Shown here in pieces: positions 1-39,091 of a DNA stretch of 39,091 bases. The stretch covers positions 1-39,091 of the forward strand of contig NZ_JAGQDE010000032.1 in the NCBI RefSeq assembly GCF_018069755.1, read 5' to 3'. This stretch comes from Ideonella aquatica (lineage in GTDB: Bacteria; Pseudomonadota; Gammaproteobacteria; Burkholderiales; Burkholderiaceae_C). A model generated the notes under the pieces. It saw nothing but the letters and a program-made list of their open reading frames with translations, did no database searches and was not told the DNA's origin. Position numbers and translations under genes: made by a program. Within the stretch, counting starts at the first letter, position 1. Every line of letters begins with the position of its first letter.

Positions 1-65
1 CAAACTCCCTGCGCTCGCCTGCGGCTCGCTGCGGTCAAACAGTGTCGACCAAGTCAGTTCACGAA

Positions 66-82
66 GCGCGCCTGCGGCGCGC
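66..82. repeat. GC-rich hairpin
   Basis: A perfect 7-bp stem (GCGCGCC / GGCGCGC) encloses a TGC loop. It is followed at 88-113 by a second potential stem, GGGGCG with CGCCCC. There is no T-tract, so it could be a factor-independent-like terminator of a gene left of the window or part of an extragenic repeat. Confidence 0.45.
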
Positions 83-200
83 GCCCCGGGGCGTCTGCGC
101 TCCTCGGCGCCCCCGACAGCGCCGCCAGCCCCAGTCCACTCAGGCCTTGGCTGCATCCACCGGTGGCGTTCTGCGACGGGCAGGGAGCAGTCTGCTAAGC

Positions 201-218
201 GTTAAGAAGATACTTAAC
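201..218. promoter_or_regulatory. Candidate CbbR operator upstream of cbbM
   Basis: A perfect inverted repeat GTTAAG-N6-CTTAAC sits in the only AT-rich patch before cbbM. It contains a TNA-N8-TNA arrangement (203-205 and 214-216), and further half-sites follow to about 238 (215-217/226-228 and 226-228/236-238). LysR-type CbbR proteins are known to bind TNA-N7/8-TNA series. The cbbR gene is 6 kb away in the same cluster. The assignment is inference from pattern and context. Confidence 0.45.
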
Positions 219-289
219 TGAGAAGTCAAAACAACTGACTTCCTCTTATCAAAGGGTCTTTCTAGCATGCGTTCCATCGCATCCCAGAC

Positions 290-293
290 GGAG
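290..293 (+). promoter_or_regulatory. Ribosome binding site deciding the cbbM start
   Basis: GGAG lies nine bases before the ATG at 303. The sequence GGAGACCCGC here resembles the leader of cbbF and cbbP, which supports ATG 303 over the upstream in-frame ATG at 267. Confidence 0.75.
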
Positions 294-302
294 ACCCGCA
301 CC

Positions 303-1685
303 ATGGACCAATCGAACCGCTACGCCGACCTCAGCCTGCGCGAGGAGGACCTGATCAAGGCCGGCCGCCACATCCTGGTGGCCTACAAGATGAAGCCGAA
401 GGCGGGGCATGGCTATCTGGAAGCGGCTGCTCACTTTGCGGCAGAGTCCTCTACGGGAACGAACGTCGAGGTCAGCACCACCGACGAGTTCACCAAGGGT
501 GTGGATGCGCTGGTCTACTACATCGACGAGTCGAACGAGGACATGCGCATCGCCTATCCGCTGGACCTGTTCGACCGCAACATCACCGATGGCCGGATGA
601 TGATGGTCAGCTTCCTGACCTTGGCGATCGGCAACAACCAGGGCATGGGCGACATCCAGCACGCCAAGATGATCGACTTCTGGGTGCCGCCGCGCGCCAT
701 TCAGCTGTTCGACGGCCCGAGCAAGGACATCTCCGACCTCTGGCGCATCCTGGGCCGCCCGGTCCAGAACGGCGGCTACATCGCCGGCACCATCATCAAG
801 CCCAAGCTGGGTCTGCGTCCTGAGCCCTTCGCCAAGGCGGCCTACGAGTTCTGGCTGGGCGGCGATTTCATCAAGAACGACGAGCCGCAGGGCAACCAGG
901 TCTTCGCGCCGATGAAGAAGACCATCCCGCTGGTCTACGACGCGATGAAACGCGCGATGGACGAGACCGGCGAGGCTAAGCTGTTCTCGGCCAACATCAC
1001 CGCCGACGACCACCACGAGATGATCGCCCGCGGCGAGTACATCCTGGACACCTTCGGCCCCGACGCCGACAAGGTGGCCTTCCTGGTGGATGGCTATGTC
1101 GGCGGCCCGGGCATGATCACCACCGCCCGCCGCAATTTCGCTGGCCAGTACCTGCACTACCACCGCGCTGGCCACGGGGCCGTCACCAGCCCCAGTGCCA
1201 AGCGTGGCTACACCGCCTACGTGCTGGCCAAGATGTCGCGCCTGCAGGGTGCCAGCGGCATCCACGTGGGCACCATGGGCTACGGCAAGATGGAAGGCGA
1301 GAAGGACGACCGCGCCATCGCCTACATCATCGAGCGCGACAGCTACCAGGGCCCGGTCTACCACCAGGAGTGGTACGGCATGAAGCCCACCACGCCGATC
1401 ATCTCGGGCGGCATGAATGCGCTGCGCCTGCCGGGTTTCTTCGAGAACCTGGGCCACGGCAACGTCATCAACACCGCCGGTGGCGGCAGCTACGGCCACA
1501 TCGACAGCCCGGCGGCCGGCGCCCGCAGCCTGCGCCAGGCCTATGACTGCTGGAAGGCCAAGGCCGACCCGATCGAGTGGGCCAAGGAGCACCAGGAATT
1601 CGCCCGCGCTTTCGAGAGCTTCCCGAAGGACGCCGACGCGCTCTATCCGGGGTGGCGCGAGAAGCTCGCCGGCGTCCACCGCTGA
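303..1685 (+). CDS. cbbM: Form II RuBisCO large subunit
   Basis: Ribulose-1,5-bisphosphate carboxylase/oxygenase, form II, fixes CO2 onto RuBP to give two 3-phosphoglycerate. Form II enzymes are made only of large subunits, and no cbbS is present. The 460-residue product aligns from memory without obvious gaps to the Rhodospirillum rubrum enzyme: it opens MDQSNRY, has the active-site lysine in [10 protein letters not shown] (about Lys166), the carbamylated lysine in [14 protein letters not shown] (about Lys191), and the C-terminal motif [20 protein letters not shown] 303 was chosen because it starts at the family N-terminus and has GGAG upstream. The gene begins a cbbM-cbbQ-cbbO unit with an 8-bp gap to cbbQ, and is probably under CbbR control. 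Form II kinetics suit high CO2 or low O2. Identification is firm. Confidence 0.98.
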
Positions 1686-1693
1686 GCTGCACC

Positions 1694-2497
1694 ATGGACC
1701 CGCTGCACGACTGGCGCATCACCGCCGAGCCTCGCTACCAGCCGCAGGGCGACGAGGTGGCGCTGTTCGAAGCCGCCTGGGCCGCCCGGCTGCCGGTGAT
1801 GCTCAAGGGCCCCACCGGCTGCGGCAAGAGCCGCTTCGTCGAGCACATGGCCTGGAAGCTGGGCCGCCCGCTGGTCACCGTGGCCTGCAACGAGGACATG
1901 AGCGCCGCCGACCTGGTCGGCCGCTTCCTGCTGGAGCCCGGCGGAACCCGCTGGCAGGACGGCCCGCTGACGCTGGCCGCCCGCCATGGCGGCATCTGCT
2001 ACCTGGACGAGGTGGTCGAGGCTCGGCAGGACACCGTGGTGGTCATCCACGCGCTGACCGACCACCGCCGCCAGCTGCCGCTGGACAAGAAGGGCGAGCT
2101 GCTGCGCGCCCACCCCGACTTCCAGCTGGTCATCTCCTACAACCCTGGCTACCAGAGCCTGGTCAAGGACCTCAAGCCCAGCACCCGTCAGCGCTTTTGC
2201 GCGTTTGATTTCGACTATCCCGCCGCAGCCCAGGAAGCCGCGGTGCTGGTGGCCGAGACCGGCGTGGCCGCACCCCTGGCCGCGCAACTCATCGAGGTGG
2301 CCCACGCCGCGCGTCGGCTCAAGGGCCACGGGCTGGCCGAGGGCATCTCCACCCGGCTGCTGGTCAACGCCGGCACGCTGATCCAGCGCGGCGTGGCACC
2401 CGCGGCCGCCGCCCGCATGGCGATGGTGCAGCCGATCACCGACGACGCCGACATCCGCGAATCGCTGGAACACGCGATCGACGCGCTGTTGACCTGA
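1694..2497 (+). CDS. cbbQ: RuBisCO activase AAA+ subunit CbbQ
   Basis: CbbQ is a MoxR-type AAA+ ATPase that, with CbbO, removes inhibitory sugar phosphates from RuBisCO in the cytoplasm. The 267-residue product has Walker A GPTGCGKS at residues 39-46 and Walker B ICYLDE ending at Asp105-Glu106, and the usual CbbQ/NirQ C-terminal region with STRLLVNAG. ATG 1694 starts the family-typical MDPLHDWRI sequence; the open frame extends further upstream into cbbM, but that part is not CbbQ-like. It lies 8 bp after cbbM and one base before cbbO, so the three are surely co-transcribed and probably translationally coupled. Pairing with cbbM suggests the form-II-specific Q2O2 activase type; that subtype is inferred from context. 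Confidence 0.96.
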   Translation: MDPLHDWRITAEPRYQPQGDEVALFEAAWAARLPVMLKGPTGCGKSRFVEHMAWKLGRPLVTVACNEDMSAADLVGRFLLEPGGTRWQDGPLTLAARHGGICYLDEVVEARQDTVVVIHALTDHRRQLPLDKKGELLRAHPDFQLVISYNPGYQSLVKDLKPSTRQRFCAFDFDYPAAAQEAAVLVAETGVAAPLAAQLIEVAHAARRLKGHGLAEGISTRLLVNAGTLIQRGVAPAAAARMAMVQPITDDADIRESLEHAIDALLT

Positions 2498-2498
2498 C

Positions 2499-4778
2499 AT
2501 GCTCGCGCCCCAGGCCAGCACCCGCCACCCCCTCTGGCGCGAGCGCCTGGGCCGCGTCTTCCCCGAGGTGGAGGCGGTCTTTGACGACGCGCTGGACCGC
2601 GGCCTGCCGTTGCTCAGCGACACCGGCGCCGCCAAATGGATGGATCTGTGTGCCTGGCTGGCCCGCCTGGGCCGCGGCCCCGAGCCGGTGCTGGCCGCGC
2701 TCGAAGCCTGGCCCGAGGTGGCCGCCGTCGCGGGCGAGGCGGCTTACCACCCGCTGCGCGAAGCCATCGGCGCCTTCCAGAAGTCGCCCAACGGCCGCGC
2801 CATCGCGCCGCTGCTGCAGAGCCTGCCGGCGGTGGCGCGGCGCCTGCCGTCCGAGCCCGCGCTGCGCCGCTACCTGCAGCTGGTGGTGGGGCTGATGCAG
2901 CGCACCAGCGTGTCCATCCACGGCCGCCACGCCACCGAGCCCAGCCCCGGTCTGCCGGCGCTGCTGCAGGCCGCGCCGCGTCTGGTGGCCCAGGTGCCGC
3001 TGGAGGGCCTGGCGCGCTGGATCGAGGCCGGCATCCGTGCCCACGGCGGCCATCCGCAGCGCCAGATCGCCTTCTTCGCCGCCGAGTCCGATGACAGTCG
3101 CGCGCTGCTGCAGCGTGAGCGCCACGGCACGCTGCTGATGGACCTGCAGCGCCGGCTGCAGTGCACGCTGCAATCACTGTGGCAGTGGGACGCGACGCTG
3201 GTGCCGCAACCCGTGGACGCCGAGGCACCGCTGCCCCAGCCTTGGCTGGCCAACGACGGCGACGCCGACACCCCGCTGTGGGGCCTGCGCCTGCCCGAGG
3301 TGCTCGACACATTCAACGGCGTCAGCGCCAGCACCCGCTATCGCCTGATGATCGGCCACCTGGCGCTGCACCGCCGCCACGGCCAGGCGCTGGTGGCCGA
3401 CAACTGGAGCCCGCTGCAGCGCCTGGCGGTGGAGTGCTTCGAAGACGCCCGCATCGACCGCCTGCTGCTGCAGCGCTGCCCCGGCCTGCGTGGCGCGATC
3501 CTGGCACTGCACCCGTGCCCACTGCTCGACAGCGTCGACGAATCGCATCAAAGCGGCCTGCGCGTGCGCCTCACCCGCCTGTCGCACGCGCTGCTGTTCG
3601 GCGCGCCCAAGGACGAGCTGGAGGACCACACGCTGGCCGCCTTCGATGCGGCGCTGGCCGAGGGGGCCGACAGCGCCGCCATGGCCCGCCTTGCGCTGGC
3701 CTGGGCCGCCCGCAGCCGCCGCGCCAGCGACCAGTTCGCCGACGTCGTGTTCCGCGACACCCAGGTCGACTGGCGCGACGACAACCGCCACCTCTGGCGC
3801 TTCATCGAGGACGGCGACGAAGAACAGGCCTTTGACGACGAGGCCCGGCGCCCGCCCCCGGCCGATGAGCAGGGCCTGCCGCCACGCCGCCACCCCGAAT
3901 GGGACGAGGCCGCGCAGCAGCTGCGCCCCGACTGGGTCAGCGTCTACGACCATCTGCAGCCCGCCGGTGATGCCTCAGAGATCGAGTGCCTGCTGCAACG
4001 CCACGCCGGCACCGCGCGCCATCTGCAGCGCCTGTTGCAGCACCTGCGCCCGCAAGACCGCGCGCGCCTGCGCCGCCAGGACGAGGGCAGCGAGTTGGAC
4101 CTGGACGCCGCGGTGCGCGCCCTGGTCGACGCCCGCGCCAGCGGCCAGGCCGTGGACAGCCGCGTGCAGATGAGCACCCGCCCCGAAGGCCGGCGCTTCG
4201 CCGTCACGCTGCTGCTGGACCTGTCCGCCTCGGTCAACGACCCGGTGCCCGGCGCGGCGGGCGAGACCGTGCTGTCGCTCAGCCGCGCCGCCGTGGCCTT
4301 GCTGGCGCAGGCGGTGGACGCGCTGGGTGACCAGCTGGCCATCGTCGGCTTTCACTCCAACACCCGTCATGAGGTGCGCCTGTGGCACCTCAAGGGCTTT
4401 GGCGAGCGCTGGTCCGACGGCGCCCCCGCCGCCCGCCTGGCCGGCGTGCAGGGGGCCTTCAGTACCCGCCTGGGTGCCGCGCTGCGCCATGCCGGCGACG
4501 CGCTGCTGGCCCGCCCCGCCGACCAGCGCCTGATGCTGGTGCTGACCGACGGCGTGCCCAGTGATGTCGACGCGCCCGATCCGTTGCACCTGGTGGCCGA
4601 CGCCGCCCACGCGGTGCGCACGCTGGCCGGCCAGGGCCTGCCGGTGCACGCGGTCAGTGTGGACCGCGCCGCGGACGACTACCTGCGGCGCATCTTCGGC
4701 AAGCGGTTCAGCGTGGTCGACCGGGTGGAGCAATTGCCGCGGCGGCTGCCGGAAGTCTTCGCGGCGCTGACCCGCTGA
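2499..4778 (+). CDS. cbbO: RuBisCO activase VWA subunit CbbO
   Basis: CbbO is the adaptor partner of CbbQ: one copy docks on the CbbQ hexamer and recognises inhibited RuBisCO through its von Willebrand factor A domain. The 759-residue product is mostly helical and Arg/Leu-rich, with an acidic stretch around residues 430-450 (DGDEEQAFDDEA). It ends in a VWA domain from about residue 568, showing the MIDAS motif D574-L-S576-A-S578 and, further on, VLTDGVPSD. Its length is in the normal CbbO range. The ATG follows the cbbQ stop by one base. This is the last clear member of the cbbMQO unit; no obvious terminator follows. Confidence 0.95.
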   Translation: MLAPQASTRHPLWRERLGRVFPEVEAVFDDALDRGLPLLSDTGAAKWMDLCAWLARLGRGPEPVLAALEAWPEVAAVAGEAAYHPLREAIGAFQKSPNGRAIAPLLQSLPAVARRLPSEPALRRYLQLVVGLMQRTSVSIHGRHATEPSPGLPALLQAAPRLVAQVPLEGLARWIEAGIRAHGGHPQRQIAFFAAESDDSRALLQRERHGTLLMDLQRRLQCTLQSLWQWDATLVPQPVDAEAPLPQPWLANDGDADTPLWGLRLPEVLDTFNGVSASTRYRLMIGHLALHRRHGQALVADNWSPLQRLAVECFEDARIDRLLLQRCPGLRGAILALHPCPLLDSVDESHQSGLRVRLTRLSHALLFGAPKDELEDHTLAAFDAALAEGADSAAMARLALAWAARSRRASDQFADVVFRDTQVDWRDDNRHLWRFIEDGDEEQAFDDEARRPPPADEQGLPPRRHPEWDEAAQQLRPDWVSVYDHLQPAGDASEIECLLQRHAGTARHLQRLLQHLRPQDRARLRRQDEGSELDLDAAVRALVDARASGQAVDSRVQMSTRPEGRRFAVTLLLDLSASVNDPVPGAAGETVLSLSRAAVALLAQAVDALGDQLAIVGFHSNTRHEVRLWHLKGFGERWSDGAPAARLAGVQGAFSTRLGAALRHAGDALLARPADQRLMLVLTDGVPSDVDAPDPLHLVADAAHAVRTLAGQGLPVHAVSVDRAADDYLRRIFGKRFSVVDRVEQLPRRLPEVFAALTR

Positions 4779-4896
4779 CGCACCGCGCATCCCGCGTTTG
4801 CCAGTCTGGCGGCGCGCCCGGGTGGCCCGCAGAATCGTTCGCATCCGTCGTGCCATCCCGGCCGCCGGCCACGACCACAGCGAGAGGATGCCGGCC

Positions 4897-5979
4897 ATGA
4901 TGAACACCCCCACCCGTTTGGATGCTTCGCCCATGCTCCACCAGGAGCCGGCACGTCGCGCGCGCCGATGGCTCCGGACATGGACGCTGGCGGGTGGACT
5001 GCTGGCCGCGGCGGCCTGCCAGGCCGCGCCCTACACCTTCACCGAGCTGGGCACCCTGGGCGGTACCTCCAGCAGCGCGATCAGCATCAACACTGCCGGT
5101 CAGGTGGTGGGCTGGAGTCAGATGCCCGATGGCTCCCAGCGGGGTTTTCTGTGGCAAGCGGGCACGATGACCAACCTGGGCACGCTGGGCGGCAGCAGCA
5201 GCGCGGCGCAGTCGATCAATGACGCCGGCCAGATCGCCGGCTACTCGCTGCTGGCGGGCGACCGCGACCTGCACGTGGTGCGCTGGGACGGCCTGACGCC
5301 CACCGACCTGGGCACGCTGGGCGGCACCGCCGGCTATGGCAACGGGATCAACGCCAAGGGCGACGTGGTGGGCGAATCCACGCGCACCGGCGACTTGCAG
5401 TCGGTGGCGGGCCGCTGGAGCCAGGGGCAGGCCACCGACCTGGGCACCATCGGTGGCCAGACCAGCGCCGCCTATGCGGTCAACACCCGGGGCGTGGTGG
5501 TGGGCTACAGCAGCACCGCGGGCGACAGCGGCACGCGCGGCGTGGTCTGGGACCAGGGCGCGGCCACCGCGCTGCCCACGCTGGGCGGCAACCTGGGCTT
5601 TGCCCTGGGCATCAACCGCAGTGGCACCGTGGTGGGCTACGCCAGCGTGCCCGGTGACACCGCGCTGCGCGCGGTGAGCTGGACCCTGGGCGTGGTCACC
5701 GACCTGGGCACGCTGGGCGGCGACAACAGCCTGGCCCAGGGCATCAACCGACGCGGCCACATCGTCGGCGCCAGCCAGGCCACCGGGGGGTTCTTCTACC
5801 GCGCCACGCTGTGGAAGGGCCAGCGCGTCATCGACCTGAACGACCTGCTGGACGCGCCCACCCGCGCTGCTGGCTGGGTGCTGACCAGTGCGACGGCCAT
5901 CAACAACCTGGGCTGGATCGTCGGCCAGGCGCAGAACACCCTCAGCGGGCAATCGCGGGCGTATCTGCTGACGCCCTGA
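4897..5979 (+). CDS. Secreted HAF-repeat protein
   Basis: A predicted extracellular or periplasmic repeat protein of about 360 residues. After an Arg-rich N-terminus (RRARRWLRTW) comes a hydrophobic core ending AAAACQA-AP, consistent with a Sec signal peptide. The body has about seven repeats of roughly 45-50 residues built on (D)LGTLGG...S.A..IN..GQVVG, the HAF family of extracellular repeats, likely a beta-propeller. No PEP-CTERM or other anchor is visible at the C-terminus. ATG 4897 is preferred because GAGAGG (4882-4887) lies nine bases upstream; ATG 4888 abuts that site and ATG 4900 is also possible. It has no known link to CO2 fixation and separates cbbO from cbbR, so it looks like an insertion into the cbb locus. 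Function is unknown. Confidence 0.85.
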   Translation: MMNTPTRLDASPMLHQEPARRARRWLRTWTLAGGLLAAAACQAAPYTFTELGTLGGTSSSAISINTAGQVVGWSQMPDGSQRGFLWQAGTMTNLGTLGGSSSAAQSINDAGQIAGYSLLAGDRDLHVVRWDGLTPTDLGTLGGTAGYGNGINAKGDVVGESTRTGDLQSVAGRWSQGQATDLGTIGGQTSAAYAVNTRGVVVGYSSTAGDSGTRGVVWDQGAATALPTLGGNLGFALGINRSGTVVGYASVPGDTALRAVSWTLGVVTDLGTLGGDNSLAQGINRRGHIVGASQATGGFFYRATLWKGQRVIDLNDLLDAPTRAAGWVLTSATAINNLGWIVGQAQNTLSGQSRAYLLTP

Positions 5980-6008
5980 GGGGCCCTCACCGGGCGTAGG
6001 ATGGGGCC

Positions 6009-6506
6009 ATGCGCGCCCTTGCTCCTGCCACGCTGGCCCTGCTGCTCTGCGCCTGAGCCACGCCATCCCGCTGGACCCCCGGCGAGCCGCTGAACGGCGT
6101 GGTCGCCCGCCTGGGCTATCCCACCTATGAATTCCCCGGCGAGAACGGCCAGCGCGTGCTGGAGTACGCCACCGGCCCCTTCGGCAAGTTCACCTACCAG
6201 CTGCGCTTCGCCGCTGACGAGCGCCTGCTGTCGGCCGAGCAGGTGCTGACCGAGGCGAACTTCGCCACCATCGTGGCGGGCATGAGCACCGAGGATCTGC
6301 GCCGGCGCATCGGGCCGCCGGCCAAGCGCTTCCGCGTGGCGCGGCCGCCGCAGACGGTCTGGGCCTACCGCTACGACGCGCCCTTCTGCCAGTGGTTCAT
6401 GGTGGGCGTGGGCGACGATGGCCGGGTGATGGACACCGCCTACGGGTCCGATCCGGCCTGCGAGGTCAACGACGGCGACCTGCTGTCCATGGGCCGGCGG
6501 CGCTGA
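6009..6506 (+). pseudogene. Small lipoprotein gene with TGA at the lipobox cysteine
   Basis: Reading from ATG 6009 gives MRALAPATLALLLCA, then a TGA at 6054-6056, then in the same frame ATPSRWTPGEPLNGVVARLGYPTYEFP and an uninterrupted 135-residue body to 6506. The first 15 residues are a typical lipoprotein signal, and the TGA falls exactly where LCA-C would put the lipidated cysteine (TGC to TGA is one base). The body has two similar halves (VARLGYPTYEF and LRRRIGPPAKRF) and FCQWFMVGVGDDGRVMDT, as in small outer-membrane lipoproteins of Burkholderiales with a BamE-like repeat; family placement is from memory. As written, the gene cannot make the lipoprotein, although GTG 6099 could initiate a cytoplasmic fragment. 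It may be a recent nonsense mutation or a sequencing error. Confidence 0.75.
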
Positions 6507-6518
6507 GCGGCGTCGGGC

Positions 6519-7463
6519 TCAGCCCTCGGCGGTTGGCTGCAGCCACGGCCGGTCATGCTCGGCCAGGTAGTTCTCGCCCTCTTCAATGATGAAGTAGCGA
6601 AAGGCCTCGGCCGCGGGTGACAGCACGCGCGAGGGCAGGTGCACCACGTTCCAGGTGCGGATGACCGGCGTGTCCTCCACGTGCACCAGCTCGATCTCGC
6701 CCGCGCGCAGCTCCAGCCCCAGCGTGTGCAGGCTCAGGAAGCTCAGGCCCATGCCGGCCATCACCGCCTGCTTGATGGTCTCGTTGCTGGGCATCTCCAT
6801 GGCGATGCGCGGCTCCACGCGGTGGGCCTGGAAGAAGCGGTCCATCAGCGCGCGGGTGCCGCTGGCCGGTTCGCGCACGATCAGCGGGTAGTTGGCCAGC
6901 GCCGACACCGGCGGGTGGCCGCTGCGGAAGATGGGGTGCTTCGGCGGCGCCACGAAGACATGCGGGTGTGCGGCAAAGGGCTCGGCGCGGGTGGCCAGCT
7001 CCTTGGGCGGTCGGCCCATGATGGCCAGGTCCACCTCGGCGGCGGTCATCATGGTCAGCAGCTGCTCGCGGTTGGCGCCCACCTGCAGCTTGACCTCCAC
7101 GCCAGGGTGCTCTTCCCTGAACCGGGTCAGCAGCCGCGGCACGAAGTACTTGGCCGTGCCCACCATGCCCACGGTCAGGATGCCGGTCTCCAGTTTGCGG
7201 AAGCGGCTCATCGCCACATCGGCGTCCTTCAGCGTGGCCAGCAGGCGCTTGGCGTAGACCAGGAAGTACTCGCCGGCGGTGGTCAGGCTGACCTTGCGGC
7301 CCTGGCGGTCGAACAGCGGCAGCTCGATCGCCGCCTCCAGCTCCTTGACCTGCATCGTCACCGCAGGGGGCGTCAGATGCAGCGTCTCGGCGGCACGCAC
7401 AAAGCTCAGGTGGCGCGCCACCTCCGTGAAAACCCGGAGCTGGCGGAAGGTCACGGTCTTCAT
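6519..7463 (-). CDS. cbbR: LysR-type regulator CbbR
   Basis: CbbR is the transcriptional activator of Calvin cycle operons and responds to metabolites such as RuBP, PEP or NADPH depending on species. The 314-residue product has an N-terminal winged helix-turn-helix (FRQLRVFTEVARHLSFVRAAETLHLTPPAVTMQVKELE, residues about 6-43) and a LysR effector-binding domain with NREQLLTMM, DLAIMGRPP and MAGMGLSFLSLHT, all familiar from CbbR proteins. The minus-strand ATG at 7463 has AGGAGA five bases upstream. The gene diverges from cbbF across a 116-bp gap holding T-N11-A half-sites and a 15-bp palindrome over its own ribosome binding site. It lies between the cbbMQO unit and the cbbF operon and probably serves both. 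Confidence 0.95.
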   Translation of the reverse strand: MKTVTFRQLRVFTEVARHLSFVRAAETLHLTPPAVTMQVKELEAAIELPLFDRQGRKVSLTTAGEYFLVYAKRLLATLKDADVAMSRFRKLETGILTVGMVGTAKYFVPRLLTRFREEHPGVEVKLQVGANREQLLTMMTAAEVDLAIMGRPPKELATRAEPFAAHPHVFVAPPKHPIFRSGHPPVSALANYPLIVREPASGTRALMDRFFQAHRVEPRIAMEMPSNETIKQAVMAGMGLSFLSLHTLGLELRAGEIELVHVEDTPVIRTWNVVHLPSRVLSPAAEAFRYFIIEEGENYLAEHDRPWLQPTAEG

Positions 7464-7469
7464 TAAGTT

Positions 7470-7484
7470 CTCCTGAATCAGGAG
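7470..7484. promoter_or_regulatory. 15-bp palindrome over the cbbR ribosome binding site
   Basis: CTCCTGAATCAGGAG is a perfect 7-1-7 palindrome. Its left arm, read on the minus strand, is the AGGAG of the cbbR ribosome binding site. In RNA it could fold and hide that site, or in DNA act as an autoregulatory operator. Either function is inference. Confidence 0.5.
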
Positions 7485-7535
7485 CCAAATATCAATGAAT
7501 TTACCTTAAACATCCACGTTCCTACATTCGATCCT
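7485..7535. promoter_or_regulatory. cbbR/cbbF divergent control region
   Basis: This AT-rich stretch lies between the divergent cbbR and cbbF. TGA-N7-TTA at 7496-7508 fits the LysR/CbbR T-N11-A half-site exactly, and TCA at 7492-7494 adds a neighbouring partial site. By analogy with other cbb loci it should hold the CbbR operator and both promoters. No -35/-10 pair could be assigned with confidence. Confidence 0.5.
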
Positions 7536-7566
7536 CATCAGCCCGTCCCTTCGGGCCACACAGCAC

Positions 7567-7579
7567 CAGGAGACCCGCC
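7567..7579 (+). promoter_or_regulatory. Shared translation leader before cbbF
   Basis: CAGGAGACCCGCC directly precedes the cbbF ATG and recurs base for base before cbbP (8706-8718). A near copy precedes cbbM (GGAGACCCGCACC) and a shorter one cbbA (CAGGAGAC). The AGGAGA core is a strong ribosome binding site. Confidence 0.7.
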
Positions 7580-8677
7580 ATGCCACTGTCCAACCGCAGC
7601 ACGCTCACCCAGTACCTGATCGAGGAGCGGCGCCGCTTTCCCGGGGCCAGCGGTGCGCTCAACGCGCTGATCCTGGACGTGGCGCTGGCCTGCAAGGCGA
7701 TCGCCCGCGCGGTGGCCTTTGGCGAGCTCGGCGGCGCGATGGGCGATGCGCTGCCCGATGCCAAGGGCGGCGAGATCAATGTGCAAGGCGAAGTGCAAAA
7801 GCGCCTGGATGTGGTCAGCAACGAGGTCTTCATCCGCCGCAACGAGTGGAGCGGCCTGCTGGCCGGCATGGCCTCTGAAGAGATGGAGCTGCCCTACCAG
7901 ATCCCCGGCAGCTACCCGCGCGGCAAGTACCTGCTGGTTTTCGATCCGCTGGATGGCTCCAGCAACATTGACGTCAATGTCTCGGTGGGCAGCATCTTCT
8001 CGATCCTGCGTGCGCCCGACGACGTGATCAAGAGCGGCCGCGATGTGACCGAGGCGGACTTCCTGCAGCCCGGCGCCACCCAGGTCGCCGCTGGCTACGC
8101 GCTGTACGGCCCCACCACCATGCTGATGCTCAGCGTGGGCAACGGCGTGGCCGGCTTCACGCTGAACCCCAACCTGGGCGAGTTCATGCTGACGCACAGC
8201 GATGTGCGGGTGCCGGCGGACACCAAGGAGTTCGCGATCAACGCCTCCAACAGCCGCTTCTGGGAGCCTCCGGTCAAGCGCTATGTGGACGAATGCCTGG
8301 CCGGCGCCACCGGCCCGCGCGGCAAGGACTTCAACATGCGCTGGATCGCCAGCATGGTGGCCGAGGCGCACCGCATCCTGATGCGCGGCGGCGTCTTCAT
8401 GTACCCGCGCGACATGAAGGACCCGTCCAAGCCCGGACGCCTGCGCCTGCTCTATGAGGCCAACCCGGTGGGCTTTCTGATGGAGCAGGCCGGTGGCCGC
8501 GCCTCCACCGGCCGCCAGCCCATCCTGGGCGTCAAGCCCAGCGGCCTGCACCAGCGCATCGGCCTGGTGTTCGGCTCGAAGAACGAGGTCGAGCGCATCG
8601 AGCGCTACCACCACGAGCCCGCCGCCAAGGAAAGCGCGAATCCGCTCTTCTCCGAGCGTTCGCTGTTCCGCGACTGA
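7580..8677 (+). CDS. cbbF: Fructose-1,6-bisphosphatase class I (and likely sedoheptulose bisphosphatase)
   Basis: Hydrolyses fructose-1,6-bisphosphate to fructose-6-phosphate in the regeneration arm of the Calvin cycle; proteobacterial CbbF often also acts on sedoheptulose-1,7-bisphosphate. The 365-residue product has the metal-binding signature D122-P-L-D125-G-S-S and the downstream substrate-binding region [14 protein letters not shown] with GGVFMYPRD. Its length is normal for class I. The ATG is preceded by CAGGAGACCCGCC (7567-7579), a leader repeated exactly before cbbP. It is first in the plus-strand operon running to cbbY and diverges from cbbR. Confidence 0.97.
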
Positions 8678-8718
8678 CGCACCGGCCCGCACCGCATTCG
8701 ATTCACAGGAGACCCGCC

Positions 8719-9603
8719 ATGTCAGAACGACATCCCATCATCGCCATCACCGGCTCGTCCGGTGCCGGCACCTCGTCGGTGACGCGCACCTTCGAGAACA
8801 TCTTCCGCCGCGAGAGCGTCACTGCCGCGGTCATCGAGGGCGACAGCTTCCACCGCTACGACCGCCTGGAGATGCGCAAGCGCCAGGCCGAGGCCGAGAA
8901 GGCCGGCGACAAGCACTTCAGCCACTTCGGCCCCGAGAACAACCTGTTCCCCGAGCTGGAGCAGCTGTTCCGCAGCTACGCCGAAACCGGCAACGGCAAG
9001 CGCCGCAAGTACCTGCACGACCCGGTCGAGGCCGCGCCCTACAAGCAGGACCCGGGCACCTTCACGCCCTGGGAGGACCTGCCCGAAGGCACCGACCTGC
9101 TGTTCTACGAGGGCCTGCACGGCGCGGTGGTCACGCCCGAGATCAACATCGCCCGCCACCCCGACCTGCTGATCGGCGTGGTGCCGGTGATCAACCTCGA
9201 GTGGATCCAGAAGCTCTACCGCGACAAGAACGTGCGCGGCTACAGCGCCGAGGCGGTGACCGACACCATCCTGCGCCGCATGCCCGACTACGTGCACTAC
9301 ATCTGCCCGCAGTTCGCGCACACGCACGTCAACTTCCAGCGCGTGCCGGTGGTCGACACCTCCAACCCCTTCATCGCGCGCGACATCCCCACCCCCGATG
9401 AGTCGATCTGCGTGATCCGCTTCGCCAACCCCAAGGGCATTGACTTCCCCTATCTGCTCAACATGGTCAACGACTCGTTCATGTCGCGCGCCAACACCCT
9501 GGTGGTGCCGGGCGGCAAGATGGAGCTGGCGATGCAGCTGATCTTCACGCCCTATATCTGGCGGATGATGGAACGGCGCAAGCGCGCCCTGGGAGCGCTG
9601 TGA
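8719..9603 (+). CDS. cbbP: Phosphoribulokinase
   Basis: Phosphorylates ribulose-5-phosphate with ATP to RuBP, the step feeding RuBisCO. The 294-residue protein is the proteobacterial class I type. It has the P-loop GSSGAGTSS at residues 12-20, followed by [11 protein letters not shown], then FYEGLHG and [21 protein letters not shown] near the C-terminus. The ATG is preceded by the same CAGGAGACCCGCC leader as cbbF. Its TGA (9601-9603) overlaps the cbbT ATG by one base, pointing to translational coupling. Together with cbbM it makes the Calvin cycle assignment of the operon secure. Confidence 0.98.
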
Positions 9604-11657
9604 TGGCCAGCACCTCCAACGACCGGGTGGTCCGCCCCGACAACGGACAACGCAACCTGCTGGCCAATGCGCTGCGCGCACTGGCGATGGACGCCGTGCA
9701 GCAGGCCAACTCCGGCCACCCCGGCGCGCCGATGGGCATGGCCGAGATGGCCGAGGCGCTGTGGCACCGCCACCTGAAGCACAACCCGTCCAACCCGCAG
9801 TGGTGGGACCGCGACCGCTTCGTGCTGTCCAACGGCCACGCCAGCATGCTGCTGTACGCGCTGCTGCACCTCACCGGCTATGCGCTGCCGATGGACGAGC
9901 TGAAGAAGTTCCGCCAGCGCGGCAGCCTCACGCCCGGCCACCCCGAGGTGGACCACACGCCGGGCGTGGAAACCACCACCGGCCCGCTGGGCCAGGGCAT
10001 CACCAATGCGGTGGGCATGGCGCTGGCCGAGAAGCTGCTGGGCGATGAGTTCAACCGCCCCGGCCACGCCATCGTCGACCACCGCACCTGGGTCTTTCTG
10101 GGCGATGGCTGCCTGATGGAGGGCATCAGCCAGGAAGCGATCTCGCTGGCCGGCGCCTGGCAGCTGGGCAAGCTGGTGGCCCTGTATGACGACAACGGCA
10201 TCAGCATCGACGGCGGCGTCACGCCCTGGTTTGCCGATGACACCGCGGGCCGCTTCCGCGCCTGTGGCTGGAACGTCATCGGCCCGGTTGATGGCCATGA
10301 CGTGAACGCGCTGGACGCGGCCATCACCGCCGCCAAGGGCCAGCGTGCTCAGCCCACGCTGATCATCTGCCGCACCACCATTGGCAAGGGCTCGCCCGCC
10401 CGCGAGGGCACAGCCAAGGCGCACGGCGAGCCGCTGGGCGCGGCCGAAATCGCCGCCACCCGCGAGGCCCTGGGCTGGAGCGCCGCGCCCTTCGAGCTGC
10501 CGGCCGATGTGGCTGCGCAGTGGGACGCGCGCGGCCGTGGCGCCGACGCCGAGGGCGAGTGGCGTTCGCGCTGGGCGGCCTACCGCAAGCTCTTCCCCAC
10601 CGAGGCGCGCGAACTGGAGCGGCGCATGGCGGGCGAGCTGCCTGTGGGCTTCGAGGCTGACTGGATCAGCGCCGTCGCCGCGGTGCAGCAGCGCGGCGAG
10701 ACCGTGGCCTCGCGCAAGGCCTCGCAGCAGGCGATCGCCGAGCTGGGGCCACGCGTGCCCGAGCTGCTGGGTGGCTCGGCCGACCTCACGGCGTCGAACC
10801 TCACCGACTGGCCGGGCTGCGGCGCGGTGCGTGGTGGCGAGGCGGGCGGGCGCCACATCAACTACGGCGTGCGCGAGTTCGGCATGTCGGCCATCATGAA
10901 CGGCATCGCGCTGCACGGCGGGTTCATCCCCTTTGGCGGCACCTTCATGACCTTCAGCGACTACAGCCGCAACGCCATCCGCATGGCGGCGCTGATGAAC
11001 CGTCGCGTGGTGCACGTGCTGACGCACGACTCCATCGGCCTGGGCGAAGACGGCCCCACCCACCAGCCGGTGGAGCATGCGTCGTCGTTGCGCCTGATCC
11101 CCAACCTGGATGTCTGGCGCCCCTGTGACGCCGCCGAGACCTTCGTCGCCTGGGGCCATGCGCTGATGAGCAAGCGCCGGCCCAGTGCACTGCTGCTGTC
11201 ACGCCAGAACCTGCCGGCCCAGCCGCGCACGCCCGAGCAGACCGCGGCCATCCACCGCGGCGGCTATGTGCTGTCCGACCGGCCGCAGCCACGTGCGGTG
11301 ATCGTGGCCACCGGCTCCGAGGTGGCGCTGGCGATGCAGGCGCAGGCGCTGCTGGACGAACGCGGTCTGGCGGTGCGCGTGGTGTCCATGCCGTCCACCA
11401 GCGTGTTCGATCAGCAGGACGCTGCCTGGCGCCAATCGGTGCTGGGCCGCCACCTGCCACGCGTGGCAGTGGAGGCGGGCAGCAGCAAGCTGTGGGCCGC
11501 CTATGGCTGCAGCGCGGTGCTGGGCATCGACCGCTTTGGCGAGTCGGCCCCGGGCCCCACGCTGATGAAGGCCTTCGGCTTCACCGCCGATCACCTCGCG
11601 GCCCTGGTGGCCGAGGAGATCGAGCGCGAGCCGCAGATCGAGCGATCTTCCAACTGA
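9603..11657 (+). CDS. cbbT: Transketolase
   Basis: Thiamine-diphosphate enzyme moving two-carbon units between sugar phosphates to regenerate pentose phosphates. The 684-residue product has the N-terminal signature [28 protein letters not shown], the ThDP motif beginning [13 protein letters not shown] (about residue 166), and the central region [15 protein letters not shown] with [19 protein letters not shown]. The ATG at 9603 overlaps the cbbP stop as TGATG; a GTG at 9600 in the same frame is a less likely start. It is a full-length family member, with cbbZ following after 13 bp. Being inside the operon marks it as the Calvin cycle isozyme. Confidence 0.97.
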
Positions 11658-11670
11658 CCGGGGCCTTGCC

Positions 11671-12381
11671 ATGCGCTACAGCGTCATCACTTTCGACCTC
11701 GACGGCACGATGGTCGACACCGCCGACGAGATTGCCGAAGCGGCCAACCGCACACTGGCAGAGTTTGGCGTGCCCCGCCAGGACCCGGCCCTGATCACCG
11801 GCTTCATCGGTCATGGTGCCCGCCACATGATGATGCGGCTGATGGCCCACGTGCTGCTGGAGCAACCCGAGCGCGCCGATACGCTGCGCCCCGACGCGGT
11901 GCTGGCCCGGCTGGACGCCCACTACGGCGCCACCGCCGGCCTCAGCGCCAAGCCCTACCCGGGTTGCCGGGATGCGCTGCGCACCCTGCGCGAGCACGGC
12001 GTGCGCGTGGCCTGTCTGACCAACAAGGAACACCGATACGCCACCAAGGTGCTGCGCAGCTGCGGCCTGGCCGACCTGCTGGACTACGTGGTGGGCGGCG
12101 ACCTGCTGCCGCAGAAGAAGCCCGACCCGGCCGGCCTGCACCATGTGCTGGGCGTGCTGGGCGGCCAGACGCACCGCGCCGCGCACGTCGGCGATTCACG
12201 CACCGATGTCGAGACCGCCCGCGCGGCCGGCGCCGAGGCCTGGGCCGTGCCCTGGGGCTACAACAGTGGCGAGCCGATCCAGCTGGCCCACCCCGACCGC
12301 GTCTTCAACAGCCTGCCCGAGATCGCCGAGCTGGTGGTCGAGGCCAACCGCGCCTGGGGCTACGCGCCCGCGCTGACCTGA
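11671..12381 (+). CDS. cbbZ: Phosphoglycolate phosphatase
   Basis: HAD-superfamily phosphatase that removes phosphate from 2-phosphoglycolate formed by RuBisCO's oxygenase reaction, starting photorespiratory salvage. The 236-residue product has HAD motif I FDLDGTMVDT (nucleophile Asp9), a four-helix cap region, motif II LTN, motif III QKKPDP and motif IV HVGDSRTD. The ribosome binding site before ATG 11671 is poor, so translation may depend on coupling to cbbT 13 bp upstream. Its place between cbbT and cbbG matches known cbb operons, which favours CbbZ over a generic Gph. Confidence 0.93.
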   Translation: MRYSVITFDLDGTMVDTADEIAEAANRTLAEFGVPRQDPALITGFIGHGARHMMMRLMAHVLLEQPERADTLRPDAVLARLDAHYGATAGLSAKPYPGCRDALRTLREHGVRVACLTNKEHRYATKVLRSCGLADLLDYVVGGDLLPQKKPDPAGLHHVLGVLGGQTHRAAHVGDSRTDVETARAAGAEAWAVPWGYNSGEPIQLAHPDRVFNSLPEIAELVVEANRAWGYAPALT

Positions 12382-14603
<2,222 letters not shown>

Positions 14604-14630
14604 CAACCCATTTGCAACCAGGAGACTTCC

Positions 14631-15668
14631 ATGGCACTCATCTCGCTGCGCCAGATGCTGGACCACGCCGCCGAGCACGGCTACGGCGTGCCGGCCTTCA
14701 ACGTCAACAACCTCGAGCAGATCCACGCGATCATGCAGGCCGCGCAGGCCACCGACAGCCCGGTGATCCTGCAGGCCAGCGCCGGTGCGCGCAAGTACGC
14801 GGGTGAGGCCTACCTGCGCCACATGGTGCTGGCCGCGATCGAGACCCACCCCGATATCCCGGTGTGTCTGCACCAGGACCATGGCGCATCGGCCGCGGTG
14901 TGCATCCAGGCGATCCGCTCGGGCTTTTCCAGCGTGATGATGGACGGCTCGCTGATGGAGGACGCCAAGACGCCGGCCAGCTACGACTACAACGTGAACG
15001 TCACCGCCAAGGTCTGCGAGATGGCCCATGCGGTGGGTGTGAGCGTCGAGGGCGAGCTGGGCTGCCTGGGCTCGCTGGAGACCGGCGATGCCGGCGAGGA
15101 AGACGGCGTCGGCGCCGTGGGCAAGCTCAGCCACGACCAGATGCTGACCGACCCGACCGAGGCCAAGGATTTCGTCGCTCGCACCGGCGTGGACGCGCTG
15201 GCGATCGCCATCGGCACCAGCCACGGCGCCTACAAGTTCACCCGCCCGCCCACCGGCGAGGTGCTGGCGATCGACCGCATCGCGCAGATCCACGCCGCCA
15301 TCCCCAACACCCACCTGGTGATGCACGGCAGCTCCAGCGTGCCGCAGGAGTGGCTGGCGATCATCCGCCAGTACGGCGGCGAGCTGAAGGAGACCTACGG
15401 CGTGCCGGTGGAGGAGATCGTGCGCGGCATCGGCAGCGGTGTGCGCAAGGTCAACATCGACACCGACATCCGGCTGGCGATGTTCGGCGCCATGCGCCAG
15501 CTCTTCGCCACCCAGCCCTCAGAGTTCGATCCGCGCAAGGCGCTGGCCGCGGCCACCAAGGCGGCCCAGGGCATTTGCCAGGCGCGCTTCGAGGCCTTTG
15601 GCTGCGCCGGCCAGGCCAGCAAGATCAAGCCGGTCGCGCTCGACGCGATGGTGCGCCGCTACCAATGA
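14631..15668 (+). CDS. cbbA: Fructose-1,6-bisphosphate aldolase class II
   Basis: Zinc-dependent aldolase condensing dihydroxyacetone phosphate with glyceraldehyde-3-phosphate, and probably with erythrose-4-phosphate to give sedoheptulose bisphosphate. The 345-residue product is of the Calvin-cycle subtype, with [14 protein letters not shown] at the start, metal-site histidines in CLHQDHGAS and [15 protein letters not shown], and [13 protein letters not shown] near the C-terminus. CAGGAGAC eight bases upstream is a strong ribosome binding site. The TGA at 15666-15668 is followed by cbbY after 7 bp. Intact and full length. Confidence 0.97.
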
Positions 15669-15675
15669 GCGCGCG

Positions 15676-16413
15676 ATGCTGAAGGCCTTGCTGTGGGATG
15701 TGGACGGCACGATCGCCGAGACCGAGCGTGACGGCCACCGCGTGGCCTTCAACCTGGCCTTTGCCGAGCTGGGCCTGGACTGGGGCTGGGACGAGCGGCG
15801 CTATGGCGAGCTGTTGCACGTGACCGGCGGGCGCGAGCGCCTGCTGGCCGACATGCGCGCGCGCGCCGATGCCCCGGCCAGCGCCACCGAGCGCGAGGAT
15901 CTGGTGCTGCGCCTGCATGCCGCCAAGAACCGCCACTACGCGGCGCTGGTGGCGCAGGGGCGCATCGACGCGCGTCCCGGTGTGCTGGGCCTGATGCGCG
16001 AGGCCGCTGCGGCCGGCCTGCGCCAGGCCATCGTCACCACCACCAGCCGCAGCAATGTCGACGCGCTGATGCCGCGCCTGCTGGGCGAGGACTGGCCGGT
16101 GCTGTTCGAGGCCGTTCTGTGCGGCGAGGACGTGGCCCGCAAGAAGCCCGACCCCGAGGTGTACGACCGCGCGCTGGCGCGGCTGCGGCTGGACCCGTCT
16201 GAGGCGCTGGCCATCGAGGACTCCACGCCCGGCGGCCAGGCGGCGCAGGCCGCAGCCGTGCCGGTGATGCTGCGCCCCAGCGTGTACTTCCCGGCGGTCG
16301 ACCTGCCCGGCGCCTGGCGCGGCTGGATCTGCGCGCCACAGGACAGCCTGGGCGTGGCCACGCTGCGCGAGCGCCACGCGGCCTGCACCGCGCTGGCTCA
16401 GCGCGGCGTGTAG
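15676..16413 (+). CDS. cbbY: HAD phosphatase CbbY (xylulose/ribulose bisphosphate type)
   Basis: CbbY-family HAD hydrolases dephosphorylate misfire products of RuBisCO, notably xylulose-1,5-bisphosphate, and so protect the enzyme from inhibition. The 245-residue product starts MLKALLWDVDGTIAETERDGH (nucleophile Asp8, acid/base Asp10), has a helical cap, IVTTTSRSNVDAL, the motif III lysines in ARKKPDPEVY, and the motif IV acidic pair in IEDSTPGG. ATG 15676 lies 7 bp after cbbA; the ribosome binding site is weak. The last 16 bp overlap the tail of a convergent lipoprotein gene, so transcripts of the two collide here. Substrate is inferred from family and context. Confidence 0.93.
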   Translation: MLKALLWDVDGTIAETERDGHRVAFNLAFAELGLDWGWDERRYGELLHVTGGRERLLADMRARADAPASATEREDLVLRLHAAKNRHYAALVAQGRIDARPGVLGLMREAAAAGLRQAIVTTTSRSNVDALMPRLLGEDWPVLFEAVLCGEDVARKKPDPEVYDRALARLRLDPSEALAIEDSTPGGQAAQAAAVPVMLRPSVYFPAVDLPGAWRGWICAPQDSLGVATLRERHAACTALAQRGV

Positions 16414-16976
16414 ACCGGCGCGCTGGCGCCGGTGGCCGGCGGCGGCACGGCCGGGCGGGCCGACAGCACCGGCGGCGGCAGCGTGGGCCCGGCTGGCGCC
16501 GTCTGGCCCGCACCGGCGCCCACCTTGCTGACCCGGGCGCGGTAGCCGTCGCTGACCACGCTGACCGCATCGCCGGGCTGGAAGACTTCGGCGCCCTGAC
16601 CCTGCACGATCATGCGCTTGTCGCCATTGCGCATCTGCAAGGTCAGCTCGATGCCGTTGCTGCGGGTGGCATCACGCTCGATCGCGTTGCCGATCATCGC
16701 GCCGGCCACGAAGCCTACGATGCTGCCCACGAAGCCGTCACGGTAGCCGCCGATCTGCGAGCCCGCGACGCTGCCGGCGATCGCCCCGATGGCCGAGCCG
16801 CCACCACTTTGCCGGCCATCAATCACCACCGGCCGCACGGCCACCACGGTGGCCTCCTGCACCGATTGCAGGCGCTGGGTCTGGTAGGACGGAACCCGGT
16901 CAGGGTGCGTGACGACACAGCCCCCCAACGTGAGGGTCAGCAGGGCCAGAGGCAGCAGTCGCGAAGGGGTCATCAT
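16398..16976 (-). CDS. Glycine-zipper outer-membrane lipoprotein
   Basis: The 192-residue product has a lipoprotein signal MMTPSRLLPLALLTLTLGGC, with lipobox LGGC putting the lipidated cysteine at residue 20. It then carries a glycine-zipper region of about 45 residues (GAIAGSVAGSQIGGYRD..., GFVAGAMIGNAIE), as in the SlyB/Pcp family of small envelope lipoproteins. A short beta-rich segment (IELTLQMRNGDKRMIVQG) follows, then a Pro/Ala-rich tail likely to be disordered. No aspartate follows the cysteine, so outer-membrane sorting is expected. Its stop lies inside the 3' end of cbbY (16-bp convergent overlap). Start codons at 16976 and 16973 are equally possible. Role is probably envelope maintenance; no specific function can be assigned. 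Confidence 0.87.
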   Translation of the reverse strand: MMTPSRLLPLALLTLTLGGCVVTHPDRVPSYQTQRLQSVQEATVVAVRPVVIDGRQSGGGSAIGAIAGSVAGSQIGGYRDGFVGSIVGFVAGAMIGNAIERDATRSNGIELTLQMRNGDKRMIVQGQGAEVFQPGDAVSVVSDGYRARVSKVGAGAGQTAPAGPTLPPPVLSARPAVPPPATGASAPVYTPR

Positions 16977-17176
16977 GGGGCAACGATCGGTGGACGCGTC
17001 AGGTTGACAGGGGAGATTGTCGGCCGGCGCCGCGGGGGGCGCATGTCGCGGGTGTAAACAGCGGTGTCGGGCGGGCGAGGTCCCTTGGACAGGGGGGCGC
17101 CGGGCTGGGAGCCGCGCTCATCTGGGAGTATTCTTGCCCACCCCTGTGCTGCCCCGAGATGCGCGGAGAACCCGAG
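16977..17176. other. Divergent intergenic region
   Basis: A 200-bp gap between the lipoprotein gene (minus) and the metallopeptidase operon (plus). It is GC-rich, with one AT-leaning stretch (GGAGTATTCTTG, about 17126-17137) and GGAGAA at 17165-17170 as the ribosome binding site for the gene at 17177. Promoters for both genes should be here, but none could be assigned. Confidence 0.4.
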
Positions 17177-18898
17177 ATGGCCGACAAGATCCTCACCGAA
17201 GCCGAATGGAAAAAGTTTGCCAAGGGCCGCAGCTACAAGGACGCGGCCCTGCTCAAGGCGCTGGGCGACTTGGCCAAGGCCGAGCGTGCCGGCCCCGACG
17301 CCGTGCTCAAGGCCCTGGATGAGCTGGACAAGCAGGCTGATGCGCTGGCCAAGGCGAACAAGGCCGACAAGGAGCTGGCCAGCCAGGTGGTCGATATCGG
17401 CAAGGCAGTGGCCAAGCAGCGCAAGCTCTCCGAGCAGGACGCCAAGGCGGCTGCCAAGGCCCAGGAAGAGGCCGAGGACGACGAGGCCAGCCCGGCCCAG
17501 CTGACCACCAAGCTGATCCCGCTGATGCGCGAGGTCCGCAAGGGCAATCCGATGAATGCGCTGATTGCGCTGGGCGGCCCGCTGGCGGCGGTGATGCTGT
17601 CGCGCCGGCCGATCACCGCCAGTGCGCGCAAGCTGCTGGCGGGCGAATTTGATGGCGGCAGCATCAAGTACTTCCCGGCACAGTGCATTTTCGAGGCCAA
17701 CGCCTACACCTTTGTGCTGGAGACGCTGCCCGCCGGCATTGCCAAGAAGCTCAAGGCGGCGTTGCTCAAGCAGACCGAGCAGCGCTACAAGGTGCGCGCC
17801 CGCGGTGCCGACCCCAATGAGGTGGACGACGACGGCGACCTGGTCGAGACCGAGGACAGGGCGGCCGATCCCGCGGCGGCGGCGCCCGCGCCCGCGCGCG
17901 AGGTGCCTGCGGCAGAAGCGGCCGCCGCGGCGCGTGCCGAACGTGACGAACGCACCGAGCCCGCCCCGGCTGAGGCGCCGGCCCAGGCGGCCCCCGCCGC
18001 CCCTGCCGCCGCCCCTGCCGCCGCGCCCGCGCCCGATCCCGAACAGGCCCGCTTTGACGCCCGCCTGGGCGAGATGCGCGCGGCCATCGACCGCTTTGCG
18101 GCTTCCGGTGCGGCCGAGGTGGCCAAGCTCAAGCCGCTGCTGGACTTCGCCACCGGCAAGGCGGCGGATGGCCTGTACCGCGCCGCCCACCAGGGTCTGG
18201 ACGCGGTGGCCAAGCTCCTTGAGAAAGCGGCGGCGGCGCCCCGCGCCGAGGCGCCGTCCGGCGCTGAGGCCATGGCCGGCTTCAAGGCCCGAATCACCCA
18301 GCTCACCGCCACGCTCAAAAGCGCCCTGGAGGCCGGCCGCGATGGTGCCGCCGAACAGCGCGCCCGCATGGCGCAGGCGGTGGCGGCCGCGGGCAAGCAG
18401 GCCTTCGACGAGGCCCATGGCCTGCTGGATGGCATCGAGGCCTGGCTCGCCACGGCCGCCGCATCGGCCGGTGGCGGGCTGGTCGCGCTGCAGCAGAGCC
18501 GGCTGGCCTGGGATGGCTTGCGCCAGCGCGTCGGGTCGCAACTGGACGCGCTGGAGCAGGCCGTGATCCAGCAGGTGCGTGCCCACAACGCCGACACCGA
18601 GAACGAGGACGAGTTCGACGAGGCAGAGCTGACCGCCGGCCTGCGCCGCCTGCATGGCCTGCTCGATCGCCTTGACACCCGGCTGATCGACAAGCTCGAC
18701 GAGGCCCTGGCGGCCAGCGGCGCCGAGCGCCAGCAACGCCACCGCGAGGCCCAGGCCATCGTCGCCGAGTACCGCGCCTTTGTGGCTTCCGACCCGCTGA
18801 TCGCCGAGATCGACGACAACGGCTTCCTCGACACCGACATCCGCACCGAGGCGGAACAGACCTTGTCGCAGCTGGCCGAGCGCCTGCAGGCGGCCTGA
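17177..18898 (+). CDS. Ala/Lys-rich helical protein of unknown function, first gene of metallopeptidase operon
   Basis: I do not recognise this 573-residue protein with certainty. Residues 1-105 are Lys/Ala/Asp-rich and helical (KANKADKELASQ), probably coiled coil. Residues about 109-215 form a compact module containing GNPMNALIALGGPLAAVMLSR, then YFPAQCIFEANAYTFVLET and IAKKLKAALLKQTEQRYKVRARG. An Ala/Pro linker spans about 228-295, and the remainder is long helices with many Ala, Glu and Arg and an acidic patch (DTENEDEFDEAE). There is no signal peptide or membrane segment. GGAGAA six bases before ATG 17177 fixes the start; ATG 17159 lacks a site. It lies 23 bp before the metallopeptidase gene, so a chaperone, adaptor or co-delivered partner is plausible. 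That role is inference. Confidence 0.8.
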   Translation: MADKILTEAEWKKFAKGRSYKDAALLKALGDLAKAERAGPDAVLKALDELDKQADALAKANKADKELASQVVDIGKAVAKQRKLSEQDAKAAAKAQEEAEDDEASPAQLTTKLIPLMREVRKGNPMNALIALGGPLAAVMLSRRPITASARKLLAGEFDGGSIKYFPAQCIFEANAYTFVLETLPAGIAKKLKAALLKQTEQRYKVRARGADPNEVDDDGDLVETEDRAADPAAAAPAPAREVPAAEAAAAARAERDERTEPAPAEAPAQAAPAAPAAAPAAAPAPDPEQARFDARLGEMRAAIDRFAASGAAEVAKLKPLLDFATGKAADGLYRAAHQGLDAVAKLLEKAAAAPRAEAPSGAEAMAGFKARITQLTATLKSALEAGRDGAAEQRARMAQAVAAAGKQAFDEAHGLLDGIEAWLATAAASAGGGLVALQQSRLAWDGLRQRVGSQLDALEQAVIQQVRAHNADTENEDEFDEAELTAGLRRLHGLLDRLDTRLIDKLDEALAASGAERQQRHREAQAIVAEYRAFVASDPLIAEIDDNGFLDTDIRTEAEQTLSQLAERLQAA

Positions 18899-18921
18899 GG
18901 ACCCCAGGAGAGATCACCGCG

Positions 18922-21900
18922 ATGAAGCTCACTGCCCTTCAGAAACAGTTCATCACCGGCAAGCTGGGCGTCCAGCCGCGCAAGCGCACCGGCCTGTTCA
19001 AGAGCCCCGATCAAAAGACCGACGAGGCGATCGGCAAGGCCGCCGAGAACTACACCCGGCGCGAGGGCAAGGTGCTCACCGACCTGGCCACGCTGGAGAA
19101 GTCGGGCAGTCTGGGCGGCCTGATCGCCAGTTTCGAGAACGAGGTCGGCCAGATCCAGAACCGCATCCGGGGCGCGCTGCGCGACGCTGGCGAGGCGGTG
19201 CTGCGCGAGGCCTACGAGGCCCTGGACGCGATCAAGAAGGCGGTGCGCAAGGAAGTCGAGGCCGAGAAGGGCAACCCCGGCTTCGTGGCCAAGCGCGAGG
19301 CGGTCAAGGTGCTGCTCGGCCAGCTCGATGCCCACGCCCAGGCGGCCCACGTCAAGCCCTGGACCGACCAGGCGCGCACCGACTGGAACGAGGCGATCCG
19401 CCTGAACGACGCCAAGCAGTACCCGCAAGCCACGGCCAAGATCGACGCCGCCAAGAAGCGTTGCGACGAGGCCCTGGCAGCCGCGGGCAAGTTCAACGAC
19501 TACCGCATCGCCCGCGCGCCGGCCACTGGGACCTTGAAGACCATGGCGGACATGTACGCCACCGCGGCCACCTACACCGGCTACCAGAACCAGCTCAACG
19601 CGGCCGACGCCCAGGCCACACTGGCCACTGGCCAGTACGACCAGGCCATCGTGGCTGTCAAGGCCATCGCCAAGAACATGGCCGCTGACAGGAAGCGCTG
19701 GCTGGAGCAGGAACTCAACGATGCCATCAACAACCTGCAAAGCGCGCCGCAGGCCGATTTCATCAAGGACGACTGCATCAAGACGCTGCAGACGCTGCTG
19801 GCCAGCGTGCCGGGCAAGGTGGCGGCCGGCGACTATGCCTCGCTGAACCTGATGTCGACGGCGGTGGGCGAGTTGAAGCAGCGTGGGCTGGACATCACAT
19901 TGCGGCGAGATGTCTTCGTCAAGGCCCGCGCCGCGGCCGTCAGCGCGCTGGCGCCGATCAAGGCCTGCGCCCCGCTGACCGCGCGTGCCGGCGTGCTCGA
20001 GACCCGCCTGACCGCCGAGGCCGACCCGGCGGCGGCGCTGACGGCCCTGCGCTTCGAGGAAGCCACCGCCATCTGCGAGGCCGTGCGCACCGAGGCGCTG
20101 GCGCTGGCCCCGTCCGCCGGCCTGGCCACTGCGGCCCTGAACGACCTGGCCGGCCTGGACAAGCGCCTGGAGGCCCTGGAGAAGCTGGCCGATGGCCGGC
20201 GGCCTCAAGCGGCCATCGAGGCCCTCAAGGCCTTGCGCGCCCAGGCCGGCGAGCGGGTCAAGCCCGAGGTTGCCGACTGGCTGGGGGCGCGCGTCTTCAT
20301 CGACCGCCTCAGCGCCGAGATGGCCAGTGCCGAGACGCTGGCCAAGCAGCTGGAGGCCACGGCGGGCGCCGCCGAGGCGGCCCGGCCCGGGGCCGACGCC
20401 ACTGCGCTGGGCAAGGTCATGGAGCAGCTGCGGACCGAACTCACCCAACTGGCCCAGCCGCCCATCGCCGATGCGCTGTCCAAGTCGCTCAAGGCCGCCG
20501 GCGCCAGCCTGGACAAGGCCCAGAAGCTGGTGGGCGAGGGTACGCTGGACAAGGCGGGCGAACTGATCGCCCAGGTCGCCAAGGACATCGCCGCCGCCTG
20601 GGCCAGCCACGAGGCCCAGCGCAGCGCCGAGGCGGGCCTGACCCTGCTGCGTGAACGTGTCAAGACACTGGGTGAACAGGTCAAGGCCGGCAGCTTCAAG
20701 GCGCTGGCGGGTCAGCACGGTGAGCTCAAGACCTTGCTGGCTGCCGCCGAGAAGGCCCACAAGGCCGGTGACGCCCCGGCCACCCAAACAGAGATCGCCG
20801 CCGCCCTGGCCCGGGCGGGCGAGATCGACCGCTGGGTGGCGGACATCCAGGCCTTTGATCTGCGTGCCACCGACCTGGGCCAACGCAGCCAGGATGCCAA
20901 GTCGGGTGGCGCCGATGTCCGGGCGATCGACGCGTTGATCAAGAAGGCCGCCGACGCGCTGGCCAAGCTCGACCTGGCCGGCGCGCGCCAAGGGCATGAC
21001 CAGGCCGAGGCCGAACTGACTGCGCTGCGGGTGGCCTCGCTGGCCCAGGCCAATCCCAATGACCCGGCGGTGGTGGCGCAGGCCGAGGCGCTGCTCAAGC
21101 TGCCCGGCGGCGAGAAGAAGCTCGATGCCTTTGTCCGGTCGCTCGGCTCGGAAGCCGATTACGCCTTGATCTGCAAGCTGGCCGAGAAACGCTTTGGCAT
21201 CCAGATGGGTGACCGGCGGGTCCAGCAGACCCAGCCCGATGGCACCACCGTGACGCTGGCCAGCCACAGCGACCGGGGCAAGGCCACGATCACTGCCCAG
21301 GGCATGTGGGAGGCCTTGGCGCAGGTGCCTGGCGGTCACGCCAAGCAGCCCAGCCTCAAGAAAGTGTCGCTGGAGAAGCCCTACAGCGGCGGCGGTGCGT
21401 TCAATTGGGTCGACAAGAAGGTCATCATGAACGGCCGGCCCGATGACGGCAAGACCGAGAAGTTCGACGCCGACACGCGCATGGAGGCCCTGGGTCACAA
21501 CAACCAGGATGACTACGCGCCGATCGACGCCACGCCCAAGAACCTGTTCAACATGACCGCGCTGCACGAGATCGGCCATGCGGTGGACGACCGGCTGGGC
21601 TTCATGAACAGCAAGATGGGGCAGGACGCCTTCGGAGGCTGGCAGGTCTACACCGATCTGGCGCCGATCGCCAAGGCGGTCGCTGCCGCCAAACAGTTCG
21701 ATGAGACCTTCGTGCGCCAACTGATCAACGGCCAGGATCCGGCACCCGCCGTCATGCCGGCCGACTACGCCGGTGGTGCCGTCAAATGGGAGAAGGCCCG
21801 GCAGGCGGTGCTCGATTGGTACACGGCGGCCACCACCGGCCAGATCTGGTACAGCCATGCCGACTCCAAGGCGGCGGCGATCGGTGACGTGGTCTACCAG

Positions 21901-22074
21901 GAGGCCTACCCGGACAACTGGGTCAGCTACAAGCTCGCCGAGCGCGCCAAGGGGGTCACCGGCTACCAGTGGCGGGCGCCAGGTGAGTGGTTTGCCGAGA
22001 TCTACATGTGCTGGCACGGCGGCAAGCTGGACAAGAACACGCATCCGTTCAAGGACTGGCTGAACGCCCTCTGA
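18922..22074 (+). CDS. Large helical protein with C-terminal HEIGH zinc metallopeptidase domain; candidate secreted effector
   Basis: The 1050-residue product has no signal peptide. About the first 750 residues are Ala/Lys/Glu-rich helical repeats (LLASVPGKVAAGDYASL, LEALEKLADGRRPQAAIEAL). A distinct C-terminal domain from about residue 775 has GAFNWVDKKVIMNGRPDD, the zinc motif H882-E-I-G-H886 inside MTALHEIGHAVDDRLGF, and a later W-R-A-P-G-E1022-W-F-A-E1026 that could supply the third zinc ligand of a gluzincin-type site. A long delivery region with a C-terminal enzyme domain is the architecture of polymorphic or contractile-injection toxins. The T6SS genes 7 kb away support that, but no MIX, PAAR or VgrG fusion is visible. 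AGGAGAG lies nine bases upstream of the ATG. Enzyme class is seen in sequence; the effector role is inferred. Confidence 0.85.
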   Translation: MKLTALQKQFITGKLGVQPRKRTGLFKSPDQKTDEAIGKAAENYTRREGKVLTDLATLEKSGSLGGLIASFENEVGQIQNRIRGALRDAGEAVLREAYEALDAIKKAVRKEVEAEKGNPGFVAKREAVKVLLGQLDAHAQAAHVKPWTDQARTDWNEAIRLNDAKQYPQATAKIDAAKKRCDEALAAAGKFNDYRIARAPATGTLKTMADMYATAATYTGYQNQLNAADAQATLATGQYDQAIVAVKAIAKNMAADRKRWLEQELNDAINNLQSAPQADFIKDDCIKTLQTLLASVPGKVAAGDYASLNLMSTAVGELKQRGLDITLRRDVFVKARAAAVSALAPIKACAPLTARAGVLETRLTAEADPAAALTALRFEEATAICEAVRTEALALAPSAGLATAALNDLAGLDKRLEALEKLADGRRPQAAIEALKALRAQAGERVKPEVADWLGARVFIDRLSAEMASAETLAKQLEATAGAAEAARPGADATALGKVMEQLRTELTQLAQPPIADALSKSLKAAGASLDKAQKLVGEGTLDKAGELIAQVAKDIAAAWASHEAQRSAEAGLTLLRERVKTLGEQVKAGSFKALAGQHGELKTLLAAAEKAHKAGDAPATQTEIAAALARAGEIDRWVADIQAFDLRATDLGQRSQDAKSGGADVRAIDALIKKAADALAKLDLAGARQGHDQAEAELTALRVASLAQANPNDPAVVAQAEALLKLPGGEKKLDAFVRSLGSEADYALICKLAEKRFGIQMGDRRVQQTQPDGTTVTLASHSDRGKATITAQGMWEALAQVPGGHAKQPSLKKVSLEKPYSGGGAFNWVDKKVIMNGRPDDGKTEKFDADTRMEALGHNNQDDYAPIDATPKNLFNMTALHEIGHAVDDRLGFMNSKMGQDAFGGWQVYTDLAPIAKAVAAAKQFDETFVRQLINGQDPAPAVMPADYAGGAVKWEKARQAVLDWYTAATTGQIWYSHADSKAAAIGDVVYQEAYPDNWVSYKLAERAKGVTGYQWRAPGEWFAEIYMCWHGGKLDKNTHPFKDWLNAL

Positions 22075-22081
22075 GGATCCC

Positions 22082-22765
22082 ATGTCTATCTTCCGCACAC
22101 TGAGCTCGAGCTGCCCCGCCTGTGGCGCGGCCGTCCCGACGGCAGTTGTCCTCAGCGTCAACGCCGATCGTCGTCCCGACCTGCGCGAGGCCATCCTCGA
22201 CAACAGCTTCCAGATGCTGCGCTGCCCGGGCTGTGCCACCGAGTGGCGCCTGGAGCCGCAGTTCCACTACCTGGACCAGAAACGGCACACCTGGGTGGCC
22301 GCCTGGCCCCGCGAGCGACTGGCCGATTGGGAGGCGGCGGTCGACGAGTCGCGCCAGGCCTTCGATGAAGCCTTCGGTCCGGCGTCACCGGCGGGCGCGC
22401 AGGCGATCGGACGCGAACTGGCCTGGTGCGTCACCTTTGGCTGGCCTGCGCTGCGCGAAAAGGTGCTGCTGGCCGGCTCGGGGGTGGATGCGGTGCTGGT
22501 CGAGATGGTCAAGCTGGCCTTGATTCGTGCCGGCGGACCGACGCCGCTGATGTCGGCCGAGTTGCGGCTGCTGGCACTGGATGACAGCGAACTGGTCTTT
22601 GGCTGGCAGGACAACGACACCCAGGAGGTCGTGGGTTGGCGCCGCGCGCCGCGCGACTTGCTGAGCGAGATCGACGGCGACCCGGATTGGTCCGAGATGC
22701 GCCAACGCATCACCCAGAGCCCCTTTGTCGATGCCACCCGGCTGTTCATGCTGGCGGAGGCCTGA
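22082..22765 (+). CDS. CpXC-domain zinc-ribbon protein
   Basis: The 227-residue cytoplasmic protein starts with a CpXC-type domain: Cys11-Pro-Ala-Cys14-Gly and Cys48-Pro-Gly-Cys51 form a probable zinc ribbon, with NADRRPDLREAILDNSFQMLRCPGC and FHYLD between and after, matching that family. The rest (residues about 85-227) is helical, with WCVTFGWPALREKVLL and a C-terminal SPFVDATRLFML. CpXC proteins have no settled function. The gene follows the metallopeptidase stop by 7 bp and precedes the next gene by 2 bp, so it is part of the same operon. It could be the cytoplasmic immunity or chaperone for the metallopeptidase; this is inference. Confidence 0.82.
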   Translation: MSIFRTLSSSCPACGAAVPTAVVLSVNADRRPDLREAILDNSFQMLRCPGCATEWRLEPQFHYLDQKRHTWVAAWPRERLADWEAAVDESRQAFDEAFGPASPAGAQAIGRELAWCVTFGWPALREKVLLAGSGVDAVLVEMVKLALIRAGGPTPLMSAELRLLALDDSELVFGWQDNDTQEVVGWRRAPRDLLSEIDGDPDWSEMRQRITQSPFVDATRLFMLAEA

Positions 22766-22767
22766 CG

Positions 22768-23928
22768 ATGACCCAACGTGATCCTGATCTCCGCAACGGG
22801 TGTCGTCGGCGAGACCTGCCAGCCCTGCTGGCGGGCCTGTCCGGACTCGCTGTCGCCTGGCCTACCCAAGGAGCTGCTGCCGTGTACGACCTTCCCCTGC
22901 TGCTGGTGGCCGAGCCCCTGGCGGTGCGCAATGAGCTGTCGATCAATGGATTCCCGCTGAGCTGGTTCGCGACGGTCGAGGCCCATTCCGGTGGCGAGTC
23001 CTCGGTGCTCGGACGCAAGCTGTCCCGGTATGCGGTGCTGCATCCCTATGCGCTGCGGCCGACCGGCAATGTGCTGCGCGCCGGGCTCGGCGCCGCCGCT
23101 GCGGCCTCCACCGTGGACCTGCAGGTGGCACTGATGCGCTTCTCGCCCGGTCAGCCGCGCGGCACGGTGTACCCGCTGAGCGAGCTGGGCCGTCTGCGGA
23201 CCACGCTGAACGAAGGGGCTGCGGCACAACAGCTGGAGATGCGCTTTGATTGGCCCGGGCTGCCGGCCTGGGACTGGACCGAGGCCCCGCAGATCGACGA
23301 CACCCCGGCCCGGCGCGACAGCCTGGGCGTGGCCATGCAGGGGGTGTGGGATGCGCTCTACCGCATGGGCAGCGGCAATGCGTCTGCGGATTGGCTGGCG
23401 GGCGCGCGGTCGAGCATGCGCGACTTCCTGCGCGCCAGTGCGCTGGGCGGGCGGCCCGCCTGGGCGCTGGACCGGGTGGTCGAGGTGGCCACCCGCCTGC
23501 AGTTGCCGGGCGACGAGAGTCCGGAGGACTTCATGCGCCGCCTGGAACGACCATCGGCCGGTCGGGACACCCGCGACGATGCACCGGCCCCCGGCCGTTT
23601 GCCCCAGCGACTGCCCAACGGACAGTGGCCGCCGCGCGTGGGCCTGCGTTATCTGTCGGCCTTTGAGGGCGCGAAGCTGCACACCCTGGCCCAGGGCCGC
23701 CTGGCGCGCCTGACCGATGCGCAGGGTCAGTCCTTGATCCAGTTCCGCAGCCACTACCCGGACGGCCCGCGCGGTCGCGCGGACACGGTGCGTCTGGCGG
23801 TGGATCCGCTGTTCCGGCTGAATGCGCGTCAGCAGTGGGAGCTGGCCGCGCTGTACCCGACCAGCCTGGCGTCGATCGTGATGACCGACGACTGGCCGCA
23901 TCAGATGCTGGACATGCTGCCCTACTGA
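22768..23928 (+). CDS. Exported protein with twin-arginine-like signal, unknown function
   Basis: A 386-residue protein I do not recognise. The N-terminus reads NGCRRRDLPALLAGLSGLAVAW and then TQGAAA, a twin-arginine motif, a modest hydrophobic stretch and a possible cleavage site around residue 38, so periplasmic export by Tat is likely. The mature part is mixed, with VGLRYLSAFEGAKLHTLAQGRLARL, LIQFRSHYPDGPRGRADTVRLAVDPLF and a C-terminal WELAALYPTSLASIVMTDDWPHQ. No catalytic motif or cysteine pair was found. ATG 22768 is two bases after the CpXC gene, so it is surely co-transcribed. An exported partner beside a candidate toxin fits a periplasmic immunity protein, but nothing in the sequence proves it. 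Confidence 0.75.
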   Translation: MTQRDPDLRNGCRRRDLPALLAGLSGLAVAWPTQGAAAVYDLPLLLVAEPLAVRNELSINGFPLSWFATVEAHSGGESSVLGRKLSRYAVLHPYALRPTGNVLRAGLGAAAAASTVDLQVALMRFSPGQPRGTVYPLSELGRLRTTLNEGAAAQQLEMRFDWPGLPAWDWTEAPQIDDTPARRDSLGVAMQGVWDALYRMGSGNASADWLAGARSSMRDFLRASALGGRPAWALDRVVEVATRLQLPGDESPEDFMRRLERPSAGRDTRDDAPAPGRLPQRLPNGQWPPRVGLRYLSAFEGAKLHTLAQGRLARLTDAQGQSLIQFRSHYPDGPRGRADTVRLAVDPLFRLNARQQWELAALYPTSLASIVMTDDWPHQMLDMLPY

Positions 23929-23992
23929 CGGGCCTGAGCCGCCCGGTCCTGCGGGTGCGCAGGGCGGGTCGGCGATGGCCGGGACAGCCACG

Positions 23993-24012
23993 GCAGGGCC
24001 CGAAGGCCCTGC
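23993..24012. terminator. Bidirectional hairpin between convergent genes
   Basis: A perfect 8-bp stem (GCAGGGCC with GGCCCTGC) closes a 4-base loop. On the minus strand the loop reads TTCG closed by C-G, the very stable UUCG tetraloop. It lies three bases beyond the stop of the minus-strand gene at 24016 and 64 bp after the plus-strand stop at 23928. No T-run follows. Confidence 0.65.
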
Positions 24013-24015
24013 GTG

Positions 24016-24588
24016 TCACTTGCGGACGTGGTCCAGCGCCACCGGCGCCACGTAGCCCTGCTGGGCGGCGCGGGTCTCGTAGACCGCGGCCTGCGAGGGC
24101 TGGCCTTCGCGGCGGAAGAACAGCGCCAGCTCATACGAGGCGTTGTCGTTGCCCAGCTGCGAGGCCAGCTGCAGCCAGCCCACATAGCGGTGCGGGTCGG
24201 CCACCGCATGGGGGCTGCCCGGCTGGTAGCGGCGTGCCATGCGCAGTGCGGCGTCGGCATTGCCCAGCGCGGCCTGGCGAAGGTCCTGGCGCTCGCCCGG
24301 GTTGTTGCCCACCACGAACGCGCTGCGCTGCAGCAGCATCACGTTGGAGCGCAGCAGCTGGGCGGTCCAGGCGGCCTTGCGTCGCGTGTCCCAGGCGTCG
24401 GCGATGGCGTCGTCACGCTCCTCCACGGCCAGCAGGCGGTCGGCAATGCGCACGATGTCGGCCGGCCAGGTGGCGGTGTGCATCTGTTGGCGCAGGTCCT
24501 CACGCGGCACGGCGGCTTCATTGGCCAGCGCGCCGGTGGAACCGAATGCAATCAGCAGGGCCAGCAGCAGCCCGGTGGTCTTGTTCAC
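24016..24588 (-). CDS. Secreted Sel1/TPR-like repeat protein
   Basis: A periplasmic or outer-membrane-facing protein of about 190 residues. It has a clear Sec signal peptide (KTTGLLLALLIAFGSTGALA, then NEAAV). The C-terminal half has Sel1/TPR-like helices, ADAALRMARRYQPG... and YVGWLQLASQLGNDNASYELALFFRREGQPSQAAVYETRAAQQGY. GTG 24588 is preferred because GAAGAGG sits five bases upstream; an in-frame GTG at 24594 overlaps that site. It is downstream of the PpkA-like kinase on the same strand, separated by 188 bp with a hairpin, so it probably has its own promoter. Role in the T6SS, if any, is unknown. Confidence 0.8.
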   Translation of the reverse strand: MNKTTGLLLALLIAFGSTGALANEAAVPREDLRQQMHTATWPADIVRIADRLLAVEERDDAIADAWDTRRKAAWTAQLLRSNVMLLQRSAFVVGNNPGERQDLRQAALGNADAALRMARRYQPGSPHAVADPHRYVGWLQLASQLGNDNASYELALFFRREGQPSQAAVYETRAAQQGYVAPVALDHVRK

Positions 24589-24733
24589 GATCACCTCTTC
24601 GATGGAGCGAGCGATACCCCCATTTCGGTCGTCGGCACAGGAACTTGAGCGACCGGGGTCGCCCTGGCCTGGGGCGCAAGACCCTGCATGCCATCGGACT
24701 CAGCAGGCAGTTTGACCCGAGACAAGTGATTTG

Positions 24734-24751
24734 TCACGCACCGCTGCGTGA
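24734..24751 (-). terminator. Hairpin downstream of the kinase gene
   Basis: Stem TCACGCA / TGCGTGA with a 4-base loop, beginning 25 bp beyond the kinase stop. An overlapping alternative stem (GACAA/TTGTC, 24721-24735) shares its edge. There is no clear U-tract; it is a plausible terminator for the kinase transcript. Confidence 0.45.
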
Positions 24752-24776
24752 TCGACACCACGATTGGCGGCGACGA

Positions 24777-26597
24777 TCAGCGCACGATGTCCAGCCGGAT
24801 CTCGGCGGCGCCGTAGCGGTTGCAGCTGCCCGAACTGCAGTTGCGGGCGCGGCCGATCAGCGGTGACACCGCGCCGGCTGCCTGCGACAGGCGTTGCAGC
24901 GTCGCCGCGTCGGTGGGCAGGCTCAGGTAGCCGCCATCCTCGCGGCCGCCCCACTGGTCGAAATCGCGCTGCTCCGGCGTGACGATCACCAGCAGGCGGG
25001 TCGGGCCTGGCGGGTCGCCTGCGGGGATCTGATCGTTGCCCGGCGGCAGACGCAGCGGCTTGCCGGCGACGACCGGGACGCTGCGGTGCAGGCTGTTGGG
25101 CAGCAGGCGGATCAGGCTGTTGTCGGGGCCCAGGGCCAGCACCGTGGCAAAGCCGTTCTGGGTGGCGCGCAGGCCAAAGACCAGGTCGTCGCGGTCGATC
25201 TTCAGCGTGGTCTTGGGCGCGCTGGCGTCGACCCGGAAGTCGGCCGGCGCCTCGCGCAGCACGCGGTCGAACTCGGCCCCGATGTCCAGGCCGGGCTGGG
25301 CCACCGGGGCTGGCGGAGCGGCCACCGGGGCAGGTTCGGGGGCGCTGGCGACACTCAACGGCGGCGGCGCGGGTGTGGCGACCGGTTCGGCGGGCGCAGC
25401 ACTGGCCGCCGCGGTGGGCGCGGGTGCCGGTGCCGGCGAGCGGCCCAGGCTCAGGTAGCCCACCGTCCCCAACACGGCCAGTCCGGCCACGCCGGCCCCC
25501 ACCCACAAGCCCATGCCGCGCTTGGCCGGCGCGGGGGCGGGTGCGCTGCTGCTGCCGGCCCGGCTGGGTGCCGGGCTGCTGGGCATCAGCGTGACAGCGG
25601 CGCCAAAGCTGCCGGCCTCGGCCAGGCCCAGGTCGGCCCGGAAGGCATCGATCGACGGCGTGCGCTGGTCGGGCAGCACGCCCAGGGCCTTGTCGATCGC
25701 GGTGAGAAAGGTCGCGCTGTACTGACCGGCATGGGTCTGCGCGATCGGCTTGTAGCTGTCGGTGACGATGCGGCTGACCGAGGGCGGCGGCGTGCCGCCA
25801 GTGATCGCGTAGTAGATCGACGCGGCCAGCGCGTAGACATCGGTCCAGGGGCCCTGCTTCAGGTCGGGCGACTCGGCGTACTGCTCGACCGGCGCGTAGC
25901 CGGGCTTCAGGATCACCGTCAGTGCCTGCGTCATGTCGCCGATCACGCGGCGCGCGGCGCCGAAGTCCAGCAGCAGCGGCCGTTCGCTGCCGGCCAGCAG
26001 GATCACGTTGTCGGGTGCGATGTCGCGGTGAAAGCAGTTCTCGCGGTGGATCACCGCCAGCGCCTCGGTCAGCGGCGCCAGCAGGTTCATCAGCCAGGCC
26101 TCGTCCGGGGCCGCGCCATGGTCGCGCAGCCAGTCCTTCAGCGTGATGCCCTCATAGAAGGGCATCACCATGTAGGCGGTGCCGTTGGCCTCCCAGAAGC
26201 GGTAGACCTTGACCAGCGAGGGGTGGTCGAACTGGGCCAGCAGCTTGGCTTCGTTGATGAAGCTCTTCATGCCGGCGGCAAAGGTGTCCTGGTGCCGCTG
26301 CGACTTGACCTGTACCTGGGTGGCGCCCACCCGCATCGCCAGCGACGAGGGCATGTACTCCTTCAGCGCCACCCGGCGCTCCAGCGAGTGGTCCCAGGCC
26401 AGGTAGACGATGCCGAAGCCGCCCTCGCCCAGCACGCCGGTGAGTTCGAACTCGCCCAGGTAGGTGCCGATCGGCAGGTTGCTGCCCCCGTCCTGCGGGG
26501 CGGCCGCCGGGCCGGCGGGCGGCGCCGGAGGGAGCGCAGGGGACGCGCCCACGGGGCGGATGACGGTGCGGTCGTCGTCGTCGGAAGGCAAGGTCAT
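24777..26597 (-). CDS. PpkA-like membrane Ser/Thr protein kinase with C-terminal DUF4384-like domain
   Basis: The 606-residue Hanks-type kinase has a glycine loop GEGGFG (57-62), catalytic lysine in ALKEY (Lys79), H190-R-D192 with Asn197, and D211-F-G. A Pro/Ala-rich linker leads to one membrane helix at about 364-384 and another Ala/Pro linker. The periplasmic domain from about 435 has the pattern LVFGLRATQNGFATVLALGPDNSLIRLLPN, as in DUF4384. The N-terminus carries DRTVIRP (residues 9-15, Thr11), nearly identical to a peptide in TssL of this cluster. With the PP2C phosphatase and FHA protein near the right edge it would form the threonine-phosphorylation pathway that triggers T6SS firing in other bacteria. 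It lies apart from the core operon, divergent from the ompA pair. Confidence 0.93.
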   Translation of the reverse strand: MTLPSDDDDRTVIRPVGASPALPPAPPAGPAAAPQDGGSNLPIGTYLGEFELTGVLGEGGFGIVYLAWDHSLERRVALKEYMPSSLAMRVGATQVQVKSQRHQDTFAAGMKSFINEAKLLAQFDHPSLVKVYRFWEANGTAYMVMPFYEGITLKDWLRDHGAAPDEAWLMNLLAPLTEALAVIHRENCFHRDIAPDNVILLAGSERPLLLDFGAARRVIGDMTQALTVILKPGYAPVEQYAESPDLKQGPWTDVYALAASIYYAITGGTPPPSVSRIVTDSYKPIAQTHAGQYSATFLTAIDKALGVLPDQRTPSIDAFRADLGLAEAGSFGAAVTLMPSSPAPSRAGSSSAPAPAPAKRGMGLWVGAGVAGLAVLGTVGYLSLGRSPAPAPAPTAAASAAPAEPVATPAPPPLSVASAPEPAPVAAPPAPVAQPGLDIGAEFDRVLREAPADFRVDASAPKTTLKIDRDDLVFGLRATQNGFATVLALGPDNSLIRLLPNSLHRSVPVVAGKPLRLPPGNDQIPAGDPPGPTRLLVIVTPEQRDFDQWGGREDGGYLSLPTDAATLQRLSQAAGAVSPLIGRARNCSSGSCNRYGAAEIRLDIVR

Positions 26598-26807
26598 GGA
26601 CGAGCGGGCAGTTGGGGGCGAGGGGCGGCGTGCCGATTGTCACGCTTCGGGCGCACAATCAACGCCCCGGCGCTGCGACGGGTGCTGACGTCCCCACTTT
26701 GCAGGGGGTGCGTCAACGCGGATTAGCGTTGGATTGTTTTAGCATTTCACAGTTGATCACAAATGCCCGCCTCGCGGGGCGGCAGCATCCCGAACTGGGG
26801 GTACCCG
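26598..26807. promoter_or_regulatory. Divergent promoter region, kinase / OmpA pair
   Basis: A 210-bp gap between divergent genes. The stretch 26721-26764 is the most AT-rich of region C (GGATTGTTTTAGCATTTCAC) and probably holds the promoter of the OmpA pair. No precise -35/-10 or sigma-54 motif could be assigned. GGGGG before ATG 26808 may serve as ribosome binding site. Confidence 0.4.
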
Positions 26808-27377
26808 ATGAAACAAGTTGCTCGCGGCGCGCAGCGGTCGCTGCTCGTGCTGGCCACACTGGCGGCAGCGGCCCTGACGCTGCCGGCCCAGGCGGCAGAG
26901 GGCAGCGTCGAGCTGGGCGCGGGGGTGCCGACCGTGAAGGACGTCGAACAGGGCCTGTTCCCCGATGACGTCTGCGAGGACCTCAAGGCCAGCGGATTCA
27001 AGTGCATGGGCTTCAAGCCGCCGGTGCGCTTCGTGCTGCCCACCACCTCGTTCCAGGTCGGCTCGGCCGCGCTGCCCGACGGCCTGAAGCGCCAGCTCGA
27101 TGTCTTCGCCCAGGTGCTCAAGGGCAAGAGCGGCGCGGCGCGCGCCGTGCGCATCGAGGGCCATGCCGACGCCTCCGGCTCGCCCGAGGTCAACGAGGCC
27201 CTGTCCCAGCGCCGCGCCGAGGCGGCGCGCGACTACCTCGTCAGCAGGGGCGTGTCGCCCGATCTGCTCAAGCCAGTGGGCATGGGCAGCAAGGCGCTGG
27301 CTGTGGGCGACCAGCCGATGTCCCCGAAGAACCGCCGGGTCGAGATCGGGCGCGAGCAAGCGCCCCAGTCGCCCTGA
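26808..27377 (+). CDS. OmpA-domain envelope protein, copy 1
   Basis: A 189-residue periplasmic protein with a Sec signal peptide (cleavage likely at PAQA-AEG, residue about 29), a short N-terminal segment with VKDVEQGLFPDDVCEDLKA and SGFKCMGFKPPVRF, and a C-terminal OmpA peptidoglycan-binding domain with the hallmark RIEGHADASG and NEALSQRRAEAARDYLV, ending NRRVEIG. The two cysteines (DDVCED and FKCMG) are about a dozen residues apart and could form a disulfide. There is no beta-barrel, so it is a soluble peptidoglycan-anchoring protein. ATG 26808 begins a normal signal peptide; an earlier ATG (26763) does not. The next gene downstream is a paralogue. Confidence 0.9.
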   Translation: MKQVARGAQRSLLVLATLAAAALTLPAQAAEGSVELGAGVPTVKDVEQGLFPDDVCEDLKASGFKCMGFKPPVRFVLPTTSFQVGSAALPDGLKRQLDVFAQVLKGKSGAARAVRIEGHADASGSPEVNEALSQRRAEAARDYLVSRGVSPDLLKPVGMGSKALAVGDQPMSPKNRRVEIGREQAPQSP

Positions 27378-27424
27378 CCCTGCCCGGCCTGTCCCTGAAC
27401 CCGTTTGCTTCCATGGTGATTCCG

Positions 27425-27973
27425 ATGCGTGCTGCTGCCTCTCTCCTCCGCTGTGCTTCCGTGGTCCTGGCACTGGGCTGCGTCGGTGGCCAGGCGCTGG
27501 CTGCCGACGACGGTGTCGAGCTGGGCAACAAGGTGCCCAGCGCGAACGACATCGAGCAGGGCCTGTTCCCCGACGACGAGTGCGAACAACTCAAGGCCGC
27601 CGGCTTCAAGTGCATGGGCTTCAAGCCGCCGGTGCGCTTCTCGCTGCCTGCGGCCACCTTCAAGCTGGGCTCGGCCGAGCTGCCCGAGGTGCTGCGCCAG
27701 CAGCTCGACGCCTTCGCCAACGTGCTGCGCAACCGCCGCGCCACCGACCGCAAGGTGCGGGTGGAAGGCCACGCCGACGCCTCTGGCGACATGGCGGCCA
27801 ACCTGGAGCTGTCGCAGCGCCGTGCCGACGCCGCCAAGCAGTACCTGGTCGACAAGGGCGTGAGCCCCGATCTGGTGATGGCCGTGGGCATGGGGGCGAA
27901 GCAGCTGAAGGACCCGCGCAACCCCAACGCGGCCGAGAACCGCCGGGTCGTCATCGGGCGCGAACAGCCCTGA
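27425..27973 (+). CDS. OmpA-domain envelope protein, copy 2 (tandem paralogue)
   Basis: A 182-residue paralogue of the gene just upstream. The signal peptide ends near GQALA-ADDG. The mature part again has IEQGLFPDDECEQLKA, GFKCMGFKPPVRFSLP, VEGHADASGD and LELSQRRADAAKQYLV, ending ENRRVVIG. The cysteine pair is conserved. The two mature proteins look roughly 60 percent identical by eye, so this is an older tandem duplication kept under selection. It follows the first copy by 47 bp on the same strand, likely one transcript, ending at a hairpin. ATG 27425 is preferred; ATG 27413 is an in-frame alternative. Confidence 0.88.
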   Translation: MRAAASLLRCASVVLALGCVGGQALAADDGVELGNKVPSANDIEQGLFPDDECEQLKAAGFKCMGFKPPVRFSLPAATFKLGSAELPEVLRQQLDAFANVLRNRRATDRKVRVEGHADASGDMAANLELSQRRADAAKQYLVDKGVSPDLVMAVGMGAKQLKDPRNPNAAENRRVVIGREQP

Positions 27974-27986
27974 TCTCCCGGCCAGG

Positions 27987-28007
27987 GGGCAGCCTGGGCG
28001 GCTGCCC
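27987..28007. terminator. Bidirectional hairpin between OmpA pair and ion channel gene
   Basis: A perfect 8-bp stem (GGGCAGCC / GGCTGCCC) with a 5-base loop lies in the 49-bp gap between convergent genes, 13 bp after the plus-strand stop and 15 bp from the minus-strand stop. There is no T-run, but position and stability suit a shared terminator. Confidence 0.6.
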
Positions 28008-28022
28008 GTCCTCCGCGCGGCC

Positions 28023-28985
28023 TCAGTGCATCGCGTTCAGCACCGCCCAGGCCGACCAGCCGTAGAACAGCAGCGGCATCGCCACCAGCACGATCCGGTC
28101 GATCTTGAGCGCCAGCTGCTCGCGGCCGTTGACCTCGTACTTCAGCGCCACCGCCGAGATCATCAGGCTTGCGAAAATGAAGGCCAGCGCCACCATGTGC
28201 ATGTGGTCGGCCAGTGTCATCACGCCGGAGTCGGGCACCGAGCCAGCCGCCACGAAGGCGCTGGCGGCCACCGCGAACAGCGAGCCCACGCCCATGCCAA
28301 AGCGGGCATCCAGGTCGGACGGCTTGACCATGAAGGCCACGAAGGCCACGGCGGTGGCCAGCAGCACCGTGCTCAGCAGCTTCAAGGCACTGCCAAAGGT
28401 CTGGCGGTCCAGGTCCAGCGCAAACGAGAAGCGTGAGAACGCCGAGCGCGCGTCCGTCGACAGCGACGGATCCCCGTAGTTGGAGTGGTAGGTCATGGTG
28501 CTGACCTGGGTGGCGAAGTTGCTGGCCAGCCAGCCGGCGATGGCCATCTCGTCGCCCAAGCGCGAGTTCGGCTGATCGGCCACGAAGACCATGTCATCGG
28601 CACCCAGGTTGGCATCCTCGATCGCGATCTTGATGCGGTGGCGGTCAAAGGGAAACTTCACCAGGTCCCAGGGCTCGTTGATCGTGGCGACGATGCGGGT
28701 GCTTGCGTAATGCTCGCCATTGACGACCTTCTCCACCACGCTGGAGCGGTCCTCGATCTTGCCGTTGACCAGCTCCAGGCTTTCCAGCGGCTTGTAGTCC
28801 TTCAGGCCCTCGGTGGGGCGCCAGCGGAACCAGACGAAGAAGTCGATGGTGTACTTGTTGGCCCTGAAGTCCAGGTCACGCACCTCCTTGACATAGCTGC
28901 CGATCATCACCGGCGATGGCGCCGCGTGGGCTGTCGATCCGAGCAGCAGCCCGGTGAGCAGGGCGAACAGGGCAAACCAACGCAT
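28023..28985 (-). CDS. Prokaryotic pentameric ligand-gated ion channel homologue
   Basis: The 320-residue product has a signal peptide (ending TAHA-AP, residue 21). An extracellular beta-sandwich domain follows, with IGSYVKEVRDLDFRANKYTIDFFVWFRW and FPFDRHRIKIAIED, the bacterial counterpart of the Cys-loop FPFD motif at 111-114. Four membrane helices follow at about 198-220, 228-249, 258-281 and 297-318. It contains no cysteine at all, as expected for prokaryotic members that lack the disulfide. GGAGGA five bases before the ATG is a strong ribosome binding site. It sits 34 bp downstream of the TssBC gene on the same strand, so it is probably the last gene of the T6SS operon. Ligand and ion are unknown; no established link between this channel family and T6SS is known to me. 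Confidence 0.85.
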   Translation of the reverse strand: MRWFALFALLTGLLLGSTAHAAPSPVMIGSYVKEVRDLDFRANKYTIDFFVWFRWRPTEGLKDYKPLESLELVNGKIEDRSSVVEKVVNGEHYASTRIVATINEPWDLVKFPFDRHRIKIAIEDANLGADDMVFVADQPNSRLGDEMAIAGWLASNFATQVSTMTYHSNYGDPSLSTDARSAFSRFSFALDLDRQTFGSALKLLSTVLLATAVAFVAFMVKPSDLDARFGMGVGSLFAVAASAFVAAGSVPDSGVMTLADHMHMVALAFIFASLMISAVALKYEVNGREQLALKIDRIVLVAMPLLFYGWSAWAVLNAMH

Positions 28986-29019
28986 GAATATCCTCCGTGT
29001 GTGTTGTCAGTGCGACTGA

Positions 29020-30822
29020 TCAGCCGAGCGACTTCAGCAACGCTTCCAGATCCGGGTCCATCGCCGGTTCCTCGGTCGCGGGCTCGGCCGGCGTGTCCAG
29101 GCTGGCCAGCAGGGCGGCCAACTCGTCATCCACCGCGGCGGCCGTCTCCTCAGCGGCCGGCGCCTCGGCGGCCGTTGCCTCGGTGGCCGTGTCGCTGCGG
29201 GGGTCCTCGGGGGCGTCGGCCGGCTCATCGCTGGCCGTCTCCTCGGCGTGCATGGGTGCGCTGACCGACACCGTGCCGCCGCCACGGGCCTCGGGCGTCC
29301 AGTCGGTCTGGACCGGCGCCTTGCTGTGCACCGCACCGCGCGCCACCACCAGGCCCGAGCGGGGTGCCGACTGGGTGGCCAGACCGTCGCCATTGACCGC
29401 GGTGACGCCGGTCAAGCGCACCAGCGGCTGGCCCTTGAAGGCCATCAGGCCGTTGATGCCCACGTCGCGCAGCAGCGTGGCCACGGTGGTGCTGACCAGG
29501 CGCTCGGTGCAGGGCAGGGCGGTGGAGTCGCCGTCGTCGTCCAGGTAGTGGTGGAAGGGCAGGTCATTGATGGTGAGCTGCGCGCCGCGCACGCACAGCA
29601 CGCACAGCGCCAGCAGTGCCGGGTGGCCCCACAGCATGCTGCGCAGGCCGCTCTGGCGTGTGAACTCCTCGTACGCGAAGCTGCTGATCGGCTCGCTCTT
29701 CTTGCCATAGGGGTGGCGCAGCAGGAAGCGCGGACCAAAGAGGCCCAGGAACGAGGCCTGGGGTGACTCGCGCAGGGCCTTCACCGTGTCGCGCACCAGG
29801 CGGTGCGGCGGCTCCTTGCGGTTGCTGAAGGCGGTGGTGTCGATCGCACTGAGGAAGGGCGCGCCAGCCGCCGCGCCCAGCATCGCGGCGCGGCCCAGCA
29901 GCTCCAGCTGCGGCGGCGTGGCCTCAAAGTGGTAGCAGCCCACGATGTAGCTGTAGCCGCCGTCCTCTTCCTGCGAGGGTGTGTCGACCAGCGCCTTGTA
30001 CAGGCCGGACTCGCCCAGGTCGTCGTGGCTGCTCAGGTCGGCCGCGAACTCTTCGGCGCTGACATCGATCAGGTGTACCTGCAGCTGGTGGCTGGTCTCC
30101 AGCCGGCGCAGCAGGAAATCCACGCCGCGCCAGAGCGACTCCATGTTCTGGAAGTCGGGCTGGTGCAGCACGGCAGTCATCGCGTCGCTGAGTGCCGCAT
30201 CCACGGCGGCCAGCAGCTTGGCTTTGTCGGGGCTGTCGGCTGGCGTGATGAAGGGCCCGATGATCCGCCGCAGCAGGCCATCGACCGCGGTGTCGGCCTC
30301 CTGGGCCCGCGAGGCGCGGCCGGTGAGCCGGGCGAAGTCGTCCAGCGTGCCGCCGGCCGACAGCGCTGCGCCCTGCGCACGCGAGTGCCGGCTGACCACC
30401 GAGGCCTTGCGCAGCGCCTCATCGCCCCAGGACTGCACCTCGGCGGCGGCCTTGGCGAAGGTGGCCGGGGTGTTCAGGCGCCGACGCAGGTCGGACAGCG
30501 CCGAGAAGACCTCGACGTTCTGGTAGAGCTCATCGGGGTGGAAGGATTCGGTGTCGGTGATCGGCACCTCGACCGCCGCGCCTTCGGCGCCGATCGGCAG
30601 CGTCAGCGACAGGCCGAGGCGGGCGATGGCGTCCTCCAGCGTGTCGAATTCGACCTTCAGCGGCTTGCGCCGGCCCAGCGTGTCCGAGTCGTCCAGGCGG
30701 CCTGAGAGCGCGCCGCCGCCGAAGTCGCCCAGCAGGGCCACGCGCAGCGGGCGTTTGGCGGCCCAGGTGGGGGGCTGGGTGGTGAGGTGGCCGAAATTCG
30801 GTTGCCAAGTGTCATTGCTCAT
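29020..30822 (-). CDS. TssB-TssC fused T6SS sheath protein with acidic C-terminal tail
   Basis: A single 600-residue protein combines both sheath subunits. Residues about 24-130 are TssB-like (RPLRVALLGDFGGG, KPLKVEFDTLEDAIARL, TESFHPDELYQNVEVFSALSDLRRRL). A linker of about 45 residues leads to a TssC-like part, about 178-480 (LHQPDFQNMESLWRGVDFLLRRLE, HLIDVSAEEFAADL, FLLRHPYG, MLWGHPALLAL, CTERLVSTTVATLLRDVGINGL). An acidic Ala/Glu-rich tail, about 525-600, contains two copies of a helical peptide (DDELAALLASLD and DPDLEALLKSLG). Sheath polymers contract to propel the Hcp/VgrG spike. The gene lies 18 bp after tssM, with AGGAG before its ATG. It could instead be a sheath-like accessory working beside separate TssB and TssC encoded elsewhere. 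Confidence 0.85.
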   Translation of the reverse strand: MSNDTWQPNFGHLTTQPPTWAAKRPLRVALLGDFGGGALSGRLDDSDTLGRRKPLKVEFDTLEDAIARLGLSLTLPIGAEGAAVEVPITDTESFHPDELYQNVEVFSALSDLRRRLNTPATFAKAAAEVQSWGDEALRKASVVSRHSRAQGAALSAGGTLDDFARLTGRASRAQEADTAVDGLLRRIIGPFITPADSPDKAKLLAAVDAALSDAMTAVLHQPDFQNMESLWRGVDFLLRRLETSHQLQVHLIDVSAEEFAADLSSHDDLGESGLYKALVDTPSQEEDGGYSYIVGCYHFEATPPQLELLGRAAMLGAAAGAPFLSAIDTTAFSNRKEPPHRLVRDTVKALRESPQASFLGLFGPRFLLRHPYGKKSEPISSFAYEEFTRQSGLRSMLWGHPALLALCVLCVRGAQLTINDLPFHHYLDDDGDSTALPCTERLVSTTVATLLRDVGINGLMAFKGQPLVRLTGVTAVNGDGLATQSAPRSGLVVARGAVHSKAPVQTDWTPEARGGGTVSVSAPMHAEETASDEPADAPEDPRSDTATEATAAEAPAAEETAAAVDDELAALLASLDTPAEPATEEPAMDPDLEALLKSLG

Positions 30823-30840
30823 TCGGTACCTGCTCCTGGG

Positions 30841-33800
30841 TCACAGCGCATCGGGGCAGCGGAAGCCGCTCATCTCGCGCATCCGCAGCGGATTGATCGC
30901 GCTGCCCGAGATCACTTCCATCCGCACTTTCTTGCCATCCACGGTCATCAGCACCGCAAACTTCTCGGGCTGCGGCGAGGGCTGGATCTCGAACTGGTTG
31001 AACAGTCGGAACAGCGCCCACGGGCCCTCGAACAGCTGCGGCGTGCTGCCGGCGCCGCTGCTGAGCTTGATCTGCGAGGCCACCTTGGTGCTGGGCCAGG
31101 TGATGGTCTGCGCGGCGGTGTTGCCGGCGGCGAACTTGAAGACCTGGCCGTCGATGTCGAGGTCCACTTCCTTCAGGCCCTCGGCCATCTCCACCACGCG
31201 CACGTCCACCTTGAAGCCGGGCTGCTTGCCGCCAGCGCGGAAGAAGGCCTCGCGGATCTTGGACGCACGCTGGAAGTCGGCCAGCGCGGCGCCGCCGGGC
31301 GGGCGGGTGCCGTCGGTCAGTGGCTTGAAGGTCCAGGGCGTGACGCCGGTGTCGACCAGCGTGGCCAGTCGGCGGTTGTAGAAGTCATCCAGCTGGCCGC
31401 CCACGCCGAACATCTGGCCGAAATCATCCGGCAGCACGTCGGACTTGGAGCCCGGCGCGAACGGGAAGCGGCCGGCGATGGTGCGCTGGCACTGCTCGGC
31501 GATCGGCTTGAGCTCGGCGCTCAGGCCCTGGCGCTCGGCGTTGCGGCTTTGTGCGGCACCGGCGCTGCCCAGGGCCTCGAGGATGGACTTGATCGGCTCG
31601 GGCTGCAGGCCGGCCGCGGCCTTGGCGGCGTCGCTGCCACCGCCGCCACCGCCCGCGGGCGGGGCGCTCTTGCTCTTCTGGGCGGCGGACACCGCATTGA
31701 GCTGCACATAGACCTCGTTGAAGAGCTTGCCCACCTCCTCGATCGGCGCGGGCTGGCCCTCCAGCAGACGGTGGATGTGGGCGAAGTGGTCGTCGACCAT
31801 CTGCTCCAGCGGCGCGCCATCGGCCTTGGCCGCGGGATCCGGCGCCTTGCCCACCAGCGCCGCCATGTCCTCCTTGGCCTTGCCGGCCTTGCTGAGCAGG
31901 CCGCCGGCCACGCTGTCGGCGCGGGCCTCCTGCCTGGCCTTGACCACGGCGCCCAGCTGCGTCTCGCGCGTGACGGCGCGGATCCAGGCCATCAGCGGTG
32001 AGTCCGGCGCGGCCAGCACACGGGCCACGGCCACGCTGCGGTCGATGCCGTCCAGGCGCACCAGGCGCACATCGGCCAGGTAGGTATCCCAGACCTTGAT
32101 GTACTCCTGCAGGTAGAGGCGGCGGATCTTGGCGTCCAGCTCATTGCCGGCCAGCATGTTCTTGGCGGCATCCTTGACGCCACCCGGTGCCGACGGCGTG
32201 CCCAGCACCCATTCCTGCTCGGCAGCCAGCGTGGGCGTGACCTTGGCCACGGCCTTGGTGAAGCCCTTGAAGTAGCCGTCCTTGGTGAACAGGCCCGGCA
32301 CGCCCTTGGTGATCGGCTGACCGCTGGCGCGCTCGAAGACCTGGGCCGAGTTGGGGCCGCCCGCGGCAGCGATCGAGATCTCGGGGAAGTCGCTGCCGGC
32401 GCCGGCGCGGCGCAGGCGGCTGAAGATGCGGTACTCCAGCGGGTAGGCCACCAGCATCTCGCGCACATTGGCCACCAGGGTCTTGTCCATCGGCGCGATG
32501 GCCTGCGGCGCGCCCTGTCCCAGCGCATTGGCCAGGTGCACGCCCAGCGCGGCGCGCTTCTCGTCGTTCAGTGTGCCGGCCAGGTTGGCGTCCCAGTCCA
32601 GCGTGACCCAGGCGTGCAGCGACTCGGCGTCGAAGTGCTCGGGCGTGTAGAGCATCACGTAGGCCTTGAGGGCCTCGTAGGCCAGCTCCAGGTTGTCGCG
32701 GTTGGCGGCGCGCAGCCGCTCTTCCAGACGGCGCACCACGCGCGGCAGCAGCGCATGGTCCAGCAGGTGGCGGTAGCCGGTGTCGGCGCCGGCCTGCAGG
32801 TAGCGGCCCTGGTACAGGCCCAGGCCGTTGAGCAGGGGCACCTTGTCGTGCTCGAAGCCGGCCGGCCGCGCGGCCTGGTTCAGCAGGTCCAGCACCGCGG
32901 GCAGGGTGCCGAAGTCGCTGCTGGCGCTGGGCACCACGGTGTCGACCGCGGCCTTCAGCTCCGGCAGCTTGCCCTCGACCTCGGCCACATAGGCCTGGTT
33001 GCGCCACAGGCTGACCACCCAGCCGGCCAGCAGCGCCACCGAGGTGATGCCCAGCACCCCAAAGCCCGCCAGGCGCAGGCGGCGACGGCTGGCGGCGACC
33101 TGCTTGTTCTCGCCGGCCAGGCCCTGCTCGACAAAGATCACGTCCTTCAGCAGGCGCGCCAGGAAGAAGCTCTTGCCGCGCGACGAGGCGATCCCCGCCG
33201 CCTTCTGGTCCACGCCAAAGGTGCGCGCCAGCGTGCCCAGCACGCGGTCGATCGGCGAGCCCTCCTGCGTGCCGCTGGTGAAGTAGACGCCGCGCAGCAG
33301 GGCGCGCTCCTCCAGGCTGCCGCCGCCGTCGAAGACCTGCTCCAGGAAGCCGCCCAGCAGGCCCTTCAAGCCGCCGAACTGCTGCGGGAAGGTGAAGACC
33401 GCAGCGCGCTTCATCAGGTCACGCTCGGCCTGCAGGGCATCGAGCAGGCGGTCGCGCAGGCGCTTTTCCAGGGCCGCGAACTCGGCCGGGAAGGACTGCA
33501 TCGGGTTGTCCAGGCCGCGCGGGTCGTGCGGGAAGCTGAAGCCCCAGACCTGGTCGCGCTCTTCCTTGTTGAACTCGCCGAAGCTCTCGTTGAAGCCGGC
33601 AATCAGGTCGGTCTTGGTGACCATCACATAGACCGGCGGGCGGATGCCCAGGCGCTGGTGCAGCTCCTGCAGCCGGGTGCGCAGGCGCGCGGCGTGGTCC
33701 TTGCGGTCGGCCGGGCTTTGCTGCAGCAGGTCCTGCACGTTGACGGTGAGGATCACACCATTGATCGGCCGGCGCGGGCGCGACTTCTTCAGCAGCGCCA

Positions 33801-34416
33801 GGAAGTTCTCCCAGGCCGAGGCGTCGACCTTCTCGTCGGACTTCTGCAGCGTGTAGCGGCCGGCGGTGTCGATCAGCACCGCCTCGTCGGTGAACCACCA
33901 GTCGCAGTTGCGGGTACCGCCGACGCCCTTGATGGCGCCCTGGCCCATCTTGCCGGCCAGCGGAAAGGTCAGGCCGGCGTTGAGCAGCGCGGTGGTCTTG
34001 CCCGAGCCGGGGGCGCCGATGAAGATGTACCAGGGGCGGTCATACAGGTAGCCGCCGCGGTTCAGGAAGGAGCGCTTGCCGCTTTGCCGGGCGCTGTCCT
34101 CCAGCGTGGCCAGGGCTTCGGTGAAGCGCTTGTCGAGCTGCTCGGCCTCGCGGTCGCTGGCCGACGGGCCGCCCTGCAAGCCGCGCACCATGGCCGTGCT
34201 GTTGCGCCGGCGGCGCCAGGCGCGCAGGCCCATGATCAGGCCGATGAACAGCGCCAGCCCGGCGATCGCCCACAGGCGTGCGCCAGTGCCGTCCAGCGGG
34301 TGCTCGTCGTTCCAGGACAGGACCGGGCCTACCCACCACACCAGCGCGGCCAGGGCCAGGAAGCCGTAGAGCACCAGCAGCAGCGGGTGCAGGAGGATCT
34401 GCAGAACTTTTTTCAT
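30841..34416 (-). CDS. tssM: T6SS membrane complex protein TssM (IcmF)
   Basis: Inner-membrane core of the T6SS trans-envelope complex, partner of TssL and normally TssJ. The 1191-residue product has two N-terminal membrane helices (about 8-30 and 48-65), a cytoplasmic NTPase-like domain with Walker A G134-A-P-G-S-G-K140-T141 and DTAGRYT, a third helix around 450-472 (LAGFGVLGITSVALLAGWVV), and a large periplasmic part with the usual C-terminal beta domain. Walker A is intact, which is not true of all TssM. The ribosome binding site is weak; it lies 31 bp after tssL and 18 bp before the sheath gene. The periplasmic region carries a Gly/Ser/Pro-rich loop (PPAGGGGGGSDAA). Confidence 0.96.
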   Translation of the reverse strand: MKKVLQILLHPLLLVLYGFLALAALVWWVGPVLSWNDEHPLDGTGARLWAIAGLALFIGLIMGLRAWRRRRNSTAMVRGLQGGPSASDREAEQLDKRFTEALATLEDSARQSGKRSFLNRGGYLYDRPWYIFIGAPGSGKTTALLNAGLTFPLAGKMGQGAIKGVGGTRNCDWWFTDEAVLIDTAGRYTLQKSDEKVDASAWENFLALLKKSRPRRPINGVILTVNVQDLLQQSPADRKDHAARLRTRLQELHQRLGIRPPVYVMVTKTDLIAGFNESFGEFNKEERDQVWGFSFPHDPRGLDNPMQSFPAEFAALEKRLRDRLLDALQAERDLMKRAAVFTFPQQFGGLKGLLGGFLEQVFDGGGSLEERALLRGVYFTSGTQEGSPIDRVLGTLARTFGVDQKAAGIASSRGKSFFLARLLKDVIFVEQGLAGENKQVAASRRRLRLAGFGVLGITSVALLAGWVVSLWRNQAYVAEVEGKLPELKAAVDTVVPSASSDFGTLPAVLDLLNQAARPAGFEHDKVPLLNGLGLYQGRYLQAGADTGYRHLLDHALLPRVVRRLEERLRAANRDNLELAYEALKAYVMLYTPEHFDAESLHAWVTLDWDANLAGTLNDEKRAALGVHLANALGQGAPQAIAPMDKTLVANVREMLVAYPLEYRIFSRLRRAGAGSDFPEISIAAAGGPNSAQVFERASGQPITKGVPGLFTKDGYFKGFTKAVAKVTPTLAAEQEWVLGTPSAPGGVKDAAKNMLAGNELDAKIRRLYLQEYIKVWDTYLADVRLVRLDGIDRSVAVARVLAAPDSPLMAWIRAVTRETQLGAVVKARQEARADSVAGGLLSKAGKAKEDMAALVGKAPDPAAKADGAPLEQMVDDHFAHIHRLLEGQPAPIEEVGKLFNEVYVQLNAVSAAQKSKSAPPAGGGGGGSDAAKAAAGLQPEPIKSILEALGSAGAAQSRNAERQGLSAELKPIAEQCQRTIAGRFPFAPGSKSDVLPDDFGQMFGVGGQLDDFYNRRLATLVDTGVTPWTFKPLTDGTRPPGGAALADFQRASKIREAFFRAGGKQPGFKVDVRVVEMAEGLKEVDLDIDGQVFKFAAGNTAAQTITWPSTKVASQIKLSSGAGSTPQLFEGPWALFRLFNQFEIQPSPQPEKFAVLMTVDGKKVRMEVISGSAINPLRMREMSGFRCPDAL

Positions 34417-34447
34417 GCGCTTGTCTTCGACGTGCGTTCCGGGGCGC

Positions 34448-35785
34448 TCACGAGGCGTTCTGGGCCACGAACAGGGTCACCACCACGCGGCGGTTGCGCG
34501 CGCGGCCGGCGGGCGAGCCGTTGTCGGCCACCGGCTCGGCATCGGCACGGCCCTCGGCCTTCAGGCGGGCCAGCGGCACGCTCTGGCCCAGGTCCTGGCG
34601 CACCGCCTCGGCGCGGTCTTGCGACAGGTGCCAGTTCGACGGGTAGCGCAGCGTGCGGATCGGCTGGTTGTCGGTGTGGCCGGTGATCAGCACCTGGCCC
34701 GGGGTCTCGGACAGGGCCTTGGCGATGCGGCCCAGCAGCGGGCGCACGCTGTCGGAGATCTGCGCGCTGCCGGGCTCGAAGAAGCCGTCGCCGCGGATCG
34801 TCACCACCGAGCGGTCGGCCAGGTCCTGCACGCTGACCAGGCCGGCGTCGATCTCGGCCTTCAGGAAGGTGGCCAGGCGCGGCTTGGGTGCCGGCGGCGG
34901 CGGCGGCGGTGCCTGGATGGTGGCGGCCTTGACGTCCAGCGCCGCCAGTGCGCTGAACACCGGGTCGGCCTTGTCGGCCAGGCGCAGGCGCAGGCCCAGG
35001 AAGACCATGGCCAGCACCAGCGCGGTGACCGAGGCGATGACCCACATCGGCAGACCGTCGGTCAGGCGCTCGCCCTCGGTGGGCACGCCCTGCCAGCGCG
35101 GCGACAGCGTGCGCTCCTGCGCGGGCTTGCCCTGGCGCAGCATCTGGGCCAGGCGGTCGCGCACGCTGTCGAGCTGGGCGCGGCCGTTGTCAAGCACGCG
35201 GTAGCGGCCCTCGAAGCCGAAGCTCAGCACCACGTACAACAGCTCCAGCAGGTTGCGGTTGGCATCCACCTTCTCGGCCAGCTTGGACATCAGCTGGAAG
35301 ACCTTTTCGCCACCCCAGGTCTCGTTGTGGAACTGCACCAGCAGGCTTTGCGCCGACCACACGCCCGAGCCGCCCCAGGGCGTGCTGGCGGCCATCTCAT
35401 CGAGCAGGGTGCACAGGATGTAGCGCGCAGCGATGACCTGCTCGTTGGGCAGGCCCTGGGCGCGGGCCTGGGTCTCGAACTTGCGGATGCCGTCGGCCAG
35501 CGATTCCTTCAGCCCCGCCGGGTTGGGGTGGCGTGCGGTGGTGCGCACGCGCGGCGCGGCGGCCAGCAGCGGCACGGCCGCGGCCACCAGCGGGTTCAGG
35601 CTGGCGGTCATCAGCGCGTCCATCGCCATCGGCGCGTCGCGGCCGCCAGCGGCGGTGGTGGCGGCGGCTGGGGCCGGCGCGGCCGGGTCAGCGGGCGTGC
35701 CCGGTCGGGCGCCACGCCCGGCGGCGGGCTTGATCACCGTGCGGTCGGAGCCGAAGGCGGCAAACGGATCGTCCTGGTCGCTCAT
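34448..35785 (-). CDS. tssL: T6SS protein TssL (DotU) with OmpA peptidoglycan-binding domain
   Basis: Inner-membrane partner of TssM. The 445-residue product starts with a disordered segment bearing DRTVIKP (residues 14-20, Thr16), then the cytoplasmic DotU domain (about 60-225, with ILCTLLDEMAASTPWG and WGGEKVFQLMSKL), a single membrane helix at about 245-267, a Pro-rich spacer, and a C-terminal OmpA domain (about 320-440, with ITGHTDNQPI and ARNRRVVVT) that anchors the complex to peptidoglycan. In Agrobacterium a TssL threonine (Thr14) is phosphorylated by PpkA and bound by Fha, and Thr16 here is placed to do the same. It lies between tssK and tssM. Confidence 0.95.
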   Translation of the reverse strand: MSDQDDPFAAFGSDRTVIKPAAGRGARPGTPADPAAPAPAAATTAAGGRDAPMAMDALMTASLNPLVAAAVPLLAAAPRVRTTARHPNPAGLKESLADGIRKFETQARAQGLPNEQVIAARYILCTLLDEMAASTPWGGSGVWSAQSLLVQFHNETWGGEKVFQLMSKLAEKVDANRNLLELLYVVLSFGFEGRYRVLDNGRAQLDSVRDRLAQMLRQGKPAQERTLSPRWQGVPTEGERLTDGLPMWVIASVTALVLAMVFLGLRLRLADKADPVFSALAALDVKAATIQAPPPPPPAPKPRLATFLKAEIDAGLVSVQDLADRSVVTIRGDGFFEPGSAQISDSVRPLLGRIAKALSETPGQVLITGHTDNQPIRTLRYPSNWHLSQDRAEAVRQDLGQSVPLARLKAEGRADAEPVADNGSPAGRARNRRVVVTLFVAQNAS

Positions 35786-35823
35786 GGTGTTGTCTCGCGT
35801 CGGCGTGGCGGGGGATCAGCGGC

Positions 35824-37161
35824 TCAGCCGCGCACCGCCCAGAATTCGAGTTCGAGGCCGGGGAACTCGCCCGCGATGTGCAGGGCCAGTCCACCGGAGG
35901 ATTCCAGCTGCTTCCACAGCTCGTTGCCGCGGGTCTCCAGCTCGAAGTAGTTGAAGCCGGCGTGGTAGGGGATCTGGCGCGGCGCCACTGGCATCGGCCG
36001 CAGTGTCACGCCGGGCAGCTGCAGGTTGACCAGGTCGCGGATGCGCTCGACCGGGCCGATCTTGACCTGCGTGGGGAAGCGCGCGCGCAGCGCATCGCCG
36101 GGCAACTGGGCGCCCACGGCCAGCACGAACTGCGCGCTGCGCTGCAGCTCAATGTCGGCAATGATGGCCACCCGCACGCCATAGGCGCGCTCCTGCAGCT
36201 CGATCGAGATGGCGTTCTGCTCCAGCACCATCGACAGCGACTGGCGCAGTGCGTCCATCAGCGGCTTGAAGCAGCGCTGCGGGTCGTCGTGCAGGTAGGC
36301 TGGCAGCGGCGGCGGGCGGCGGCGCTCGCCAAAGGTGGACAGATCACCGGCCAGCGAGCAGGCGCTGAAGTACAGCTCGCGCGGGTGCAGCACCGAGCAT
36401 TGGCGCATCTGCGCCAGCAGCGGCTCGTGGCGGTTCACGGCCTCGAGCAGCAGGAAGTCGGCGATCTCGCCGACGCCCGCGCGGCCGGGCTGGGCCAGGC
36501 GCGCGGCCAGCGCCTCGCCGCGTTGGTGCAGGAGGCCGTGCAGCTCGCGCAGGTACCCGGCCAGCAGGTCGTTGCCGCCGGCGTTCAGCGTCGGCGGGAT
36601 GAACTGGGTATCGAGGATGACCTTGTTGTCGGCGCGCCGCTCGACGATGCGGCACAGGCCCAGCGTGGCGTGGCCTTCGGCGGCGTCGCGGGCCAGCATC
36701 AGGCGCAGATTGACGCGGCCGATCTGCAGCGGCGCGGTGCGCTCGCCGGTGGCATTGCTGTCGCCCACATCGACCTCGGTGGCCAGGAAGCGTGGCGGCA
36801 TGGTCGAGGTTTCGCCCTCGGCGTCGGTCTCGGCCACGCCGGGGCGGGGCAGGGTGAGCGCCAGCACCACCAGTTCGTCGCGCGCATCGGCGGGTACGTC
36901 CAGCGCGGCCGGGGCGGCGTCCTGGCCGGGGATTTCGAAGGCCTGACCGTCGGGCATCAGGCCCACCGCGGCGTTGATCGCGATCTTGCCCAGGTTCAGC
37001 GCTGCGTGGTCCAGCTGCAGCGACACGAAGCCCCAGCTGTAGGCCAGCAGGGCGCTCTGGCGCGCATGGTCCTGGGCCGAAAGGTAGCGGTCGTGCTGCT
37101 GGAAATGCTGCGGCTGGAGGAACATGCCCTCGGCCCAGATCACTTTGTTTTGCCAGGTCAT
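35824..37161 (-). CDS. tssK: T6SS baseplate protein TssK
   Basis: Baseplate subunit linking the T6SS baseplate to the TssL/TssM membrane complex. The 445-residue length is typical, and the start MTWQNKVIWAEGMFLQPQHFQQHDRYL is diagnostic for the family. Later conserved stretches include ELYFSACSLAGDL and a C-terminal NYFELETRGNELWKQLESSGGLALHIAGEFPGLELEFWAVRG. It precedes tssL with 38 bp between. TssJ, often the neighbour of TssK, is missing here. Confidence 0.96.
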   Translation of the reverse strand: MTWQNKVIWAEGMFLQPQHFQQHDRYLSAQDHARQSALLAYSWGFVSLQLDHAALNLGKIAINAAVGLMPDGQAFEIPGQDAAPAALDVPADARDELVVLALTLPRPGVAETDAEGETSTMPPRFLATEVDVGDSNATGERTAPLQIGRVNLRLMLARDAAEGHATLGLCRIVERRADNKVILDTQFIPPTLNAGGNDLLAGYLRELHGLLHQRGEALAARLAQPGRAGVGEIADFLLLEAVNRHEPLLAQMRQCSVLHPRELYFSACSLAGDLSTFGERRRPPPLPAYLHDDPQRCFKPLMDALRQSLSMVLEQNAISIELQERAYGVRVAIIADIELQRSAQFVLAVGAQLPGDALRARFPTQVKIGPVERIRDLVNLQLPGVTLRPMPVAPRQIPYHAGFNYFELETRGNELWKQLESSGGLALHIAGEFPGLELEFWAVRG

Positions 37162-37174
37162 GGATGCGTTGTGT

Positions 37175-37561
37175 TCAGGGAATGTCGTGGGTGAACTGGC
37201 CCGGCGTGCTGAAGGTGATCACGCCGCCCCACATGCAGTTCAGGGTGCAGGTGTTGTCGATCGCCGGGATGTTGCCCAGCAGCACGGTGGGCACGCCGGG
37301 CGTCCAGGGCGCCGGGAACACCGGCACGCAGGGCATGGGGGTGAGCACGCCCATGGCCGCCGAGGTGGCCGACGCGACCGTGGGGTTGGACAGGGACGTG
37401 CACATCCCGAACGGCGGGATGTTCATGAAGGGCACGTTGTCGGTGATGACGCCGCAGACCAGGTTGCTGCTCATCACCATGCGCGGCGTGGCATTGAAGG
37501 TGGAAGGCGCCAGCCCGAAGGGGCAGGTCATCATCGCGCTGGTGGTCACTTGCTGAGGCAT
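37175..37561 (-). CDS. PAAR-like DUF4280 protein
   Basis: The 128-residue Cys/Pro/Gly-rich protein contains the DUF4280 pattern: TCPFGLAPSTFNATP, ITDNVPFMNIPPFGMCTSLSNPTVASATSAAMGVLTPMPC, then LGNIPAIDNTCTLNCMWGGVITFSTPGQ. Such proteins are thought to form the sharpened spike tip of T6SS or related contractile injection machines, in place of canonical PAAR, and to carry effectors. AGGAG precedes the ATG. It lies 12 bp after the PP2C gene and 13 bp before tssK, inside the core operon, so it is probably the structural tip and not part of an effector module. The family call is from memory of the consensus. Confidence 0.88.
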   Translation of the reverse strand: MPQQVTTSAMMTCPFGLAPSTFNATPRMVMSSNLVCGVITDNVPFMNIPPFGMCTSLSNPTVASATSAAMGVLTPMPCVPVFPAPWTPGVPTVLLGNIPAIDNTCTLNCMWGGVITFSTPGQFTHDIP

Positions 37562-37573
37562 CTGGGGGCTCCT

Positions 37574-38386
37574 TCAGGCCATCGGGTTGCCGACCCAGAC
37601 GGCGATGCCGCTGAAGTTGTCGTGCCGCGGCTTGCCGGTGCTGCGCGCATGTGTCAGCACCGATTGTTCCAGCCGGGCCAGCCAGTCGGCCGGGTCGTTG
37701 GAGCGCGCCAGGCTGGCGCTCATCTCGGCCTCGTCCACATGCTCCCACAGGCCGTCGGTACACAGCAGGAAGACGTCGCCCTCGCGCAGCACCCAGGGCC
37801 GCGAGGCGGTGGAGACCTTCAGGTGCTCGGTGGGCGTGCCCAGGGCCGACAGCAGCTCGCTGCGCTGGGGGTGGGTGCGCATCTGGTCGGGGCTCAGCAG
37901 CCCGGCCTCGACCAGCGACTGCACCACGCTGTGGTCGCGCGTGTGGGCCAGCATCTGGCCGCCGCGGAACAGGTACAGGCGCGAGTCGCCGGCATGGCCC
38001 CACAGCGCGGTACCCGAGGACAGATCGATGAACAGCGCCACCACGGTGGAGTGCATGTCCTTCTGCGCCGGGTCATCGTCGCGGTGGCTGAGCACCGAGG
38101 CGTTGGTGTCGAGCAGCAGATCGTGGACCTCATCGGGCGCGTGCAGCGGCGCGGCCGAGGCCTGCTCGATGATGTGGCGCACCGCCAGGCGTGCAGCGAC
38201 ATCGCCGCCGCCGTGGCCGCCGGCGCCGTCGGCCACCACGCAGCACAGGTACTGCTCGGAGTGCCAGTGGCCGCAGGCGTCCTCGTTGTAGTCGCGCCCG
38301 CCCACCCGTGACAGGATGGACAGCTCGATGGCCGGCAGGTCGCCCAGGCCGAAGACCGAATCGGCAAACGGTGCGTCGTCGCTCAT
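37574..38386 (-). CDS. PP2C-type protein phosphatase (PppA)
   Basis: A 270-residue metal-dependent Ser/Thr phosphatase, the counterpart of PppA, which reverses PpkA phosphorylation and turns T6SS off. PP2C motifs are present: SRVGGRDYNEDA (Asp36), VVADGAGGHGGG (Asp53), STVVALF, LWGHAGDSRLYLFR, LLCTDGLWEHV and HDNFSGIAVWVG. The ATG at 38386 overlaps the tagH stop in ATGA. The open frame runs 44 residues further upstream but only into tagH. No membrane segment; it should be cytoplasmic. The location in the core operon supports the T6SS role. Confidence 0.94.
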   Translation of the reverse strand: MSDDAPFADSVFGLGDLPAIELSILSRVGGRDYNEDACGHWHSEQYLCCVVADGAGGHGGGDVAARLAVRHIIEQASAAPLHAPDEVHDLLLDTNASVLSHRDDDPAQKDMHSTVVALFIDLSSGTALWGHAGDSRLYLFRGGQMLAHTRDHSVVQSLVEAGLLSPDQMRTHPQRSELLSALGTPTEHLKVSTASRPWVLREGDVFLLCTDGLWEHVDEAEMSASLARSNDPADWLARLEQSVLTHARSTGKPRHDNFSGIAVWVGNPMA

Positions 38387-39091
38387 CCTCGGCCCCGCGA
38401 CTGCAGCTGGTCGATGTGTTCCTCGTAGGCCTTCAGGAAGGCCTTGCCGAAGACGGTGTGGAAGTCGTCCTGCGCCTCGCTGCGGATCTGCGTGTAGAGC
38501 TCGTTGAAGCTCTCCCACAGGCGCGCCTTGCGCGCTGCCGGCAGGATGGCCTGCAGCGCACTGCGCTGGGTCAGTGTGCCTTCCAGGCGCGCGGGGTCGA
38601 AGCGCTCGAGCACGCCCTCGAGCGCGGCGCGCATGCCGGCGACGAAACCGTATTGGTGGGCGCGCAGGTCGTCGTAGGCGTCACGCATGGCCGGGGCGGC
38701 GGGCATGAAGCCGCGCGTGGGCGGCGCCAGCAGGTGGCCCAGCGCGGCCTCGGCGCTGGGCGAGAACTTCAGCGGGTTGTTTTCCTTGGCCACGATCATG
38801 GTGGACTCGGCGCGGATCTCGCGCTTGAGCGCGGCGCGTGCCACCAGCAGGTCGACGGTGCCGGCGGCGGATTCACGCAGCAGCTCGCCGATCAGCTTCA
38901 TCAGCGCCGGGGTCAGGGCCTCGACCTGCACCGTGGGCGTGGCCAGGCCTTCGCGGAAGGCGGCCAGCAGGGCCTGCACCGCGGCGGCATCGGCCGCACC
39001 CGACGCCGCAGGCGCGGCCCCGGCCGCACCCGACGCCGCAGGCGCGGCCCCGGCCGCACCGAGCGGCGGCGCGACCGGGGCCGCTGGGGCG
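38383..39091 (-). CDS. tagH: T6SS FHA-domain protein TagH/Fha, C-terminal part (open at window edge)
   Basis: Only the C-terminal 235 or so codons are inside the window; the frame is open to base 39091. The visible part is an Ala/Pro/Gly-rich linker containing a 10-residue repeat, then the conserved TagH C-terminal domain with VDLLVARAALKREIRAESTMI, ENNPLKFSPSAEAALGHLL, RGFMPAAPAMRDAYDDLRAHQ and FGKAFLKAYEEH. The N-terminal FHA domain, which should bind phosphothreonine, would lie to the right. A GTG at 38979 is not the start, since the frame continues. The stop overlaps the phosphatase ATG. Family identity is from the C-terminal domain alone. Confidence 0.87.
   Translation of the reverse strand, partial: APAAPVAPPLGAAGAAPAASGAAGAAPAASGAADAAAVQALLAAFREGLATPTVQVEALTPALMKLIGELLRESAAGTVDLLVARAALKREIRAESTMIVAKENNPLKFSPSAEAALGHLLAPPTRGFMPAAPAMRDAYDDLRAHQYGFVAGMRAALEGVLERFDPARLEGTLTQRSALQAILPAARKARLWESFNELYTQIRSEAQDDFHTVFGKAFLKAYEEHIDQLQSRGRG
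38991..39060. repeat. 30-bp perfect tandem repeat inside tagH
   Basis: A 30-bp unit is present twice in full (38991-39020 and 39021-39050) and then for 10 more bases, with no mismatch. It encodes a 10-residue Ala/Gly/Pro/Ser repeat (GAAPAASGAA) in the linker before the TagH C-terminal domain. Because the unit is a multiple of three, copy changes would lengthen or shorten the linker without a frameshift. Confidence 0.9.

What the first reader, a model, noticed from the sequence alone, without database searches (positions are those of the whole stretch)
29020..30822. Both T6SS sheath subunits in one polypeptide
Seen: one frame contains a TssB-like part (residues about 24-130) and a TssC-like part (about 178-480) with no stop between them. 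Known: canonical T6SS sheaths are built from separate TssB and TssC whose strands interlock between protomers. Inference: either the sheath here is built from fused protomers, which constrains assembly and ClpV recycling, or this is a specialised accessory sheath protein. Similar fusions may exist in other phyla, so novelty is uncertain, but such a system deserves structural attention.
Basis: partly seen in the sequence, partly recalled or inferred. Interest (0 to 1): 0.72.

Follow-up and report, generated by a model that had tools for sequence, protein, structure and literature searches.

The report
Fused sheath-like accessory secretion protein
The gene does join parts of both sheath proteins of a bacterial toxin-injection machine, but it lacks the pieces that knit a sheath together and the same genome has the two normal sheath genes, so it is most likely an extra, tail-bearing adaptor protein of a little-studied family rather than a new kind of sheath.

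Summary
Confirmed: ORF 29020-30822(-), 600 aa, holds TssB-like (23-122) and TssC-like (199-477) parts. It is not the sheath: the genome has separate canonical tssB, tssC and clpV on another contig, and the fusion lacks the TssB handshake strand and the inner TssC domain (VipB_2); a disordered tail takes its place. It is a short relative of TssCL, named in 2022 from roseobacters and reported as Alphaproteobacteria-only; I find it in Burkholderiales and Planctomycetes too, and 30 of 30 sampled tailed fusions form one clade (100/99) apart from canonical TssC. Not in the passages I saw of that paper: a C-terminal helical motif [DE]LxALLxxL in 74 of 78 complete homologues (near-variants in 4), almost absent from neighbouring ORFs; in 36 of 84 homologues a complete N-terminal TssB (seen there as a second VipA domain) is joined to the body by an acidic stretch, often with more motif copies; ion-channel genes of three unrelated classes recur beside the gene. 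Best reading: a sheath-derived adaptor that docks a partner through its tail. A test of ClpV mimicry by the tail failed; the partner is unknown. New variant of a known kind.

The parts
29020..30822 (-). TssB/TssC-like fusion gene (short TssCL), 600 aa
30457..30756 (-). TssB-like part, residues 23-122; no counterpart of the first 31 residues of TssB (handshake strand)
   Evidence: hhalign; Pfam
30319..30345 (-). linker helix, residues 160-168; F163 and L166 invariant in 72 of 72 rows of A2; lies where the TssC N-terminal helix would be
29392..30228 (-). TssC-like part, residues 199-477, equivalent to TssC 65-370; the inner domain (VipB_2) is absent
   Evidence: model
29143..29367 (-). disordered, low-complexity tail, residues 486-560
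   Evidence: AlphaFold pLDDT under 50 for 486-537 and 544-560
29098..29142 (-). tail helix 1, residues 561-575, motif ELAALLASL (567-575)
29026..29052 (-). C-terminal helix motif DLEALLKSL (residues 591-599)
28023..28985 (-). pentameric ligand-gated-channel-like gene, 34 bases downstream of the fusion, same strand
   Evidence: NCBIfam LGIC_1 E 9.7e-14, below its cut-off; neighbours
30841..34416 (-). tssM, 18 bases upstream of the fusion
34448..35785 (-). tssL, long form with OmpA domain
35824..37161 (-). tssK
37574..38518 (-). PP2C phosphatase (threonine phosphorylation pathway, by recall); start uncertain
38383..39090 (-). tagH (FHA protein), cut by the contig end
24777..26597 (-). serine/threonine kinase with DUF4384

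Best explanation
The gene encodes a short TssCL: an old paralogue of the sheath protomer that keeps the middle domain of TssB plus TssC as one chain, has lost the inner, handshake-forming domain, and has gained a disordered tail that ends in one or two short amphipathic helices. Shown by sequence and model: the fold, the missing parts, the conserved tail motif, and the coexistence with a normal sheath. Inferred: it works as an adaptor of the T6SS, not as a sheath protomer. Its sheath-like body would sit on or beside the sheath or baseplate, and the tail helices would dock a partner in trans (in the models they fold no worse without the body). In Rhodobacterales-type homologues a complete TssB at the N-terminus would build the protein into the sheath itself, with an acidic tether that often carries extra motif copies, so that the sheath is decorated with docking motifs. 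The likely role is control of assembly or recycling. The partner is not identified.
Against: No partner was found, and my searches found no experiment on this family. [quoted passage not shown] The window protein lacks the N-terminal TssB, so nothing shown here ties it to the sheath. Confidence of an isolated helix in a model does not prove binding in trans.
Confidence: 0.55

Rival explanations
1. Fused protomer: the sheath of this organism is built from, or in part from, the one-chain TssB-TssC protein.
For: Body fold like TssB+TssC and like single-chain phage and eCIS sheath proteins, aligned within residues of about 22-519.
Against: Handshake strand of TssB and inner TssC domain absent; canonical tssB and tssC present; none of the 13 fusion-bearing genomes of the sample lacks a canonical-type TssC match.
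Confidence: 0.06
2. ClpV recruiter or decoy: linker and tail helices copy the TssC N-terminal helix and bind the ClpV N-domain, speeding or restraining sheath recycling.
For: Tail hydrophobic spacing 0,3,4,7 equals that of four of the six main contacts of the enteroaggregative E. coli TssC1 peptide, Y26, L29, F30 and I33, the others being K32 and N34 (passages of PMC5048182); linker F163/L166 invariant and the linker gives the best PSSM window in 34 of 80 fusions; ClpV is encoded in 45 of 80 loci, directly upstream in several.
Against: Against a PSSM of the TssC N-helix (10 sequences, one of them, from Rhizobium, poorly aligned) the first tail motif of the window protein scores -1.0 bits, the last is not among its six best windows, and the linker scores 1.7 bits; the C-terminal motif is the best window in only 8 of 80. 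In P. aeruginosa H1, whose TssC has the like motif EFASLL, no complex of ClpV1-N with the TssC N-terminal peptide could be obtained (PMC4239648 passages). Two or three hydrophobic spacings are easily met by chance.
Confidence: 0.15
3. End-piece: a ring or cap at the distal end or baseplate end of the sheath, like specialised terminal sheath proteins of eCIS.
For: Among single-chain sheath proteins the four highest Z (15.3-14.5) are PlPVC1 chain 4A (a baseplate and a sheath entry), AFP baseplate chain E and another eCIS baseplate chain. The gene lies by tssM, tagF or tssK in many Burkholderiales loci. A distal density made of sheath subunits without the Hcp hexamer has been considered in V. cholerae (PMC5813253 passages).
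Against: Z differences of 1 to 3 between sheath types are weak, rows under 1 apart are tied, and one of the four is not from a baseplate entry. Without domain 1 and the linkers the protein cannot join the mesh in the known way. Does not explain the motif arrays.
Confidence: 0.17
4. Degenerate relic of a duplicated sheath operon without function.
For: Patchy: 9 of 150 genomes of the family, and a congeneric genome (G076) lacks a match at that level.
Against: Coding bias, invariant core residues and a conserved C-terminus over Burkholderiales, Alphaproteobacteria and Planctomycetes, recurring operon place.
Confidence: 0.04

Closest known systems
TssCL of roseobacters (Leisingera sp. ANG-M7; PMC9515649)
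   Same: TssB-like and TssC-like parts in one ORF beside separate tssB and tssC; the Leisingera homologue read here (L014) aligns at 38% identity to the window protein; one clade of tailed fusions with roseobacter members
   Different: Window protein is 600 aa, not about 1,684; no N-terminal complete TssB, no array; Burkholderiales host. The passages read mention neither the tail motif, the lost inner domain nor the array
Canonical T6SS sheath TssB/TssC (VipA/VipB; P. aeruginosa TssB1C1, 5n8n)
   Same: Middle domain: TssB 32-132 and TssC 65-370 equivalents
   Different: One chain; no handshake strand, no inner domain, extra disordered tail
ImpD / TssC40 of Rhizobium and Agrobacterium
   Same: Second TssC paralogue beside a canonical TssC; TssC40 is reported as essential for Hcp secretion and not redundant with TssC41 (PMC3702570 passages)
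   Different: The Rhizobium ImpD read here has VipB and VipB_2 and no TssB part; it falls on the side of canonical TssC, on a long branch
Single-chain sheath proteins of phages, pyocins and eCIS
   Different: Identity 7-15% in the rows shown; those proteins are taken to be true protomers (recall)

Membership tests
T6SS sheath protomer (TssB/TssC) | TssB N-terminal donor strand of the handshake (definition from PMC5807055 passages) | tested here: not met
   hhalign starts at TssB 32; Pfam VipA from profile position 27; model shows no strand of 3 or more residues before 26
T6SS sheath protomer (TssB/TssC) | Inner TssC domain with acceptor strands and C-terminal donor strand (VipB_2) | tested here: not met
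   alignment ends at TssC 370 of 498; no PF18945 match while own TssC gives 4.8e-43
T6SS sheath protomer (TssB/TssC) | Middle domain made of TssB and TssC strands | tested here: met
T6SS sheath protomer (TssB/TssC) | ClpV-binding helix before the TssC body | tested here: inconclusive
   helix with invariant F163/L166 at that place but PSSM score only 1.7 bits
T6SS sheath protomer (TssB/TssC) | Assembles into contractile tubes | not testable with these tools
   needs purification and microscopy
TssCL (PMC9515649) | TssB-like and TssC-like parts in one ORF, next to separate tssB and tssC in the genome | tested here: met
TssCL (PMC9515649) | Common descent with the roseobacter proteins | tested here: met
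   one clade of 30 of 30 tailed rows, 100/99; identities of 36-44% to the alphaproteobacterial and planctomycete rows of A2
TssCL (PMC9515649) | Two VipA domains and great length (1,684 aa), as described | tested here: not met
   one VipA match, 600 aa; none of the Burkholderiales loci L018-L033 passes the test for a complete N-terminal TssB. Hence 'short TssCL variant'
TssCL (PMC9515649) | Confined to Alphaproteobacteria (as reported) | tested here: not met
   Burkholderiales titles among L018-L033, planctomycete titles L036, L041, L044; several of these are metagenome-assembled
ImpD / TssC40 | TssC paralogue with VipB_2 and without a TssB part | tested here: not met
   the Agrobacterium protein itself was not fetched
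eCIS / phage single-chain sheath | Same fold in one chain | tested here: inconclusive

The most novel reading that the evidence does not exclude
TssCL is the cytoplasmic half of an ion-gated T6SS switch: a dedicated ion channel encoded beside it (pLGIC-like in the window, a voltage-gated-type channel with the filter TLESWSM, NaChBac-like by recall, in roseobacters, a glutamate-receptor-like channel in an Aquabacterium) signals membrane damage or an external ligand, and the motif-bearing TssCL on or near the sheath turns that into assembly or firing.
Probability: 0.08. Interest if true: 0.82.

Novelty: new variant of a known kind. Interest (0 to 1): 0.5.

Why it matters
It corrects the reported range of TssCL (not a recent alphaproteobacterial event) and replaces the guess 'fused sheath subunit' by a testable one: a sheath-derived adaptor with a short docking motif. 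A natural protein that carries a complete TssB, a long acidic stretch with motif copies and a second sheath-like body would be a built-in decoration of the sheath; I found no study of it. The recurring neighbouring ion channels offer a lead to what triggers T6SS firing in these bacteria. Public annotation calls the homologues 'contractile sheath large subunit', which misleads surveys that count TssC.

Tried and rejected
Own sheath made of fused protomers: rejected on the missing handshake parts and the canonical genes. Same as ImpD/TssC40, my first lead from memory: rejected, since Rhizobium ImpD has VipB_2 and no TssB part. Tail as TssC N-helix mimic: the hydrophobic spacing looked alike, but the PSSM test did not support it; that scan instead ranked TagH peptides (N[DE]FHDLFSREF) highest at 19 bits, about what the best of some 400,000 windows would give by chance, so I do not claim it. 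Tail docking on its own body: the helix confidence is no lower without the body, so no support. Chimaera made recently from the local tssB and tssC: rejected by the tree, which carries long-branch warnings for the short fusions and ImpD, not for the tailed clade. Neur_chan_LBD family search rang nowhere, not even in the window's genome, and says nothing; a protein query was used instead. Defence-system models gave no match to the fusion or to L102. Phage records gave only five weak matches. Ion channels are not universal: 35 of 80 loci by blastp, one of them the query's own locus; the nearest downstream genes picked in L028, L029 and L033 are zapD.

Literature: 8 of 10 searches used. Listings were capped: one search showed 20 of 181 papers, and one search was swamped by IMPDH papers (20 of 3,097 shown). 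Of what I saw, only PMC9515649 describes this fusion; one search found the name TssCL in that paper alone. Two papers with the words 'fused TssB' (PMC5614524, PMC10781749) were not opened. Of PMC9515649, PMC3702570, PMC8756689, PMC8656257, PMC5048182, PMC4239648, PMC5807055 and PMC5813253 I saw passages only. Subscription papers and preprints were not searchable.

Full report
What is there. The ORF at 29020-30822 on the minus strand is real. It is preceded by tssM with an 18-base gap, and upstream of that lie tssL, tssK, a PP2C phosphatase and a tagH cut by the contig end; 34 bases downstream follows a pentameric ligand-gated-channel-like gene on the same strand (NCBIfam match below its cut-off). 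The window is one whole contig (C25) of a 5.17-Mb, 58-contig genome. The rest of the T6SS is on contig C18: tssB, tssC, hcp genes, tssE, tssF, tssG, clpV, vgrG, tagJ, tssA and tagF; tssB, tssC, clpV and tagJ were matched by profile, the others are named by me from their sequence and position. The best genome contigs match of the fusion is in Ideonella alba, 92% identical.

The tail motif. Of 80 ORFs, two run off their contig; of the other 78, 74 have [DE][hydrophobic]xx[LM][LFM]xx[LFMI] in the last 14 residues and the remaining 4 have near-variants with G or A at the first place (shuffled expectation 0.001 per protein). A second copy upstream in the last 75 residues is found in 58 of the 74. 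A tight form occurs 292 times in 81 fusion ORFs (78,864 aa), 0 times in the other labelled neighbour ORFs and once in 1,480,392 aa of all other reading frames of the loci. Folded alone the tail helices reach pLDDT of about 86-91, no lower than with the body, so nothing suggests that they dock on the body.

A sheath anchor in relatives. In 36 of 84 homologues examined (80 loci plus 4 plasmid loci; nearly all with Rhodobacterales titles, one Rhizobium) the ORF begins with, or holds near its start, a complete TssB, 68-87% identical to a canonical one, followed by an acidic region and then the fusion body. Eight of the 48 without it are open at the 5' end, so 36 is a lower bound. Strict motif copies in the acidic extensions range from 0 (for instance L046, L059, L081, L092) to 18 (L071). 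The public annotation of the four plasmid cases (L014-L017) starts after the TssB part. The paper that named TssCL saw the two VipA domains (86% and 26%). Inference: such a protein can enter the sheath through its TssB and would present the stretch and the second body on its surface.

Descent and range. A tree of the TssC-like part with 51 rows (the window and 29 of the 71 other rows of A2, chosen by me; 6 short fusions; 13 canonical TssC; ImpD; L102) puts all 30 tailed fusions in one clade (100/99) and the window genome's own TssC with the Eleftheria canonical TssC (100/99). Eight Burkholderiales rows form a clade (100/100); three planctomycete rows are inside the tailed clade too. The statement that TssCL is a recent alphaproteobacterial event (PMC9515649) is therefore not upheld. 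In the window's family 9 of 150 genomes have a match at E 5e-176 or better, five of them reaching the end of the model and so the tail; 4 more have short fusions; all 13 also have a canonical-type TssC match. In an even draw of 397 Pseudomonadota genomes, 4 have a full-length fusion match (the window's own, and G054, G428, G268, which are short ones) and 104 have some TssC-type match (only three candidates per genome were scored). The join of short and tailed fusions is weakly supported (92/59).

Neighbours. Among 80 loci, many of them cut by contig ends, TssK is seen in 63, TagH in 61, TssM in 60, ClpV in 45; six show no labelled neighbour. In Burkholderiales the order is mostly TssM-TagF-fusion, at times with a kinase between; in several Rhodospirillales and Acetobacteraceae loci ClpV-fusion-TagH; in most Rhodobacterales ClpV-channel-fusion-VgrG. 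Ion-channel genes: a PF00520-type channel in 31 of 80 loci; on plasmids, 22 of 23 records with TssCL also carry this channel, and all 22 channel relatives of 57.9% identity or more lie on TssCL records, while 7 weaker ones do not (17 of the 22 are Leisingera, so these are not independent). The window's pLGIC has relatives in 3 other genomes of 150: two at 61% identity, both within about 4 kb of a fusion, and one at 32% without. My Fisher test of the three strong cases, window included, gave p 1.5e-4, but the window itself prompted the test and the 32% case was counted as a miss. One Aquabacterium locus has a glutamate-receptor-like channel downstream.

Mechanism. Shown: accessory paralogue, lost inner domain, conserved tail. 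Inferred: adaptor whose tail docks a partner. Not shown: partner, location, phenotype. The closest functional hint is only by analogy: a different second TssC paralogue, Agrobacterium TssC40, is needed for Hcp secretion and is not redundant with TssC41 (PMC3702570 passages). The ClpV-mimic idea is kept as a rival after a failed PSSM test.

Noticed in passing
window 28023-28985 (-); L018, L020, L021, L027, L051-L097; L014:10902-11756: Ion-channel genes of three unrelated classes (pLGIC-like, PF00520 type, glutamate-receptor-like) sit beside or near the fusion gene in different lineages (35 of 80 loci).
   Followed up: partly
L102:6284-9079 (G005): A 931-aa protein holds an N-terminal region without Pfam match, a near-complete TssB and a TssC including VipB_2 (47-60% to five canonical TssC); it nests with canonical TssC in the tree (87/89), so it is a separate, fuller TssB-TssC fusion, in a genome with no other match.
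   Followed up: partly
L098:8763-10313, L099:6547-8082, L100, L101, L104:7855-9417, L105:13350-14783: Short TssB-TssC fusions of about 470-520 aa (start uncertain in L100) without the tail; in L099-L101 they lie between a DUF4123-like gene and a tssK-like gene (names recalled from sequence).
   Followed up: partly
L014-L017, TssCL genes: Public gene models of the long TssCL start inside the open frame and miss the N-terminal complete TssB.
   Followed up: yes
TagH ORFs of the 80 loci: 37 of 62 TagH ORFs match a pattern like N[DE]FH[DE]LFSREF, resembling the TssC N-terminal motif SEFASLLxKEF; about chance level for the windows scanned.
   Followed up: partly
window 17159-18898 (+) and 18922-22074 (+): Two long adjacent ORFs (579 and 1050 aa) with no Pfam match over a curated cut-off, followed by a CpXC gene.
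   Followed up: no
L004 and L005 (contig C18), C18:23193-34850 (+): Open frame of 3,885 aa with unusual codon-position GC near tagF, with long antisense frames; perhaps a very large repetitive protein.
   Followed up: no
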